Positions 1 to 64,000 of a stretch of DNA of 64,000 nt are shown in pieces. The position numbers and the translations under genes were made by a program. Origin of the DNA: Butyrivibrio sp. LC3010 (GTDB lineage: Bacteria; Bacillota; Clostridia; Lachnospirales; Lachnospiraceae); contig NZ_AUJU01000003.1 in assembly GCF_000424385.1 (NCBI RefSeq), positions 62,001-126,000 on the forward strand. Direction: 5' to 3'. The notes beneath the pieces are model-generated. The model was given only the letters and a program-made list of their open reading frames with translations, did not search any database and was not told where the DNA came from. Each line of letters begins with the position of its first letter. The first letter of the stretch is position 1.

Positions 1-2747
1 CTTGTATATATAACAAATCTGGAAAAGGAGAAGTACTTATCAACTGCATGGAAAATAATCCTGTGGGATCCGGGTTTAATGTTTGGAAGACGAAGATAAA
101 GCTTATCCACATTATTCCTTACATTATTCTTCCACTCGCCCTTATAGGCATCATTGGCCTCAGTCTCAATAACCTCTACGGGATTCTCATCAACTGAAAC
201 TCCAATTCTTATCCTTCCCTTGGAATTAAGCGAAGGGAATCTGTGAAGCTCTAATAAAAATGCTCCTGAGCTTGTAACAGTAACCTCATAGGTAAGAGTT
301 GCACCTTCTGTCCTTGCTTCAACAAGTGAGCCCCTCTGTCTTCCAAGGTTTGGAATGCGTACCCAGGCACCTGATAAATCTCTTACCATGTCCGCCTCGA
401 TCCTCAGCATTCCGTCATCCTCCATATGCGGAGGAAATACTATATTGCCCTGTCCAAGAAGAGTGATTCCCCTAAAGAGCTTTGCTTCAACAGGAATGAT
501 ATGACTTTCCCCTGTCATAAGCGCCATAACATGGATTGAATCCTTTATGGAAACAACGGGATCATCTGTTTTAACCTCACCCTTTTTTGTCAAAAGCTCT
601 GTCAGATCCGAAACCTGATTCCAGTCAACCTCAAGAAGTAATCTTTCTTCCCCGCTTATCCTGATATCGCCGTGTCCTTCAAAGCCAACCATGCTCTCAT
701 CTGTTATTCTGAGCCAGGATGGCAGATCAACCGTCACAACAATTTCATTTTCACCTGCATTTGCAATCTCAAACCATTTTTCAACAGGTTTAACAAAAGT
801 CAGAGCATTTTCCTCATTCTGACAGGTCACTATAAGATGATCCTCTGATTTTCTTATAGGCGGCTTACATGCAGGATGCATTGCTGTTCTCGGCGGAGGG
901 AAATCCTCAGGCGTCATGACGCCATCCCACTTTCCGTCAGCCATAATGTGATTATAGAAATAAAGCATGCTTCGCCTTGCATGATCAAAGGCCAGAGATC
1001 TTGTGGTATAGTCCGCGGCACTGTGGGTTTTTCCCTGTCTTATGCAAAGATTACTTCTGTCAGCGTAGTAATACATGGCATAAGTATAGTAAGCTGCATG
1101 AATTTTCATAAGAATAAGCTGGAAAAATGCATCCTTCTCATTGTCCGGCAAAGAATGATAAATCCTGTTCCCGGTCTTAAACATATATTCATATCTGTGG
1201 ATTCTGCTTACCGCTTCATCGGTATAAGCTGTCTGGGAAAAGGCGTCAGCATCCATCTGTTCAACTTTTCGAACATTGGTAAGCTGATCAAATTCAACCA
1301 GCATGGGTGCCAGTTTTTTCCCGTGATGACCACTAAAGGTTTCATCTATCCACTTCGCCAGAAAGTCTATTTCATCCGCACAGATAGTGTCTGCTTTTCC
1401 GATATCCCAGGCAAGCTGTGCATAATAGGTCATCTGCTGTTCAAGGGGCTTTATCGCACCGAAATTAGTGACCCAAAGTTTGCGGATACCTTCCTCATAG
1501 GCTTTTTTTAACTCATTCCTGGTCTGGGAAAGCGGAATAGAGCACAGGAAAAGATATGATGAACCCGGCGGTGCCCAGTAGGAATTGTGATAATACAACC
1601 CGTTTCCACCTGATCTTCTCTTCTCATTTTCATTTGGATAGCGCCTTACATGGCCGTAATTGTCATTTACCCAGATCAGAGTAAAATCATCCGGTATCGT
1701 AAGTCCGCCATCATATAGCTCAAGAAGCTCCTTGTAGGGTACAAAAATCTTCATAGGAGTGTAGTCCAAAGTGCTCTCAAGAATCTGCTCCTGTGCCTTT
1801 ATAACATCTTCAAGCAGCTCTATCTTTGCATTTTTAAGCTCTTCTCCTCTCAACCCCGTAAGTGCTACAGGTTCAAACTCAGTATCATTTATCCCTCTCA
1901 TTCCAAGGGTGTAGGTTACTTCATAGTCCCTGGTCTGTTCAACTGCTTCCTGCCAGTATTCTATTATTGCGTCACGGCTCTTCTCAGAAGCGGAAAAATC
2001 GTAAGGCATTCCGCCATAGCCCTTCTTTTCAAGCCATGGTCTCCACTCCTTATTATTGCTACGCATAAGCATATCACAGTGGGAAGTACCGATAACTATT
2101 CCCATCTTGTCCGCAAGCTTCGCATTCTCGGGATTGGCATTGAAGGCGTTGACATGCATGGCAGGCCAAAGATAATTCATCTTAAGACGCAGCATCAGTT
2201 CGAATATCTTTTCATAGGTTTTTATACCTATAGTTGTCTCACCCAGATACCTCTGTGCCCAGTGATCCAGCTCTTCCTCATCATTTATGAAAATGCCCCT
2301 GTATTCAATGCTCGGATGGTCGGAAATATGATAATCATCAGGAAGTGATATTTCCGTCTTTGGATGGATCGGAACATCTGCCATAAAGTACCAGGGAGAC
2401 ACGCCAAGAACCGATCTGCAGAATTCATAGATTCCGAAAACCGTTCCCCTCCTGTCCGATCCTGCTATAACAAGGCGTCCTCTTCTGTCTCTTATAACGT
2501 AAGCCTCTTTTCTGCGCCTCCCATGGGAACTGAAAAGTCCCACAAGATCCTCTTCCTCAAAATCCTGACATACTCCTACCGTACCCACAAGAATCTGCTG
2601 TGAATCAGGATCATAGACCTCTGTATTAATTTGAAGTACACGTTTGAAATCGCGTATCAGATTCGATACCGCGAGTTTGACCGCTTCAGATTCGCGCTCA
2701 CTGATCGTCACCACGACCGATGAGTACTGTCTGATAGTTATACCCAT
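1..2747 (-). CDS. GH115-family alpha-glucuronidase, 3'-truncated by the window edge
   Basis: The reading frame starts at the ATG at 2747, behind a GGGGGGAG ribosome binding site, and stays open to base 1. About 915 codons are visible and the C-terminus lies outside. The protein resembles glycoside hydrolase family 115, which removes (4-O-methyl)-glucuronic acid from xylan. Landmarks are an N-terminal alpha/beta domain (about residues 1-170), then the barrel domain with YRGIFINDEEE, MNYLWPAMH, GTSHCDM and the GMRGINDTEF stretch, and a beta-rich C-terminal part. No signal peptide is seen, so the enzyme is probably cytoplasmic and acts on imported oligosaccharides. The divergent neighbour at 2986 shares the upstream region. 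Family assignment is by remembered motif pattern; substrate is inferred. Confidence 0.85.
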   Translation of the reverse strand, partial: MGITIRQYSSVVVTISERESEAVKLAVSNLIRDFKRVLQINTEVYDPDSQQILVGTVGVCQDFEEEDLVGLFSSHGRRRKEAYVIRDRRGRLVIAGSDRRGTVFGIYEFCRSVLGVSPWYFMADVPIHPKTEISLPDDYHISDHPSIEYRGIFINDEEELDHWAQRYLGETTIGIKTYEKIFELMLRLKMNYLWPAMHVNAFNANPENAKLADKMGIVIGTSHCDMLMRSNNKEWRPWLEKKGYGGMPYDFSASEKSRDAIIEYWQEAVEQTRDYEVTYTLGMRGINDTEFEPVALTGLRGEELKNAKIELLEDVIKAQEQILESTLDYTPMKIFVPYKELLELYDGGLTIPDDFTLIWVNDNYGHVRRYPNENEKRRSGGNGLYYHNSYWAPPGSSYLFLCSIPLSQTRNELKKAYEEGIRKLWVTNFGAIKPLEQQMTYYAQLAWDIGKADTICADEIDFLAKWIDETFSGHHGKKLAPMLVEFDQLTNVRKVEQMDADAFSQTAYTDEAVSRIHRYEYMFKTGNRIYHSLPDNEKDAFFQLILMKIHAAYYTYAMYYYADRSNLCIRQGKTHSAADYTTRSLAFDHARRSMLYFYNHIMADGKWDGVMTPEDFPPPRTAMHPACKPPIRKSEDHLIVTCQNEENALTFVKPVEKWFEIANAGENEIVVTVDLPSWLRITDESMVGFEGHGDIRISGEERLLLEVDWNQVSDLTELLTKKGEVKTDDPVVSIKDSIHVMALMTGESHIIPVEAKLFRGITLLGQGNIVFPPHMEDDGMLRIEADMVRDLSGAWVRIPNLGRQRGSLVEARTEGATLTYEVTVTSSGAFLLELHRFPSLNSKGRIRIGVSVDENPVEVIETEANDAYKGEWKNNVRNNVDKLYLRLPNIKPGSHRIIFHAVDKYFSFSRFVIYT

Positions 2748-2789
2748 AACTCTCCCCCCATGAGATTTTTGGTTACTATCTGGTTAATT

Positions 2790-2939
2790 ACAAAAATGTT
2801 AATTAATATTTTATCAATTTTTTATAATTTTGTGTTATAGCACTTTGCCGAATATTTTCTTTTAAATTGTCTAAAATGACGATTTATTAAAGCCTGGCTG
2901 AAACCTGTAAATACTTACTTGTTTTAATTAACATTTTGT
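2790..2939. promoter_or_regulatory. Divergent intergenic region with an AT-rich inverted repeat
   Basis: Between the GH115 gene and the GGDEF-EAL gene, acaaaaatgttaattaa (2790-2806) and ttaattaacattttgt (2924-2939) are inverted copies that differ by one base in a run of T. They lie about 120 bp apart and could be paired operator sites for a regulator of either gene. This is a sequence observation only. No clear -35/-10 pair was assigned. Confidence 0.35.
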
Positions 2940-2985
2940 AGGACAATAGAAATGGTCGCGTTAATTTCATATTAAGTGGGCGTAT

Positions 2986-4656
2986 ATGGAAAATAATATT
3001 CTAAATAGATTTATCCAAATCTTATCAGACACAGACAATACTATCGAGGCTGCGGAAGAAGCCTTTGATTTGCTTGCGCCATCCTTTAATATTTCACAGA
3101 TTATCCTGGATTTAAATATACCTGAAACAAGACAGACCCCCACCGGTGAAGTCAGGCATATAACTGTCTACACAGGCGATATAGCTAATGATTCAGGTGC
3201 TGAGATCGTGTGGCTGGAGGAGTCACAACGGACCTTTGAAAACGGTATGATCTCCATCCATGTATACGCTCCCATCGAAACGAACTGGACTGCAGATGAG
3301 AGACAATTACTGCTCTCAGCCATCCGCATTTTCCTTATTCACATGGGCAGATTCCGCCTGGAGGAGCTTGTTCAGAAGAGTGCTCTTACACAGTATCTTA
3401 CAGGTCTTCCCAATTCAGGAGGCTTTATTTCCTTTGCCACAAGGAAGATGATCTCCGGTGATATTAATAGATTTAACTCCTATTATTTTAATTTAAAAGG
3501 ATTTGGTCTTATAAACAGACGCTTTGGCAATGAAGAAACAGACAATATCATCAGAAGATATGCCAGGGCCTTATTGGAATTCTGTAACGATGATGAAATT
3601 ATCGGTCACCTTGGAGGTGATAATTTTGTGGCGCTTATCCGCAAAGAGCGCACGGGAGATTTCCTTGCTCTTTTGCAGAAAACCGAAGTTTTCGGTATCC
3701 GTAACGGTGAAAAGATTCCTGTTTATATAAGTGCAGTTGCGGGTGTTTACGATATAGATGATTCATTAAAGAATCCAGGTCAGACCATCGGAAGAAGCTC
3801 TATCGCCTGCAGTGTTGCAAGGTCACTTTCAAATGAGCCCTTCCTGTTCGTCACAAAGGAAATGAGCACCAAGGTTTATCGTGAAAAACAGATAGAAGAC
3901 AGCTTTGAGGATGGACTATCCAACAACGAATTCAAAGTTTTCTACCAGCCTAAGGTTGACACTAAAACCAATACCCTTATTGGCGCCGAAGCCCTTTCCC
4001 GCTGGTTTTATCATGGAGAATACGTTTACCCTGCTGAATTTGTTCCGGTTCTGGAAAGGAACAGTTACTCCATAGGTCTCGATATATATGTAATGGAAGA
4101 GGTCTGCAGTACTATCCGCCAATGGATAGATAAAGGTCTGGATCCTGTTCCGGTATCGGTCAATTTCTCAAGAAGTGATCTTTCTGATGACAGGCTCGCA
4201 GATCAGATACTGGCCATTACCCAGAAATATAATATCGACCTTGACTATATACAGATTGAAGTCACTGAAACAGCTACCCAGAAGGAGAAAGGTCTTATTA
4301 CCGATTTCCTTAACAAGCTAAACGGCATGCACATTGCCAGCTCCATCGATGACTTTGGTACAGGTTATTCCTCGCTGGGAATTTTAAGGGATCTTCCTGT
4401 ATCCACCATAAAGATCGACAAGTCCTTCATCGATAATGAAATTTTGACAACCAGGGATGAAATCGTCCTTAAGAACATTATTAATATGGCAAAGGAGCTC
4501 GATATCGAGGTCATCACAGAAGGTGTGGAAAGACCTGATCAGATAGCGCTTCTTCAGCGGGTAGGCTGCGACCATGTGCAGGGCTTTTTCTATGATAAAC
4601 CACTCAGCCTTGAGGAATTTGAAGAACGCCTAAAAAACAAAATATATCCGGTATAA
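2986..4656 (+). CDS. GGDEF(degenerate)-EAL protein, probable c-di-GMP phosphodiesterase
   Basis: A 556-residue soluble protein in three parts: an N-terminal sensor-like region (about 1-130, possibly GAF-like), a GGDEF domain and an EAL domain. The cyclase signature reads GGDNF at about residue 210, lacking the acidic residue needed for diguanylate cyclase activity. The EAL half looks complete: EAL at about 335, VSVN, EVTET, the DDFGTGYSS loop, KIDKSF, EGVE and QGFF. The likely role is hydrolysis of cyclic di-GMP, with the GGDEF half acting as a GTP-sensing or structural domain. No membrane segments are seen. It ends just before a bidirectional terminator and faces a convergent MraY-like gene. 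The fold call is strong; the activity is inferred from motifs. Confidence 0.9.
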   Translation: MENNILNRFIQILSDTDNTIEAAEEAFDLLAPSFNISQIILDLNIPETRQTPTGEVRHITVYTGDIANDSGAEIVWLEESQRTFENGMISIHVYAPIETNWTADERQLLLSAIRIFLIHMGRFRLEELVQKSALTQYLTGLPNSGGFISFATRKMISGDINRFNSYYFNLKGFGLINRRFGNEETDNIIRRYARALLEFCNDDEIIGHLGGDNFVALIRKERTGDFLALLQKTEVFGIRNGEKIPVYISAVAGVYDIDDSLKNPGQTIGRSSIACSVARSLSNEPFLFVTKEMSTKVYREKQIEDSFEDGLSNNEFKVFYQPKVDTKTNTLIGAEALSRWFYHGEYVYPAEFVPVLERNSYSIGLDIYVMEEVCSTIRQWIDKGLDPVPVSVNFSRSDLSDDRLADQILAITQKYNIDLDYIQIEVTETATQKEKGLITDFLNKLNGMHIASSIDDFGTGYSSLGILRDLPVSTIKIDKSFIDNEILTTRDEIVLKNIINMAKELDIEVITEGVERPDQIALLQRVGCDHVQGFFYDKPLSLEEFEERLKNKIYPV

Positions 4657-4672
4657 AAAAGATTTATAAAGC

Positions 4673-4710
4673 AAAAAACGTCTTTCTCCAAACGAGAAAG
4701 GCGTTTTTCA
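4673..4710. terminator. Bidirectional rho-independent terminator
   Basis: An A-run, the stem acgtctttctc with its partner gagaaaggcgt, a short loop and a T-run lie between two convergent genes ending at 4656 and 4767. A and T tracts on both sides would serve both strands. Confidence 0.85.
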
Positions 4711-4766
4711 CATAAGACCTACCGTGTCCATTATTCACAGACTATATATAATGTCCTGATAATTAA

Positions 4767-5714
4767 CTATAGTGCTGCAAAAAGTATTGAGATCACTATC
4801 TGCAATATTACAAATCTGATAACTACCTGAGTGTCTGACCATTCCAGATTTTTCCTCATATGATCATGGATTGGTGTTCTCAGGTTAGTCATAACATGCA
4901 ATTTCAAGAATCTTATAAGCGAAATCTTTAAAAGTCCCAGCCCACCATCAATAATAAGAACCAGAGACAACATCAGGTATGCAAAAGGGTGTCCTGATTT
5001 CATGGCAATTAGAGCTATAAAGAATCCCAATGCTCTTGAACCGGCATCTCCCATAAGCATGGAGCTTGGAGAGCAGTTAAAGTAAAGGTATGCCAGAAGT
5101 ACTGCTGAAAAAAGCTGTCCTGCAGTAGCCATACTTCCGAGAGGTTCAGAGAACATTATTGCAAATGACATTATGGTTACAATTACAAGGGATCCACATA
5201 ATCCATCCACACCATCAGAACAGTTGGTAACATTGATCGCAACCCAGATAAGAATGACTCCCAGTATGAAATACACAGGGTATGGCAATTTAAGCTCAAA
5301 TGCAAGAAATTGAATCGTGCTGTCGTTATGAGCTAAAAATGTAGCCATGGTAGCAACTGATATAACAAAATCTATAAGACCCTTTTTATACTCGTTCCAG
5401 GGTTTATCAGACGCATCATCAAGATATCCGCTCAGCATTATAAGAAACAGCAGTCCCAAATATATAATCAGTTCAAAGGATAACGGCAAAAACAGTATTG
5501 ATGCCAGAATAAAGTCGATAACAAAGACTATTCCCACGCCTCTAAGCTTACCCTTTGAAAGGGCTCCGTTCACTGCAAATGCTCTCCCCTGGTCCTGGGG
5601 CAAAAAAGAAAATCGCATATTTAATGAGATAAATGTAATCACATATGCGACTATCATTCCTATTGCAGCTGCCTGAAACTGCGTAAATCTGCTAATCAGT
5701 AGTTCATATAACAT
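4767..5714 (-). CDS. MraY-like phospho-sugar transferase (polyprenyl-phosphate, GT4-type)
   Basis: A 315-residue polytopic membrane protein of the MraY/WecA superfamily, which transfers phospho-N-acetyl sugars from UDP onto undecaprenyl phosphate. Visible family motifs are an early QGRAF loop, YLDDASDK (the Asp-Asp pair), NCSDGVDGL, MGDAGSRALG and a C-terminal PIHDHM followed by WSDTQVVIRF. The last stretch is closer to MraY (histidine loop, then WSxxQVV) than to WecA, though the usual HHH reads HDH and NLTDG reads NCSDG. It stands alone, outside any cell-division cluster. It may therefore be a MraY paralogue or the species' only MraY; this window cannot decide. Confidence 0.8.
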   Translation of the reverse strand: MLYELLISRFTQFQAAAIGMIVAYVITFISLNMRFSFLPQDQGRAFAVNGALSKGKLRGVGIVFVIDFILASILFLPLSFELIIYLGLLFLIMLSGYLDDASDKPWNEYKKGLIDFVISVATMATFLAHNDSTIQFLAFELKLPYPVYFILGVILIWVAINVTNCSDGVDGLCGSLVIVTIMSFAIMFSEPLGSMATAGQLFSAVLLAYLYFNCSPSSMLMGDAGSRALGFFIALIAMKSGHPFAYLMLSLVLIIDGGLGLLKISLIRFLKLHVMTNLRTPIHDHMRKNLEWSDTQVVIRFVILQIVISILFAAL

Positions 5715-5756
5715 TTCTATTCTTCACTCCTCTGTTTCCTTATTAGCTTAATTTTA

Positions 5757-5785
5757 TTCTGATATTTGCACATTCATGTTATAAT
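5757..5785 (+). promoter_or_regulatory. Possible promoter for the membrane GGDEF-like gene
   Basis: A perfect TATAAT at 5780-5785 lies about 100 bp upstream of the ATG at 5884. The hexamer 17 bp before it (TTCTGA) is a poor -35. Low confidence. Confidence 0.35.
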
Positions 5786-5883
5786 TTCTTAGACTCATAA
5801 AGTATTTTAGAGTTATCAAAATAATATGAAGTGCGGGCAAAACTATAATCCCGACATCATTATATTAACGAAGGTAGGAAAGA

Positions 5884-6963
5884 ATGGCAACTGTTTCTAA
5901 ATTCCCGGATATCATAAAGAACTATATGAATCCGTATATTCATTCAACCATTAAGGATGGCTTATATCGCTTGAATATCGCGGCAACCCGTAAAATTTCA
6001 CTGGTTTTCTCTATAATAGAATTTTTTATTTTGCTTTATTATATTTTTTTCAACAGGATCATACTGTCTTCAAAGGGAGTACTGCCCTCTACACTGCTTG
6101 CAATAACAGTGAGCATCACAACTTTTCTTATTTGTGATCACGGGCTTAAATCTTCAAACCGCCCTTACAAGGCATATCGTTTTGTCTGCATCGCTTATTT
6201 TATCCTGCTTATAGTCTTTGGCATGTTCGTATCATACTTTAACTATACCAGAGGACATCAGATATTTACTTTCTTTTCAACAATAGTCTGTCTTGTTAAT
6301 TTTATATTGCTGCCGCCTGCCCTCAGTTCAGTAGTGATAGGTGGCTCATACATTATTTTTTACCTTTTTCTCTATTCCTATGATCATGCATTGCAGGTAA
6401 ATCTTTTTAATTACTCTCTGTTTGCCATGCTGACCATTATCGGATCATATAACAAATACAGAATGCAGGCCACAGAGCTTGAAAGAATCCATCGAATAGA
6501 GCGAATGAATGACATGCTTCAGAACGTTCCAGTGCATGACAATGTCACTGACATGAAAAACCGCTACGCCCTTCGAGACGATTTCAATTCATATCAGAAT
6601 CATCACATTATTGTTGTTATGCTTGATCTTGAAGATTTTAAGAGCATCAATGCCGAGCATGGTCAAAAAGCCGGTGATTTGATACTTAAGCAGGTGGGTG
6701 AATGCATAAAAACCCATCTCACAGACAGTCATTCCTACAGATATGGTTCAGATTCATTCCTTATAATTCTTCAGGACATTGAGCTGAGTGATGCACTTCA
6801 GCGTCTTTCTATCTGGGAGAGAAACATGGCGACCTTAAGCGTACCGGATATTGATCAGCAGATTCATTACACCAGTGGTTACTCCCATGGAACACCAAGG
6901 GATGAGGATGAACTCAGAATGCTGATAGAAGCAGCTGACCGCAAGCGAAGAGACTTTTCATGA
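5884..6963 (+). CDS. Membrane protein with degenerate GGDEF domain
   Basis: A 359-residue protein with about six hydrophobic segments in residues 40-195 and a C-terminal GGDEF-fold domain. The fold is recognisable from VMLDLEDFKSINAEHG and AGDLILKQVGE, but the active-site loop reads YRYGSDSF instead of GGDEF, so cyclase activity is unlikely. It may be a c-di-GMP or GTP receptor, or a signalling partner of the EAL proteins nearby. Translation starts at the ATG at 5884 behind AAGGTAGGAAAG. It is followed by the DUF3048 lipoprotein gene on the same strand. Confidence 0.75.
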   Translation: MATVSKFPDIIKNYMNPYIHSTIKDGLYRLNIAATRKISLVFSIIEFFILLYYIFFNRIILSSKGVLPSTLLAITVSITTFLICDHGLKSSNRPYKAYRFVCIAYFILLIVFGMFVSYFNYTRGHQIFTFFSTIVCLVNFILLPPALSSVVIGGSYIIFYLFLYSYDHALQVNLFNYSLFAMLTIIGSYNKYRMQATELERIHRIERMNDMLQNVPVHDNVTDMKNRYALRDDFNSYQNHHIIVVMLDLEDFKSINAEHGQKAGDLILKQVGECIKTHLTDSHSYRYGSDSFLIILQDIELSDALQRLSIWERNMATLSVPDIDQQIHYTSGYSHGTPRDEDELRMLIEAADRKRRDFS

Positions 6964-7089
6964 CCATATTGGATAATGCTGCCTTTTGCCCAAAAATTGT
7001 CATTTTTGAAAATATGCTTTTTCAAATACTTCTTTTCTGTTAAAATAATGAAGGTGTGTCTTAAAACACATTTTAAGGAGGATTATGTT

Positions 7090-8262
7090 ATGAAATTTAA
7101 TAAACGAATTGTAAGCGTCGTGCTCACAGCAATGATGCTCACATCTGCCGTAGGATGTAGTAAGTCCGAGACACCTGCAGAAGATTCATCAGAAGGACTC
7201 TCCTGGGAATCCATTCAGGAGGAGGAACCTGCAGAGGAGACTGTTGAAGAAGCTCCTGTTGAAGAGACTGAACCTGAACCGGAAATTGTTACAGCAGAGA
7301 TTCCTGCCGGTATGTATAGAAGTGAGCTCACAGGTGAACCTATCAGCGAGTCACTTAAGGATCAGCGTCCTATCGCTGCAATGGTTGATAACGAATCAAT
7401 CGCACTTCCTCATTTTGGTATTTCAGAGTGTGATGTAGTATACGAAATGATGAACAGTACACAGAACGGACGTATCACCCGTCTCATGTGCCTTATGAAG
7501 GATTGGGGTTCAATCAAGCAGCTTGGTTCTATCAGAAGTACAAGACCTACAAACATCATCCTTTCAGCAGAATGGAATGCTGTACTTTGTCATGATGGTG
7601 GTCCCAAGGTTCATATCGATCCCTATCTTGCCAAGGAATGGGGTAACAACCACTTCTCAGGTACATTCTCCCGTGTAGATAACGGTAAGAAGAGAGAATA
7701 TACAGAGTACATCCTTGCAGGCGATCTTGAGAATAACTTCTCAGGCAGCAATTTCTCAACAACATATAATGAATTCACTCCCGACGGAGTTAAGGATGCT
7801 CACTTCAACTTTACTCCCTGGGGTAATGAGATAAGCCTTGAGAACAAAGGCTATGCTAAATGCATCGATGCTAACACTATAGATATCATTCCTTTTGAGC
7901 ACAACAGCTCAAAGCTCGTATACAATCCTGATACCAAGGAATATGAGTATTATGATTATGGTAACCCTCACAAGGATGGCGAAGACGGTGCTGTTCTTTC
8001 CTTCAAGAATGTAATTCTTCAGAAGTGCACCTTCAATCAGCTTGATGATCATGGTTATCTTATCTACAACTGTATTGATATCAACCAGCCCGGTTACTAC
8101 TGCACAAACGGTAAGGCAACAGATATTGTTTGGACAAAGACCGGTGAGCTTGTAAAGACACAGTTCTTTGATTCACAGGCTAACGAGCTTGAGATCAACA
8201 ATGGTAAAACCTATATCGCACTTGTTCCTGCAGATACATGGGATCAGCTGGTAATTGAATAA
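7090..8262 (+). CDS. DUF3048 (YerB-like) lipoprotein
   Basis: The start at 7090 is chosen because AAGGAGG lies just upstream and a lipoprotein signal follows at once; an in-frame ORF extends 5' to 6976 but would bury the signal. The 390-residue product has a hydrophobic leader ending in the lipobox SAVGC (Cys23) and an acidic Glu-rich linker (about 25-70). The DUF3048 domain carries RPIAAMVDN, FGISECDVVYEMM, GSIRSTRPTNI and HDGGP. DUF3048 proteins such as B. subtilis YerB are surface lipoproteins whose biochemical role is not well known to me. It is a single gene closed by a strong terminator. Confidence 0.85.
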   Translation: MKFNKRIVSVVLTAMMLTSAVGCSKSETPAEDSSEGLSWESIQEEEPAEETVEEAPVEETEPEPEIVTAEIPAGMYRSELTGEPISESLKDQRPIAAMVDNESIALPHFGISECDVVYEMMNSTQNGRITRLMCLMKDWGSIKQLGSIRSTRPTNIILSAEWNAVLCHDGGPKVHIDPYLAKEWGNNHFSGTFSRVDNGKKREYTEYILAGDLENNFSGSNFSTTYNEFTPDGVKDAHFNFTPWGNEISLENKGYAKCIDANTIDIIPFEHNSSKLVYNPDTKEYEYYDYGNPHKDGEDGAVLSFKNVILQKCTFNQLDDHGYLIYNCIDINQPGYYCTNGKATDIVWTKTGELVKTQFFDSQANELEINNGKTYIALVPADTWDQLVIE

Positions 8263-8271
8263 TAGAATGTT

Positions 8272-8302
8272 TAAGGCGTCGCGAAATGCGGCGCCTTTTA
8301 TC
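8272..8302 (+). terminator. Rho-independent terminator after the DUF3048 lipoprotein
   Basis: The stem aaggcgtcgc / gcggcgcctt with a GAAAT loop is followed by TTTTATC, ten bases after the stop codon at 8262. Confidence 0.85.
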
Positions 8303-8332
8303 TTCTCATCTATAAACAAATTCATTCCTGTC

Positions 8333-10219
8333 TTATTCTATCAGTGTTTTGAATGTCTCAGCCGGAACAGGTCTTGAGAAGAAAAATCCCTGTATCATCT
8401 CACACCCGATAGCCTTCAGATACTCATATTGTTCCTCAGTCTCAACACCTTCTACAACTATTGGCATATCCAGCTTTTTGGTCATTTCAACAATAGTGTT
8501 TATAACTACCTTTCCCTTTTCAGATGAGCCTATTCCGTCCATGAATTTCATATCTGCCTTCAATATATCAACATGTGCATTTTTGAAGGTATTAAAGCTG
8601 GAATAACCGCTTCCGAAATCATCCATAAGTATTCTAAAACCAACCTCTTTAAGTAAGTCCACTGTATTGAAAAACTTCTGATTTTCCGCCACAAATGCGC
8701 TTTCCGTAATCTCAAGCTTAAGATCATTGGGAGACAGGTGATACTTCTTAATCAAATCAAGAATGATCTCATACAGGTTTTCCATCTGCAGATCTCTTCT
8801 TGATATATTTACAGATACCGGCGGTACAAGGATGCCCTCCTTTCTCCACTCAGCAATCTGCATGCATACAGTTTCCCAAATATAGATATCAAGTTTGTTG
8901 ATAAAGCCATTCCTCTCGAACAGTGGTATGAAATCACCCGGACTTATAAGTCCGTAGTTTTTATCCTTCCATCTTACAAGAGCCTCCGCACTGCATATTT
9001 TCTTCGTCTTTGCATCATAGATAGGCTGAAAGTACGGTATAAAGCTCTTATCGTTAATGGCTTTATCACAGTTATGAAGCATATATGCCTGCATTTCAAA
9101 CGCATGATTTAATGTATTATCAAATACTTTCTCATGCTTATCATATTCGTATCTTATGGCGTTCATGGCGAACTTAGCCCTGTCGCACATAAGCTGCGGA
9201 TTCATTTTCCTGTCAGTTACTGGATATACCCCTGAATACAGTGACAACGTATAATCTATCTGTTCTCCAGGATACATTTCATCAAGCGACAGGCTCCCCT
9301 GAAGCATCCAATATGATCCATTTGGGAACAGACCTGCGAAGTTGTCCTCACCCAGGTATGCAAGCTCCACCTCCCATGAAAACTTCCTGCGCATTTCAGC
9401 AGCTACGCGCTTCAAGATATCATCACCACGCTCAAATCCGAATCTCTCATTAACATCCTGAAAATCCCTTATATCCAGAAGACAAAGCTGATAATCAGTA
9501 TTAGGATTCAGTAAAAGATCCTCTTCCACTGCCCTGAAAAATGCCTTTTGGTTATATAATCCAGTTTTGGGATCGGTAGGGTTATCAACAAGATAAAGCA
9601 TAACCAGATTAAATGTAACAGCTGCAGCAAATGCTGACCCCATATACTTAAAATCAATGATCCAGTTGTTCATTATAAGCATGAAAAAAACTACCATCAC
9701 CATAGCAGAGATAACAGATGCAGCCACTTTTCCAAGTCGTTTTAGGTGTCTCCATGCCAGATAAATAGTAACCAGCACATATATGGCACTAAGAGCAGTT
9801 GACAAAACTATAAATACTATCCTCTCCGGTGTGACTAATCCCTTTACATCACTAAAATACGCAATATGATTAATAGGATTAAGAATCAGAAGATAAATCA
9901 ATTGAAGAGCATAGGGAAGGATTGACAATAGCGGTGCCTTTTCCCAGTACCTTGCAAGGCCTATGGTTATCTTAAGACCGCAAAGAAGATAGGTATTTAA
10001 AGCAATTATCAGCATGGTCTCACTGGCAACATACGAAATATCGCTTCTAAATCCTATGTATTCTTCATATAATTCCAACGCCCAAATAAGAATTATGTAT
10101 GCAATTGTGACATCAATTTCAAGATCAATCCATATCGTGCCTACTGTGCGGCTAATACTTCTTGCCCTTATTGCTAGTATGCCGATTGCTATGATCCCTA
10201 AACTAAGCAGTGTGATCAT
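8333..10219 (-). CDS. Membrane GGDEF(degenerate)-EAL protein, probable c-di-GMP phosphodiesterase
   Basis: A 628-residue protein. Residues 1-210 hold about seven or eight hydrophobic segments, forming a membrane sensor. A GGDEF domain follows, whose signature reads GEDNF at about residue 290, then an EAL domain from about 400. The EAL catalytic set appears intact (AEALVRW, VSVNISR, LEITES, MDDFGSGYSS, LKADMKF, VEGVE, IQGFF). It should therefore degrade rather than make c-di-GMP, with the degenerate GGDEF half as a regulatory module. The start is the ATG at 10219 behind GGGAG. It is divergent from the ABC pair at 10493 and convergent with the DUF3048 gene. Confidence 0.88.
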   Translation of the reverse strand: MITLLSLGIIAIGILAIRARSISRTVGTIWIDLEIDVTIAYIILIWALELYEEYIGFRSDISYVASETMLIIALNTYLLCGLKITIGLARYWEKAPLLSILPYALQLIYLLILNPINHIAYFSDVKGLVTPERIVFIVLSTALSAIYVLVTIYLAWRHLKRLGKVAASVISAMVMVVFFMLIMNNWIIDFKYMGSAFAAAVTFNLVMLYLVDNPTDPKTGLYNQKAFFRAVEEDLLLNPNTDYQLCLLDIRDFQDVNERFGFERGDDILKRVAAEMRRKFSWEVELAYLGEDNFAGLFPNGSYWMLQGSLSLDEMYPGEQIDYTLSLYSGVYPVTDRKMNPQLMCDRAKFAMNAIRYEYDKHEKVFDNTLNHAFEMQAYMLHNCDKAINDKSFIPYFQPIYDAKTKKICSAEALVRWKDKNYGLISPGDFIPLFERNGFINKLDIYIWETVCMQIAEWRKEGILVPPVSVNISRRDLQMENLYEIILDLIKKYHLSPNDLKLEITESAFVAENQKFFNTVDLLKEVGFRILMDDFGSGYSSFNTFKNAHVDILKADMKFMDGIGSSEKGKVVINTIVEMTKKLDMPIVVEGVETEEQYEYLKAIGCEMIQGFFFSRPVPAETFKTLIE

Positions 10220-10492
10220 ATACTAACTCCCAACTTATTAATGATTATACATAAAAATAACTTAAGAACGGTGGACCTCCCTTTTTTTTCAGATATTCTT
10301 TATATCATTTTTACAAAATATCGAATTTTTGAAGAAATATCATTTTCTGTTTTTTTCCTGATTACAGCAGTATTTATTATATTTTTCTAAAATGTATAAA
10401 ACATATCCCAGGCATAATGCGTTTCTTAATCTAATCATGTTATATTCAAATTAACTATTGGAAATTATCCTTATTGTGCTTTGGAGATAATT

Positions 10493-11209
10493 ATGTCAGA
10501 AACAAAAAAAGTCATAGTCAGTTTAAATAACGTCTCCAGAGAATTCGGTTCCGGTGACGGAAAACTTGAAGCATTAAAAAATATCTCTTTAGAAATATAT
10601 GAGAATGAATTTGTTGTCATACTGGGCGAAAGTGGCTGCGGAAAGACCACTATTCTAAACATAATCGGAGGTATGGATCATCTGACAACCGGAGAGCTGA
10701 AAATCGAAGGCATAGATTATTCTCATCCTACAAACAAAGAGCTTACCGAATATCGAAGGCACTATATAGGCTTTGTTTTTCAGGATTATCATCTCATGCC
10801 CAACCTTACTGCAAAGGAAAATGTCGAATTCATATCCGTTCTATCTGAAAACTCAATGTCACCGGATGAGGCAATTCGTGTGGTAGGTCTTTCTGAGAGG
10901 GCAGGTAACTATCCTGCACAGTTAAGCGGTGGTCAGCAGCAGCGTGTGTCAATAGCGCGTGCCATCTGCAAACACCCAAAACTGATTCTCGCTGATGAAC
11001 CAACAGCAGCACTTGATTACTCCACAAGCATTGAAGTACTGTCCGTTTTTGAACGCATTGTAAGAGAAGAAGGCACTACAGTTGTAATGGTTACACACAA
11101 CAACGAAATAGCAAAAATGGCTGACAGAATCTTTAAGATAAAAGACGGTCAGCTTGACTCTATTGTGATTAACGATGTTCCTGCCAGCGCAAACAGCCTT
11201 ACCTGGTAA
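10493..11209 (+). CDS. ABC transporter ATPase, MacB/LolD-like
   Basis: A 238-residue nucleotide-binding protein. The start is the ATG at 10493 with GGAG six bases upstream; a TTG at 10481 is in frame but is itself overlapped by the ribosome binding site. Walker A reads GESGCGKTT, the Q-loop lies at FVFQDYHLMPN, the signature is LSGGQQQRVSIARA, Walker B is LILADEPTAALD and the switch His is in VTHN. The subfamily powers FtsX-type permeases, which act as mechanotransmission or exporter systems for lipoproteins, peptides or antimicrobials. The permease gene begins three bases after its stop, so the two are translationally coupled. Substrate unknown. Confidence 0.9.
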   Translation: MSETKKVIVSLNNVSREFGSGDGKLEALKNISLEIYENEFVVILGESGCGKTTILNIIGGMDHLTTGELKIEGIDYSHPTNKELTEYRRHYIGFVFQDYHLMPNLTAKENVEFISVLSENSMSPDEAIRVVGLSERAGNYPAQLSGGQQQRVSIARAICKHPKLILADEPTAALDYSTSIEVLSVFERIVREEGTTVVMVTHNNEIAKMADRIFKIKDGQLDSIVINDVPASANSLTW

Positions 11210-11212
11210 TTT

Positions 11213-13930
11213 ATGCCTATGAAAAAGATACATCTTACAGATTCACTACGAAATATAAGAAAACAACTTGTAGCCTGGTTTTCCATCATCGTTGTAGCAT
11301 CCTTTGCTACAGCGGCTTATTTAGGTCTTACGTATTCTTCTTTCGGGCTAAAAAGTGCAGCAGAAACTGTTTATACCCAGACAAATTTCAGGGATATACA
11401 GATTTCTTCAAATTGCATGCTCTCTGAGTCTGACCTGTCTGAAATTGATGCAATTGATGGAATCACAACCGTTGAAGGAAGACTTCGCTCCTTTGCAAAG
11501 CTTAAGACAGATGAGAGCACAACGTCCATTACAGCGGCATCTATACCTGAAAAAATCGGAATTCCCACCATATCCTTGGGAAAACTTCCACAAAAATCCA
11601 ATGAATGCATAATAGAAGAAATTCTTTCCCAAAAGCTTTCCATTAATGTCGGAGATACCATACAGATAAAAGATCAGTATGATGAGGATCCACCTGAGCT
11701 GAATGAAAACTCTTTTCTTGTCACAGGAACTTTTACCCACGCAGAGCATCTGACCTATGACCTTGATGAGTCCTACTGCGTTCTCGTCCCAATAGATGCC
11801 TTTGATAGCTCCAAATTTGATAACTGTTACAGTTATGCTGAAGTCATTTTTGATAAACCATCAGGAGTGTCTTATTTTAGTGATGTTTATTTTAATCTTG
11901 CAGATGAATATATAGATAAAATAGAAGCTCTGGGGGAAAAGCTCGCACCTGTACGCTATAACAACTATGTAAGCTTCATGAATGACCAGCTAAAGGACAG
12001 CGAAAAAGAATTATCTGACGCTTCTTCCGACCTGGAGCTTGCCGGAAGAATGGTCTCTTCACTTAACGGTAAAACAGGTGAAGTCATGGCAGACCTGGGC
12101 AATATGCTATCTGTAATCATCAGCAAGGACCCTGTAGAATATAAAACCGCCGATGAACAGATTTCCGATTATGAAAAGGGCGTTAAGGAATATGATCATG
12201 CCGTAGACCGTGTTGAGGACACCCGTGAGAATCATAATAAAACCGTAGCAAAGGGAGAAGGAATCTGGTATGTATTTAACAGGAATGCCAACCCATCCTT
12301 CACCTATACCAAAAACAACTTCGAAAATCTTAGAAACCTGAATATGACCTTCTCCATACTGTTTGTTCTGATTTCCGTAATGGTTGTATTTGTATCCCTT
12401 TCGAGGATGGTTTTTGAACAACGTTCTATCATCGGTATATCAAAAGCCCTGGGGATGCATAGTAGCGAAATATTCGCAAAATATCTGATCTTTGGTCTTT
12501 CAGCTGCTATGATTGGAGCTTTTCTTGGCATACTTCTTTCGCTTTATATTATTGAACCTGTTATAGCCCTTGGCTATGGTGACCACTTCTTTTTCGGGCG
12601 ATTTAAATTAGTTGTTGAAATAACTCCTACAATAGTCACCATAATCATAGCTCTGATTGTTGCCATACTTGCCATATACTTTTCATGCGGTTCACTTATG
12701 CAGGATTCTGCCCAAAAACTTCTTTCTGAACGCGTTCCTAAAGGACATTTGAAAGCACTTGAAAAGTCTCCTTTTCTAAGAATGCTCCCTCTTTACAGCA
12801 GAATTATACTGCTCAATATGCGCTCTGATATAATCCGTGTCATTGTCACAATACTTAGCGTAGCAGGATGCTGTTCTCTTACCCTTATTGGTCTTACACT
12901 TCGCGCATCAATAAACGGTTCCCTTGAGAGACAGGTCAACGATTATACGGGATATGATGCCAAGATAACCATAAACACATCTGTATCTAAGGATGTCACA
13001 CAGAAAGTCTCAACGCTTCTTGATAAAAATGGCATTTCCTATCTTTTGTTTTTGGATAAACAGGGGAGTGTTCAAATTGACGATACTACAGAATATATAG
13101 AGTTTCTATTATCAGATGACCTGAATCTCCTATCCTACTATCATCCGATCATTGATCACTATACAAACCGTGATTTGCTGTCAATGACAGCTACAGATAA
13201 GGCTCCGGATCCAAATAACGGACTTCTGATAACTACCAAGATGTCTGAAATATATAACCTTGCACCGGGGGATAGTATCTATGTTCTTGATGATCTGGGT
13301 TATAAACACAGTGCCGTAATAAGCGGAGTAATAAATAATTACCTTGGAAGATACATAATATCGACAAAATCCTACTATGAGCAGATCGTTAATACGAATT
13401 ATAATGACAGCACTTTCTTCATAACCTTTAGTGATAAGGCAAAAGAAAACGAGCTGATAGATGAATTATCAAACATTTCCGGATTTGAGGCTTATACTCC
13501 GGCTTCTGAAGAGGTAGAAACTCTTCAAAATGTAATTATTGTTCTTAATCTTATTGTTGTTCTCCTGATCGTACTCTCAGGTATCATGGCCTTCTTTGTC
13601 ATCCTGGGACTCGCAAACATGTACCTGGTATCTAAAAAGGGCGAACTGACAATAATGAGAATTAATGGCTATACGGTACGTGAAACCATCGTTTATGCCA
13701 TACGTGAAGTAGTATTTACCACTTCTGCAGGTATTATACTTGGGATAATTCTTGGATGTATCATGGCACTTTACATTTTGCGTACCATGGAACAGTTACA
13801 TTATATGTTCCTTCGCACACCGGATATTCCTTCATGTATTATCTCATTCATTATTACCACCATATTTTCTGTAAGCATTTATTCTATTGCCATGAGTAAG
13901 ATAAAAGATTTATCGCTGAATGACTTCTAA
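11213..13930 (+). CDS. FtsX-family ABC permease with extracellular coiled-coil
   Basis: A 905-residue permease partnered with the preceding ATPase. It has one N-terminal membrane segment (about 15-40), a large extracytoplasmic domain, and a helical, heptad-like stretch at about 255-350. A first FtsX-type set of membrane helices follows at about 375-500. A second soluble domain leads to a second FtsX set at about 770-905. This duplicated FtsX layout recalls BceB- or YknZ-like and bacterial exporter permeases. No dedicated ribosome binding site is obvious, which fits coupling to the ATPase stop. A start at 11219 is also possible. The gene ends 48 bp before the 3' end of the oppositely oriented group II intron. 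Confidence 0.82.
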   Translation: MPMKKIHLTDSLRNIRKQLVAWFSIIVVASFATAAYLGLTYSSFGLKSAAETVYTQTNFRDIQISSNCMLSESDLSEIDAIDGITTVEGRLRSFAKLKTDESTTSITAASIPEKIGIPTISLGKLPQKSNECIIEEILSQKLSINVGDTIQIKDQYDEDPPELNENSFLVTGTFTHAEHLTYDLDESYCVLVPIDAFDSSKFDNCYSYAEVIFDKPSGVSYFSDVYFNLADEYIDKIEALGEKLAPVRYNNYVSFMNDQLKDSEKELSDASSDLELAGRMVSSLNGKTGEVMADLGNMLSVIISKDPVEYKTADEQISDYEKGVKEYDHAVDRVEDTRENHNKTVAKGEGIWYVFNRNANPSFTYTKNNFENLRNLNMTFSILFVLISVMVVFVSLSRMVFEQRSIIGISKALGMHSSEIFAKYLIFGLSAAMIGAFLGILLSLYIIEPVIALGYGDHFFFGRFKLVVEITPTIVTIIIALIVAILAIYFSCGSLMQDSAQKLLSERVPKGHLKALEKSPFLRMLPLYSRIILLNMRSDIIRVIVTILSVAGCCSLTLIGLTLRASINGSLERQVNDYTGYDAKITINTSVSKDVTQKVSTLLDKNGISYLLFLDKQGSVQIDDTTEYIEFLLSDDLNLLSYYHPIIDHYTNRDLLSMTATDKAPDPNNGLLITTKMSEIYNLAPGDSIYVLDDLGYKHSAVISGVINNYLGRYIISTKSYYEQIVNTNYNDSTFFITFSDKAKENELIDELSNISGFEAYTPASEEVETLQNVIIVLNLIVVLLIVLSGIMAFFVILGLANMYLVSKKGELTIMRINGYTVRETIVYAIREVVFTTSAGIILGIILGCIMALYILRTMEQLHYMFLRTPDIPSCIISFIITTIFSVSIYSIAMSKIKDLSLNDF

Positions 13931-13977
13931 AATCTCCCTGGCTAGTGCTCTCTTTTAGATAAGAATTTCCTTTATGA

Positions 13978-14015
13978 ATCGAGTAGGAGGGAGTGATTAG
14001 CTCCCGTCCTCTCAC
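13978..14015 (-). ncRNA. Group II intron domain VI and 3' end
   Basis: On the minus strand the segment reads GTGAGAGGACGGGAG, then CTAATCA, then CTCCCTCCTACTCGAT: a hairpin with the unpaired A expected for the branch point. It is separated from domain V by the 3.4-kb first RIT element. Confidence 0.75.
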
Positions 14016-14020
14016 AGCAC

Positions 14021-14102
14021 TTATCCCGACTTTCGAGTTATCTTGAAATATGATATTTTTTCTTTTGTCCTCGGTGCTTTCTGAGTGAAATTTCAAGATA
14101 AC
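14021..14102. repeat. RIT1 left end: three recombinase-site-like motifs
   Basis: TTATCCCGAC at 14021, GTTATCTTGAAAT at 14037-14049, and its exact inverted copy ATTTCAAGATAAC at 14090-14102. The offsets from the outer motif are 16 and 81 bp. They mirror the right end and match the geometry of RIT2. Confidence 0.8.
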
Positions 14103-14154
14103 TTATGTACCTTTAGTAGTGGAACTGCCATTAGATCTACTACAGGAGGTGCAT

Positions 14155-15375
14155 ATGGGAATGTATTTATCTGAACTAATTGAACAGGCAAATAAATGCT
14201 TGGAGAACATTGGGCTATCATCAGGAACCATAGATGATTACCAGTGTTCTGCATTTCGACCGATTGAAAGAAGACTTGGTAACTCTTTCATCACTGATTC
14301 GAGTATTATTCAAGAGCAGGAAACACACTTTTTATGTTTATTCGATAGCGAAGCTATCAGCAGACAAACCTTGAACTGGAGAATCCGTGGAATTCGTATT
14401 CTTGTAGAAGTCTTTGATACTGGCTGCTTCGATTGGAAAGTCTTTAGCAAAAAGAAGCTCATTTCCATCCCTAAAGCTTATGAGGACCTTCTCGAACGCT
14501 TTATTGAAAAACAAACTTGTAGCGATAAAAGGAAAGCATGTAAACGATCTATATGTCGGAGATTTCTGAATTATTTATCTGACGAAGGGATTATAGAAGT
14601 CTCGTCTATCCTTCCTCAGCATGTAAGTGGCTTCATTATTGAAATTTCAAAAGACCGTCCAAAAAGTATGGATGATGTCATCAGCTCCCTTAAAGGTTTT
14701 TTTCAGTTTCTATGCGGGTGTGGCATGTATGACAGCAACCACTGGTTACTGCTTTCTGCTCCAAGAAGTAGGGATTATCGGGTTCGTGACTGTGTAACAA
14801 TCGATGAAGTGATTGACCTGCTTGAGAGCATCCCTCGTGATACACCTTGCGGAAAAAGGGATTTTGCAGCAATGTCCCTCGCAGCTGTCAGCGGTTTGCG
14901 TGCTGGAGATATTGCCGCACTGGAGTTTGGTGATGTTGATTGGAAGCGATGTGAAATCCGAATAATACAGGGAAAAACTTCAGAGCCCCTAATTCTGCCT
15001 ATATCAAAAAGTATGTTGAATGCCCTGGCAGACTACATCTTGAATGGACGTCCGAAAACAGATGACAAACACATTTTTGTACGCCATTGTGCACCGTTTT
15101 GTCGTTATCATGATGGAGTGTCTATTGCATGTATCTTCCGCAAATACCTGAAAAAAGCAGGCATAAAGCATACAGTTGGTGACGGGAAGACTTTGCATGG
15201 TATGCGTCGCGGTCTTGGGACCGGCATGGCAGTTAATGGAGTATCTGTTGATCTTGTTGCTCAGGTCCTTGGTCATAATGGAACAAAGGCTACAAAGCAA
15301 TACATTTCCGCAGACATGGAGAGGCTTCGTGAGTGTGCTCTCAGCCTTAAATCATTGGGAGGTGATCTGCGATGA
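14155..15375 (+). CDS. RIT1 tyrosine recombinase A
   Basis: A 406-residue phage-integrase-family recombinase. The start is the ATG at 14155 with CAGGAGGT seven bases upstream; a GTG at 14119 is in frame but lacks such a site. The C-terminal catalytic domain shows the Arg in SGLRAGDI, the Lys in QGKTSEP, the HGMR box, the His in VLGHNG and the nucleophile Tyr in KQYIS. The full R-K-H-R-H-Y set is thus present. The N-terminal part holds a SAM-like core-binding domain. The last codons overlap gene B (ATGA). It is first of three and clearly homologous to RIT2 gene A, but far from identical to it. Confidence 0.9.
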   Translation: MGMYLSELIEQANKCLENIGLSSGTIDDYQCSAFRPIERRLGNSFITDSSIIQEQETHFLCLFDSEAISRQTLNWRIRGIRILVEVFDTGCFDWKVFSKKKLISIPKAYEDLLERFIEKQTCSDKRKACKRSICRRFLNYLSDEGIIEVSSILPQHVSGFIIEISKDRPKSMDDVISSLKGFFQFLCGCGMYDSNHWLLLSAPRSRDYRVRDCVTIDEVIDLLESIPRDTPCGKRDFAAMSLAAVSGLRAGDIAALEFGDVDWKRCEIRIIQGKTSEPLILPISKSMLNALADYILNGRPKTDDKHIFVRHCAPFCRYHDGVSIACIFRKYLKKAGIKHTVGDGKTLHGMRRGLGTGMAVNGVSVDLVAQVLGHNGTKATKQYISADMERLRECALSLKSLGGDLR

Positions 15376-16316
15376 ACATCTCCAATTGCATCAATGGAAT
15401 GCTTGAATACAAAGAAAGCCTTGGCTTTTCTAAGGATACATATGAGTATTTCCTCAAGGATTTTTGTAAATATTTCATAGAGAACGGTTATTCACAGTTC
15501 ACAGAAGAAACTGTTTCCACATGGTGCATTAGAAGGCCAACCGAATCGCCAGAAGGCTTTCGTCGGAGGATCACACCGTTACGCGAATTCTCCAAATATT
15601 TATGTGCCATAGGTGAAACGGAGTATGTGATACCGACATCTATTTTACCGATTACGCATAGGGAAATGCCATATATTATCACAGATCAGGAACTACGGAA
15701 TCTTTTTGCAGAATGTGACAGAGAGCCATTCTGTAAGCAGAGCCCCTGCCGCCATCTGATTATCCCTGTGATTTTCCGGTTGATATATTGCTGCGGTTTA
15801 CGTCCTAATGAGGGACGCGAATTATTGCGAGATGATTTCAATGAGGTAGAAGGTACTCTTTTCATAAGAAAGAATAAATCTCACAAAGAAAGGCGTATTC
15901 CTCTTTCTGATGATGTCGCTGCTATGTGTCGAAACTACCTGCACGATAGCCGTAAAGTAATTCCGAATACTGAGTACATGTTTCCGTCCCCGGACGGGGG
16001 CAGCTATGAACGCAAATGGCTTTCTGAAACATTTCGCCGCCTGTGGAATGCATCAAACCCTGACAGCCCAGCAAAAAAAATCCGTGTTTATCTTCTCCGA
16101 CACAGATTTGCTACTGCTGTATTTACGAAATGGCTTAATGAAAACGCAGATCTCTACGCGAAAGTACCATACCTAAGTGCTTACATGGGACATACCAAGT
16201 TTGAGGATACTGCATACTATATTCATCTATTACCCGAGAAGCTCTTATCATCTTCGGCAGTGGACTGGTCAAAGTTCAGCAGCCTGATTCCGGAGGTGAA
16301 AGACGATGACGAATAA
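15372..16316 (+). CDS. RIT1 tyrosine recombinase B (HxxR box altered to YxxR)
   Basis: A 314-residue tyrosine recombinase overlapping gene A by four bases, with GGGAGGTGAT upstream. The Arg is in CGLRPNEG, the Lys in KNKSHKERRIP, the second His in MGHTKF and the nucleophile Tyr in DTAYYIH. The box normally reading HxxR reads YLLRHRF, so the first His is a Tyr. That change is tolerated in some family members but may reduce activity. RIT2 gene B retains HDFR. Gene C begins within its last codons. It probably acts with A and C in one synaptic complex; separate roles within RIT trios are not established to my knowledge. Confidence 0.88.
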   Translation: MNISNCINGMLEYKESLGFSKDTYEYFLKDFCKYFIENGYSQFTEETVSTWCIRRPTESPEGFRRRITPLREFSKYLCAIGETEYVIPTSILPITHREMPYIITDQELRNLFAECDREPFCKQSPCRHLIIPVIFRLIYCCGLRPNEGRELLRDDFNEVEGTLFIRKNKSHKERRIPLSDDVAAMCRNYLHDSRKVIPNTEYMFPSPDGGSYERKWLSETFRRLWNASNPDSPAKKIRVYLLRHRFATAVFTKWLNENADLYAKVPYLSAYMGHTKFEDTAYYIHLLPEKLLSSSAVDWSKFSSLIPEVKDDDE

Positions 16317-17346
16317 TGCACTGTACTTTTATCGGAAAATACGGGATTATTTGAACATATATCTTCCAAACCAGAGAGGAGCGAGCCCGAATACTATAAA
16401 AGCATACAGAGAAGCCCTCAATGCGTTTATTGATTATAACGTTTCTCTTGAAAATCCCTTGAAACAGATTTCCTTCAGTTGCATTTCCAAAGATGCTGTA
16501 GAAAGCTTCCTGGATTGGCTGGAAAAAGGCAAGGGTTATAGTATCAGCAGCAGAAATCAGAGGTTGGCTGCAATTAAATCTTTTATGAAATATGCATCAG
16601 AACGAGATAAAACACTCATGGCTCTGAATCTCGAAATAGCGGATATCACAAAGAAGAAAAATACCGTTCCTCATGAGATTGAGTTTTTTAGCGAATCTGC
16701 TTTATCAATAATACTTGAACAACCTGACCAGAACAAGCGTAATGGACAGCGTGACCTGGTTTTTCTTATCCTTTTGTATGATACAGGTGCCAGAGTGCAA
16801 GAAATCCTTGACCTTCAGCTGCGGGATATCCATTTGGATGGTAATAGTCCTTTTGTTAGCGTGACAGGAAAAGGACGGAAAATGAGGACAATTCCAATCA
16901 TGGAAAAGACTCGAGACCATCTGATAAAGTATTGTCGAAAGTTCCATCCATCTGATCAACCGGATGATTATCTGTTTTATACTGATCGTAAAGGAATACG
17001 ATCACAAATGTCAGCGGATAATGTAGGTAAGTTTATTGCAAAATACGGCAGACAGGGTCATTTGAAATCAACAGAAGTTCCGGAACATCTGTATCCGCAT
17101 ATGTTTCGGCATTCGCGTGCAATGCACCTTTATCGGAATGGAATGCCATTGCCTTTAGTGGCAGAATGGCTTGGTCATTCCAAAATGGATACCACGCGAC
17201 AGTATTATGCAAATGCAGACACAACAATGAAGCAAGAGGCTATTGAAAAAGCAACATCAAAACTCAACCCACTAATAAATGGTGAATTAGATATTGATTG
17301 GGAAGATGATGAAGAGCTTCTGAAGAAACTTTATGGTTTGAAGTAA
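16306..17346 (+). CDS. RIT1 tyrosine recombinase C
   Basis: A 346-residue tyrosine recombinase starting 11 bases before the end of gene B, with GGAGGTGA upstream. An N-terminal SAM-like domain is visible (SPNTIKAYREALNAF). The catalytic set is intact: Arg in TGARVQEI, Lys in GKGRKMRT, HMFRH, His in LGHSKM and Tyr in RQYYAN. It resembles XerC/XerD more closely than A or B do. The tail is acidic. It is followed by the right end of the element. Confidence 0.9.
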   Translation: MTNNALYFYRKIRDYLNIYLPNQRGASPNTIKAYREALNAFIDYNVSLENPLKQISFSCISKDAVESFLDWLEKGKGYSISSRNQRLAAIKSFMKYASERDKTLMALNLEIADITKKKNTVPHEIEFFSESALSIILEQPDQNKRNGQRDLVFLILLYDTGARVQEILDLQLRDIHLDGNSPFVSVTGKGRKMRTIPIMEKTRDHLIKYCRKFHPSDQPDDYLFYTDRKGIRSQMSADNVGKFIAKYGRQGHLKSTEVPEHLYPHMFRHSRAMHLYRNGMPLPLVAEWLGHSKMDTTRQYYANADTTMKQEAIEKATSKLNPLINGELDIDWEDDEELLKKLYGLK

Positions 17347-17350
17347 AAAA

Positions 17351-17433
17351 GTTATCCCGACTTTCATCAGGCAAACTCCAAGAAGACAGTATATCTGACA
17401 GTAAGTTTCAGGATAATCAGGAAGTCGGGATAA
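17351..17433. repeat. RIT1 right end: inverted counterpart of the left-end motif array
   Basis: GTTATCCCGA at 17351, the reverse motif TTTCAGGATAAT ending at 17417 and the outer reverse motif GTCGGGATAA ending at 17433. Offsets from the outer motif are 16 and 82 bp, as at the left end. Confidence 0.8.
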
Positions 17434-17465
17434 GTGCTGTTATCCTGAATTCAGGATAACAGCAC
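17434..17465. repeat. 32-bp perfect palindrome holding two target copies
   Basis: The half-site gtgctgttatcctgaa (17434-17449) is followed by its exact reverse complement (17450-17465). The outer five bases are an inverted and a direct copy of the target agcac. The inner 22 bp are two head-to-head end-type motifs. There is no T-run, so it is not a terminator. Confidence 0.9.
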
Positions 17466-17492
17466 CGTACGTACCGTTCGGTATACGGCGCT
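17461..17492 (-). ncRNA. Group II intron domain V
   Basis: On the minus strand the segment reads AGCGCCGTATACC, GAAC, then GGTACGTACGGTGCT. The outer eight bases pair (agcgccgu with acggugcu) and the molecule begins with the AGC catalytic triad. The GNRA-like cap is GAAC. The maturase stop codon lies two bases upstream. The RIT1 insertion sits immediately after its last base and duplicates its final five bases. Confidence 0.85.
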
Positions 17493-17493
17493 T

Positions 17494-18193
17494 TCAATAG
17501 TTGACGTGCACGGACTGATAGGCTGTGGCTAAATCATAAAAGCCACTGTTTATCAGTCTTTCTTTTGTCATCGCCATGTTGACTGCGACTGTATGTGTGG
17601 TAAACCAATATCCACGCCGACTGTTTCCAGCCATGTACGCCAAGTCCTCGGGTACACCCATCTTAATCAGATTTCGCACCTTTGTCTTGGGCTTCTTCCA
17701 TTGTTTCCATATACACATACGGATTCTGTGATAGAGCCATCCATTGATCTCGTCGATGTTATTCTTCATGCTTGCTATGCCGTAATAGTTAAGCCACCCT
17801 CTCGCATATACCTTGATTTTCCCAAGACTCGGTTTGATGGACTGTACAGACTTACGGGAAGATAAATCTTTCAGTTTTGACTTGAACTTCTTCCATGACT
17901 TTGGATGAACCCTGACGAAAACGCCACTTCCGTTCCTTCCCAATGCAAAGCCAAGGAATTTAAAATTTCGGATTGCAAACGCGCTTACAGTACGGCTTTT
18001 CTCTCGATTAACCGTTAGCTTCAGTTTGTCTTCGAGATATTTCGTACTGCTTTCCAAGAGTCTCTCTGATGCTCTTTTGCTTTTCGCTAGAAGAACGATA
18101 TCATCTGCATATCTTATGCAGGGCACACCTCTTTTCAGAAACTCTTGGTCAAACTCATTGAGGTAGATATTCGCAAGAAGCGGAGATAGATTT
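17494..18193 (-). pseudogene. ltrA: Group II intron maturase, 3' fragment (RT palm to X domain)
   Basis: This is the continuation of the intron-encoded protein after the RIT2 insertion. The frame resumes at NLSPLLANIYLNEFD, includes the YADD active site, the thumb/X maturase region (WLNYYG), and ends with AYQSVHVNY just before domain V. It has no initiation codon of its own until an internal ATG near 18126. Joined to the 5' fragment at 21714 it is in frame without any other defect. No HNH endonuclease domain follows, as usual for IIC-type introns. Confidence 0.88.
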
Positions 18194-18198
18194 CCACC

Positions 18199-18282
18199 TT
18201 ATGTCTAGTTTTGTGTTATGCATAGTTAGTGCTCCTCAGCGCAGAATTCATATGGTTTAAGCGCTATATTACTCGGCATAAT
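18199..18282. repeat. RIT2 left end: three recombinase-site-like motifs
   Basis: TTATGTCTAG at 18199, GTTATGCATAG at 18215 and the reverse motif CTCGGCATAAT ending at 18282. The offsets are 16 and 83 bp, equivalent to RIT1. Confidence 0.75.
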
Positions 18283-18394
18283 TCAATATCCCTATCCTTT
18301 TAGTATGCAGTATATACTTTTTGATTATCAGACTTATAAACGCAGTGTTTATCCGCTATTCTGTAATCACCAAAAGATGAAAGGAGGCTTCGAT

Positions 18395-19630
18395 ATGACT
18401 CTAACAGTGATTACAGATGGATTACTATCATTACTTGAAAAGAATAATTACAATCCTGCGACCATCAGGTTTTATAAACGAGAATGGTCAAAGATCAGCC
18501 GCTTTATCCTCTCCGAGTACGGAGACGAAGAATTCGACATGGAACGCGGCATGGCGTACCTTGAAAAGACCTATAACCTTGTAACCAAATATAACGATGG
18601 CACATTGTCCCAGCAACGGGTGCAGCTTTTAAGAGTGGTCCATATGTTGGAGGATTATCGTCTCCATCAGGTGCTTACTCAGCGATTCTATGCAGCTAAG
18701 AATCCGATTAAGCTTAATGAATACTTTTCTGGAATTCACGACAAGTATGTTGAGTTTTTGAACTCTCCTGAGATTTCAAAAAGCACACACAAACACTATA
18801 AGCGCATTTCATTAGTTTTCATGGATTACCTTACTCAAAAAAGTGTGTCTGATATCAATGAACTGGATATGGAATTATGCAATGGCTATATCAAAACTTT
18901 GGCAGGTTTCAGTTTCAAAACCATTGAACAGGATATATGCGGGCTCAGACATTTTCTTCGATATCTCAAGGATTCAGGCATTTTTGAGAACTCCTTTGCT
19001 GATAAGATTCACGTACCACTCGTATCAAAGACTTCTCACATTCCATCCGCATGGAAGCCTGAAGAATTGAAAAAACTGTTGGCTGCTGTGGATCGTAACA
19101 GTCCTATCGGGAAACGGGACTATGCCATGATGGTTCTTGCTTGTGTAATGGGATTAAGAATCAGTGATATCAAAGCATTGCGTTTTTCCAACTTTGACTG
19201 GAATAACAAAGTCTTGGCTATTGTTCAGCATAAAACCAAAAAATCACTGACACTTCCTCTTCCGGACCAGGTAGGCTGGGCTGTTATTGATTACATCAAA
19301 AACGGACGACCTGATTATGACGGTTCTGATTACGTGTTTCTAAAGCATATGCCTCCATTCAATTCGTTTTCTGATAGCGACCATTTGCAGCAACGTATCA
19401 TATACCACATGCAGAAAGCTGGCATACGCAGGGACAAGGACAGACACTCCGGTTTTCATTCTTTAAGACAATCCGCAGCATCAATTATGCTGGAAATGGA
19501 AACTCCGCTACCTGTAATCACTACTGTATTAGGGCATTCAGACATGGATATAACCGCTGTGTATTTAAAAACTGATATACAAAAGCTTGCTGAATGTGTC
19601 CTACCTCCTGAGGATTTTGCCCATGAGTGA
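18395..19630 (+). CDS. RIT2 tyrosine recombinase A
   Basis: A 411-residue tyrosine recombinase. The start is the ATG at 18395 behind AAGGAGG; an in-frame ATG at 18305 has no such site. Catalytic residues seen: Arg in MGLRISDI, Lys in QHKTKKSL, HSLR (followed by Gln rather than His), His in LGHSDM and Tyr in AVYLKT. An N-terminal SAM-like core-binding region precedes them. It shares recognisable blocks with RIT1 A, for example GKRDYAMM and NGRPDYD. Its end overlaps gene B by eight bases. Confidence 0.9.
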   Translation: MTLTVITDGLLSLLEKNNYNPATIRFYKREWSKISRFILSEYGDEEFDMERGMAYLEKTYNLVTKYNDGTLSQQRVQLLRVVHMLEDYRLHQVLTQRFYAAKNPIKLNEYFSGIHDKYVEFLNSPEISKSTHKHYKRISLVFMDYLTQKSVSDINELDMELCNGYIKTLAGFSFKTIEQDICGLRHFLRYLKDSGIFENSFADKIHVPLVSKTSHIPSAWKPEELKKLLAAVDRNSPIGKRDYAMMVLACVMGLRISDIKALRFSNFDWNNKVLAIVQHKTKKSLTLPLPDQVGWAVIDYIKNGRPDYDGSDYVFLKHMPPFNSFSDSDHLQQRIIYHMQKAGIRRDKDRHSGFHSLRQSAASIMLEMETPLPVITTVLGHSDMDITAVYLKTDIQKLAECVLPPEDFAHE

Positions 19631-20606
19631 ATATACCTTTAAAAGCGTGTTTGCTGATGATATAAAGGAATTCATTTCATTAAAAAGAGCACTTGGGTTC
19701 AAATACGTTAGTGAGCAGGGAATGCTACAGCGCATAGATACATATTTTGCAGATAACAATGTACCTGTCCGGGAAATCACAAAGGAAATCTCTGATGGGT
19801 GGTGCAGGAAGCGAAGTCATGAGACATTAACAAATCAGTCCAACAGAATAAGTGTTATGCGTGTTTTTGCAAAATATCTGAATGATATAGGTGTGGCTGC
19901 TTATATTCCATTATCGGGCACATCAAGTAAAAAACATCATTACAATGCTCACATATATACAGACGATGAACTTAAGCGATTCTTTGCAGCTGTAGATGAA
20001 AGTAAGTCTGTGCCTTCTGAATGCCCGTACCGGGGCCAGGTCATGCCTGTATTCTTTAGGATACTTTACACGAGCGGAATGCGTGTATCTGAACTCAGGC
20101 TGGCTAGGATAAGTGATATAAACCTCGATGATGAATATATCATTGTGAAAGGCGGCAAAAATCAAAAGGATAGGATAGTACCTATCCACCACTCTCTTGC
20201 AGAGAAATGCAGGGAATTGAAATGCAGTATTCACAAGGATTCTTCAGATGACGAGTACTTTTTTATGCAGTACCCTGGAAGACCCATGACCTTAGTATGC
20301 GTTTACAAAAACTTTCGCAGATATCTCAGAAAAGCAGGCATCCCACATACAGGACGAGGCCCACGTGTTCATGATTTTCGCCATACTTTTTGTGTTAATC
20401 TACTGCTCAAATGGAGCAAAGAAGGCAAAGATCTGATGGCATATCTTCCATATATGAGAACCATGCTTGGCCATGAGGGATTTGAGGAAACAGCATACTA
20501 TCTCAAACTTACTGCAGAAGCATATCCGTTCATACGTGAAAGCCTTCAGCGGAGCTTTCCGTCTATTATTGAGGAGGTGACCTTCGATGACAGGGACTAC
20601 TACTGA
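19623..20606 (+). CDS. RIT2 tyrosine recombinase B
   Basis: A 327-residue tyrosine recombinase. The ATG at 19623 overlaps the stop of gene A (ATGAGTGA); TGAGGA upstream is a modest ribosome binding site, so coupling is likely. Catalytic set: Arg in SGMRVSEL, Lys in GGKNQKDR, HDFRH, His in LGHEGF and Tyr in TAYYLK, all present. Gene C starts 20 bases before its end. It is the counterpart of RIT1 B, whose HxxR box is altered. Confidence 0.9.
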   Translation: MSEYTFKSVFADDIKEFISLKRALGFKYVSEQGMLQRIDTYFADNNVPVREITKEISDGWCRKRSHETLTNQSNRISVMRVFAKYLNDIGVAAYIPLSGTSSKKHHYNAHIYTDDELKRFFAAVDESKSVPSECPYRGQVMPVFFRILYTSGMRVSELRLARISDINLDDEYIIVKGGKNQKDRIVPIHHSLAEKCRELKCSIHKDSSDDEYFFMQYPGRPMTLVCVYKNFRRYLRKAGIPHTGRGPRVHDFRHTFCVNLLLKWSKEGKDLMAYLPYMRTMLGHEGFEETAYYLKLTAEAYPFIRESLQRSFPSIIEEVTFDDRDYY

Positions 20607-21597
20607 TTTTTCAAAAGCAGTTACTTCCTTTTTAACTGATTATCTGCCTCTGCAGAGGGGATATTCAAAGAATACCATCTTAAGTTACAGGGATACGCTT
20701 AAGCTATTTGTACTGTTCCTGACTGAGGATAAGGATATGAAGTTGTCAAAGTTCACCATGGCAGATTTTTCACGTCCGCTTATTGTTGAATTCCTCGAAT
20801 GGTGCAGAAGCCGGGGATGTTCAGTATCAACGACAAACCAGAGGTTGGCTGCGCTGAAATCCTTTTCATCGTTTGCGCAGATAGAGTACATTGACTATAT
20901 CGCACCGCTTCTGGATGTGCAGGCTGTTCGTTCCAAAAAAACGGAAGGCAGGGAAATATCCTTCCTGAGTGCAGAACAGATGTCAAAGCTGATCAATTAT
21001 CCAGATGCCAATACGTGCAGTGGACTTCGCCATAGGACAGCGCTTACGCTTCTTTATGATAGCGGCTGCCGCGTTCAGGAATTGTGTGACATAAAACTAA
21101 AGGACATAAATACCAATACTAATCCTACGCTGCGACTTCATGGAAAAGGTGATAAATACCGAACAGTTGTCATCGATGATAAAACCGCAAGGCTTGTAAA
21201 AGAATACATAATCCGCCTTAGGAGTGGTGCCATGCCAGATCATCCGCTTATAACCAATAGAAGCGGTAAATCCATAAGTAGAGATGGCATACAGTACATA
21301 ATTGATAAATATGTTTCTAAAATCCATAACGAAGACTGCTCATTTCCTGCGCATGTCCATTGTCATCAATTCCGCCACAGCAAGGCAATGCACATGCTCG
21401 CAGCCAATATAAACATCGTATATATCCGCGATTTTCTCGGACATGAAGATATTTCCACGACCATGATCTACAGTAGAGCAGATAATCGTCTGAAAAACGA
21501 AGCCATAAATGCTCTGGCGCCTAAAGTAACAGATAACATTAACCTTCCCGACTGGAGGGCGGATTCGGAACTTCTAAGCTTTTTGAACTCTTTTTAG
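20587..21597 (+). CDS. RIT2 tyrosine recombinase C
   Basis: A 336-residue XerC/D-like recombinase with GAGGAGGTGA upstream. The N-terminal SAM-like domain begins LQRGYSKNTILSYRDT. Catalytic set: Arg in SGCRVQEL, Lys in GKGDKYRT, HQFRH, His in LGHEDIS and Tyr in MIYSRA. The set is complete. It ends six bases before the first right-end motif of the element. Confidence 0.9.
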   Translation: MTGTTTDFSKAVTSFLTDYLPLQRGYSKNTILSYRDTLKLFVLFLTEDKDMKLSKFTMADFSRPLIVEFLEWCRSRGCSVSTTNQRLAALKSFSSFAQIEYIDYIAPLLDVQAVRSKKTEGREISFLSAEQMSKLINYPDANTCSGLRHRTALTLLYDSGCRVQELCDIKLKDINTNTNPTLRLHGKGDKYRTVVIDDKTARLVKEYIIRLRSGAMPDHPLITNRSGKSISRDGIQYIIDKYVSKIHNEDCSFPAHVHCHQFRHSKAMHMLAANINIVYIRDFLGHEDISTTMIYSRADNRLKNEAINALAPKVTDNINLPDWRADSELLSFLNSF

Positions 21598-21603
21598 CAA
21601 AAT

Positions 21604-21713
21604 GTTATGCCGAGCTTAACATACCTTATTAGCACAAACATTATATCTGTGAGGTTTAACTCGGCATAACAACTAGCTCGACATAAGGTGGGTTATGTAG
21701 ATATCCGCATAAT
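21604..21713. repeat. RIT2 right end: motif array plus 22-bp near-palindrome
   Basis: GTTATGCCGAG at 21604, its exact reverse complement ending at 21670, and CTCGACATAA ending at 21686 (offsets 16 and 82 bp). Then come ggtgg, the 22-bp segment centred on GATATC (21692-21713) and ccacc. The outer 32 bp (21687-21718) form an imperfect palindrome. Confidence 0.82.
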
Positions 21714-22408
21714 CCACCTTGCGGTGAACCTTCCTCTGTATCAATGACCACTCCGTTTTCCATTACCCCACTTTTCAGATAACGCTTTATTAGTTGAACT
21801 ACACGTTCATCCTTCACATTCTTTCTGAGGAGAGTGATAAGGATTTCATGATTCAAGGTGTCGAAATACTTTGATAAGTCCAAGACTACCGCAAAAGTGT
21901 AACCTTGTTCTGCGTATTCCTTTACCTTCTGTATAGCATCCTTTGCGCTTCTGTTTGGACGATAGCCGTAGCTTCCGTCCGCAAACAATGGTTCATAGAT
22001 GGGCACTAACTGTTGAGTTATTGCCTGTTGGAGTGTTCGGTCTATCACGGTAGGTATGCCAAGCTTGCGCACACCACCATCTGGTTTTGGAATCTCAACT
22101 CGCCTGACTGGCGATGGGGTATACTTGCCGCGGTATATGCGGTCAATTAACTCCTGTTGATGTTCCTTAAGGTACGGAAGTGCCTCTTCAATGGTCATAC
22201 CATCAATACCTGGCGCTCCCTTGTTTGCCTTAACTCTTTTGTACGCTCTGTTAAAGTTATCCTTATACAGTATCGCTTCCAAGAGCTTCGGCTGTGCACT
22301 GTCTCTTTCTTTCCATATCCGATTGAATGACCTAAGCGCTTTCGCATACCCTTCATGTTCCGCACTATCTCTTTGCGAACAGCCATTATTATCTATGTTT
22401 TCTGCCAT
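21714..22408 (-). pseudogene. ltrA: Group II intron maturase, 5' fragment (RT fingers and palm)
   Basis: The start is the ATG at 22408 behind AAGGAGGAATG. The fragment covers RT0 to RT4: ANKGAPGIDGM, VRRVEIPKPDGG, LGIPTVIDR, GYRPNRSAKDA, DLSKYFDTLNH and EEGSPQGG. The reading frame then runs into RIT2 end sequence and stops at 21656 after about 14 foreign codons. Together with 17494-18193 it totals 1395 nt, 464 codons plus stop, in frame. The protein would bind, splice and reverse-transcribe its intron. Confidence 0.88.
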
Positions 22409-22880
22409 TAGCGGTCATTCCTCCTTTCTCGGTCATACTTAAGACTCCTACTGATTCGGTCCTTCGGTTAGCATGTCCATGTTTCCATGTCCATATCCCT
22501 ACTATGACCTCTGCTGACTTCTGCGTGCTCAGCACCGCCTCGTTTCCTTGTGCGGTGGTTACTCCTTTCAGAGCATTTCACACAGACCTCCCTAGGTACC
22601 ACACGTTTCTTCCTCTCCATCCATCTGTCTCATTTATTATGCATGGTTCCGTGTAGTTATTGGGCTTCGACTTGTTCAGCAGCCTTACCCTCATGCATAA
22701 CCTCGTATGAGATTTCTGTACGTCAGACCAGAGATTTGCCCGTGGGTTAGTATGTTCCCCACATCCAGCTTCCTTCAGATTCCGCCTCGCGACGGACACC
22801 CTTGCTTTCGGCTATATCCTTCCCACTACCGGGTGGATTCGGGACTTTAACCCGTTAGAAACGTGCGCCGCTAGGCGCAC
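22409..22880 (-). ncRNA. Group II intron 5' ribozyme region (domains I to III)
   Basis: These 472 bases carry no gene. On the minus strand they begin with the GTGCGCC/GGCGCAC hairpin and include CCGAAAGCAAGGGTG and CTAACCCACGGG segments typical of domain I of ORF-bearing bacterial introns. They end 5' of the maturase start. Subdomain boundaries were not drawn. Confidence 0.7.
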
Positions 22881-22882
22881 TG

Positions 22883-22923
22883 AAAAAGGCTATAAATGTT
22901 AATTCAATCAGCATTTATAGCCT
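22883..22923 (-). terminator. opp operon terminator; group II intron target
   Basis: A perfect 12-bp stem (aggctataaatg / catttatagcct) is followed on the minus strand by TTTTT, then CA and the intron 5' end. It lies 18 bases past the oppF stop. Confidence 0.9.
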
Positions 22924-22940
22924 AAAAAAATCAAAGCAAT

Positions 22941-23936
22941 TTATTTGTCATTGTAAAGATGACATTTTACAACGTGTCCGTTGCCCATGTCCTTAGCCTG
23001 AGGTGCCTGTTCCTTACAGATACCCATGCAATGAGGACATCTGGTATGGAATTTACATCCCTTAGGCGGATTAGCAGGTGAAGGAATATCTCCCTCAAGG
23101 AGTACTCTCTCCTTCTTGATATCCGGATCAGGCATCGGAATAGCACTGAACAGAGCCTTTGTGTACGGATGAAGAGGTTCAGCAAAGATATCCTCTGTTT
23201 TACCTGTCTCTACGAGGCTTCCAAGATACATAACACCTACAGCATCTGAAATATGCTCAACTACTGAAAGATCGTGTGAGATGAACAGATATGTAAGATT
23301 GTTCTTCTCCTGAAGATCCTTAAGAAGGTTAATGATCTGCGCCTGAATAGAAACGTCAAGAGCTGATACAGGCTCGTCACATACTACGAACTCAGGTTTA
23401 ACAGCAAGAGCTCTTGCAATACAGATACGCTGTCTCTGACCACCTGAGAACTCATGAGGATAACGATCCTTATGATAGGGCTGAAGACCACACTCCTTCA
23501 TGATTTCTGTGATATAATCATCAAATTCTGACTTGGGAACAAGTTCATGTTCACGAACAGCTTCTCCAATAATCTCACCGATAGGAAGTCTTGGTGAGAG
23601 TGATGAATACGGATCCTGGAAAATAATCTGCATCTTTGTACGAAGATCACGAAGCTGCCTCTTATCAAATTTACTGATATCTTTTCCGTTGAAGATGATG
23701 TCACCCTCTGTCTTCTCAAGAAGTCTTAAAATAGTTCTTCCTGTAGTTGACTTACCACAACCTGACTCTCCAACAAGTCCCATTGTTGTTCCTCTGGGAA
23801 TTGAAAATGTTACATCATCAACAGCCTTAACATTACCTGTAACGCCGCCAAAGAATCCACCCTTAATGGGGAAATACTTTTTGAGGTGCTTTACTTCGAG
23901 TATGTTGTCTTTATTATCATTAATCTTAACACTCAT
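22941..23936 (-). CDS. oppF: Oligopeptide ABC transporter ATPase OppF
   Basis: A 331-residue ATPase of the Opp/Dpp family, energising peptide import. Walker A reads GESGCGKST, the Q-loop IFQDPYSSLSPR, the signature FSGGQRQRICIARAL, Walker B FVVCDEPVSALD and the switch is SHDL. A C-terminal oligopeptide-transporter extension carries a Cys cluster (CKFHTRCPHCMGIC and a later KCHLY), characteristic of the 4Fe-4S-like motif of Dpp/Opp ATPases. The start overlaps the oppD stop in TAATG. It is the last gene of the operon, immediately before the terminator. Confidence 0.93.
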   Translation of the reverse strand: MSVKINDNKDNILEVKHLKKYFPIKGGFFGGVTGNVKAVDDVTFSIPRGTTMGLVGESGCGKSTTGRTILRLLEKTEGDIIFNGKDISKFDKRQLRDLRTKMQIIFQDPYSSLSPRLPIGEIIGEAVREHELVPKSEFDDYITEIMKECGLQPYHKDRYPHEFSGGQRQRICIARALAVKPEFVVCDEPVSALDVSIQAQIINLLKDLQEKNNLTYLFISHDLSVVEHISDAVGVMYLGSLVETGKTEDIFAEPLHPYTKALFSAIPMPDPDIKKERVLLEGDIPSPANPPKGCKFHTRCPHCMGICKEQAPQAKDMGNGHVVKCHLYNDK

Positions 23937-25099
23937 TAATTTGCACCTCCTTCAATATTATATATGCTGCCAGCAAGTTCCTCGCATCTGTAGCAGCTTA
24001 CAAAGTGTGTAGGAGAAACCTTGTATACTCCGGGATATTTACCGGAACATTTCTCTGTACACATTTCACATCTATCCTTAAAGTAGCAATAATCAGGCAT
24101 ATCAATAGGGTTAGGTACGTTACCCGGAATATTGTAGAGCTTATCAACATGCTTACCAACAACCGGCTTGGATCTCATAAGACCTATTGTATAAGGATGT
24201 CTGGGATCCTTGAATATCTCTCTTGCAGTACCTTTCTCAATAACACGTCCCGCATACATAACAACAACATAATCAGCCATCTCAGCAACAACACCAAGGT
24301 CATGAGTGATAAGCATGATTGATGAATTGATCTTATCCTTAAGGTTTCTCAAAAGATCAAGAATCTGTGCCTGGATAGTAACATCAAGCGCTGTAGTAGG
24401 CTCATCTGCAATGATAAGCTTAGGATCGCAGGCAAGAGCCATAGCGATCATTATACGCTGACGCATACCACCTGAAAGCTCATGGGGATACATCTGGTAT
24501 ACACCCTCTTTATTGGCGATACCAACCATCTGAAGCATTTCAATTGTTCTTGCCTTAACCTGCTCGGGTGTCATCTCAGGATTATGAAGAGCAATAACCT
24601 CATCTACCTGTGCACCGATTCTGAATACAGGATTAAGTGATGTCATGGGCTCCTGGAAAATCATTGACATTTTATTTCCACGAAGCTTCTGCATAACTGA
24701 AGCAGGAGCATTAACAACATTTATTGTTTTATCTCCATCGTTAAATCTGATCTCACCTTCTACAGTCTGACCTGAAGGTCTCTGTACAAGCTGCATAAGT
24801 GAAAGGCTTGTAACTGATTTACCACAGCCTGACTCACCAACGATACCAACTGTCTTACCCTGAGGTACCTCGAAGGATACGCCGTCAACAGCCTTAACTG
24901 TTCCTATATCTGTGAAGAAATATGTGTGAACATTATCAAACTCAACACAATTCTCAGGATTTTTCATCTTTGTAACATATTCGCTCTCAGGAATATGTTT
25001 TCTGTTTCTCTTTTTCTCTATCTCTGATGTGATCTTACGATTCTCTCTGGAGATTCGTCTTGATTCTTTAGCAGAGATATAATTTGAATTCTTTGCCAT
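23936..25099 (-). CDS. oppD: Oligopeptide ABC transporter ATPase OppD
   Basis: A 387-residue partner ATPase: Walker [22 protein letters not shown], signature [15 protein letters not shown], Walker [17 protein letters not shown], and a C-terminal Cys-containing tail ([14 protein letters not shown]). A basic, charged extension of about 50 residues precedes the NBD and is longer than in typical OppD. The start at 25099 has GGAGAG upstream. It is separated from oppC by about 180 bp holding a long hairpin. Confidence 0.93.
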
Positions 25100-25216
25100 T
25101 TTGCTCTCCTATATATACATATAAGATAATACGTCCTGCTTTATACTATCATACTCCCGCAAGACTCGAAATCATCTGGAATCCGGGCTTTCTCGCTTCT
25201 TCCTCATGATTTCTTA

Positions 25217-25277
25217 TCTGACAAATGCCACTACGAATCCACATGCAGGCATGTGACTCGCAGTGTCGCATGTCAGA
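25217..25277 (-). other. Intercistronic imperfect hairpin after oppC
   Basis: Immediately after the oppC stop, the outer arms tctgaca...tgtcaga and the inner arms cacatgc...gcatgtg form a long imperfect stem of about 60 nt. There is no T-run. It may protect the 3' end of upstream mRNA or lower expression of the ATPase genes. Confidence 0.55.
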
Positions 25278-25278
25278 A

Positions 25279-26955
25279 TTATCTTTTCATCTTTGGATCA
25301 AAAGCATCTCTAAGACCATCACCAATAAAGTTAAATGCAAGAACTGTAAGAAGAATGAATGTTCCTGCAGGTAACCATACGAAGAGATAGTTAGTCATAA
25401 CGTATGAATCGTTAACCGCATTGATAATACTTCCCCATGATGCAGCAGGGTACTTGATACCAAGACCAAGGAATGAAAGTGAAGCCTCTGAAAGGATAAC
25501 CTCACCAAGTCCCATACTTGCAAATACGATAAGCTGAGGAATTACGTTAGGTATAAGGTGCTTGAAAATTCTGCGGTATGTACTGATACCAAGTGCTTCT
25601 GCAGCTACCATGAACTCCTGCTCACGAAGTGAAAGGATCTGTCCTCTGACAATACGTGCAATTCCTACCCAGCCGATAACAGCCATTACTACACAGAGAA
25701 GGTAGATACGTGCTCTTGGGCTTGCCTGATAATAGTCCATGATTGAACCAAGAATCAGGTACAAAGGCATTGCAGGGATACAGTAAACAACGTCTACAAG
25801 TCTCATGAGGAGGTTATCAACCCATCCGCCGAAGAATCCTGCTACACCACCGATTACCATACCTATAAATACTTCGATAAATACTACCACGAAACCAATA
25901 AGCAATGAAATACGTCCACCATACATAAGACGTGCAAGAAGGTCCATACCGTTAGCATCTGTACCAACAAGGTGCTCCTTGGAAGGTGATGCATATGTAT
26001 CGATAAGTCTTGTCTCCTGGAACTTCTTGATTACATACTGACCTGACTTCTTCTCAAATCTGTACTCAACCATGTTGCCCTCAGCATCGGCGTATTCAAA
26101 AGATCCTGAATTACCTGCAGCTTCAAATGCCTCAAGAGCAGCCGCCTTATAATCAGGATCAAGGAAGGTTCCTGAATCAATAGCGTTGAAGTTCATATTT
26201 GATACAACAGCATAGCCTTCGCCATTTGCTTCAACAAGACCTTCTGAATTTACAGTATAGCTGGTGCCATCTGCTTCAAATGAACCCTCTTCCCTTGCAA
26301 CAGCAAGAAGTGCATTTCTGTAAAAATCATAAGTGAACTTTGTATCCTTGCTATATCCGGTAAATGATCTCTTACTTGCTACGGCAACCTCTGTTGCTTC
26401 ATAGACATCAGCCTTGAAATCCGTACCGTTGAACATGTAGATTTTTCCATCCTGCTCGAAGTCATTTCTTCCTGCTTCAACTGCAGCATCAAATTCCTTG
26501 TTACCTTTAAGGAACATCTGAGCAGGTTCAAGTGAATAAATAGTATAAACATCTGAATCCTCAGCAGCAGGAGCCATACCAAGCACCTCACCACCACGGG
26601 TTTCAAATACATACTGCTTTTTGGAAACAGCAATAAGAGCCTTTGAGTTAATATCTGAAGGAAGCTTTACTCCATCAATTGTCTGGAACTGGAACTGATC
26701 AATAACTGTAGCTCCTGCAAACTCCTTCATAACCTGTTCAGTCTTGTAGAACACCTTACTCTCAGAATAAGGATAAATTGCTCCTCCAAGGAAAGAGAAC
26801 AGGAACATCGCTACGATGATAACCATACCAACAATCGCAAGTCTGTTTCTAAGGAATCTCTTAAGAACCATCATTCCGGGAGACAGGACACGGACTCTGC
26901 TGGCATCATCAAGATGCATTTCTTCTTTATTTACTTCGTTTTTCTTATCTGACAT
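25279..26955 (-). CDS. oppC: Oligopeptide ABC transporter permease OppC with large extracytoplasmic insert
   Basis: A 558-residue permease, nearly twice the usual 300. The first membrane helix (about 35-55) is followed by about 240 extra residues rich in acidic and aromatic residues. Ordinary OppC then resumes at HLVGTDANGMDLLARLMYGGR with five further helices and the EAA-type loop (AAEALGISTYRRIFKHLIPN). The extra part lies on the outside by topology. It may help dock the unusually large OppA. The start has AGGAGGCGGATGAA upstream, and the gene follows oppB by 17 bp. Confidence 0.9.
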   Translation of the reverse strand: MSDKKNEVNKEEMHLDDASRVRVLSPGMMVLKRFLRNRLAIVGMVIIVAMFLFSFLGGAIYPYSESKVFYKTEQVMKEFAGATVIDQFQFQTIDGVKLPSDINSKALIAVSKKQYVFETRGGEVLGMAPAAEDSDVYTIYSLEPAQMFLKGNKEFDAAVEAGRNDFEQDGKIYMFNGTDFKADVYEATEVAVASKRSFTGYSKDTKFTYDFYRNALLAVAREEGSFEADGTSYTVNSEGLVEANGEGYAVVSNMNFNAIDSGTFLDPDYKAAALEAFEAAGNSGSFEYADAEGNMVEYRFEKKSGQYVIKKFQETRLIDTYASPSKEHLVGTDANGMDLLARLMYGGRISLLIGFVVVFIEVFIGMVIGGVAGFFGGWVDNLLMRLVDVVYCIPAMPLYLILGSIMDYYQASPRARIYLLCVVMAVIGWVGIARIVRGQILSLREQEFMVAAEALGISTYRRIFKHLIPNVIPQLIVFASMGLGEVILSEASLSFLGLGIKYPAASWGSIINAVNDSYVMTNYLFVWLPAGTFILLTVLAFNFIGDGLRDAFDPKMKR

Positions 26956-26972
26956 TTCATCCGCCTCCTTCC

Positions 26973-27959
26973 TTAGTTTACTCTTACTCTCGGGTCAACT
27001 ACCGCATAAAGAATATCAGCGATAAGGTTACCTAAAAGAATCAATACTGCCATAAATACCATGTAGAACATAACGAAAGGAATATCGCCCTGTACTACGC
27101 ACTGGTAAGATGTATAACCGATACCGGGTATCTGGAACAAAGTCTCAGTAATCATAGCACCGGAGAAAAGTCCGGGAAGTGATCCACCAAGAAGAGTAAC
27201 GATCGGTATAAGTGTGTTTCTGAAAGCATGATAATTAACTACTCTGTCCTCAGAAAGTCCTTTAGCTCTTGCAGTACGGATATAATCTGCGTTCAGAACT
27301 TCAAGCATGTTTGTTCTTGTATAACGCATAAGTGATCCGACACTTACAACTGTAAGTGTAATTACAGGCATGATCATATGACGTGCCATATCAAGAAGCT
27401 TACCAAAATCTGAATAAGATTCATGATATCTTCCGACTATTCCGTACAGATCAAGCCAGCCCAGCTTTACTGAAAGAACATATTTCAAAATCGTCGCAAA
27501 GAAAAAGCTCGGAAGTGAAATTCCGATAAGTGCGATAACCGTTACAGTGTAATCAGTTGCAGAATACTGTCTTCTTGCAGCAGCCACACCGGCAGGTATT
27601 GCGATTATTATTTCCAATATAAATGTTACAAGTCCCAGTGCAAATGAATACCAGATTACACTACTAAACTTCTGTAATACAGGCTGATTCCAGAACCAGG
27701 AATCACCAAAGTCAAGTGTGATAGCGCGTGAAGCCCATTTGAAATACCCCTGGATTACCCCCGTGTCCAGACCATACTGAGCATTTAACTGTTCAACCCA
27801 CTCAGAGTAGCTCTTTGCACCAGGCTTTGTAGACAAAGCCATAGCCTGCTGTTCAACGTATGATGTAGGCATACATCTCATGATCGTATAAATGATCATT
27901 GATACAAAAAACAATAAAACTACCGATATGAGTAGACGTTTGATTATGAATTTCTTCAT
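26973..27959 (-). CDS. oppB: Oligopeptide ABC transporter permease OppB
   Basis: A 328-residue permease of normal size. It has an N-terminal membrane helix, a periplasmic loop, five more helices and the EAA-type loop (TARAKGLSEDRVVNYHAFRNTLIP). Members of this family form the translocation pore with OppC. The start is at 27959 with GGAGTATAG upstream. The 243-bp gap to oppA holds a GC-rich hairpin but no gene. Confidence 0.92.
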   Translation of the reverse strand: MKKFIIKRLLISVVLLFFVSMIIYTIMRCMPTSYVEQQAMALSTKPGAKSYSEWVEQLNAQYGLDTGVIQGYFKWASRAITLDFGDSWFWNQPVLQKFSSVIWYSFALGLVTFILEIIIAIPAGVAAARRQYSATDYTVTVIALIGISLPSFFFATILKYVLSVKLGWLDLYGIVGRYHESYSDFGKLLDMARHMIMPVITLTVVSVGSLMRYTRTNMLEVLNADYIRTARAKGLSEDRVVNYHAFRNTLIPIVTLLGGSLPGLFSGAMITETLFQIPGIGYTSYQCVVQGDIPFVMFYMVFMAVLILLGNLIADILYAVVDPRVRVN

Positions 27960-28137
27960 TGTTGTCTATACTCCTTCTAATATAATATCTTCTACCTTTT
28001 TTCTTTAGCATTTCTCAAAAATGCAATCTATTTAAAATTCCGCAAAGCGAAATAATGTTTTCGAATTTATATTATACCAAAACCTTTCAATAAGGTTCTC
28101 TATTGATTTAAAGTCATAAAGTATTTTTTTACATAAC

Positions 28138-28172
28138 TTGTCCGCGGGAGCCACTTGACCCCCACGGACAAA
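28138..28172 (-). other. GC-rich hairpin between oppA and oppB
   Basis: The stem ttgtccgcggg with its partner cccacggacaa (one G-U pair) lies 30 bases beyond the oppA stop. It lacks a T-run on either strand. This layout is common behind binding-protein genes that need more transcript than their permeases. The remainder of 27960-28202 is AT-rich and shows nothing else. Confidence 0.6.
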
Positions 28173-28202
28173 GTCATACGCATTTATATTGTTAAATACG
28201 AA

Positions 28203-30674
28203 TTACTTAGTCATAAGCTTCTCAATTCCATCGTGAGCACTTGTGCTTGCGAAGAAGTGGAAGTATGTTGTCTGATCCTGAAGCATCTCAGAATTGTCAA
28301 CATCAATACGATCTACAGAGTAGATTGAGCACTGCTGTCTCTGATAAATCGGAATCTCAACTGCATAGTCAACAATGTAGTCAAGGCACTCTTTGTAGAT
28401 AGCCTTACGTACTGACTGGTCTGTTGTTGAACGAGCTTCTACTACAAGATCATCAAGTTCCTTCTGGTTGATTCTGTACATGTATGCAGAACCACCTTCT
28501 GAGTGGTAAATCTGATACATATCAGGATCGATAGATGAACCCCAAGCAGCACACCAAATCTCTGCTGTACCACCTTCAGTTGCTGACCAGAGAACTGAAG
28601 AATCTGAAAGGTCATTGATAATAAGGTCGAAACCAATCTTTGCAAGGTCTTCCTTAGCAGCTGTAAGGATACCGAATGAAGGGTGATCACCCTTACCATC
28701 TGCAGGAATCATAGCTTCATATGAAAGCTTTGCACCTTCAGGAGCTGCTGTAAGCTTGCCATCAGATACTGTATAACCAGCCTTCTCGAAGAATCCAAGT
28801 GCTGCCTGAAGAGCTGCATCATACTTCTCATCCTCGCTCATGCCGTCTGTATAGATATCATTTCCGTCTGCATCAACTGAGAAAGCAACCTTGTAATCAG
28901 GATCTGAAGGCTGAGGTGCTGCCCATGATGTGTTAGAAATAGGATAGTTAATTACGTTAGCAGCATCGCCATAGTAAGAATCGATAACAACGTCACGATG
29001 TACAGCGATAACAGTTGCGATAGCTTTACGAAGAGCCTTTGACTCATCACTTGAAGGATCACTGCCAACCTTAACGTTCTCAGAGTTCATTCCGATGTAA
29101 CCATAACCATTGTTGTCTACAAGAGATGTAGCAATCTTGTCACCTGTAAGCTCACCATTTGAGTTGTCACCGGCGATCTGCTCAAGAGTAGACTTGTTAG
29201 CTGAAGGCTCAGCAACATCGATTGTACCCTGAACAACAGCGGGCTCTGCATCAGACTGCTGAGTAACCTTCATCTGTACTTCCTTGATTACAGGAGCACC
29301 AAGATAGTAGTTCTCGTTAGCCTTGAAGTAAACAATCTTGTTCTCATACTTGTCGAATACATAAGGGCCTGCTCCAAGAGGAGTTGTTGTCTTTGCTCTT
29401 ACAGATGAAAGATCACCCTTTGAGAATCCGAACTTGTTGTTATCATAATCATATTCAGCCTTGTCACCATAGTAGTGAAGAGGTGCAATCTCAACAGGAA
29501 GGCTGTAAATAGCTGTTGCATCAAGCTTGTCCATGTGTACTACAAGTGAGTAATCACCAGTCTTCTCGATACCTGTGATAGATGCTGCTGAATCACCTGT
29601 CTCGATTGAGTTCTTGTAGTCATCACTGAGCATATCAAGGATGCCGTCGCCAGCCTTTTCCTTGTCAGTAGCTGCCATAACATCGTTATCATAAGCTGCC
29701 ATGATTTCATTCCAGAAATCATCTACTGTAGGAGCTGTGCCACCCTTAACATCAAATGTAGCACCTGAAGGAGCTGTAAGAACGCCGCCTTCTGCTTTAC
29801 CATAGCCCCAGTTAGCCATTGCGTTTGCAATAGGATCCTTAGCTATATCCTCATCATCTGATACTGCGCCGTTTGCTGAGCAGTAATCAGCGATGTCGTT
29901 GATGAACTGTTCCTTAGCTGCAGGGAAATCTGTCTCCCAGAATTTCTTCTGCTGATCTTCTGTAAAGTATGTGAAGTCTGTATTGTCCTCACCAGCCTTA
30001 ACAAGAAGGTTGAAAAGTGTATCAGATCCGCTCTTGTAAGCTTCCATACCTGTGATAGGAAGTGCACTGAATGATGAAGGTCCATCATATGAAGGATCTG
30101 CAAGTACATACATTGAGAAAATTACATCATCTATTGTAATAGGTTCGCCATCTGAGAATTTCAGATCATCACGAAGTTCGAAAGCATAATCAACTGTTCC
30201 GTCCTCGTTCTCTGTAATCTCACAGTTTGCGGGTCCCTTGTACTCATAGCTGTTACCATCATATTCCTTGGTCTCACCTTCGATACCATTCATGATGATC
30301 TCACCCATACGATCAACCTTAAGAAGCGGTATAGAAGTCATCTGCTCTACGTTGATATCGTAAGCTGAATTTGCGAAGAAAGGACTGAATTTCTCTGAGA
30401 ATTCTGATTCTCCGATTACGAGCGGAGCTCCGCTTCCTGTGCTCTCAGCAGCCTCTGCTGAATCACTTGATTCTGTCTCTTCTGTAGCTTCTTCCGTAGA
30501 CTCTGTAGACTCTGCAGCCTCAGCACTGTCTTCTGCCTGTGCTTCTGTAGATTCTGTCTGATCTGCAGAACCGGCAGTTTCGTTAGATGAACCGCTGTTT
30601 GAGCCGCATCCAACTGCTGAGACAACCATTGTTCCGGCAAGTCCTAATGCCAGAAATTTGCCTAACTTTTTCAT
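28203..30674 (-). CDS. oppA: Oligopeptide-binding lipoprotein OppA, enlarged
   Basis: An 823-residue SBP_bac_5 family lipoprotein; the usual size is about 550. The start at 30674 is preferred because GGAGGGCAAT precedes it and the lipoprotein signal (lipobox SAVGC, Cys23) follows directly; an in-frame start at 30746 would bury the signal. A Ser/Glu/Thr-rich linker spans about 25-90. Family landmarks are DDLKFSDGEPITIDDV, GAGPYVFDKY and the C-terminal MYQIYHSEGG. An extra segment of about 140 residues lies between ITGMEAYKSG and SITGIEKTG. It would capture peptides and deliver them to OppBC. Confidence 0.92.
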   Translation of the reverse strand: MKKLGKFLALGLAGTMVVSAVGCGSNSGSSNETAGSADQTESTEAQAEDSAEAAESTESTEEATEETESSDSAEAAESTGSGAPLVIGESEFSEKFSPFFANSAYDINVEQMTSIPLLKVDRMGEIIMNGIEGETKEYDGNSYEYKGPANCEITENEDGTVDYAFELRDDLKFSDGEPITIDDVIFSMYVLADPSYDGPSSFSALPITGMEAYKSGSDTLFNLLVKAGEDNTDFTYFTEDQQKKFWETDFPAAKEQFINDIADYCSANGAVSDDEDIAKDPIANAMANWGYGKAEGGVLTAPSGATFDVKGGTAPTVDDFWNEIMAAYDNDVMAATDKEKAGDGILDMLSDDYKNSIETGDSAASITGIEKTGDYSLVVHMDKLDATAIYSLPVEIAPLHYYGDKAEYDYDNNKFGFSKGDLSSVRAKTTTPLGAGPYVFDKYENKIVYFKANENYYLGAPVIKEVQMKVTQQSDAEPAVVQGTIDVAEPSANKSTLEQIAGDNSNGELTGDKIATSLVDNNGYGYIGMNSENVKVGSDPSSDESKALRKAIATVIAVHRDVVIDSYYGDAANVINYPISNTSWAAPQPSDPDYKVAFSVDADGNDIYTDGMSEDEKYDAALQAALGFFEKAGYTVSDGKLTAAPEGAKLSYEAMIPADGKGDHPSFGILTAAKEDLAKIGFDLIINDLSDSSVLWSATEGGTAEIWCAAWGSSIDPDMYQIYHSEGGSAYMYRINQKELDDLVVEARSTTDQSVRKAIYKECLDYIVDYAVEIPIYQRQQCSIYSVDRIDVDNSEMLQDQTTYFHFFASTSAHDGIEKLMTK

Positions 30675-30705
30675 ATTGCCCTCCATTCTGGGGTATCCCC
30701 ATAAT

Positions 30706-30736
30706 ATTATATGTGCATCCACCTTGGTGGTTGTCA
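30706..30736 (-). promoter_or_regulatory. Possible oppA promoter with embedded palindrome
   Basis: On the minus strand TATAAT (30711-30706) lies about 30 bases before the oppA start, with TGACAA 19 bp upstream (30736-30731). The spacing is longer than ideal. The perfect palindrome ccaccttggtgg (30719-30730) fills the spacer and could be an operator. Farther upstream tcaccggg occurs twice, 20 bp apart (around 30750 and 30770). Confidence 0.4.
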
Positions 30737-30914
30737 CCGCTAACATACTTCACCGGGCTAATTATTACCTCACCGGGTGAATCTTCATTACCAGCACCAA
30801 GCTCCTAAGATCCTCGCTAAGTACTATGCTCAAACACATAGAAAGTATATGCGCTAATACTGATTCTTTCTATTAATCAAACTCTATATCTGACCATAAG
30901 TAAAAGTTATATAC

Positions 30915-31475
30915 TCACTTATTGGACTCAATAGATATTCCTGAAAAGTTCTTATTATAATATCCGGCAAAAAGTAATGCTACAAAGATAACCGGAATGT
31001 GCAGAAGCAGATACAATAATTCAAGCTTAATATCGTATTGCCCTCTTCTTATCACCAGATAGATGATCTCACACACTGCACTCAGCCCTGTAAGCACTAT
31101 TGCAGCTATAGCACAAAAATGCATGCGCCCTATACCTTTATCATACTGTTTTCTTGTCATCCTGGGCGTAGCATCTACATATTCTATTATTCCTACAATG
31201 AAAAATAATACAGGCAAATACTGCAATATATAAGGAAGTACCACCCACAGAGTATGTGATGATGTCTGATTCACCAACCCCTGAATAATAAGAGCAGCAA
31301 ACATTCCTATTCCATACAGTACGCACGAAAGATAGGTCTTCTTCTTTTGTGTTTCATCAAAAGGAAGCACATATAGATCCCCTTTATAGAAGAACCTGTC
31401 TCGAAACCTCCCTTTTTTATCCATCTCGGGAACATGATCATAATCTCCCTTATATGGATTATGCAAAATACTCAT
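30915..31475 (-). CDS. Hypothetical four-helix membrane protein
   Basis: A 186-residue protein that I do not recognise. A charged N-terminal stretch of about 50 residues (YKGDYDHVPEMDKKG) precedes four hydrophobic segments at about 50-70, 80-100, 118-140 and 150-172, and a short tail. The N-terminus is predicted cytoplasmic. It lies alone between the glycan locus and oppA. A promoter and a terminator-like hairpin precede it, so expression may be controlled in the leader. Confidence 0.7.
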   Translation of the reverse strand: MSILHNPYKGDYDHVPEMDKKGRFRDRFFYKGDLYVLPFDETQKKKTYLSCVLYGIGMFAALIIQGLVNQTSSHTLWVVLPYILQYLPVLFFIVGIIEYVDATPRMTRKQYDKGIGRMHFCAIAAIVLTGLSAVCEIIYLVIRRGQYDIKLELLYLLLHIPVIFVALLFAGYYNKNFSGISIESNK

Positions 31476-31542
31476 TACTCCGTATTTCCATTTCTAAGTA
31501 AGGCACAATAACAATCTGTCTTACAAACAACTTCTTTATAGA

Positions 31543-31585
31543 GAAAAAGCGCTCCTAAACTTACACTCTGCAAGTAGGAACGCCG
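31543..31585 (-). terminator. Terminator-type hairpin in the leader of the 30915 gene
   Basis: On the minus strand GGCGTTCCTA, a loop with an inner ACTT/AAGT pair, TAGGAGCGC and TTTTTC. It lies about 55 bp downstream of a good promoter and 68 bp before the start codon. It can be read as an attenuator for the small membrane protein or as the terminator of the glycan operon that ends at 31754. Confidence 0.7.
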
Positions 31586-31640
31586 TTGTTCTAAATGTAA
31601 GTATACATTATTGCAAATTAATTATCTACACCGAGATTAA

Positions 31641-31668
31641 ATTATATCAAAATGTTAAAATAAGTCAA
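31641..31668 (-). promoter_or_regulatory. Sigma-A-type promoter
   Basis: On the minus strand TTGACT (31668-31663), a 16-bp spacer and a perfect TATAAT (31646-31641). It would drive transcription through the hairpin at 31543-31585 toward the gene at 31475. Confidence 0.7.
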
Positions 31669-31753
31669 GCACAGACGAACTTTTGTCTTTGTCTCGCGGA
31701 CACTTTGTCGGTTTAAAGCGTGCAAGCGGAAACTAAAAAATTATACAGTGCAA

Positions 31754-33319
31754 TTATTTCTTTAAAACAAATACTTTCCAGATAAACTTTGCGTTTGATA
31801 TAACGTATCTCTTGAGAAGACGTTTAGGGTCCTGAAACAGTCTGTAAAGCCATTCCATACCGATTTTTCTGATCCAGAGGGGTGCTCTTTTTATATTTCC
31901 TGCATAAAAATTAAATCCTGCACCAACTCCAAGCATGACACCATGAAGTTTTCCTTCATGCGCTGCCATCCATTTTTCCTGCTTGGGAGCGCCAAGTCCT
32001 ATCCAGATAAGGTCGGCACCGGATGCGTTGAGCATCTCAACTATCTCTTCATCCTCCTTTGGAGTAAGCTCTCTGAAAGGCGGTGAATAATACCCTTTTA
32101 TATCCATTCCGGGAAATCTCTCCGGAAGATTCTTCTTTAATAATTCAATAGTCTCCTCAGATGAGCCATAGAAATAATGAGACAGCTTACCGTCCATTGT
32201 CGATTTGAACATCATGTCCATAAAGTCGGGACCGGCAATTCTCTCTGCTTTAACGAATCCTGCTTTCTGAATTCTGTTTACTATGGGCTGACCATCAGGA
32301 AACGTCAGTGCAGAGGAATTCTGTATATTCATATACCCCGGATTTTCACTTGCTTCCACAGTTGTATGGACATTACAGAAACATATATACTTTCCAAAAA
32401 AGTCCTGTATATGACTTCTCACATATAAGACTGCATTTTCGACATTTGATACTGCAAAGTCCACACCAAGAACTCTGCACCTCTTTGCCATGGCTGAATA
32501 ATAAACGGCCTGATAGTACCCCATTCCTCTGATGAGATTACCTGTAACCCAAAGTCCGTCAATTGAAAGACCGAAATAAGTGTTTATTCCTTCATACCCT
32601 AGTCTTCTTACAATATCATTTCTTACATAGTCAGCTATTTCAAGCTTATCAGGAATGCAGACAAAGGCATCACTGCAACCTGATTCCTTAACCCTTTCTA
32701 TGAGCTGTTCTCTGCTTAACACAGCTTCGTAATCATCGAATATTCTTGTCTCATCTGCGTTATAGGAATCATCCAGAGTAAAAATAGCTTCAAGCTCAAA
32801 CTCTGAGGCAAGCTCCTTACCAAGATGTGCCTTGACAGACTCGATATCCTTCTCATAAACAAGAGCTGTTATCTTCCTTCTGTGAATATCAGGATTACCA
32901 TGCTTTTTAAGGATTGCTCTGTATATCAGTCTGAAGGACAGCACAAATACAAAGTCCAGGATAACCAGATACAGCATTGCCAGTCTTGAAAAATAGTAGG
33001 CATTTTCCTTGGACGCCATCAATGTTACTATCAAAAATACAAACAGTATGAACAGATTTTTGCATACACCAACGAAGACTTCCAGTGGATCCTGATTCTC
33101 GATAGGCTTATAGTCATATTTTCTGCTATTGTATACATTCACAAGTGTGGCAAAAAGAATTTCCATGAAAAAGACCATGGTATACAAAGGTGCCATCCAC
33201 TCCTTTTTCATGTACCAGTTAAATCTTATTGTAATCATAGCTGCATAAGCAAGCGCCAATGCAACCGCATCTACTATAAGCAGTATTCTTTTTCTTCTAT
33301 GTGAGCGTGAAAAGCCCAT
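31754..33319 (-). CDS. Membrane-anchored WecG/TagA/CpsF-family glycosyltransferase fusion
   Basis: A 521-residue fusion. The N-terminal half has four hydrophobic segments (about 10-130) followed by a CoA-binding-like Rossmann region. It looks like the N-terminal half of WcaJ-type polyprenyl-phosphate sugar transferases, but the catalytic bac_transf domain is absent. From about residue 310 a TagA/WecG domain follows, with SALTFPDGQPIV, AGPDFMDMMF, LIWIGLGAPKQEKW and GVGAGFNFYAG. TagA-family enzymes add the second sugar to a lipid-linked primer (for example ManNAc). TagA is normally about 250 residues and soluble or peripheral. It is the last gene of the glycan operon. Confidence 0.82.
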   Translation of the reverse strand: MGFSRSHRRKRILLIVDAVALALAYAAMITIRFNWYMKKEWMAPLYTMVFFMEILFATLVNVYNSRKYDYKPIENQDPLEVFVGVCKNLFILFVFLIVTLMASKENAYYFSRLAMLYLVILDFVFVLSFRLIYRAILKKHGNPDIHRRKITALVYEKDIESVKAHLGKELASEFELEAIFTLDDSYNADETRIFDDYEAVLSREQLIERVKESGCSDAFVCIPDKLEIADYVRNDIVRRLGYEGINTYFGLSIDGLWVTGNLIRGMGYYQAVYYSAMAKRCRVLGVDFAVSNVENAVLYVRSHIQDFFGKYICFCNVHTTVEASENPGYMNIQNSSALTFPDGQPIVNRIQKAGFVKAERIAGPDFMDMMFKSTMDGKLSHYFYGSSEETIELLKKNLPERFPGMDIKGYYSPPFRELTPKEDEEIVEMLNASGADLIWIGLGAPKQEKWMAAHEGKLHGVMLGVGAGFNFYAGNIKRAPLWIRKIGMEWLYRLFQDPKRLLKRYVISNAKFIWKVFVLKK

Positions 33320-33341
33320 ATCAAAAGACCTCGCAAATCAT

Positions 33342-34625
33342 TTATTTAAAACATCTGTGAATAATATCGATTATTATATCCTGTTCTTCTTCAGTCATCT
33401 TATTATCTGAAGGAAGGCAAAGACCTCTCTCAAATATATCTGCTCCAACGTCAGTCAGAACGCCTTCGTCAATATATGCATTACTTCGTCCCCTAAGTAT
33501 GCCCTGCTCTGTAATGAAAATGTTATTTCTGTAAACAGGCTGCATATGCATAGGCTTCCAGATAGGTCTGCCCTCGGCATTAAAAAAGCCAAGCATCTCC
33601 AATATTTCTGAGGGTGAGGATTTTCCGGGTTCTGACTTATACAGCGCATTTTTCTCAGATCTTACATGAGGACTCATCGCATCTTTATCTATGATCATGC
33701 AGCTAAGCCAGTAATTAGGCTCCGTATCCTCCGGAATAGGATTCATTGAAACCGGAAGGTCCTTAAGGCCTTCTTTGTATCTGTAATAAATACGCTTCTT
33801 TTGCTCAATATGCTCATCAAGATAGGGAATCTGTCCTCTGACAACACCTGCCACAATATTGGACATACGATAATTATATCCCAGCTCCTCATGCTGATAC
33901 CAGGGAGCATCCTCTCTTGCCTGGGTACTCAGCTTTCTGACCTTGTGACAGTCATACTCTGAATCAGTAAGGAACATACCTCCTGCACTTCCGGTAATTA
34001 TCTTATTCCCATTGAAAGAGATAATACTATAGTCACCAAATTTACCTGTCTGTACACCTCTGTAGGTTGCTCCCAGTGATTCGGCAGCATCCTCAACTAT
34101 AAGCGCACCATGTTTATCTGCAATATCCCTTATCTCCTGTATCTTTCCTGGAGTTCCGTAGAGATACGCCACAACGATCAGCTTAACATCAGGATAAATC
34201 TCAAAAGCCTTTTCCAAAGCCTTGGGACTCATATTCCAGCTCTCTTCCTCAGTGTCTATGAAAACAGCTTCGCCTCCCTCATAGGCAACAGGATTAACTG
34301 TCGCATCAAATGTCATATCGGAGCAAAAAACCTTCTTGCCGGTAAGTGTACCTTTATTGGCAGGCTGGGGTCCGTAAAGCCTCTCCCCTGCCAGTCTGAT
34401 TGCAAGATGTAAAGCTGCGGTTCCTGCACTCAAAGCCACAGCATACTTTCTGCCGACTTTCTCCTGAATAAGTCTTTCAGTCTCATTTATATTTTCTCCA
34501 ACAGTAGAAACCCAGTTGGTTTCTATCGCATTTGTGATCCATTTAAGCTCATCTCCATGCATTGTAGGAGATGAAAGCCAGACTTTTTTATCAAATCTCT
34601 TAATACCGTTAAATCTCTCGTCCAT
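33342..34625 (-). CDS. DegT/DnrJ/EryC1 aminotransferase, PglE/EpsN-like
   Basis: A 427-residue fold-type I PLP enzyme. Features: ALSAGTAALHLAIRLAG, a DMTFDATVNPV segment, VEDAAESLGA, and SFNGNKIITGSAGGM with the PLP lysine. The family converts UDP-4-keto-6-deoxy sugars into 4-amino sugars. The next gene upstream encodes a matching 4,6-dehydratase, a pairing seen in bacillosamine-type pathways (PglF/PglE) and in B. subtilis eps. The gap to that gene is 15 bp, so the two are co-transcribed. The exact sugar is not determined. Confidence 0.88.
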   Translation of the reverse strand: MDERFNGIKRFDKKVWLSSPTMHGDELKWITNAIETNWVSTVGENINETERLIQEKVGRKYAVALSAGTAALHLAIRLAGERLYGPQPANKGTLTGKKVFCSDMTFDATVNPVAYEGGEAVFIDTEEESWNMSPKALEKAFEIYPDVKLIVVAYLYGTPGKIQEIRDIADKHGALIVEDAAESLGATYRGVQTGKFGDYSIISFNGNKIITGSAGGMFLTDSEYDCHKVRKLSTQAREDAPWYQHEELGYNYRMSNIVAGVVRGQIPYLDEHIEQKKRIYYRYKEGLKDLPVSMNPIPEDTEPNYWLSCMIIDKDAMSPHVRSEKNALYKSEPGKSSPSEILEMLGFFNAEGRPIWKPMHMQPVYRNNIFITEQGILRGRSNAYIDEGVLTDVGADIFERGLCLPSDNKMTEEEQDIIIDIIHRCFK

Positions 34626-34640
34626 AATACTATGCCTGCC

Positions 34641-36584
34641 TTATTCTGTTTCATTTATAAGCTCAGCCGCTCTCTCAAGAGCCTTCTGATGCTCAAGGGA
34701 ATGTGAATCAGCATTATCCTCAGGGTGATAAGTTGTTACTATCTTCTGAACTATCTCCCTGATCTCATCAGCATGTTCTGCCTTAGATGCTCCGTTAAGC
34801 TCCTCCAGCTGTCCAAAGAATTTCATATCATCCATATCAATCGGCTTTCCGATGTGGATCATTCTGTTAGCTGTATCCTGGAGACCTTCCTCATCCATGA
34901 GCATCTCCTCATAGAGCTTCTCTCCCGGGCGAAGTCCGGTAAACTCAATCTTTATATCCTCGCCTACCTTATATCCGGAAAGCTTAATAAGATTCTCAGC
35001 AAGATCAAGAATCCTTACAGGCTCACCCATATCAAGGACGAATATCTCACCGCCCTTTGCATAAGCTCCTGCCTGCATAACAAGGCTGACCGCCTCAGGT
35101 ATAGTCATGAAATATCTTATAATGTTAGGATCCGTTACTGTGACCGGACCGCCTGCTGCAATCTGCTTTTTAAATAAAGGAATAACTGATCCGTTTGAAC
35201 CAAGTACATTACCGAAACGAACTGCAACAAACTCTGTATCATAATGCTTATTAAAGGTCTGCACGATCATCTCACAGATTCTCTTACTGGCTCCCATGAT
35301 ATTAGTGGGATTAACCGCTTTATCCGTAGAAATCATTACAAACTTACGGCATCCGTTCATGGCCGCTGCCATGGCAGTCTTGAAGGTACCAAAGACATTA
35401 TTCTTGATAGCCTCATTGGGACTGTCCTCCATAAGCGGTACATGCTTATGTGCAGCTGCATGATAAACTATCTCAGGTCTGTACTGCTCGAAAATTCTAT
35501 TGATTCTGTTTGTATTTCTAACAGAAGCTATAAGCACCACAAGATCCAGTTCAGGGTGCTTTCTCTTAAGTTCCTGCTGAATGTCGTAGGCATTGTTCTC
35601 ATATATATCAACAATGATCAGTTTGCCCGGCTTGTGGTTCGCAATCTGTCTGCAGAGCTCGGAACCTATTGAACCGCCGCCACCTGTAACGAGAACAGTC
35701 TTACCACTAACATAGCCTGCAATCTGATTAAGATCTACTGCTATTGGTTCTCTTCCAAGGAGGTCTTCTACCTCTACCTCACGAAGCTTACTTACATTGA
35801 CCTCACCGTTAACAAGCTGATAAACCCCGGGAAGTGAACGAAGCTTACAGTTAGTCTCCTTACAAAGATCAAGAAGCTTTCTCATTTCGCTTCTTGAAAG
35901 TGAAGGAATGGCAACTATAATCTCATCTATGTCATAGAGATCCGCACATTCAAGAATCTTATCACGGCCTCCCACAACTCTGATACCCTGGATATAATGT
36001 CCCCATTTTCCTCTGTCATCATCAATGATACATCTGATGACCATGCTTGAAAAATTGCTGTTAACGATCTCTTTGATGATGATATTACCGGATTCACCTG
36101 CACCAATAACCATTACTGATGTGGTGTTTTTGCGGTTCTCTGTCTTATGCTTCACGCTTCTGATAAATCTGTAGCTGAATCTGCTCACAAAGATCAGAGT
36201 AATAAGAATAAATGTATATAAAAAGTAATAACTCTGAGGAACAGTCACTCTGCCGATTCTAAAAAACTGTAAGCCTATTGCATTGGCAATACCTGATGTC
36301 ACACAGGCAAAGACAAGGTTCTGCAGCTCATTCTCTCCGGCATATGCCCAGAGACTGTTATACAGTCTGAAAAAGTAGAAGACTATAAGCGAAATGACCA
36401 CATTTATAACAAGGTAATCATTTACAGGTTCCATAAACTCATATGGAACCAGATCAATATTAAACTCGTATCTCATAAGAAGGGCCATATAGCTTGCAAT
36501 GATGATACTTAGAACATCATATACAATAAGTCCGACCCTTCTATAAAATTTTGCAAAGTTAAAAGGTTTCTTTTCTGAATTCAT
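34641..36584 (-). CDS. UDP-N-acetylglucosamine 4,6-dehydratase, PglF/CapD/EpsC-like
   Basis: A 647-residue membrane-bound SDR enzyme. Four or five N-terminal hydrophobic helices (about 15-135) precede a first Rossmann segment (VMVIGAGESG) and the catalytic SDR domain starting near 290 with VTGGGGSIGSELCRQI. The active site has STDKAVNPTNIMGASKR in place of the usual YxxxK, as in the PglF group. It probably makes UDP-4-keto-6-deoxy-GlcNAc for the aminotransferase next door. The length and layout match full-length PglF/WbpM. Confidence 0.92.
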   Translation of the reverse strand: MNSEKKPFNFAKFYRRVGLIVYDVLSIIIASYMALLMRYEFNIDLVPYEFMEPVNDYLVINVVISLIVFYFFRLYNSLWAYAGENELQNLVFACVTSGIANAIGLQFFRIGRVTVPQSYYFLYTFILITLIFVSRFSYRFIRSVKHKTENRKNTTSVMVIGAGESGNIIIKEIVNSNFSSMVIRCIIDDDRGKWGHYIQGIRVVGGRDKILECADLYDIDEIIVAIPSLSRSEMRKLLDLCKETNCKLRSLPGVYQLVNGEVNVSKLREVEVEDLLGREPIAVDLNQIAGYVSGKTVLVTGGGGSIGSELCRQIANHKPGKLIIVDIYENNAYDIQQELKRKHPELDLVVLIASVRNTNRINRIFEQYRPEIVYHAAAHKHVPLMEDSPNEAIKNNVFGTFKTAMAAAMNGCRKFVMISTDKAVNPTNIMGASKRICEMIVQTFNKHYDTEFVAVRFGNVLGSNGSVIPLFKKQIAAGGPVTVTDPNIIRYFMTIPEAVSLVMQAGAYAKGGEIFVLDMGEPVRILDLAENLIKLSGYKVGEDIKIEFTGLRPGEKLYEEMLMDEEGLQDTANRMIHIGKPIDMDDMKFFGQLEELNGASKAEHADEIREIVQKIVTTYHPEDNADSHSLEHQKALERAAELINETE

Positions 36585-36646
36585 ATCTCTTTATTCTATC
36601 ACAAAATAGGCTTTTCATCCTAAAACTGCCAGTCTGATAAAAGTCA

Positions 36647-39439
36647 TTATTTTATTTTCTTAAATGTAATCGGCATAAGCGATAACACAAGTGCAATCGC
36701 CATAGGGTTACTGAGCTGGAAGACCCACTCAGATAATGCCGCTATTCCAAAACCAACGGTCATGGCAAATGGCAAAAGTGCACCTGAAACTTCATCCCTG
36801 TTTTTTACATAATATTTCGCACCGGCAAAAAAGGCAAATGCCATCATAAACAGGAACACAATTCCGGCTAAAATACCATGGTCAAACATAACCTGGATAT
36901 AAGTGTTATGCGCATGGATTGCGATCTCACCGGTAGGAAGCACAGCTCCCATCTCGTCATGTCCAAAGGGTGTCATCTGTTGAAGATAGGATTTAAAAAT
37001 GGTAATTCTTCCATTTGAAAACTCTTCAATTCCATCTGTACCCTGAGCATTATCCGAAGATTCCTCGCCGTCCTGATTTTCATCATTCTGAGAATCAGCT
37101 GTATCGTCTGAAGGTTCTTTGGCATCCGTCAGATCATCAGAGTTGATTTCTTCGCCGCTTTCTTCAACGTTGGAAGCATTTTCAGCTTCCTGTGCAGCAG
37201 CTTCTGCTTCAAGCCTCTCAGCCTCAAGTCTCTCCTCTTCAAGCCTCATGTTTTCAAGGAGTTCAGCTCCTCCGGTATCAAGCAGGTATTGTCTTATCTC
37301 CGGTGAAGTCTGACTTGATGCCACAATCTCAGGAAGGCTGTAGCACATTGTCATAGACTGATACTCAGTAAGAGGAACACCGTTTTCTCCGACTGTGGAA
37401 TAACCTGCGTCGTTAAAGTTCGCTATATCCTCCGGATAATTATAATCCATAATATCAACGCCAAGAATCTTTTCAGAAAACAGATCCACAAACCTCTCTA
37501 TATTCATGTAGAGATGATTGTCAGGCTGTCCGCCTCCATAAAGTCCAAAGTTACCTGTCTCAATGAGGAATTTCTTCGGATGCGCTACAAGAGCAGGAAA
37601 TATTCTTTGTAAAGCAAATGCAGCGGGGAAACATAAAATCACGGCAAGAGCCATGGTTCCTACCTGTATCCCAAGATATCTAAGCCTGCCGCTGTGACAA
37701 TCAGTAGCTGTTATTGCCAGCATGCAGATAAACATTACTGCACATGCAAGATATGATGTTCTTGAAATAGTGAATATCATATATGCAGTTACAAAACCAA
37801 ACAGTATGAATTCCTTCCACAGATATCTAAAGCGTGCCTTGAAGGATTTTTCATCTCTGATGGTATATATTTTATATAGAAGCAGTACCGCAGATGCACA
37901 TTCCATAACAGTCATATACTCAGCCGTCACGGTTACGGTATGGAATACAAATGCATATCTTCCGGTATTAAACGCTGCAAAGCTTCTGTACATCCAGCAG
38001 TATCCCATGGACACCACAAAATTAAGAAGTAGTCCTCCAAGAATAAGTTCCGGATATTCCTTAAAGCCATAGAGCGCATAGGTAACCATCAGACCTGCCA
38101 CAAAGACTGCAAGGACAACTCCCCACCATCTCGTATTTCTAAACACTATAAGAACTGCAAAAAATACCAGAAGCAGAATACCAAAGACACTTATCTTAAA
38201 GCCTGTTCTTTTTTCCAGGTACTCTTCCCTTCCCTTTATTCTGTAATAAATCTCAGCTGCAAAATTAAGGATAAGGAATCCTGCAAGGACCGCTATTATA
38301 ATGCCATAGGTTAGTGCGGCATTTTTAAGATCGTATTCCTTTTCATCTGCAGGAACAAGGTGTCCCATCCTGTACCAGATTCCGATTCCCCCTGCAACGA
38401 TCAGATAAATCAGATTGCGAAGGCTTTTTATTCTGGAAAAAGGAATTGAAATACACAAAAACAGTAGCAGAAAAATCATTTCCTTGCGCTCTGCAAGTGT
38501 CTGATAAATCGTGTAAAGGGCATTCATGTATTCACAGCAAAACCACACTGCTGCCGCAATAAGTCCCATCTGTGTAAAATTCTTGAAATTGTGCCAAAGC
38601 TTCACATCCAATGTCGCATCACTTTCATGATTGATGGCATAAAAAACAAGAACAGCCGCGATCACTACACCAAGTTCCAAAAAGGCATTTTCCAAAGGTC
38701 TCTGATCAAAATACTTTAAAGGATAAATAAGTATCATCATCGCCAGTGTGCCAATCGCTGCAATAGGATTACCAACTGTCTTTACAACCTGATGCACTGT
38801 AACAAGCTTATTTCGCCTCTCTCTGTCGGTAAGTTTTTCAATAATGATAAGAAGTGCCGCCACCAGGATTATCCCTGCAATAATAAGAAGAGACATGGAC
38901 TTGGTAATAGGCTGCCTGTAATTATAACCTGCTGCCAGCTGAAGTCCCTCCACAGTGGTATCGTGATAAGCAAAGGAAACAAAGTACGGCGACGTATCTT
39001 CGCCCGAATGCTCAAATGCAACATAAAAAGTGGAAAAAGCACCATTTATGATCATGGTGTAGGTCTCGCCCACATTAAGATCAAGGCCAACCCTGACATT
39101 TATATATCCCGGAAGGCTCGCATCTCTTAAATAGACAAATCTCTGATAAATCTGCTCCATGTTTTCATTATAAAAAACCATGGACATATAATTTCCCAGT
39201 TCAACATCTTCAAGATAAATATCTATTGATTCAAGCCTGTCATACTGGGCAATAAATTTCTGAACCACATCATGGTAATCATTGATTCTGTCAGAAGTTT
39301 GGACAATCTCACCTCCACCCCTTTCAGTGATAGTCCTCTGCCAGATTCTAAGAGGGAAAACAGACAGAATTGCAATAATCGCAAAGAAAATAATAATCGC
39401 TCTTATTGCAGTACTCTTATATACAACTTTTCTTCTCAT
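36647..39439 (-). CDS. O-antigen ligase/polymerase (Wzy)-like membrane protein
   Basis: A 930-residue polytopic protein. One N-terminal helix (about 12-32) is followed by an extracytoplasmic domain of about 140 residues, then roughly a dozen helices. A large outer loop around 660-840 contains a Glu/Ala-rich helix (EEERLEAERLEAEAAAQEAE) and an acidic Ser/Asp tract. The loop ends with ITIFKSYLQQ and IHAHNTYIQVMFDHGI, the latter resembling the conserved HNxYL/I motif of O-antigen ligases and Wzy-type polymerases. It would polymerise or transfer lipid-linked glycan. A structured leader lies directly upstream (39456-39542) of its GGAGGAATT site. Confidence 0.78.
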   Translation of the reverse strand: MRRKVVYKSTAIRAIIIFFAIIAILSVFPLRIWQRTITERGGGEIVQTSDRINDYHDVVQKFIAQYDRLESIDIYLEDVELGNYMSMVFYNENMEQIYQRFVYLRDASLPGYINVRVGLDLNVGETYTMIINGAFSTFYVAFEHSGEDTSPYFVSFAYHDTTVEGLQLAAGYNYRQPITKSMSLLIIAGIILVAALLIIIEKLTDRERRNKLVTVHQVVKTVGNPIAAIGTLAMMILIYPLKYFDQRPLENAFLELGVVIAAVLVFYAINHESDATLDVKLWHNFKNFTQMGLIAAAVWFCCEYMNALYTIYQTLAERKEMIFLLLFLCISIPFSRIKSLRNLIYLIVAGGIGIWYRMGHLVPADEKEYDLKNAALTYGIIIAVLAGFLILNFAAEIYYRIKGREEYLEKRTGFKISVFGILLLVFFAVLIVFRNTRWWGVVLAVFVAGLMVTYALYGFKEYPELILGGLLLNFVVSMGYCWMYRSFAAFNTGRYAFVFHTVTVTAEYMTVMECASAVLLLYKIYTIRDEKSFKARFRYLWKEFILFGFVTAYMIFTISRTSYLACAVMFICMLAITATDCHSGRLRYLGIQVGTMALAVILCFPAAFALQRIFPALVAHPKKFLIETGNFGLYGGGQPDNHLYMNIERFVDLFSEKILGVDIMDYNYPEDIANFNDAGYSTVGENGVPLTEYQSMTMCYSLPEIVASSQTSPEIRQYLLDTGGAELLENMRLEEERLEAERLEAEAAAQEAENASNVEESGEEINSDDLTDAKEPSDDTADSQNDENQDGEESSDNAQGTDGIEEFSNGRITIFKSYLQQMTPFGHDEMGAVLPTGEIAIHAHNTYIQVMFDHGILAGIVFLFMMAFAFFAGAKYYVKNRDEVSGALLPFAMTVGFGIAALSEWVFQLSNPMAIALVLSLMPITFKKIK

Positions 39440-39455
39440 AATTCCTCCACTGTTC

Positions 39456-39542
39456 GACCTAAAGGGTACCGCTTGCGGTAACTCGACATGAGGAGAGCCC
39501 CCATTTATGGGAGGAGTCCTGATGTCATTTATTCCTTAGGTC
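39456..39542 (-). other. Intercistronic structured element with three-way-junction pairing
   Basis: The outer arms gacctaa (39456) and ttaggtc (to 39542) enclose two hairpins, taccgc/gcggta and gacatgagga/tcctgatgtc (the latter with a bulge). It lies in the 132-bp gap and ends 17 bases before the downstream start codon. It may be an RNA leader or a processing site. It matches no RNA family that I recognise. Confidence 0.5.
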
Positions 39543-39571
39543 AGTACACTGTTTTCATATTTGGATTGGCA

Positions 39572-41209
39572 CTATCTATGCTTACGCAGTAAAACAGTAT
39601 ACACTAAAATCGGAGCACATAACCATAAGTATATGGTATATCTCACAAGATACGTAGGCCCAAGAAGTACTGTAAGCCATACCAGCAAAACCAGAAGCCA
39701 CGGATATATTTTCATATCTCTTCTCACAACTGCTGTCAAAAACAGATAAATAAAAAGCCAGAAATATGCAGCAGGTGAAAACAAAAGTGAAATGACCGGT
39801 ATGTTCTGCTGGAACTTCTCTATTGAAAGTTTTCTGTAAAAATCATCTATTGCAGGTATAAAGCTGTGCCTCTCACCCGGAAGCTCAACCTCATAACCAA
39901 AATACGAGCTGTCAGTATAAGTAAATGTAAATACCGTGTTGCCCTGATAAACATTTATCACAGCTCCCGGATACCAGTATCCATAGGAAGTCAAAAACCA
40001 GCCATTTAAATAACTAATAGGGTTCTTCATTCCTTTATCAAGCCACAATTTCCAAAAAGATGCTTTGTCATCTTCATAGGCTTTATTGTCAAAATACATT
40101 TTCAGAATATCTGATATTCTGGGTGTGTAATGTGAAAGTGCCTCTTCACTTAAATATTTGTGAAGAACCTCCTTCTCCTCATCAGAAAAGCTCCCACTGT
40201 CATAGTAATACACACGGGCAATCTGCTGAATAGGAACTGTCAGCATTTCCTGATGTTCTCCGCTCTCTGCAGCAAAAGCATGCCCTATGGCGGAGTTTAT
40301 AATAAAATATATTATCACAGGAGCAATAAGAAAGGTTGCTCTGTGAAACTTATCTCTTTTCTTTCCAAAGAAAACGGCGGCAATAACAATCACTGCATAC
40401 ACAAGATATGCATAAAAACCATTGTGTCTGAAGAGCATCATAAAAACTGCACTTATTATGATCTGCCACGCCTTTCTTCTCTTTTCGCCTCTTCCCTTAA
40501 GCTCTTCCCACTCAATTGTAAGGACCACCGTCAGCACAAGAAGCACCGAGAACAGCCCATCCTTACAGGAACAGAGCGTATACATGACAATCGTCGGAAA
40601 CATCCCGAAGAACAAAGCTACTACTGTTCTGAATTTTTTACCTGCACCATGCTTTTTAAGAAAATTCAAAAAGTAGGTAAATATCCAGGTCATAACCAGC
40701 ATTTGCGCCAGTATATATGCAAAGATTCCCAGATTGTAGCTCCCTGTTACCTTATGGAAAAAGGCAACGCTCCCACCAAGCAGCATCACATGCAAAAGCG
40801 GATGATGCGTATTAAAGCTGCGGGATAAAACCTCTATAACCTCAGTCTGGGCATCATAGACGAAAAATCCGGGATAAACTCCCAAAAGCACGATAAAATT
40901 CAATGCTGCAATAAACATCCAGGTTCTGAAATAATCAGATCTGTTATATCCCTTATATACCGTTTCTCCGGCCAAACCTTCATTTTGGCTGTCCTTCCTT
41001 ATTTTCCTGTAAAGCCCGTTCCAGCTTGCCCTTACCAAAAGTGCAGTAATCACGGCAAATACAGGAATCAAAATCAGTGCTCTTCTATCTGAAAGGTCTA
41101 TATGATCCGCACTCTCAAGCTGATATCCAAAAACCAGAGACACGGACGCACATACGCCAAATAAGACCGGCAACAGCCAGGTCTTATTCCTACTCATTTG
41201 ATTTTTCAT
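39572..41209 (-). CDS. Polytopic glycosyltransferase-like protein (DUF6020-like)
   Basis: The start at 41209 is chosen for GATGAGGCTAAAA upstream, giving 545 residues; in-frame alternatives are 41221 and 41197. Around twelve hydrophobic segments are seen. An early outer loop reads YPGFFVYDAQTEV and a later one FNTHHPLLHVMLLG, an arrangement like GT-C glycosyltransferases, in which an acidic residue in the first loop binds the polyprenyl-phosphate sugar. A soluble outer segment lies at about 315-450. It probably transfers a lipid-linked sugar at the outer face. It overlaps the GT2 gene upstream by 20 bp. Confidence 0.7.
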   Translation of the reverse strand: MKNQMSRNKTWLLPVLFGVCASVSLVFGYQLESADHIDLSDRRALILIPVFAVITALLVRASWNGLYRKIRKDSQNEGLAGETVYKGYNRSDYFRTWMFIAALNFIVLLGVYPGFFVYDAQTEVIEVLSRSFNTHHPLLHVMLLGGSVAFFHKVTGSYNLGIFAYILAQMLVMTWIFTYFLNFLKKHGAGKKFRTVVALFFGMFPTIVMYTLCSCKDGLFSVLLVLTVVLTIEWEELKGRGEKRRKAWQIIISAVFMMLFRHNGFYAYLVYAVIVIAAVFFGKKRDKFHRATFLIAPVIIYFIINSAIGHAFAAESGEHQEMLTVPIQQIARVYYYDSGSFSDEEKEVLHKYLSEEALSHYTPRISDILKMYFDNKAYEDDKASFWKLWLDKGMKNPISYLNGWFLTSYGYWYPGAVINVYQGNTVFTFTYTDSSYFGYEVELPGERHSFIPAIDDFYRKLSIEKFQQNIPVISLLFSPAAYFWLFIYLFLTAVVRRDMKIYPWLLVLLVWLTVLLGPTYLVRYTIYLWLCAPILVYTVLLRKHR

Positions 41210-42140
41210 TTTTAGCCTCATCGCGGATTACATACTGCGGATTATTATTCTGTGAAATATATATTCGTCCGATATATTCCCCTGCCATGCCAACCATCAG
41301 CATAAGCATACCACCCATGAATGTAATGGCCGACATAAGTGCAGAAAAGCCCACAGTAGGAAGATCGGGATAAAGAAGTTTTTTCAGTATCGTATATATA
41401 CCATACAAAATACCAAAAGCCGCAAGTACTCCGCCCATAAAGGTGCCAATACGAAGTGGTTTGATACTGAAGGCTGTAAACCCGTTAATCCAAAGCGCCA
41501 TCAGCTTTGAAAATGTATATCCGCTATCCCCCACGGTTCTTGCTCTGTGAGTAACATCAACATTCACAATGTTCTTCGTGGTTCTAAGGACAAGACCGAT
41601 TACATACGGGTAAGAGCTCTGATACTTTATCATCTCATCCACAACAAAGCGTCTTGCCGCAAAATAGCTTGATATAAACAGATCCTTTGGCTTTCCAAGC
41701 ATAACCCGGGTCATCCAGTCATTCATGGCACTTCCGAAGTTCCTGAAAAGATTATGCTTCTTGTGGGCATATCTTGCATATACAACATCCGCCCCCTTTT
41801 CAATCTGATAAAGGAGCTTTCCAACTTCATCAGCAGGAGTCTGCCCGTCATCATCAAGACAAACTATGATATCTCCCTTCGCCTTATTTAATCCTGCCAT
41901 AATTGCAGCATGCTGACCGAAGTTCTTTGCAAGATTATAGCCCCTTATCTCATCATGCTCCTTAATAAGCTCGCAGATTTTGTCCCAGGTATTATCAGGT
42001 GAACAGTCATTTACCAGAACAATCTCGTAGCTGTAAAGGACAAGCATGTCCATAGCCCCTTCTATCTCATTTATAACATTTTCAATTGTTTGCTCCGAGC
42101 GATAGCACGGTATCACAAAACTTACTAATTTATTTCGCAT
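41190..42140 (-). CDS. GT2 family polyprenyl-phosphate glycosyltransferase (ArnC/GtrB/DPM1-like)
   Basis: A 316-residue GT-A enzyme: SFVIPCYRSEQTIENV at the N-terminus, the CLDDDGQTP metal-binding motif, RNFGSAMNDW, and two C-terminal membrane helices. The family charges undecaprenyl phosphate with a sugar, which GT-C enzymes then use. The overlapping gene at 39572 and the GtrA protein at 45654 suit this role, since GtrA proteins are thought to help flip such carriers. The sugar is unknown. Confidence 0.9.
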   Translation of the reverse strand: MRNKLVSFVIPCYRSEQTIENVINEIEGAMDMLVLYSYEIVLVNDCSPDNTWDKICELIKEHDEIRGYNLAKNFGQHAAIMAGLNKAKGDIIVCLDDDGQTPADEVGKLLYQIEKGADVVYARYAHKKHNLFRNFGSAMNDWMTRVMLGKPKDLFISSYFAARRFVVDEMIKYQSSYPYVIGLVLRTTKNIVNVDVTHRARTVGDSGYTFSKLMALWINGFTAFSIKPLRIGTFMGGVLAAFGILYGIYTILKKLLYPDLPTVGFSALMSAITFMGGMLMLMVGMAGEYIGRIYISQNNNPQYVIRDEAKNEKSNE

Positions 42141-42181
42141 AGGGTTATTTTACCATATTCCTTATAATAGTCATCAAAACA

Positions 42182-42694
42182 TTAAAGTATCTTTTCCATA
42201 AGGATCATATCCTTAACTTCACCATCTGAGCATTTAACGTCAGGAAGGTCCTTACACCAGGTAAACCCCGCATGCTCATAGCTTTTTCTCGCGGCATCAT
42301 TGCCGACAAAAACTCTTAAAATCAGTTTTTTAAGTCCCAGCTCTTTTTTGGCATATTCGCACATAAGCTCAGCACTTTCATTACCATAGCCCTTGCCTGT
42401 GGCATCATCCTCTCCTATGAAAATACCATACTCAGCTTCATGTGTATCTTCGTCAATATCCCTTAGATAAACACTACCCACAGGGCGACCACTTTTTTCA
42501 CATATTATCAGCTGACAAACTTCGCCGGTTTCAACCTTGTTCTTCATCCAGCCGTTATGTATTTCCTCAGTAAAACCCTCCCGGTATATGAAATTGTTTC
42601 TGACCCTGAGGTTATTTCTCCACTTCACCACAAGAGGTGTGTCATCATAGGTAATCTGCCTTAAGTCTACCTTCTCTCCTCTGATAATTTCCAT
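42182..42694 (-). CDS. GNAT acetyltransferase (RimJ/PseH-like)
   Basis: A 170-residue GCN5-type N-acetyltransferase: VKWRNNLRVRNNFIY, EYGIFIGEDDATGKGYG (acetyl-CoA pyrophosphate loop) and VFVGNDAARKSYEHAGF. In glycan loci such proteins acetylate the 4-amino group of amino-dideoxy sugars, PseH being the example in pseudaminic acid synthesis. It starts inside the previous gene (28-bp overlap) behind GGAGGGGA, and so is co-translated. Assignment to PseH itself is only a possibility. Confidence 0.8.
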   Translation of the reverse strand: MEIIRGEKVDLRQITYDDTPLVVKWRNNLRVRNNFIYREGFTEEIHNGWMKNKVETGEVCQLIICEKSGRPVGSVYLRDIDEDTHEAEYGIFIGEDDATGKGYGNESAELMCEYAKKELGLKKLILRVFVGNDAARKSYEHAGFTWCKDLPDVKCSDGEVKDMILMEKIL

Positions 42695-44508
42695 ATCACA
42701 AATTCCCCTCCAACTTCCTCTTCTTTAGTCAGCTCAACACTTTTTCCCTTATCTTCATAATATCTGACAATCCAGCCCATGTCTCTGTCTTTATCTGCAG
42801 CTATATAAGCTTTCTCATCAAAAAGTGCAATCTCCATGGAGTCATCAAGTCCATAAAAAGCCAGCTTTTCTTTTTCCAGCGGGCTTTTTGATGCCCATCC
42901 TCCCATAAGGATCGCATTTGAAATCTCATTATCAGCCTTTATGCCAATTCTCTGAGAATAGGTATAGCCACTGTCCTCATATGCCACAGAGGTATAAACA
43001 TCCTCAAAGAAAAATCTGTCAGCATTATTTTTGAAAAACTCATCAAGCTCTTCGTAGGCTTTATTAGTAGCTTCCCTTCCTGCAATCTCTGCTCTTATGA
43101 TCTTATCCTGAAAAAGAGTAAACACAGCGCCTATTACAAGGAATATTAAAAGACAACCTCCGGTGAGGAAATGATAATTAAAAGTGCAGTCTCTATCGCT
43201 GCCTGTACCATCGAAGTTCTCTATATCCCTTAATATCCATGAAGTCAATATCACAAGTACCACAATCTCCAAAAGGTAAAGAGAATGCGTGATTCTTATA
43301 GGATCTCTACCCCTTACAAGAATATACATCCACAAAAGAGTTCTTCCTGCAAAGAGAACAATGAGTCTGAAAAAGGCTTTACCCATTTCAGAAGCTGCTT
43401 TTTTACTCTGCTTTCCTTTAAGAAATGCTAACCCCAGCACCACAAGGTACATAAGTAGTGTAATGATATTCCAGGGAGCATCCGTCATAGGATACTCAAA
43501 GCTTTTGGGAATTCCTACACTTCTTAGTCTGTATAAATACAGTGGAAGGCATCTCTTTACTGCCTCAAATAGGCCTTCCTTCTCTCTGATGCTCTTTGCA
43601 TAGGCAGCAATCTCTGCCATCTTCCCTGCATCTATTTTCTCATCGATTCCAAAATTATAATTAACAAGAAGCTCATATTCGCTTTCCTTTAAGTCAATTG
43701 ATTCATAAAACTCCTTATTATCATCATAATCCGGTATCTGGTAAAAGTCATATATCTGTGTTCTGCTGTCAAAAAATGAATTGAAGGCTCTCCATTCCCC
43801 TAATGAATAACCTGCGAAATTTAAAAGCTCAGAAGCCACAAGACCAAGCACAATAATAAGAACTGCGGCTATTTCCTTTTTCCTTCCCTTCTTATCCTCT
43901 TCAAGAAATCTGTAAAACGGAATAAGAAGTACAAAAGGAAGCATCAGACTTGTCATCTCAGATCTTGTTAGAAATGCCAAAATAACCAATACTGTCCCTA
44001 AGACGCCTCTTCTGTCTGCAAATAAAACCGCTGCTGCTGCGCATAGCATTGCCACGGTAAAGGTATATTGAACAAAAACAAAATGACCTGCAATCAGAGC
44101 AAAAGATATAACAAAAAGTGCAGCTGCAACAAAAAGCCTTATTATTGTCTTTTTAGCAGGTGACAGTTTTCTCCCAGGTTTTCCCTCTGGCAGTGAAAAT
44201 ATATTTATAACGCAGAACCTTATCAATATAAAAAGACTGACATACTGGCACAAAATAAGATAAATCCCGTAACAGTCTGCATTACTAAACATTCTGTATA
44301 CACCGCTAAGAATAAGGCTTATGGGATAAAGCATCTGAATGTTATGTGAAGCAGGCTCTCCTGTAAAAACACCTGCGAGAATATCCTTCATCAGTACATC
44401 ATCATTTAAATCATAGTAATAAGCGTACAAAAGTCCCATGACTGCTGCGAAAGCCGCAGTCATGAGACCTATAATTATGTTTTTTGAACAATTGCTTTCT
44501 TTTTTCAT
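42667..44508 (-). CDS. Polytopic membrane protein, GT-C-like, function unknown
   Basis: A 613-residue protein with about ten to eleven hydrophobic segments in residues 10-465 and a soluble C-terminal domain of about 130 residues outside. An acidic pair in the first outer loop (YYYDLNDDVLMKD) resembles the first-loop acidic site of GT-C transferases. Similar proteins occur in Firmicute capsule or teichoic-acid loci, but I know of no defined activity. It starts three bases after the upstream stop and overlaps the acetyltransferase gene. Confidence 0.65.
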   Translation of the reverse strand: MKKESNCSKNIIIGLMTAAFAAVMGLLYAYYYDLNDDVLMKDILAGVFTGEPASHNIQMLYPISLILSGVYRMFSNADCYGIYLILCQYVSLFILIRFCVINIFSLPEGKPGRKLSPAKKTIIRLFVAAALFVISFALIAGHFVFVQYTFTVAMLCAAAAVLFADRRGVLGTVLVILAFLTRSEMTSLMLPFVLLIPFYRFLEEDKKGRKKEIAAVLIIVLGLVASELLNFAGYSLGEWRAFNSFFDSRTQIYDFYQIPDYDDNKEFYESIDLKESEYELLVNYNFGIDEKIDAGKMAEIAAYAKSIREKEGLFEAVKRCLPLYLYRLRSVGIPKSFEYPMTDAPWNIITLLMYLVVLGLAFLKGKQSKKAASEMGKAFFRLIVLFAGRTLLWMYILVRGRDPIRITHSLYLLEIVVLVILTSWILRDIENFDGTGSDRDCTFNYHFLTGGCLLIFLVIGAVFTLFQDKIIRAEIAGREATNKAYEELDEFFKNNADRFFFEDVYTSVAYEDSGYTYSQRIGIKADNEISNAILMGGWASKSPLEKEKLAFYGLDDSMEIALFDEKAYIAADKDRDMGWIVRYYEDKGKSVELTKEEEVGGEFVIWKLSEERR

Positions 44509-44511
44509 ATT

Positions 44512-45648
44512 TTACAAAGCCTTGTAATACTCTTTAACGCGCATCACCACTTCATCCTGATCCTCACGGGTAAGATTGTAATACATAGGAAGTCTAAGAA
44601 GGCGCAGACTCTCTTTGGTAGTATATTTATCTTCACCGTTAAATCTGCTGTACTTAAGTCCCGCTGTTGATGTGTGTAGAGGAACATAGTGAGAAGCAGG
44701 CAGGATATCGTTAGCCTTAAGATACTTTATAAGCCCCTCTCTCTCCTCAAAGTCCTTACATTTGATGTAGAACATGTGCGCATTATGTACACACTCCTTG
44801 GGAACATAGGGCAGCTCAATCAAGCCGGCCTCTGCCATATCTCTGAAGGCCTCCATATATCTGTCATAGCACTGTAATCTGGCATCATTGATCTCATCTG
44901 CCATCTGAAGCTGAGCATAGAGATAAGCAGCATTCATATCGCTGGGAAGATAGGATGAGCCCGGCTGAAGCCATGTGTATTTATCCACCTTACCAAGCTG
45001 ATAAAGAGTTCTGTTTGTTCCCTTCTCTCTGATAATTATCGCATCATTTACATAAGTCTCATCTCTGAGAAGCAGTGCTCCGCCTTCGCCCATGCTATAG
45101 TTCTTGGTCTCGTGGAAGCTGTAATTACCAAAATCACCGATGGCTCCAAGGGCTTTTCCCTTATAGGTACTCATAACACCCTGAGCTGCATCCTCAATAA
45201 CAAAAAGATTATGTCTTTTTGCTATATCCATTATTGTATCCATCTCGCAGCCCACTCCCGCATAATGAACAGGAACAATGGCTCTTGTCTTTGGTGTTAT
45301 GGCTGCCTCGATGAGGTTCTCGTCGATATTCATGGTATCAGGGCGGATATCAACAAATACAACCTTTGCACCTCTAAGGACAAATGCATTGGCAGTAGAC
45401 ACAAAAGTGTATGAAGGCATGATAACTTCATCGCCTTCCTTTATGCCCGCAAGTATTGCTGACATCTCGGTAGCATGAGTGCAGGAGGTTGTAAGAAGGC
45501 ACTTACTTACACCTGTTTTCTCCTCAAACCATTCATTATCTTTTTTGGTATATGCGCCATCTCCGCAAATCTTCTGGTTCTCAACACATTCCTTTATATA
45601 TTCCATTTCCTTCCCTGTATAGGGCGGAACATTAAAATTGATTCTCAT
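44512..45648 (-). CDS. wecE: WecE-like dTDP-4-keto-6-deoxyglucose aminotransferase
   Basis: A 378-residue DegT-family PLP enzyme close to WecE/RffA, which makes dTDP-4-amino-4,6-dideoxy-galactose. Seen: the starting segment INFNVPPYTGKEMEY, TTSCTHATEMSA, MPSYTFVSTANAFV, VIEDAAQGVMSTY and the PLP lysine in SFHETKNYSMGEGGALL. Length and motifs fit the family along the whole sequence. It lies between a GT-C-like gene and gtrA. Confidence 0.88.
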   Translation of the reverse strand: MRINFNVPPYTGKEMEYIKECVENQKICGDGAYTKKDNEWFEEKTGVSKCLLTTSCTHATEMSAILAGIKEGDEVIMPSYTFVSTANAFVLRGAKVVFVDIRPDTMNIDENLIEAAITPKTRAIVPVHYAGVGCEMDTIMDIAKRHNLFVIEDAAQGVMSTYKGKALGAIGDFGNYSFHETKNYSMGEGGALLLRDETYVNDAIIIREKGTNRTLYQLGKVDKYTWLQPGSSYLPSDMNAAYLYAQLQMADEINDARLQCYDRYMEAFRDMAEAGLIELPYVPKECVHNAHMFYIKCKDFEEREGLIKYLKANDILPASHYVPLHTSTAGLKYSRFNGEDKYTTKESLRLLRLPMYYNLTREDQDEVVMRVKEYYKAL

Positions 45649-45653
45649 ATTTT

Positions 45654-46112
45654 TCAGCCTTTCTGCTCAAGGAAAATCTTACGTGTAACGAAATTGTACA
45701 CCATAACCACGCCTGTAGCACCAAACTTGAAGAAGAGATTCTTGGCAAATGATTCACTCATAATGCTCTTCAGCCATCCCCAGTTCATATAGATCAGATC
45801 AATACCTATATACAGGCACAGCTCATTAACTCCAAGACCTATGATGCTTAAGATAAGGAAAATAGCAAACTCTCTCCTTCTGCTCATGTCATCGCGGCGT
45901 ACAAAGACAAACTTGAAGCTCAAAATATAATTAACAACCACAGAAACAGTAAATCCAACGAGTGCAGATATCAGATAGTACTTAGGAAAAATCGCTGCTA
46001 TCCCTGCCTTTTCAAAAAGAAAATTTGCCCCAAGATACAGGAAGTAGTCAACAAAGAAACAAAAAACTCCCACAAGCCCAAACTTCATAATCTGCTGAAA
46101 TAAATTATTCAT
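45654..46112 (-). CDS. GtrA-family membrane protein
   Basis: A 152-residue protein with four hydrophobic helices: FGLVGVFCFFVDYFLYL, then a central VGFTVSVVVNYILSFKFVF, and two more. This is the GtrA/DPMS family pattern. Such proteins are thought to assist translocation of polyprenyl-phosphate-linked sugars and pair with GT2 enzymes such as the one at 41190. Ribosome binding site GAGGATATT. Confidence 0.85.
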   Translation of the reverse strand: MNNLFQQIMKFGLVGVFCFFVDYFLYLGANFLFEKAGIAAIFPKYYLISALVGFTVSVVVNYILSFKFVFVRRDDMSRRREFAIFLILSIIGLGVNELCLYIGIDLIYMNWGWLKSIMSESFAKNLFFKFGATGVVMVYNFVTRKIFLEQKG

Positions 46113-46132
46113 AATATCCTCTTTCCAATTCC

Positions 46133-47893
46133 TCAGTCGGCAGTATAGATTTCGAACCGACCATTATCGAAGATATTATTATACTTCCAAGTGCTAAGGA
46201 AGTCCAATAACAGGTCGTACTTTTCCTCTGCAAGCACCTCTCCCTCAAAATCAGGATTTATTATAACCACAGGTAAATCCTTGCTTTCATCGCCGTTAAA
46301 TGAAGAAAGTGCCTCTGAAAACTTTTCGGTTGTATTTGAATCAAGATCCGGCCATGTTGTAAAGATGGCAGGCTCCATATCCATCAGATAAGAAAGCCCC
46401 GGAGCCTTACCAAACTGAAGAAGACTCCTGTCGCCAAGATCATTATCATTTAAACACTTATATACTTCAGAAATGTCTTCTGCATTTGTAATCGTCGTAT
46501 GCATCCCTGCAGCCTTTGGAATATCCATGGAGCCTATCAGTGTAGTCCTCTTTGTTCCGTCTGTTCCATCCACAAAGCTGTGTTCCAGATGAAAAAGTGA
46601 ACCCTGTACAAACAGCAGCACCAAAACCGCCATATACATAGCCTTCCAGGTGAAGTGGATTTCCACAGGACCTGCTGCCTGTCTGACTCTTCTGAACATC
46701 CACATCACAAAAGGAGCTACGATGAAAAGATTATTAATCAGAGGATATGTATAGTTATTACTTCCGACAGGTGTGATAAAAATTATAAGAAGCGCTGCAA
46801 GGCACAGACTTCTTTCTGATGCCTGCCCGTTTATATTAGGTGTAACTCCCACCAAAAGGAATCCAAGTCCAAATATCAGAAACATCATGGCAGGCTCAAA
46901 CATTGAGTCATAGTAATAATAGCTTCTTGTGAACACATTGCTCTTGTAATAAAAAAGCAGAAGCACAAATATCCCTGCAACATAAAGAATTCTCTTTATC
47001 CAGTAGTATCTCCCGGGCTTTAGCATTATCATGATAAGCCCTACTATCATGCAGGGAATCATAATTATCATATTCCTGAAACTCCTGTACCAGGCACCAA
47101 GTATTGATCCCAGCATGCCGAAAGCCGAATAATCAGAAGCCCCCTTAGACATAGTGGACAGGGACGTTATCATATCACCATATGCAGTTATTCCGTACTT
47201 TGCACTTATAAAAATAAAAGGAATAATAAACCCAATAAAGAATCCCAGAATGCAGAGTCCTGTTTTACCAAGAATCTCTTTTATATCACGTTTATGGATT
47301 GTCTCATAATACCAGAGAATAAGAATCATGGCTGCTTCGATTATATTGGGAAATCTCACCATCACCGACAATCCAAAAAATACTCCGGAAAGAACAAACT
47401 TCCATTTCGTGATCTCATAATCCGTCATGGCATGCATAAGAAAAAGCGTGCCTGCAGTAAAACAGAAATAAGTAAGATAATTATAAAGAATTACTCTTGG
47501 GCACCAGCAAAGATTGATTGCTATGATTTCCCCAAGAAAAGTCATCCAGCCCGGCATCCATCTCTGCAAAAGATAATACGCAGTGATGGCAGTTGCACTT
47601 ATCACAAAGGAACAATAGATATTCATTCCAAGCATTGTATCTCCGCCGGGAAGACTCATAAACAGTCTTCCCAACACATTTGGAATATAGGTTGCGATCA
47701 TCCACATGGGATCAAGCGCATCCAAATACTGATAATTGCCAAGACTGTAGGTTGTATCCGTTATGTCAACACCCTGAGACGCACCAATCAGAGGATAAAA
47801 TAGCAGTATCAAAGGAAACAGCCATTTCTCCATCGGCTTCTGATATTTTTTAAATCTGAAAACCTTACTCTTTATGGTCCTTAGTGTTAACAT
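46133..47893 (-). CDS. Polytopic GT-C-like membrane protein
   Basis: The ATG at 47893 (GAGAAGAGGG upstream, closely spaced) is preferred to an in-frame TTG at 47914, giving 586 residues. About eleven to twelve hydrophobic segments are present, with a first outer loop GVDITDTTYSLGNYQYL that carries acidic residues as in GT-C transferases, and a soluble tail of about 150 residues from position 430. Probably a sugar transferase using polyprenyl-phosphate donors. The specific family was not recognised. Confidence 0.65.
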   Translation of the reverse strand: MLTLRTIKSKVFRFKKYQKPMEKWLFPLILLFYPLIGASQGVDITDTTYSLGNYQYLDALDPMWMIATYIPNVLGRLFMSLPGGDTMLGMNIYCSFVISATAITAYYLLQRWMPGWMTFLGEIIAINLCWCPRVILYNYLTYFCFTAGTLFLMHAMTDYEITKWKFVLSGVFFGLSVMVRFPNIIEAAMILILWYYETIHKRDIKEILGKTGLCILGFFIGFIIPFIFISAKYGITAYGDMITSLSTMSKGASDYSAFGMLGSILGAWYRSFRNMIIMIPCMIVGLIMIMLKPGRYYWIKRILYVAGIFVLLLFYYKSNVFTRSYYYYDSMFEPAMMFLIFGLGFLLVGVTPNINGQASERSLCLAALLIIFITPVGSNNYTYPLINNLFIVAPFVMWMFRRVRQAAGPVEIHFTWKAMYMAVLVLLFVQGSLFHLEHSFVDGTDGTKRTTLIGSMDIPKAAGMHTTITNAEDISEVYKCLNDNDLGDRSLLQFGKAPGLSYLMDMEPAIFTTWPDLDSNTTEKFSEALSSFNGDESKDLPVVIINPDFEGEVLAEEKYDLLLDFLSTWKYNNIFDNGRFEIYTAD

Positions 47894-47917
47894 ACCCTCT
47901 TCTCTAACCCCCAAAAT

Positions 47918-49669
47918 TTAGCGTTCTTTTGAAACCTTCTGTCCGTTTACTCTGTAGACCATGTCACATTTTTCAATAGTCTGAAGTCTGTGGGCGATTA
48001 TAATAAGCGTCTTCTTACCATGAAGTCTGTTGATAGAATCCATGATAGCCGCCTCTGTTTCATTATCAAGCGCACTTGTTGCCTCATCAAGCACAAGTAC
48101 TTCCGGATCCTCAAACAGAGCTCTCGCAATACCGATACGCTGTCTCTGTCCACCGGAAAGTCGTATTCCTCTCTCTCCTATTGTAGTATCAAGCCCATCA
48201 GGAAGAGATCTTACATATTCATCAAGCTGGGCTTCCTTAAGAGCTGCCCAGACCTTATTATCATCTATATCCTCATCGGGAATTCCGAAGGCCACATTTT
48301 TACGGATGGTTGAATCCAGCATAAAAATCGTCTGCGGAATATATCCGATATTTTTAAGCCACTCGGGATAATGATTTCTTACTTCCACACCGTCCGCCAA
48401 AATATCACCGCTCTCTACCTGCAATAGTCCAAGCAGAATATCAACTATCGTGGTCTTTCCGGCTCCTGAGGTACCTACAATACCGATTGACTTTCCTACC
48501 GGTATACTCATTTCTGCATTTTTAAGCACGTACGCATCCGTATTTGGATAATGATACGTGATATTTTTAAGCTCTATTGTCTTATGAACGGGAAGCTTTT
48601 CAACCTCGCGCATCTTCTCATAATCCTCAGCCCTGTAGGAGATTGAACCATCATTGATTTCCTGCTGAAGATTGTCACTTACATTCATAAAGAAAGGCTC
48701 AAAATATGAAATTGATGTGAGATAATTGTTTATTCTGTTGGCGCTTGGAAGAAGTCTTGCTGCTGCCGCTGCAAGAACTGACATCTGAGGGAGCATACTC
48801 TTTAAGCTCTCACCGCTCATCATGACGATAAGCATATATCCAACCATACCGCCAATACTTATGGTCTCAATAAGAAGCCTTGGGGTTGAGTTATAAAGGT
48901 TGTATTTCTGAACTGCATTGACATAGCCCTCACCGCACTTGGCATAACCGTTTATAAAATAATTCTCTTTATTGGCAATCTTTATCTCTTTAATTCCGGT
49001 TACAGATTCTTCAATCCACTTAAACAGCCCGCTGTAGTAATCCTGATTATCCTGTCCTGCCTTGACCATTACGGGCTTAACTGCAAACTTGATTATAAGA
49101 AGTACAGCCACAAGGAGTGACGCAATTGAAAGTGTCATTCTGGCATCCTGGGTAAGAAGAACTACTACCAGACAGGAAAAAACTATCATCTCGGAAATAA
49201 GCTGAAGACAGCTGAGAATCAGTCCGTACATATTGTTTACATCTGAAGTGATATTTCTCTGAATAACCGAAGTGTCAGCATTCAAGTAATACTCATAAGG
49301 TCTCTCCATGAAATTGATCATCATGCGCCTTGAAGTAGCAAACTGATTGGTATATACAAACCTTAGCTGCACCACATTAACAAAAAACAGGAAAATATTT
49401 TTAATGATAAACACAAGGATCATCGAAACCATTATGATTGCAGCAAATTGCGTGGTATTTTGACACCCCAAAATATTATATAGGGCGGATAGAAACTTTT
49501 GTGCTTTAACCGCCTCAGGGTCCACAACTGTGGTCATAACAGGTACGATCATCATGATTCCCAGCGATTCAAGAATACCGCCTATAAGCATCATGATAAT
49601 GATAAGTACCATCTGTCTCTTCTGTCTCCCATCAAGAAGGAGCATCATCTTCTGATAAATTTTTCTCAT
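47918..49669 (-). CDS. ABC transporter, fused permease-ATPase, PglK/MsbA-like flippase
   Basis: A 583-residue half-transporter: six hydrophobic helices in about 1-330 and an ATPase domain with Walker A GTSGAGKTT, signature LSGGQRQRIGIARAL, Walker B VLVLDEATSALD and the AHRL switch. In glycan loci this type (PglK, or Wzk) flips lipid-linked oligosaccharides. It would replace a Wzx flippase, none of which is seen here. Strong site GAGGAGAGAG before the ATG at 49669. Confidence 0.88.
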   Translation of the reverse strand: MRKIYQKMMLLLDGRQKRQMVLIIIMMLIGGILESLGIMMIVPVMTTVVDPEAVKAQKFLSALYNILGCQNTTQFAAIIMVSMILVFIIKNIFLFFVNVVQLRFVYTNQFATSRRMMINFMERPYEYYLNADTSVIQRNITSDVNNMYGLILSCLQLISEMIVFSCLVVVLLTQDARMTLSIASLLVAVLLIIKFAVKPVMVKAGQDNQDYYSGLFKWIEESVTGIKEIKIANKENYFINGYAKCGEGYVNAVQKYNLYNSTPRLLIETISIGGMVGYMLIVMMSGESLKSMLPQMSVLAAAAARLLPSANRINNYLTSISYFEPFFMNVSDNLQQEINDGSISYRAEDYEKMREVEKLPVHKTIELKNITYHYPNTDAYVLKNAEMSIPVGKSIGIVGTSGAGKTTIVDILLGLLQVESGDILADGVEVRNHYPEWLKNIGYIPQTIFMLDSTIRKNVAFGIPDEDIDDNKVWAALKEAQLDEYVRSLPDGLDTTIGERGIRLSGGQRQRIGIARALFEDPEVLVLDEATSALDNETEAAIMDSINRLHGKKTLIIIAHRLQTIEKCDMVYRVNGQKVSKER

Positions 49670-49697
49670 CTCTCTCCTCTAATAACGATAGTTTATT

Positions 49698-49764
49698 ATC
49701 TGGCAAAGACCGTTCTAATTCCAGAACCGTTACTCAATCATGCTTCGTATTCCCGATCGATACC
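49698..49764 (-). repeat. Intergenic 67-bp repeat, copy 1
   Basis: From tatctggcaaagaccg to attcccgatcgatac, aligned without gaps to the copy at 50960-51026 at about 75% identity. It lies in the 118-bp gap just upstream of the flippase gene. Confidence 0.6.
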
Positions 49765-49787
49765 AGGCTTTGAATTGTCATTCTGAA

Positions 49788-50927
49788 TCAGTCATCAATT
49801 ATCTGCTCATTAAGTCTGTGTATCTCAGGTGCTTCATATTTATCCATGAAATCATCTCCAAGGAACACTTTTTCATCAACAAATTTAATTGAGTCCACTA
49901 CAGTATATACAGATACAAGTTTATCAAATTTAAGTCCATCTATAAAGTTAAGCATCTCCATGGGGAATGTTCCCGAAAGAAGGATCACCTCCGGAAACAG
50001 CTTTTCATAATCAAGATAATCTCTCGGATGCTGCTTTATCATTACTATAGCATCCTTGCCATCAATAGTTCCGTATTCGCGGACAAGATCCTTAAAAAGT
50101 CTCTCTCTGGTCTCAAGATCACAGAGGGGCTCTGATAAAATAAGAACCCTTGGCTTATCCTTACCCTCGTCAAGCTGCTCTTTTAATTCCTGCATATTCT
50201 CAACAAACAGCTTAAGCATAAGTTCCTTGTCAGCCCTTGTAAGCTCATCCACCAGTGGCTGCCTCGGAGCCTCAATATATTTAGGGCAGGGATAATCCAA
50301 TATGGATATATCATTAACTTCCATATCGATGCAGTATCTGCCCCACCCATTCTGAATAAAAATAAGTCCCGTAGATGCAAGAAATGCCTTGAACCTGAAA
50401 TGTCCGTTATTATCATAGCGGGCCTGGTCTCCGTACTTTATACAGTTAAGACCATCCTCAAGGGCATGATATCTTATCTTCTTATAATTCAGATAATAGC
50501 CTATGGGATCAGAATCACAAAAGACATAGATATCCTTATATTTTGTAAAATCAACAGGCACATACTTCTCCTGAAGCTGCGCAAATCTCCTGCAGAATTC
50601 TATTCTGTTTAACATATTTTTAGGAAGACTTCCTGTATTGGTTCGAAGTGGCTTTAGCTCAGGAAAGAACGTATCCTCCTTCTCATCATACTCTATAACC
50701 TCTTCAAAAAGTCCGCAGTTCCTTGCTCTTTCCACCATTGAGCCAAATTTATTACTCATTTTGGAAAGCACTAAAGTGGCACGCCCTGCCATTTTACTTC
50801 CATCCCCTGCTTTTGAAGAAGTAAAGTCACTGCCTTCTTTTGCAAACTGATGCATTATATGAAATTCTTTCAGACATGTCACATAAACATGATAGAAAGT
50901 GTGACATACATAGATTCTATCGTGCAA
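49788..50927 (-). CDS. GT52/sialyltransferase-like glycosyltransferase
   Basis: The TTG at 50927 is chosen because AGGAGA lies seven bases before it; the in-frame ATG at 50942 overlaps that site and has no ribosome binding site of its own. The 379-residue product begins with RIYVCHTFYHVYVT, recalling the N-terminus of GT52 and polysialyl or lipooligosaccharide sialyltransferases. It contains YHALEDGLNCIKY and IKQHPRDYLDYE, with HPRD at the place of the GT52 CMP-binding histidine motif. Since the locus makes a nonulosonic acid, transfer of a CMP-activated sugar is a reasonable inference. Family assignment is moderate. Confidence 0.6.
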   Translation of the reverse strand: MHDRIYVCHTFYHVYVTCLKEFHIMHQFAKEGSDFTSSKAGDGSKMAGRATLVLSKMSNKFGSMVERARNCGLFEEVIEYDEKEDTFFPELKPLRTNTGSLPKNMLNRIEFCRRFAQLQEKYVPVDFTKYKDIYVFCDSDPIGYYLNYKKIRYHALEDGLNCIKYGDQARYDNNGHFRFKAFLASTGLIFIQNGWGRYCIDMEVNDISILDYPCPKYIEAPRQPLVDELTRADKELMLKLFVENMQELKEQLDEGKDKPRVLILSEPLCDLETRERLFKDLVREYGTIDGKDAIVMIKQHPRDYLDYEKLFPEVILLSGTFPMEMLNFIDGLKFDKLVSVYTVVDSIKFVDEKVFLGDDFMDKYEAPEIHRLNEQIIDD

Positions 50928-50959
50928 GTTATATCTCCTCATCTATAAACAAATGTCTC

Positions 50960-51026
50960 TATCTGACAAAAAACGGTCTGTTTCCAATACCGTTACCCTG
51001 TCCTGCTTCGCATTCCCGGGCAGTAC
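50960..51026 (-). repeat. Intergenic 67-bp repeat, copy 2, with terminator-like stem
   Basis: Second copy of the repeat seen at 49698-49764, same orientation. In this copy the minus strand reads AACGGTATTGG...CAGACCGTTTTTT, a stem followed by T6, so it may act as a weak intra-operon terminator. Copy 1 lacks the stem. Confidence 0.6.
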
Positions 51027-51031
51027 AAATC

Positions 51032-52093
51032 TTAGCTTCTATTCTTTTTCCTGAGATTTCTGTAAAACCACAAAAGCCTGTAATACAGATAAAACATCAT
51101 ATGTGATTTCATCTGCATTCCTATAAGCTTCTTCTCCTCAGGATGAATCCTGTCAATATAATATGGGTTACTCTGAAAATCAGGAAAAGCTTCCTTCATT
51201 TCCTCCCCCATTCTCTTTGTGAAATTGTAACAGTCCTTTATATGCTGCTCTTTGGGCATTGCTGAAAACAGAGTGTTCACATAAAAAAGTACAGTATACA
51301 TGAACTCTATCTCATCTTTATATTTATCAAGATACCCATGAGTCTTAGCCTCAGTAAGGATCTGTCGTCCCGCAGTCATCCGGTCCTCCAGGTTCTTTTT
51401 TGAAATAGTATGAACCGTGGACGCATCGTGCTGATAATAAAAATACAGAGGCTCCGGTATGTATTCAAAATGTTTTACCCTCAGCATCCATGTATTACTT
51501 ACCGCATTATCCTCATAAAAAATGTCCTCGGGAAAAACATCGATCTTTTCAGAGCTTACTCTCTTATCACCAAGGACAATATTTCTCTTATATATTTTTA
51601 CCACAAGGCTTCCGGTATCAAGAATAAGCTTTTTATACTTTTCTTCATCCATAATGCCTGTCTGTTCAGAATTGTTATTGTGTACAACCTGCCCGGGCTT
51701 AAAGGTATAGCTGTCAACAAGACTGTAATCACAGCCCACCATATCGGCTCCGGTTTCATCTGCCCTTTTAAGTAATCTCTCGTAATAATCGGGAACAACC
51801 CAGTCATCAGCGTCAATAAAGCCAATCCACTCTCCACCGGCTCTGCCAAGCCCGATGTTTTTGGCACCTCCCTGATGGTGATTGACACTGCTGTGAATAG
51901 CTATAAATCTCCCGGGATACTGTTTCTCATAAGTCTGCATGATTTCAAAAGAGTTATCCGTAGAGCAGTCATCCACAGCGATAATCTCTATCTCACCGTC
52001 CGGCAACGTCTGATTCACAAGTGAATCAAGACAATGCTTCAATTTATCTTCTCCTGCCATATTGTAGACAGGAACTATCACACTAAGTCGCAT
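51032..52093 (-). CDS. GT2 family glycosyltransferase
   Basis: A 353-residue GT-A transferase: LSVIVPVYNMAGEDKLKHC, AVDDCSTDNSF, GGAKNIGLGRAGGEWIGF and the DADDW metal-binding motif. The C-terminal region (about 220-353) is helical and ends with basic residues. It is soluble and probably peripheral at the membrane, adding one sugar to the lipid-linked glycan. Donor unknown. Its start lies 17 bp after the ribosome-binding-like GAAAGAG. Confidence 0.88.
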   Translation of the reverse strand: MRLSVIVPVYNMAGEDKLKHCLDSLVNQTLPDGEIEIIAVDDCSTDNSFEIMQTYEKQYPGRFIAIHSSVNHHQGGAKNIGLGRAGGEWIGFIDADDWVVPDYYERLLKRADETGADMVGCDYSLVDSYTFKPGQVVHNNNSEQTGIMDEEKYKKLILDTGSLVVKIYKRNIVLGDKRVSSEKIDVFPEDIFYEDNAVSNTWMLRVKHFEYIPEPLYFYYQHDASTVHTISKKNLEDRMTAGRQILTEAKTHGYLDKYKDEIEFMYTVLFYVNTLFSAMPKEQHIKDCYNFTKRMGEEMKEAFPDFQSNPYYIDRIHPEEKKLIGMQMKSHMMFYLYYRLLWFYRNLRKKNRS

Positions 52094-52137
52094 TTATCAG
52101 CTCTTTCCAAGTCACATTCGATATTTCTAAGACTTCT

Positions 52138-52233
52138 TAAAAGGCGTTCAGGAATCCTGCCTTCTGCAGGACACGCCCCTCGCTTTGCAAGGGCCTTGTC
52201 CAATACGAATATAGAATTTCTGATGAAATTCTA
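52138..52233 (-). other. Intercistronic hairpin cluster
   Basis: In the 137-bp gap the minus strand holds tagaatttc/gaaattcta overlapping the stop of the upstream gene, then ccttgc/gcgagg. A composite stem GGCGT...ACGCC enclosing TCCTGC/GCAGGA follows, ending in TTTT. The last could be a partial terminator in the operon. Confidence 0.5.
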
Positions 52234-53430
52234 CATTCTACTAAGTTCATCGCCAAGAATATCCACGATGTTTTCCATGTCAAATCTGCTATAGCGCTGG
52301 TCAATCCAGAAAGCAAGCATGTTTTCGGAAAAACCCTTAGCATTATAGCATATTGCTGCACCTTCTTCAGCTATGGGCCATAGTACCGGTGCATAAATTC
52401 CCCGAAGCGCAAGTCTCTTCTCAAATCCGTCGCGGGTTATGTTTTTCCCGTCATCGGTAATTGCGCTTCTTCTCATGAATTCTATATCCAGAACAATCGG
52501 AAGCATAAAGGGTGTATATTTATAGCCTTCACTATTTCCATTTACAGGTATCTCAGGAAGGAGTCTGAAAGCTTTCCCGCAAAGAGGAAGACATTCTAAT
52601 TTCTTATACAGATTTCTGTAATTTGCCCTTCTTCTGTCTGATATTCTGTACAGATCAATATCGCTCAGATAATCTGCACTCACTTCTGACATATGATAGG
52701 GATCAAGACCGTCACTTAAGGAGTCCTCTGCCTCTGAAAGCAGCTCTCTAAAATGAGTCTTAAGCTCACTGTCTCCGTTATCAAGATACTCTGTTTTTTC
52801 AGTAAGAGCCTGCATTCTAAGGGCTGTAAAATCTGTCTCTCCGGTAAGCGCTCCCATTACAAATTCGGTATTTGATATAGCAAATGCACCGTCAGGAATT
52901 CCAAGCCACTTTCTGATACTTCCCACATAATAATCAGCCCTGTCCTTTTCAAATAAAAATGATTCAGGCTCCATCAAAATGTGTGTCACATCCTCAATAA
53001 TAAGCACATTGGGGAAGCTCTTCTTAAGTCCATCTGATATCTCATCCGTATCTGCAATTCCAAAGAAGTTCATGATCAGTACCGCAAAAGCTTCTGACTC
53101 TGAGGTGCCTCCCATAACCTCTTCTATTCTGTCAAAGAGAGCATCCTTGGCTATGCACAGATTTTCTTCTATCTTGTAATATGTAACCTCCATGCCCCTT
53201 ACTTCAAAGGGTTTTACCATTGAATCACAGGATAATGCAGGGATAAAAACATGTTTAAGTCCCTTGTTCTTTGCAATAATATCATCTGCAACAAAGCCTA
53301 TCGCATCTCTTCCACATCTCAAAAACTCTATGTTTTTACTGCCTCTTTGAGCAAGGTCTGAATAGATACTGATAAAATCGTCTCTTCTTACAGCTTTTTC
53401 CAAATTAAACTCGCTACCGATCTCGTACAT
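52231..53430 (-). CDS. DegT-like PLP-fold protein, diverged
   Basis: The start at 53430 (ATAAGGGG upstream) is preferred to the in-frame ATG at 53475, which lies inside the upstream gene and has no ribosome binding site. The 399-residue product has a fold-type I outline: FLRCGRDAIGFVADDI, IPALSCDSMVKPF, VLIIEDVTHIL and SIRKWLGIPDGAFAIS, where the Lys would bind PLP. It is further from WecE and EpsN than the other two aminotransferases here and lacks several of their consensus stretches. The substrate may be unusual, for example an amino donor step on a non-nucleotide substrate. Confidence 0.65.
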   Translation of the reverse strand: MYEIGSEFNLEKAVRRDDFISIYSDLAQRGSKNIEFLRCGRDAIGFVADDIIAKNKGLKHVFIPALSCDSMVKPFEVRGMEVTYYKIEENLCIAKDALFDRIEEVMGGTSESEAFAVLIMNFFGIADTDEISDGLKKSFPNVLIIEDVTHILMEPESFLFEKDRADYYVGSIRKWLGIPDGAFAISNTEFVMGALTGETDFTALRMQALTEKTEYLDNGDSELKTHFRELLSEAEDSLSDGLDPYHMSEVSADYLSDIDLYRISDRRRANYRNLYKKLECLPLCGKAFRLLPEIPVNGNSEGYKYTPFMLPIVLDIEFMRRSAITDDGKNITRDGFEKRLALRGIYAPVLWPIAEEGAAICYNAKGFSENMLAFWIDQRYSRFDMENIVDILGDELSRM

Positions 53431-53461
53431 TGTTTTCCCCTTATCCTTCTTTTGTTCCTGA

Positions 53462-54463
53462 TCAATAATCTCCATGGTAATAGGTCTGTCTTACTTTCCC
53501 GTTTTTGTACTCCCAGACATAACCTATTCCTGTAGAGCTTATTTTTCCGGCATATTTTCTTATGCCCTCCACGTAGACATAGTAGGTTCCTGAATGTTTA
53601 AATGAGCTCCCCTTAAATTTCTTAACTACAGCAGAAGTCTTCTTTTTCCCTACCGAAGCTACCTTAACATAGCCTTTGTCTCTGTTTTTTGATACATAAA
53701 TTCTGTATCCGGCATTTACATACTTTGATTTATCCCACTTAAGTACAAGCTTTTTGTTCTTGATGCCAAGGTCAAAATCATTCCCATAATTATAGGCCTT
53801 TATCATCGGCTGTGCAAAAAGAAATATTCTGTCCGACCATTCGCCTTCATATGTTTTACCGTTTATTATAGCAACAGATTTGACCTTAAAGGAATAGCAT
53901 TTCTTGTCATCTATCCTGCTACTGAAGGAATTAGTGAAAAGTTCCCCTGATTTTATCCTTTTTCCTGCCTTATCCATGAAAACATATCTGTAGTTTCCTG
54001 CATTCTGCTCATTCCAGCCAACATATACTTTCTTTTTGTTAGCGTACCATCTTGTCTGGGTAAGACCGTTTATCTTTCCGGGAAGCGTTTTTATTATGGC
54101 ACTTCCTGCCTGATCCTCTTTTTGTCCGTCTTTCCCGTCACGAACATATCTAAGTACAACAGTATACTTCATTCCGGGCTTTAAGCCTGTAAATTTATGG
54201 CTCAGGGTCCCCTGTTCAAAGCTCAGAGTGTGGGAAAGTGCAGAATTTTTGGCTTCAGTCTCATCTTCTCCTATCCCCAGATAGTAGACTTTTGCCCCCG
54301 TAATTCTTGTCCAGTTTACCGTAGCACTGTCTGTCGAAAGCCTGCTCTGGGTAATAACTGAAACTGCTGCATTAACTCCGATTTTATTAAAGCATAGCAA
54401 TCCCAAAAACAGTACAAGTACCGGTATATATTTTTTAAGGCAAAAACGCTTCAGACTTTTCAT
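53462..54463 (-). CDS. Secreted fibronectin type III-like protein
   Basis: A 333-residue protein with a signal peptide (hydrophobic stretch ending NKIGVNAA at about 32) and three beta-sandwich-like segments. The first is typical FN3 (SATVNWTRITGAKVYYLGI, MKYTVVLRYV). The later ones carry KVYVGWNEQNAGNYRY and KLVLKWDKSKYVNAGYRIYVSK. No cell-wall sorting signal is visible. It overlaps the end of the large secreted protein gene by four bases (ATGA) and so belongs with the exporter module, perhaps as a surface accessory or adhesin. Confidence 0.75.
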   Translation of the reverse strand: MKSLKRFCLKKYIPVLVLFLGLLCFNKIGVNAAVSVITQSRLSTDSATVNWTRITGAKVYYLGIGEDETEAKNSALSHTLSFEQGTLSHKFTGLKPGMKYTVVLRYVRDGKDGQKEDQAGSAIIKTLPGKINGLTQTRWYANKKKVYVGWNEQNAGNYRYVFMDKAGKRIKSGELFTNSFSSRIDDKKCYSFKVKSVAIINGKTYEGEWSDRIFLFAQPMIKAYNYGNDFDLGIKNKKLVLKWDKSKYVNAGYRIYVSKNRDKGYVKVASVGKKKTSAVVKKFKGSSFKHSGTYYVYVEGIRKYAGKISSTGIGYVWEYKNGKVRQTYYHGDY

Positions 54464-57400
54464 TTTTTCTCCTCTTTCCCGTCTGTTACTTCTTTCTCAT
54501 TATCTTTAGCTGATTTTTTACGTCTGAAATGGCCAAACTCATGCTTCTTTATCAGCGAATTTACAATAAGGATGGCAATGGTTACTACGGAAATAATTCC
54601 AAACAGATCAAGTAATCTCAGGATGAGAGGCGTTCTTTCAACCACAGCAAATATCGCCTCTTTGTCATCCATCTCTATTTCAAGATAGCTTCCAATCGCC
54701 CTGGAAGGAATTTCTTCCCAATTCTCATCCCTGTAAATCTTAACAATTGAATTTTTGTAGGGATTGTAAATTCTTATTTTTCTTTCTGTTGTCTGTGAAA
54801 AAGTACCCTCATCTATACTTATCTTGTATTTAACAACTCTTTTTTCCAAAGATGGGCTATTTATATCATATTCCGGTTCTTCCACCATCTCAGCCGTTAT
54901 ATGCGCGTCATCTCCGTAACTACCTCCAAGAATCGCGATATGCTTGTTTGTGCTCTGGTATAATTCAGTACTTTCGATAGCCTTGTTTGTTGCTACATAC
55001 TCACCGGACAAAACATAGCTTCCGTCCATAACCTTACCAGTTACATCGGGCCACTTTATGAAAAAGTCCTCCCTTTCTTCACCTTTAGGGAATTCCAGTT
55101 TTTCAAGACTCTCACCATAGGAAAGTTCCTGCTCACCAAGTTTTTGTCCTTCTACTTCAAACACTACCTTAAGGTGTCCGAACTGTGCCGGTGTCCTTCC
55201 GTGTTCAATAAGCTCAGCATATCCAAGAGGCTGCGCAATCCCTTCAAAACTAATGTCATCGATACCGCCTATTTTATTTTCAACAAAATAGTTACCGCTG
55301 ATATTATCAAGTTTAGCTTTCTTCGTTTCAGAATCAGTATTAACAATTCCTGCTATTGATCCGTATCTCTCAGTCGGAATCTTTTGCCATGTAACAAGCG
55401 CATTACATCCTGTGATTGTGGTTCCGTAGCCTGTGATACCTCCTACATATTTATTTCCATCAAGAAGACACAGTGCATTGCAATCCCTTATTATGGACAG
55501 CGACTGGCCTGCAATTCCGCCGGTATAACTACCCTCAGTGCTCTTTGCAAGTCCGTATCCGTCACAGGATGTAACTATACCCTGAGCCATATAACCAACG
55601 ATCAGTCCTGCTCCATCCTTCTTGGATTCGATGGTAGCCTCATTTTCACATTCGCAGATTATGTTCTTTAAAGTATATTTGCTTCCCTTTCCGATGTTGA
55701 TGTTTCCTGCAGCATTTTCTTCAGGATCTTCATCATCTATCGCCATGGAACCCGCAATACCGCCTACATTGATGTCTCCCTTTACGGTTCCTCTGTTTTT
55801 GGAGCTGTCAACCCTTCCGGTCCTCGCCTGTTGAATCTCTTCATCGGAAACATCCTTGAAAACTGCCGCATCATCATTATAAATAATATCAAACTGATCA
55901 GAAATGATATGGTAAATAACATTTATCTGATCATTTACTGCATTAAGATTTGAATTAAGGGTATGAGAGGTCGACTTACCATCCTGATTGATATTCTCAA
56001 TCGAACCGGATATCCCCCTCAGATTTGCATGGAGTGAATCAAGACTTGCATCCCAGTCACTACCAAGTCCGGAAACCCTGAGCTTTTCCTGAGAGTTCAG
56101 ATAGTCAATGATGCTTCTTGCACCGTTTGCAGCCTCTTTAAGCTCGCCCTCAGCATCCTGAAGTGCCGATATCGCATTCTGTGTTTCACCTAAAACAGCA
56201 TCCTCTGAAGACTGTGAATAAGGCTTATAAGTCTCAAGAATCGTAGACACTCCGCCAAACATTCCGGAAATACTGCTGCCGGAATCCGAGGTCAGCTGCT
56301 GAAGCTCAGCAAGATATGAATTGAGCTGGTTCTGTTCATCCACATTTAAAGCTTTTAGTTTTCTCTCACCATTTTCATCATAGACGTAATCACCGTATTC
56401 ATCGGTCTCATACATCATCTGATTGATCCTGTTTGTAATCTCCTCCATTCGTTGCTTGTTTTCACTGGTTTTGGCAACGTTCTCATATATCTGATTTTCA
56501 CTGCTCTCAATGGTATATCTGTCATCCTCAGAGAGCTGGCCGTCAACATTTATGGATTCAACAGCTCTTGCCAATGCATTATTAAAATAGTACATCTTAT
56601 CGGAAGCTCCGGACACATGATCAAGAACTCCCGGCATGTTCTGCATCACATACTCAAATCTTTCAAGAGCAAGATTGATAGTCCTGATATTATCATTTAC
56701 CGAAGTCGTAAGTTCTCCTGCAAGGGCATGTCCATCATCCACAACACCGTTTGCATATCCGGTAAGACTCGTCACATCAGATGACAAAACATCTACGCCG
56801 CCGTCCATATCATTAAGTGTCTGCTCAACAAGGTCATGGAGCTTATCTGCAGCTTCAGGCAGAGTCTGCAGATCCTCAGGCTCAAGGTCAGGCTCCATCT
56901 GTCCTACGATTCCGCCTATATCCTTACGGCCATTGATCAGACCCTCATTTACACTGTATGTAACTACACCGACCTGCCTTCCGGCAATTCCGCCTATATT
57001 GTAGCCTGTGTGCTCATATCCTATATTTCCTTTGTTAGTGCACCTTACTATGCTACCCTTTGAATATCCGCTGATTCCACCGGTATCGGTTCCTGTCCTT
57101 AATATCCTGCTTTCTTCGGAGATGGATGATGTAATGGACTGAATGATTCCTTCGCCTTTCTCATCATCCTTTATAACCCAGTCCTCATTGTCATTTATAT
57201 TTCCGTTATTGACCGAACCGGAGATAACACCATAATTTTTACCTACGATTCCGCCTGTAAAGTAATATCCTGCCACATGGGAATCATTTATACAGTTATT
57301 GATTACTCCCTTGCGCTCATTTATTGCAGCGATAGCTCCTACTGTATTATTTCCTTCTATTCTTCCGGCGTACTTGCAGTCCTTTATGACGCCCTGATTC

Positions 57401-58014
57401 ATTCCACAGATTCCGCCTGTGAATTTCATCTCATCGGTCATCCTGATATCGCCTGAAACATTGAGATCCTGAACCATTCCGTTTGGCCCGATATATCTGA
57501 AAAGCCCGGTTATATAGTTGTCATCTGTTTTGTCGTACCCCTCTATCACGTGCTGTCCGCCCTTGAATATTCCGTTGAAATACGGGATCATTTCAAAGTC
57601 TTTACCTGACAGGTCAAGATCTGTTTTAAGATTAATTATCTTATTGAGAGACCATTCATCACTCTTACAGTTCTTTGCAAATTCCGCAAAATCAGAATAG
57701 TTATTGATGTCTATATTCTCATATACGATAGGTTCCGGTTCTTCGCTGTTCTCTTCGCCTTCACCTTCGGCATTTCCATCAGTAACCTCTTTTTCCTTTT
57801 CTTCTTCCTCTTCTTCCTCTGCAGTTTGTGCCATCTGGGCAATAGCATCGCTCTTTACCTTTTTCTCGACACTATCAATAATCTCATTGGTTATCTGATT
57901 CCCTATTCCATCAGTAGCATAAGCTGTAGCCTTAGTGTTTCCAAGGACTATCGCTCCAATTATAAGAGTCATAACGCTCTTTTTAAGAATGAGTTTAAGA
58001 GTTTTTATTTTCAC
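54460..58014 (-). CDS. Large secreted, membrane-anchored protein with GLUG-like repeats and coiled-coil insert
   Basis: The start is the GTG at 58014 with GGAGGAGAAGACA upstream, since the in-frame ATG at 58068 has no such site; 1184 residues. Signal peptide (LIIGAIVLGNTKATAYA), a Glu-rich stretch, and then GLUG-type repeats (FTGGICGMNQGVIKDC, GNNTVGAIAAINE, YFTGGIVGKNYGVISG, NIGGIAGRQVGVVTY). About 350 residues rich in helix and heptads interrupt them (about 395-740). Four more GLUG-type repeats follow, then a beta domain and one C-terminal membrane helix with a basic tail. The helical part recalls YhgE/Pip-type segments. It overlaps the RND exporter gene by 20 bp. Confidence 0.75.
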   Translation of the reverse strand: MKIKTLKLILKKSVMTLIIGAIVLGNTKATAYATDGIGNQITNEIIDSVEKKVKSDAIAQMAQTAEEEEEEEKEKEVTDGNAEGEGEENSEEPEPIVYENIDINNYSDFAEFAKNCKSDEWSLNKIINLKTDLDLSGKDFEMIPYFNGIFKGGQHVIEGYDKTDDNYITGLFRYIGPNGMVQDLNVSGDIRMTDEMKFTGGICGMNQGVIKDCKYAGRIEGNNTVGAIAAINERKGVINNCINDSHVAGYYFTGGIVGKNYGVISGSVNNGNINDNEDWVIKDDEKGEGIIQSITSSISEESRILRTGTDTGGISGYSKGSIVRCTNKGNIGYEHTGYNIGGIAGRQVGVVTYSVNEGLINGRKDIGGIVGQMEPDLEPEDLQTLPEAADKLHDLVEQTLNDMDGGVDVLSSDVTSLTGYANGVVDDGHALAGELTTSVNDNIRTINLALERFEYVMQNMPGVLDHVSGASDKMYYFNNALARAVESINVDGQLSEDDRYTIESSENQIYENVAKTSENKQRMEEITNRINQMMYETDEYGDYVYDENGERKLKALNVDEQNQLNSYLAELQQLTSDSGSSISGMFGGVSTILETYKPYSQSSEDAVLGETQNAISALQDAEGELKEAANGARSIIDYLNSQEKLRVSGLGSDWDASLDSLHANLRGISGSIENINQDGKSTSHTLNSNLNAVNDQINVIYHIISDQFDIIYNDDAAVFKDVSDEEIQQARTGRVDSSKNRGTVKGDINVGGIAGSMAIDDEDPEENAAGNINIGKGSKYTLKNIICECENEATIESKKDGAGLIVGYMAQGIVTSCDGYGLAKSTEGSYTGGIAGQSLSIIRDCNALCLLDGNKYVGGITGYGTTITGCNALVTWQKIPTERYGSIAGIVNTDSETKKAKLDNISGNYFVENKIGGIDDISFEGIAQPLGYAELIEHGRTPAQFGHLKVVFEVEGQKLGEQELSYGESLEKLEFPKGEEREDFFIKWPDVTGKVMDGSYVLSGEYVATNKAIESTELYQSTNKHIAILGGSYGDDAHITAEMVEEPEYDINSPSLEKRVVKYKISIDEGTFSQTTERKIRIYNPYKNSIVKIYRDENWEEIPSRAIGSYLEIEMDDKEAIFAVVERTPLILRLLDLFGIISVVTIAILIVNSLIKKHEFGHFRRKKSAKDNEKEVTDGKEEKK

Positions 58015-60547
58015 TGTCTTCTCCTCCCCCTGCATATGCAGGCGCATTCTCAAAAGGAGCCTGTTCAAATGCAGCCCGCTCCTCTGGAGTCAGATTATTC
58101 TCATCAAGCTTTGTCACATTTCCGCTTCTGACAAGGGCATTTATATCACCTCTCACAACCGCATGAACTTCACCGATTATCCTGCCGTTTATCTGTCCCT
58201 GCACTCTGCCGTCTATTCTCATAAGCCCGACCTCTCGCTCAATTCCGAGCGGAACTGAAACCTCGAAGGAAGTCTTATCAATGATCTTTGCACCGATAAG
58301 AAGTATCTGAGGCAAAACAAACATAACCAGGAAAATTGAAATAATTGTTCCTCGTCCAAGGCACTGTCCTATTCCGCAAATCGCACCGTCTGATGTAAGA
58401 AGACCGATGGAAATTCCAGCAAGGGCAAGCATTGAACCCGAGGTAATGATCGTAGGAAATGCAAAGTTCATAGTCTCAATGATTGCATCCCTGTGGGACA
58501 TCTTATCCTTGAGTTCCATAAATCTTCCGGAAATAACTATCGCGTAGTCGATATTTGCACCCATCTGAATTGAACTTACTATCAGGTAAGTCATGAAAAA
58601 GATATTGTCCTTCTGCAAAGTCGGAAATGCAAAGTTTATCCAGATTGCACCCTCAATAACCAAAATAAGAAGTACAGGCATTCCTGCGGATTTGAAGGTA
58701 AACAGCAAAACCACAAGCACAGCCAGGATAGATATGACAGTTACAACCGTATTATCTCTGGAGAAAGTCTTTTGCAGGTCAAACTGGCTGGTAGCTTCAC
58801 CGATAATAAGGATCTGTCCTTCATAGTATCTGTTAGCCATGGTGTGCATCTGATCAAGGAAATTAAATGTCTCTTCACCTTCCTGCGGAAGATTTAAGTA
58901 AACAAGAATTCTGCTGAAGTTCTCGCCCTGAAGCTGCTTCTTTGCGATGTTCATCTGCTCATAGGCATCATCAAGAGTCTCCTTCATGCTCTCATCAAGT
59001 GTTACATAACCCTCCTCAACCTCATCATGTAAAAACATGATCATGTCAATAAGCGGAACCTTGTAGGTTGAGATACCATTTACAAGCTTCGCATAATTCT
59101 TATCATTTACTGCATAAGCCATATACAAAAGCTCTGCCATCTCATAATCAAGTTCCAGGAGTTCTGAGAACTCTCTGGCAGAAAGCTTATCAGCAAGGCA
59201 GTAGCCTCCCATGGCTTCTATGTTTGCAAGGCCCTGTGCCGACTTAACCTCAGGACAGTCCAGATAATTCTGTATCAGCTTCTTTTCCTTTTCATAGTTA
59301 CCTGCAGGAATATTTACCGCTACAAAGTTGGATTCGCCAAAGGTCTCATTTATCATGTCCGTTGCGATCTGAGTCTCATTTTTTATGGGAGTCTTGATCA
59401 TCGAGTATCCATAAACAAAAGGACATTTGTTTTGGATCAAGAACGCCGCTATTATCATGACAACAAATGCAGGTGGAACTATAAATCTTGAATAATAGTC
59501 AAATTTGCCCACAAATGGAATCTTAGGAACAAAGCTCTTGTGCCTGGTCTTATCCATCCAGGGACCAAAGATCATAAGAAGTCCCGGCATCAGAAGGAAC
59601 ACTGCCAAAAGACTTAGTAAAATAGCCTTTATAAGGCAGATTGCCATATCACTACCTATACCAAACTGCATGAACAGCATGGCAATAAGACCACCAATTG
59701 TAGTAAGTGAACTTGATGATATCTCAGGAATCGCTTTACTTAGTGCCAGAATATCCGACTCTCTTATGGGCAGATTTTCATGCTCTTCTTTATACCTGTT
59801 ACAGAAAATAACAGCATAGTCTATGGACAGAGCAAGCTGCAGTACTATAGTAACCGAGTCAGATACAAAAGATATCGTTCCAAGAATGAAGTTAGTACCG
59901 GCTGAAAGAAGCGCTGCTGCACCAAAAGTCAAAAGAAGAACCGGAATCTCAGCATAGGTCTCTGATGTAAGAACCAAAACCACAAGGACGATTACCACCA
60001 CGAGAGCGCTGACTGTCTGCATCTCCTTCTCAATAGTCTCTGCCGCAGCATTACCCATAGAAGTACTTACGAAAATATCATAGTCAGCAAGCATCCCCTT
60101 TATCTCTTCAAGACCATCCAGAGATCGCTGATCCGTATCCTCATACTTAAAAGTGATATCAAAGAGAGCGGAAAAATTGTTGTAATGATCAACGGTCTCA
60201 TCAAAGGCGATCATCGCAACATCTTCTCTTTCTCCTATAGTCTCTGACAATGCCTTGGCATCCTCATAAACAATATTTGATACCATTATCTTGGCAGATC
60301 CGTATGTTGTATATTCTTCTCCCATGAGATCAAGACCGAGACTGGTCTCAAAAGAATCGGGAAGATAAGCCGAAAGTGAATCCTCAACCTTAACCATTCC
60401 CGCAGCTATTGCACAGAAAATCATAGCAATGCCAAATAAAAGAAAGAAGAGGTTACGCCTGTCAACTATGAAGGTCGCAACCTTCATCATGACGTCTCCG
60501 TCCTCCTTTTGAACAGAAGCTTTCGATATATTGCCTTGTTCTGACAT
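57995..60547 (-). CDS. RND/MMPL-family exporter with bactofilin-like C-terminal tail
   Basis: An 850-residue transporter of the MMPL type: a 1+5 helix set, a large outer loop, and a second 1+5 set. The transmembrane Asp/Tyr motif appears as LSIDYAVIF in the first half and GANIDYAIVIS in the second, as required for proton coupling. After the last helix, about 70 residues carry a short periodic pattern, DGRVQGQINGRIIGEV and VVRGDINALVRSGNV, like the G-x-V/I-x-G strand repeats of bactofilins. It is probably an exporter of lipids, glycolipids or the secreted partner's ligand. Confidence 0.85.
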   Translation of the reverse strand: MSEQGNISKASVQKEDGDVMMKVATFIVDRRNLFFLLFGIAMIFCAIAAGMVKVEDSLSAYLPDSFETSLGLDLMGEEYTTYGSAKIMVSNIVYEDAKALSETIGEREDVAMIAFDETVDHYNNFSALFDITFKYEDTDQRSLDGLEEIKGMLADYDIFVSTSMGNAAAETIEKEMQTVSALVVVIVLVVLVLTSETYAEIPVLLLTFGAAALLSAGTNFILGTISFVSDSVTIVLQLALSIDYAVIFCNRYKEEHENLPIRESDILALSKAIPEISSSSLTTIGGLIAMLFMQFGIGSDMAICLIKAILLSLLAVFLLMPGLLMIFGPWMDKTRHKSFVPKIPFVGKFDYYSRFIVPPAFVVMIIAAFLIQNKCPFVYGYSMIKTPIKNETQIATDMINETFGESNFVAVNIPAGNYEKEKKLIQNYLDCPEVKSAQGLANIEAMGGYCLADKLSAREFSELLELDYEMAELLYMAYAVNDKNYAKLVNGISTYKVPLIDMIMFLHDEVEEGYVTLDESMKETLDDAYEQMNIAKKQLQGENFSRILVYLNLPQEGEETFNFLDQMHTMANRYYEGQILIIGEATSQFDLQKTFSRDNTVVTVISILAVLVVLLFTFKSAGMPVLLILVIEGAIWINFAFPTLQKDNIFFMTYLIVSSIQMGANIDYAIVISGRFMELKDKMSHRDAIIETMNFAFPTIITSGSMLALAGISIGLLTSDGAICGIGQCLGRGTIISIFLVMFVLPQILLIGAKIIDKTSFEVSVPLGIEREVGLMRIDGRVQGQINGRIIGEVHAVVRGDINALVRSGNVTKLDENNLTPEERAAFEQAPFENAPAYAGGGEDSENKNS

Positions 60548-60583
60548 ATTAAATTACCCCCCACAAAACTTTTACATCCTGTA

Positions 60584-60616
60584 AAGTATGGGACAAAACA
60601 AATCTGTCCCATACTT
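60584..60616 (-). other. Perfect intercistronic hairpin
   Basis: A 12-bp perfect stem aagtatgggaca / tgtcccatactt with a 9-base loop, in the 117-bp gap upstream of the RND gene. No T-run follows on the minus strand, so it is more likely an RNA processing or stability element than a terminator. Confidence 0.6.
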
Positions 60617-60664
60617 CATTACATTTATCATATTTTATTTTAACATACTTCATTTTAGCATATT

Positions 60665-61912
60665 TTATCTGAAAGAAATCTCGAAAACTATTTTTTCTGC
60701 AGCCTTAGTTGCATTTATTTCCGCTTCATCAGCATCTTTTCCGGTAGCGATCACATGCCCCCATCTGTCACCACTGTTTTTAAGTCTCCCTACGGTATCC
60801 CCAACCTTTTTATAAGCAGAAACTTCCACGACTCCGGGCATGCTTTCAGCTTCCTTTAATCCATTAATTGCAGTTATTACTCCATTTTTATCGTCTGCCT
60901 CATCTTCCTCCCTGGCATGTAAAAATCTGATGGCTGCGCCGCAGTTCTTTGTAGCCTTACACTTTACCTCCTGAGAGAGAGTACTTGAGATACAGCAGTC
61001 AATAAGATCAACTCCGGTTGACAGCGGAACAAGCTTTGAAGTAATAAAATCTCCTCCTAGCCTTGCTGCAATTTCCACAAGTTTGGCTCCACTATCCGTA
61101 ACCTTGATTTCTGTATGTGAAGGTCCGTTAACTATGCCAACTGCTTTTATAGCGGCCAGTGCAACTCTCCTGATATCCTCCCTTGATGATTCGGGGAGTC
61201 TTGAGGGCTCAGTGTGACCCGTCTCAACAAAATAGGGAACCTCTGTCACCATCTTATCGGTTATGGTGATAATATGTGTTTCTCCGTTAATGGTAAAAGA
61301 CTCAACACTGACTTCAGGCCCCTCCATGAATTCCTCCAAAAGGACCTGCCCGCTTCTTGAAAATTCCCTGGTATACGAATAGATTTCCTTAAGGGCTTCG
61401 CTGATACTTCCATCAGACTCCCTCGAAAGTTCACTCTTATTAACAAGGACTACTCCTCTGCTTGCAGCATTATCCGCAGGCTTACATACAAATTTGTCCC
61501 CCAGCCTGTCAGCTGCATCCATAAACTCAGCCTCATCAGAGATAACATGGAACTCAGGAATCGGTACGCCACACTCCTTCATTCTTCTTCTCATGGCAGC
61601 CTTGTCAGTAGCGCAGATAGAGTTTTCATAGGATATGTCGTTTTTCTTTCCAAGCTGCTCGTTCACGTAGGCAACAGTTCTAACAGGCATATCACTTGTA
61701 GAAGTTATGATATAATCCGGGCAATATTTTTTTGCAGCCTCAAGAACCGCATCTTTATCTATTGTACTGATGCATAAAAACTCGTCTGCATCCTTAATCC
61801 CAACAGCCTCCGGATCATAATCAAGAACATAAACATATAAGCCTTTTTCTTTGGCTTTCTTAATGGCAGGCACCTGAAGAGCGCTTGCTCCCAATATAAA
61901 AATCTTTTCCAT
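60665..61912 (-). CDS. ATP-grasp family ligase
   Basis: A 415-residue ATP-grasp enzyme: N-terminal Rossmann-like domain (KIFILGASALQVPAIKKA), a central ATP-grasp with FVCKPADNAASRGVV and VLLEEFMEGPEVSVE, the metal-binding segment HTEIKVTDSGAKLVEIAARLGGD, and a C-terminal domain like that of carbamoyl-phosphate synthase-like ligases. Such enzymes join an acid to an amine with ATP. Beside pseudaminic-acid genes it could add an amino acid or acyl group to the sugar. It lies six bases after the PseG-like gene stop. Confidence 0.85.
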   Translation of the reverse strand: MEKIFILGASALQVPAIKKAKEKGLYVYVLDYDPEAVGIKDADEFLCISTIDKDAVLEAAKKYCPDYIITSTSDMPVRTVAYVNEQLGKKNDISYENSICATDKAAMRRRMKECGVPIPEFHVISDEAEFMDAADRLGDKFVCKPADNAASRGVVLVNKSELSRESDGSISEALKEIYSYTREFSRSGQVLLEEFMEGPEVSVESFTINGETHIITITDKMVTEVPYFVETGHTEPSRLPESSREDIRRVALAAIKAVGIVNGPSHTEIKVTDSGAKLVEIAARLGGDFITSKLVPLSTGVDLIDCCISSTLSQEVKCKATKNCGAAIRFLHAREEDEADDKNGVITAINGLKEAESMPGVVEVSAYKKVGDTVGRLKNSGDRWGHVIATGKDADEAEINATKAAEKIVFEISFR

Positions 61913-61918
61913 TTTCTG

Positions 61919-63091
61919 TTACATCTCCATCAAAGCTTCTGCAATCCTGTCAGCACCCTGACCGTCAATAAGCTTTTTTAGTTTGTTTGATATATCTATA
62001 CGCTCTGTGGTATCCATGGACATTACTTCCTCTATGTAGGCGACAATAGCCATCAGAACCTCATTTACGTCTTCCCTGAAATCTCCGGCATAAGGGACAT
62101 ATCCCTCTCTTGCAAAATATAATGCATCCGGCTCCTGATTCTCAGCAAAGACAAAGCTTATGGAAGGAACTCCTACCGCACATAGCTCATACAGTGTTGT
62201 TCCTGCCGGAGTTATGGCTACATCACAGCTGTTCATAATGTCCGCCACATTGGACACATTCTGATGAAGCGCCACATATCCGTCCTCAATATACTGCTGA
62301 ACCTTCTCAGTTACCCTGTAGAAGCGTCCTGCCAAAAGATGAATTTTCTTTTTTCCGTCTTTAAAATGAAGCTCAGGATATCTCATGATTGCACTGATAA
62401 TCATCTCAGATAATCCCATACTGTCTGCACCGCCAGTTGTAAGAAAGATGTTATCAATTCCTCCTATATCGTAGCCAAAGGTCCTGTGAGCACCATCCGC
62501 AGACTCCTGATTCTCGCCTGCCACAATGTCGATATTCACAAGAGCCTCTCCATCCGTACCAAGTCTTCCGATATCACTACTTATTCCTGTTCCACGGGAC
62601 ATCCTGTTTCTCTGTACAAACTGATCTCTTATGGGAATATACTTCGTTCCAAGAAGGAGTGTCGGTGCCTCTCCTTCATAGAATTCCTCATAGGCAAGAT
62701 CCGGAGCCCCGGGACTGTAATTTAGTATCGCAGTTGCCGGGAATCTTTCTTTTTGCATATCATCGATGTACATGGTGCGGATATCATTTGTTTCAAGCAT
62801 CCGGATATACTCAGGAGTTGCGTAATAGCTGTCAACCAGCATGGCTGAAATTCCTTCCTCATGAAGGAAATCAAGAAGAACTATTATCTCCTGCTCAGGA
62901 TTTCTCCAGTCTGAATCCAAAATCGCACATTCAAATTCACCCTGAATATAAGGGATTATATTATTATCAGCAGACACAAAGACGACAGAACACCCCATTT
63001 GCTGCAGGCTCATTGCAATAGTCCTGCAGCGCATGATATGTCCCGTCGCCACTATTTCGTTTGCATCCACACGAATCGCTATCTTACTCAA
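61919..63091 (-). CDS. pseG: PseG-like UDP-sugar hydrolase
   Basis: The TTG at 63091 is preferred because ATGGAGTG lies seven bases upstream; in-frame GTGs at 63097 and 63118 are alternatives. The 390-residue product starts SKIAIRVDANEIVATGHIMR, the glycine-rich PseG N-terminal motif with its His. It shows the GT-B-like C-terminal domain (FLTTGGADSM, HQNVSNVADIM, SCDVAITPAGTTLYEL). PseG removes UDP from the diacetamido-altrose precursor of pseudaminic acid. About 50 extra residues interrupt the middle (about 175-215), longer than usual PseG. It overlaps the pseI stop. Confidence 0.85.
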   Translation of the reverse strand: MSKIAIRVDANEIVATGHIMRCRTIAMSLQQMGCSVVFVSADNNIIPYIQGEFECAILDSDWRNPEQEIIVLLDFLHEEGISAMLVDSYYATPEYIRMLETNDIRTMYIDDMQKERFPATAILNYSPGAPDLAYEEFYEGEAPTLLLGTKYIPIRDQFVQRNRMSRGTGISSDIGRLGTDGEALVNIDIVAGENQESADGAHRTFGYDIGGIDNIFLTTGGADSMGLSEMIISAIMRYPELHFKDGKKKIHLLAGRFYRVTEKVQQYIEDGYVALHQNVSNVADIMNSCDVAITPAGTTLYELCAVGVPSISFVFAENQEPDALYFAREGYVPYAGDFREDVNEVLMAIVAYIEEVMSMDTTERIDISNKLKKLIDGQGADRIAEALMEM

Positions 63092-64000
63092 TTTCACTCC
63101 ATTCCAGCGGTGTTCCACGTGTTAGCTTATGTTTTGCCTTTTTACCAAGTACTTCTTCGTAATGCTTGGGCTTCATTCCCTGAATGTTGTAGGATCTTAT
63201 GCTTCTCACATTTTTCTCAGTAAGCACCTCACCCTCTTCAACATCCTCAACAATAAACAGGGATCTTCTGTTGGTATATTCTCCTGCCTCTGCTTCAGTA
63301 GGTCCGTAGAATATCTTACCAAGCGCAAGCTCTGCATCATGTACTCCCTTTACCATATCTGCGAATTCATGCGGTTCCATGGAAAATGCGGAATCTGCAG
63401 AAGGAAGATTTCTATCAAGGCAGAAATGCTTCTCAATGACAACTGCTCCAAGAGCTGCCGCAGCAATAGCTGCTGTTCCTCCCATGGAATGATCTGAGAG
63501 TCCCACGGGAACTCCAAACCTCTTCTGCATATCAGGAATTGTCCTCAAATTAAGATCTGCAGAAACTGTCGGATAAACACTGCAACATTTCAAAATAATT
63601 ATATTATCATTGCCCTCAGATCTTATGGCATCGATAGCTTCCTGGATCTCTTCCTCTGATCCCATGCCGGTTGACATGATGATAGGCTTTCCTGTTCTTG
63701 CTATATATTTTATAAGCGGAATATCAACAAGCTCAAAGGATGCGATCTTGTAGAATTCCTCACCGATGTTCTCAAGATAATCCACAGAAGTCTTATCAAA
63801 TGGAGTGGAAAGAAAATCTATTCCACACTCCTCACACTTTTTCTTAATAGGCTCCATCCACTCCCAGGGAGTATAGGCTTCCTTATAAAGATCATGGAGA
63901 TTATAACCATCCCAGAGACCACCATGGATCTTAAAAGCCTCTGCATCACAATCAATAGTAATAGTATCAGCAGTATAAGTCTGAGTCTTTAAACAATCCG
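63084..64000 (-). CDS. pseI: Pseudaminic-acid-type synthase (NeuB family), 5'-truncated by the window edge
   Basis: The frame is open from 64000 to the stop at 63084, 305 codons visible of about 350; the N-terminus lies outside. The first visible residues are LKTQTYTADTITID, then FKIHGGLWDGYNLHDLY and YTPWEW, which are hallmarks of PseI rather than NeuB or LegI. The TIM barrel continues with STPFDKTSVDYLE, STGMGS, KCCSVYPT, GLSDHS and EKHFC. A C-terminal antifreeze-like SAF domain follows (RRSLFIVEDVEEGE). PseI condenses phosphoenolpyruvate with the hexose released by PseG, the next gene. Confidence 0.92.
   Translation of the reverse strand, partial: DCLKTQTYTADTITIDCDAEAFKIHGGLWDGYNLHDLYKEAYTPWEWMEPIKKKCEECGIDFLSTPFDKTSVDYLENIGEEFYKIASFELVDIPLIKYIARTGKPIIMSTGMGSEEEIQEAIDAIRSEGNDNIIILKCCSVYPTVSADLNLRTIPDMQKRFGVPVGLSDHSMGGTAAIAAAALGAVVIEKHFCLDRNLPSADSAFSMEPHEFADMVKGVHDAELALGKIFYGPTEAEAGEYTNRRSLFIVEDVEEGEVLTEKNVRSIRSYNIQGMKPKHYEEVLGKKAKHKLTRGTPLEWSEIE

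Follow-up and report, generated by a model that had tools for sequence, protein, structure and literature searches.

Two RIT elements, RIT1 and RIT2, lie close together in the 64-kb stretch of Butyrivibrio DNA analyzed here (the window), and each carries a short sequence at one end, again in inverted form at the other end and once more beyond a palindrome. This arrangement raises the question of where the three copies come from. RIT elements are described as sets of three overlapping tyrosine recombinase genes, ~3.5 kb long, with an inverted repeat and palindrome around ritA and ritC, that insert in transposase genes (PMC3414803, PMC2864759). Apart from a 28-9 bp inverted repeat overlapped by a palindrome, the available portions of these two papers identify no convincing sites for recombinase binding, and they are silent on a spacer, a target motif or a mechanism (PMC3414803, PMC2864759).

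The RIT1 body (14021 to 17433, + strand, 3,413 bp) starts TTATCCCGACTT and finishes AAGTCGGGATAA, with two subsites per end, and encodes RitA (14155 to 15375, +; 406 aa counted from an internal ATG), RitB (15372 to 16316, +; 314 aa) and RitC (16306 to 17346, +; 346 aa). The RIT2 body (18199 to 21686, +, 3,488 bp) carries ritA (18395 to 19630, +), ritB (19623 to 20606, +) and ritC (20587 to 21597, +). Both lengths fit the ~3.5 kb of RIT elements, and the terminal inverted repeat with its overlapping palindrome is present in each, as in RIT elements. The genes of each trio are adjacent and overlap by 4 to 20 bp, and all six proteins match PF00589; a scripted H..R...Y pattern found the motif in five of the six and missed RIT1 RitB, in which LRH, MGH and Y are visible by eye.

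At the palindrome-free end of RIT1 lies the 6-mer CAGCAC (slot 1, Xb; 14015 to 14020, +), which by analogy with relatives would be the native target 6-mer. The other end has CAGCAC inverted, GTGCTG on the + strand, as the spacer of a second core (slot 2, X'; 17434 to 17439, −), followed by the perfect palindrome TTATCCTGAATTCAGGATAA (17440 to 17459; 10/10 pairs), composed of two head-to-head half-sites, and on its far side CAGCAC again (slot 3, Xa; 17460 to 17465, +). The exact 20-mer of this palindrome occurs once in its own genome. RIT2 is built in the same way, with outer 6-mers TCCACC (slot 1, Xb, 18193 to 18198, +; slot 3, Xa, 21713 to 21718, +), the palindrome TTATGTAGATATCCGCATAA (21693 to 21712; 8/10 pairs) and an inner CCCACC, GGTGGG on the + strand (slot 2, X'; 21687 to 21692, −), that matches the outer copies at 5/6 positions; the difference is synonymous (Gly-Gly) in the reverse transcriptase frame.

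An initial annotation of this DNA had described three 5-mers per element, the inner and outer right copies being 22 bp apart and separated by two head-to-head end motifs. All six 5-mers and the 22-bp distance are present, and the intervening segment is indeed a palindrome of two half-sites, but the unit that repeats measures 6 bp, and the palindrome spans 20 bp. A 5-bp unit with a 22-bp insert was rejected because the register in relatives is 6 bp plus 20 bp, and a plasmid scan with the 5-mer was unproductive. The same annotation took the short sequence to be a strand-exchange spacer and the palindrome end to hold two core sites in inverted array, and argued that a simple target-site duplication fails to account for the middle copy; with the 6-mer as the unit, all three points stand.

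The combination of a 6-mer, a 20-bp palindrome and the inverted 6-mer (paired centre, at least 8/10 palindrome pairs and at least 5/6 matching positions in the 6-mers) was counted twice in the window, both times at a RIT right end, while 40 order-1 Markov windows averaged 0.125 such structures and contained at most 3. A looser scan of the window added one AT-rich match at ~52.2 kb, where a search of the element's own genome gave no PF00589 match. Given the copies at the left ends and the intervening 3.4-kb trio, we judged a chance origin of the structure to be excluded.

We then surveyed 107 RIT loci, 69 of which have room for both ends. With a palindrome scan threshold of 26, 35 loci passed and none did after one shuffle of the end regions; among the 72 below threshold, 38 of the 107 fell there for lack of room or worse. 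The palindrome was on the ritA side in 20 passing loci and on the ritC side in 15, counts that include three loci (L104, L119 and L127) with palindromes on both sides. These three were considered as circular contigs and rejected as such, because they lack terminal overlap; no circle was seen. A displaced-window control gave five matches; four belong to loci whose palindromes the main scan had accepted, and the fifth (L102) is a RIT-like palindrome missed there. The pattern was unmatched in 3 of 12 searched plasmid records, though these hold Rhizobiaceae-family RIT copies, and two palindromes at record ends were unreadable as full copies.

To arrive at 36 curated triples of 6-mers, we removed the two-sided loci from the 35 that passed and added four lower-scoring loci (24 to 25) that were retained by eye: RIT2, as the given case, L121, L126 and L138. 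We omitted L047, L074, L097 and L115, in which either an outer 6-mer or the distant arm was untrustworthy; L058 and L059, with just a ritC-like match, were omitted from 20 stretches, and L035, L037, L038 and L040 yielded no readable triple. Only 3 of the 36 triples were identical (RIT1, L045 and L050), and 13 were all different. The claim of a threefold target at every RIT insertion thus does not describe the family: the initial annotation had held that copies lacking the inverted sequence would speak against it, and the internal 6-mer is unlike slot 1 in 25/36 triples.

That annotation had offered spacer identity as one way in which the target might be chosen, so that an element with a fixed spacer is confined to sites that share its 6-mer. 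The 6-mers are alike within a family, and integration of GInts is reported, in the available part of that paper, to rise ~10-fold with greater attI/attB identity (PMC5385486). However, the outer 6-mers are unequal in 29/36 triples, at as many as 4/6 positions (L036, L039, L051 and L073), and bodies with 97 to 100% identity vary in their internal 6-mer. Because the outer 6-mers differ, strict spacer identity is contradicted and we regard this explanation as very unlikely, a partial preference being possible; conserved target codons would account for the likeness within families.

In support of spacers captured at earlier sites, the outer 6-mers specify identical residues when read in the target frame in 17 of the 29 triples in which they are unequal, versus 3.4 expected, in a test in which frames were set by motifs that we named and loci share target families, so that rows are not independent. 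Where the internal 6-mer matches neither outer one, the count was 8/16 versus 2.3 expected, with the mis-framed L057 left out; the count for the outer pair does not change with L057. The outer 6-mers of L051, CTCTCT and CTAAGC, both encode Leu-Ser. RIT elements parasitize other mobile elements within conserved coding motifs (in reverse transcriptases, tyrosine recombinases and transposases), where the target can hardly escape by mutation, and they tolerate synonymous changes of the spacer.

RIT1 and RIT2 both sit inside one group II intron. RIT2 breaks the reverse transcriptase/maturase gene at the codons for SPQGG, with the 5′ part at 21719 to 22408 (−) and the 3′ part at 17494 to 18192 (−); intron domains D1 to D4 lie at 22459 to 22796 (−; RF02001, RF01998). 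The joined flanks of RIT1 and homologous sites show that it splits a domain V-like sequence of this intron. A close relative of RIT1, L041 (RitA, RitB and RitC 99, 98 and 95% identical), has CACCAC in slots 1 and 2, a variant found at 8/28 homologous intron sites, compared with 17/28 for the RIT1 6-mer; these 28 are the sites with enough aligned bases among 30 loci taken from a longer list, and several are from one genome. The triple match of RIT1 most likely reflects a conserved target rather than copying: each family enters one conserved sequence, so that successive targets are alike and the 6-mers of RIT1 and RIT2 come out identical, or nearly so, three times.

The copying explanation, in which the new target's 6-mer is written into the element by gene conversion, by template switching at a hairpin or by inversion at the palindrome, would give three copies. 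It agrees with the three identical triples and with the finding that the internal 6-mers of RIT1 and L041 differ, each matching its own site, but the other 33/36 triples are not identical. Empty sites bear directly on this issue. In a test that took in eight inserts, empty sites at least 98% identical placed the native 6-mer in slot 1, the palindrome-free end, in 4/4 inserts (L039, 99.6%; L065, 99.3%; L054, 98.3%; L036, 98.1%), and the internal 6-mer differed from the native one in L036, L039 and L065. For L051, a 90% identical empty site also gives slot 1, while at two further empty sites, with 86 to 88% identity, the 6-mer is CTCAGC, which is closer to slot 3 than to slot 1; the empty sites of L048a, L046 and L076 gave no decision on the native slot. 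An early prediction, that slot 3 is native when slot 2 equals slot 1, was rejected on the 98% empty site of L054; its replacement, that slot 1 is native, was later supported by L036, L039 and L065.

Slots 2 and 3 are therefore 6-mers carried in by the element, and the two extra 6-mers appear to be taken from earlier landing places. Siblings at different sites (L036/L241, L233/L234 and L236/L248) have slots 2 and 3 in common and change in slot 1 alone. Because both nonnative 6-mers are kept from site to site, copying from the new target fails, and we consider it highly improbable. The suggestion in the initial annotation that the spacer is replaced at insertion was right as to replacement, but the source is carryover from earlier sites.

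Near-identical RIT copies occupy different sites in relatives, and within a single such family the palindrome is found on either gene side. In the IS66-targeting Rhizobiaceae family, 7/7 multicopy strains contain a parent-daughter pair in which the native 6-mer of the parent is the internal 6-mer of the daughter, the internal 6-mer of the parent is the distal one of the daughter and the palindrome is at the opposite gene end. For example, L235 (GGCGGT, GGCAGT, TGCCGT; ritC side) can be followed by L036 (ACACGT, GGCGGT, GGCAGT; ritA side). The strains were hand-picked among the matches listed, their 6-mers being then unseen except for those of L036 and L039, and comprise 20 copies whose bodies are 99.94 to 100% identical within a strain. 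Across three shuffles of this test, the mean number of strains with a pair ranged from 0.36 to 1.40, and 0 of 20,000 runs of each shuffle reached seven. Without C104, the strain that first suggested the rule, 6/6 strains (16 copies) contain such a pair, and two shuffles reached six in 1 and 0 of 20,000 runs.

These pairs also bear on a rival origin, in which ready-made RIT copies were relocated, and their flanks shuffled, by homologous recombination or by duplication of host insertion sequences. L238 and L249, which have the same three 6-mers and the same 40 bp on either side, could be a single insertion duplicated along with its host IS66, but they were counted as one in the permutation test, leaving 19 copies, and by our reasoning such an origin is not expected to flip the palindrome together with a one-slot shift of the 6-mers. 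We find this origin barely credible.

Alternatively, a two-core circle might choose its core at random, the internal 6-mer then being an older spacer of no fixed depth. The TP16 pair L247/L246 is compatible with use of the newer core, but L246 can equally be a daughter of L238 under the older-core rule, the older core explains at least one pair per strain, and all 10 ordered pairs with the spacer pattern expected of the older core are flipped (10/10, none unflipped). Unordered core choice thus seems unlikely to us. The two NXC12 copies are each compatible as the daughter of the other. The strict rule was tested in this one family. In a second family, that of Sinorhizobium meliloti ml28 (L261, L262 and L264; bodies 100% identical), the flip is present, and every copy has GAGAAA in both slot 2 and slot 3, a uniformity that would hide a shift. 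The two copies of Ruminococcus albus 7 are unflipped and compatible as siblings only.

Taken together, these results make it likely, in our view, that RIT elements move by way of a two-core circle and carry a three-slot shift register of landing sites. From the architecture, the native slot seen in a few relatives and the shift and flip seen in one family, we infer that a circle forms, that its older core is preferred, that the element is copied out and that RIT1 and RIT2 obey the same rule. The element would move through a circular, or circle-like, copy with the junction order end 2, spacer, palindrome, spacer, end 1. If the palindrome represents a back-to-back pair of left half-sites and each element end a right half-site, the circle would have two equivalent cores in inverted orientation. 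One core would integrate into a target in which 6 bp separate a left from a right half-site. The 6-mer native to the target would remain as slot 1 at the end opposite the palindrome, the core used for integration would leave its spacer past the palindrome as slot 3, and the unused core would be retained internally as slot 2. At the next copy-out, slot 1 would enter the circle as the new junction and the older core would carry out integration. Each hop would then convert slots 1, 2 and 3 into the new target, the old slot 1 and the old slot 2 and move the palindrome to the other gene end.

It is probable, though we hold this with less confidence, that every RIT copy is a self-recording register of its present and last two landing sites in order, with only the older core used and a flip at each hop. 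Two-target by-products, solo palindromes joining two genes, hint that the second core is live. If correct, the two-core circle with a palindromic middle offers a concrete scheme and testable roles for the three enzymes, and the register would order transposition events from sequence alone, such that copies are readable as a travel log and transposition genealogies from one genome.

In its operation, RIT resembles the strand-biased circularizing integrative (SE) elements without being a member of that group. SE elements have a 6-bp spacer, take the 6-mer of one end into the circle, deliver it to the opposite end of the new copy and do not empty the donor site, as described in the accessible parts of two papers (PMC10214605, PMC9345347). 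The native 6-mer at one fixed end and the carried one at the other recur in RIT relatives (4/4 at ≥98%, and L051 at 90%). However, the SE gene set in those parts is intA, CDS2 (tfp), intB and CDS4 (srap), whereas RIT1 and RIT2 have three tyrosine recombinases only, and the SE circle is given one joint (attS) and two 6-mers, with no palindrome or flip described there (PMC10214605, PMC9345347).

A similar "att-brought-in" behavior is reported for Tn554 and Tn552-II, in which the new copy receives the donor att at its right end and the circle spacer comes mostly from the left att; in the excerpts available, Tn552-II differs in having a 7-bp spacer, tnpABC and two end slots, and no inverted second core is described (PMC12486829). 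The Tn554-family set tnpA, tnpB and tnpC is lacking in RIT1 and RIT2, between whose ends lie three PF00589 proteins and no other gene. GInts share three integrase-type genes, a 6-nt staggered exchange and an att altered at excision but differ in their fourth gene and cargo and their site-specific integration, and the available part of that account does not mention a palindrome (PMC5385486). RIT1 and RIT2 lack the ginABCD operon, having no fourth gene, and carry no cargo DNA. In Tn916, the variable flanks known as coupling sequences also travel with the element, which has a single core, and the heteroduplex is resolved either way; we know of no ordered memory in that system. The proposed two-core register extends the att-brought-in rule of Tn554 and SE elements.

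Both RIT elements of the window, RIT1 (body 14021..17433) and RIT2 (body 18199..21686), carry all three overlapping tyrosine recombinase genes as open reading frames. The initial annotation had described around each a 5-bp target in direct, inverted and again direct orientation, with 22 bp between the inner and outer right copies. Its coordinates for these short repeats all proved correct in the window sequence and the observation stands, but alignment of relatives gave a unit of 6 bp, a one-base correction, and a head-to-head insert of 20 bp. RIT1 reads CAGCAC / body / GTGCTG / TTATCCTGAATTCAGGATAA / CAGCAC, and RIT2 reads TCCACC / body / GGTGGG / TTATGTAGATATCCGCATAA / TCCACC. Counting from the palindrome-free end, we refer to slot 1 (Xb), body, slot 2 (X', inverted), palindrome and slot 3 (Xa). 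At each RIT1 end (14021-14048 and 17406-17433) lie two subsites in direct orientation, TTATCCCGACTT and TTATCYTGAA; TTATCYTGAA resembles a palindrome half, and the two subsites may be bound by different Rit proteins.

We scanned 107 RIT loci (2 from the window, 19 from genus and order relatives, 6 from plasmids and 80 from other genome contigs), 69 of which had room for both ends. A score of at least 26 was reached by 35 loci, 31 of them among the 69, and by none after one control shuffle of the end regions. Of the 35, 20 had the palindrome next to ritA and 15 next to ritC, and both placements occurred even within one near-identical family. We then curated 36 triples (the 35 passing loci less L104, L119 and L127, plus RIT2, L121, L126 and L138). 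All three 6-mers were equal in 3, only slots 2 and 3 in 8, only slots 1 and 2 in 8, only slots 1 and 3 in 4, and none in 13; RIT1 belongs to the first of these classes and RIT2 to the fourth. Thus, the architecture is general, but the target shown three times, which had been put forward as a rule for every RIT, is limited to 3 of 36.

Empty sites were sought for eight inserts. In all four with an empty site at least 98% identical, slot 1 was the native 6-mer: L036 (empty site L227, 98.1%), L039 (L228 and L232, 99.6%), L065 (L229, 99.3%, with L231 at 93% concurring) and L054 (L179, 98.3%). The palindrome of L036 lies at the ritA end and that of the other three at the ritC end, so that the native slot tracks the palindrome and not gene orientation. 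For L051, the closest empty site (L143, 90%) also gives slot 1; two others (86 to 88%) have CTCAGC, closer to slot 3. The empty sites of L048a and L046 were ambiguous, and that of L076 aligned with a gap. The L054 empty site overturned a prediction that equality of slots 1 and 2 makes slot 3 native.

In one family, the 6-mers shift between copies and the palindrome flips. In Rhizobium sp. C104, L235 has GGCGGT, GGCAGT and TGCCGT with the palindrome on the ritC side, while L036, 99.94% identical over 3399 bp, has ACACGT, GGCGGT and GGCAGT with the palindrome on the ritA side. Slots 2 and 3 of the daughter are slots 1 and 2 of the parent, and the palindrome has switched ends. L241, on another C104 plasmid and also 99.94% identical, shares slots 2 and 3 with L036 and has a different slot 1. 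We extended the comparison to extractable copies from strains with at least two (20 copies from 7 strains, reduced to 19 once L249 was merged with L238; within-strain body identity, 99.94 to 100%). All seven strains held a shift-and-flip pair, and the 10 ordered pairs matched by spacer were all flipped; either of the two NXC12 copies can be read as the daughter of the other. Three kinds of shuffle, in which whole elements were exchanged between strains, columns were permuted across all copies or spacers were permuted inside each strain, gave means of 1.15, 0.36 and 1.40 strains, respectively, and 0 of 20,000 runs reached 7 in each case. With C104, the strain of first sighting, omitted, all six remaining strains held a pair, a result reached by 1 of 20,000 whole-element shuffles and by no within-strain shuffle. 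Three sibling sets had slots 2 and 3 in common and differed in slot 1. The palindrome pattern had no match in 3 of the 12 plasmid records, and the RIT copies read from these three show no such palindrome; two palindromes at record ends yielded no full copy.

A second family, in Sinorhizobium meliloti ml28 (L264, L261 and L262; bodies 100% identical), has the palindrome on both gene ends across copies, with constant slots 2 and 3 and a different slot 1 in L262. In L262 (CP140934.1, 1058404-1063462), slot 1 is CATTAA and both carried 6-mers are GAGAAA; the CATTAA site is possibly a secondary target. Ruminococcus albus 7 copies L258 and L259 (99.86% identical) differ in slot 1 only, without a flip, and fit as siblings. 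In two S. medicae strains, L260 and L266 occupy the same IS66 position in opposite orientations; they share slots 1 and 2 but have different slots 3 (CAGGAA and TCGGAA), reflecting either two insertions or a local flip.

The data show the architecture, the native slot in a few relatives and the shift with flip in one family. From these we infer that a circular or circle-like copy would carry two cores, that the slot 1 6-mer would go into this copy, that integration would run through the older core and that the donor would be kept. Parent-state and daughter copies side by side suggest donor retention, although such coexistence is also a prerequisite for detecting any pair. On the best reading, the middle copy is the spacer of a second core that was not used. 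Use of the newer core would account for one pair, L247/L246; L246 also fits as a daughter of L238 under the usual rule.

Interpretable junctions read left half, 6 bp, right half: one side of the target or half of a palindrome serves as the left half, and the opposite side of the target or an end of the element as the right half. Outside this grammar fall one side of L265, the right end of L063 and the left flank of L077. L265 (NZ_CP140925.1, palindrome 215742-215761) belongs to the second Sinorhizobium family and is a palindrome standing alone; one of its flanks resembles a target half, and the other looks unrelated. Two solo palindromes, L173 (G024:C2:166094-166113) and L175 (G112:C55:4576-4595), come from genus relatives and have no adjoining RIT end motifs. 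The left and right flanks of each are target halves of one kind, apparently from two different transposase genes; translated by eye, we take these flanks to be IS3-like DQG and NNxxE motifs. L127 is a RIT trio with a palindrome on both sides, each followed by target-half-like sequence, and L104 and L119 are trios with two palindromes each; these three both-end trios have four spacers. All five loci are products expected if both cores were used.

RIT elements frequently sit in conserved motifs belonging to other mobile elements. We named the motifs in joined flanks ourselves and set codon frames from them. On this basis, we take the targets to be the reverse transcriptase SPQGG/TPQGG codons (RIT2, L045); the tyrosine recombinase motifs LRH/MRH (L079, L085, L087, L098, L121, L123, L126, L129, L135), FGK (L106) and GH[ST]KLE (L113, L138); NNxxE of DDE transposases (L048b, L050, L051); GYTDM (L048a); PDNxK (L054); DEFGY (L053); TDRG (L042); and, in nine loci, the 3' part of IS66 tnpC. 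Plasmid records name IS66 at several RIT sites; L043, L044 and L056 have targets without a motif assignment. Slots 1 and 3 differ in 29 triples; in 17 of these they code for identical residues, whereas random 6-mers at equal distance would be expected to do so in 3.4. Slot 2 is unlike both outer 6-mers in 17 triples and synonymous in 9 of them (8 of 16, versus 2.3 expected, without the mis-framed L057). P values of this test overstate independence because the frames come from our own motif naming and loci share target families. The result suggests that slots 2 and 3 stem from further copies of the same target gene and are not drifted element DNA. Slot 3 of L087, GAGCCA, would change LRH to LSH and resembles a hybrid of two spacers, perhaps through heteroduplex repair.

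Joined flanks and D1-D4 matches place both window elements in a single group II intron (13960-22800). RIT2 lies in the SPQGG codons of the intron reverse transcriptase gene. RIT1 lies in what we take, from the joined sequence and the domain V consensus, to be domain V; no Rfam match covered the split site. With domain V split by RIT1 and the reverse transcriptase gene by RIT2, the intron is doubly broken. Of 30 loci taken from a search of the genus for homologous intron sites, 28 were readable, with GTGCTG in 17, GTGGTG in 8 and GTGTTG in 3. Three targets drawn independently at these frequencies would all be equal roughly one time in four, with no copying involved. The closest RIT1 relative, L041, which is cut by a contig end, has CACCAC in slots 1 and 2 versus CAGCAC in RIT1. 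The most likely reason for the matching middle 6-mer of RIT1 and the near match of RIT2 is that their families keep entering the same conserved sequence. A 1.8-kb insertion (G052:C3:109793-111635, start in L196) occupies the domain V position used by RIT1; the TTATCC motif was not found in its checked part.

The second core, third slot and flip have no description in the accessible parts of the literature searched, including PMC3414803, PMC2864759, PMC5385486 and PMC10214605, although an earlier partial notice is possible (e.g., Ricker et al. 2013). Uptake of the slot 1 6-mer into the circle-like copy would correspond to the att-brought-in rule described for Tn554-like elements (PMC12486829) and SEs (PMC10214605, PMC9345347). 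As far as those accounts extend, what RIT elements add to both systems is a second core, a third slot and the flip.
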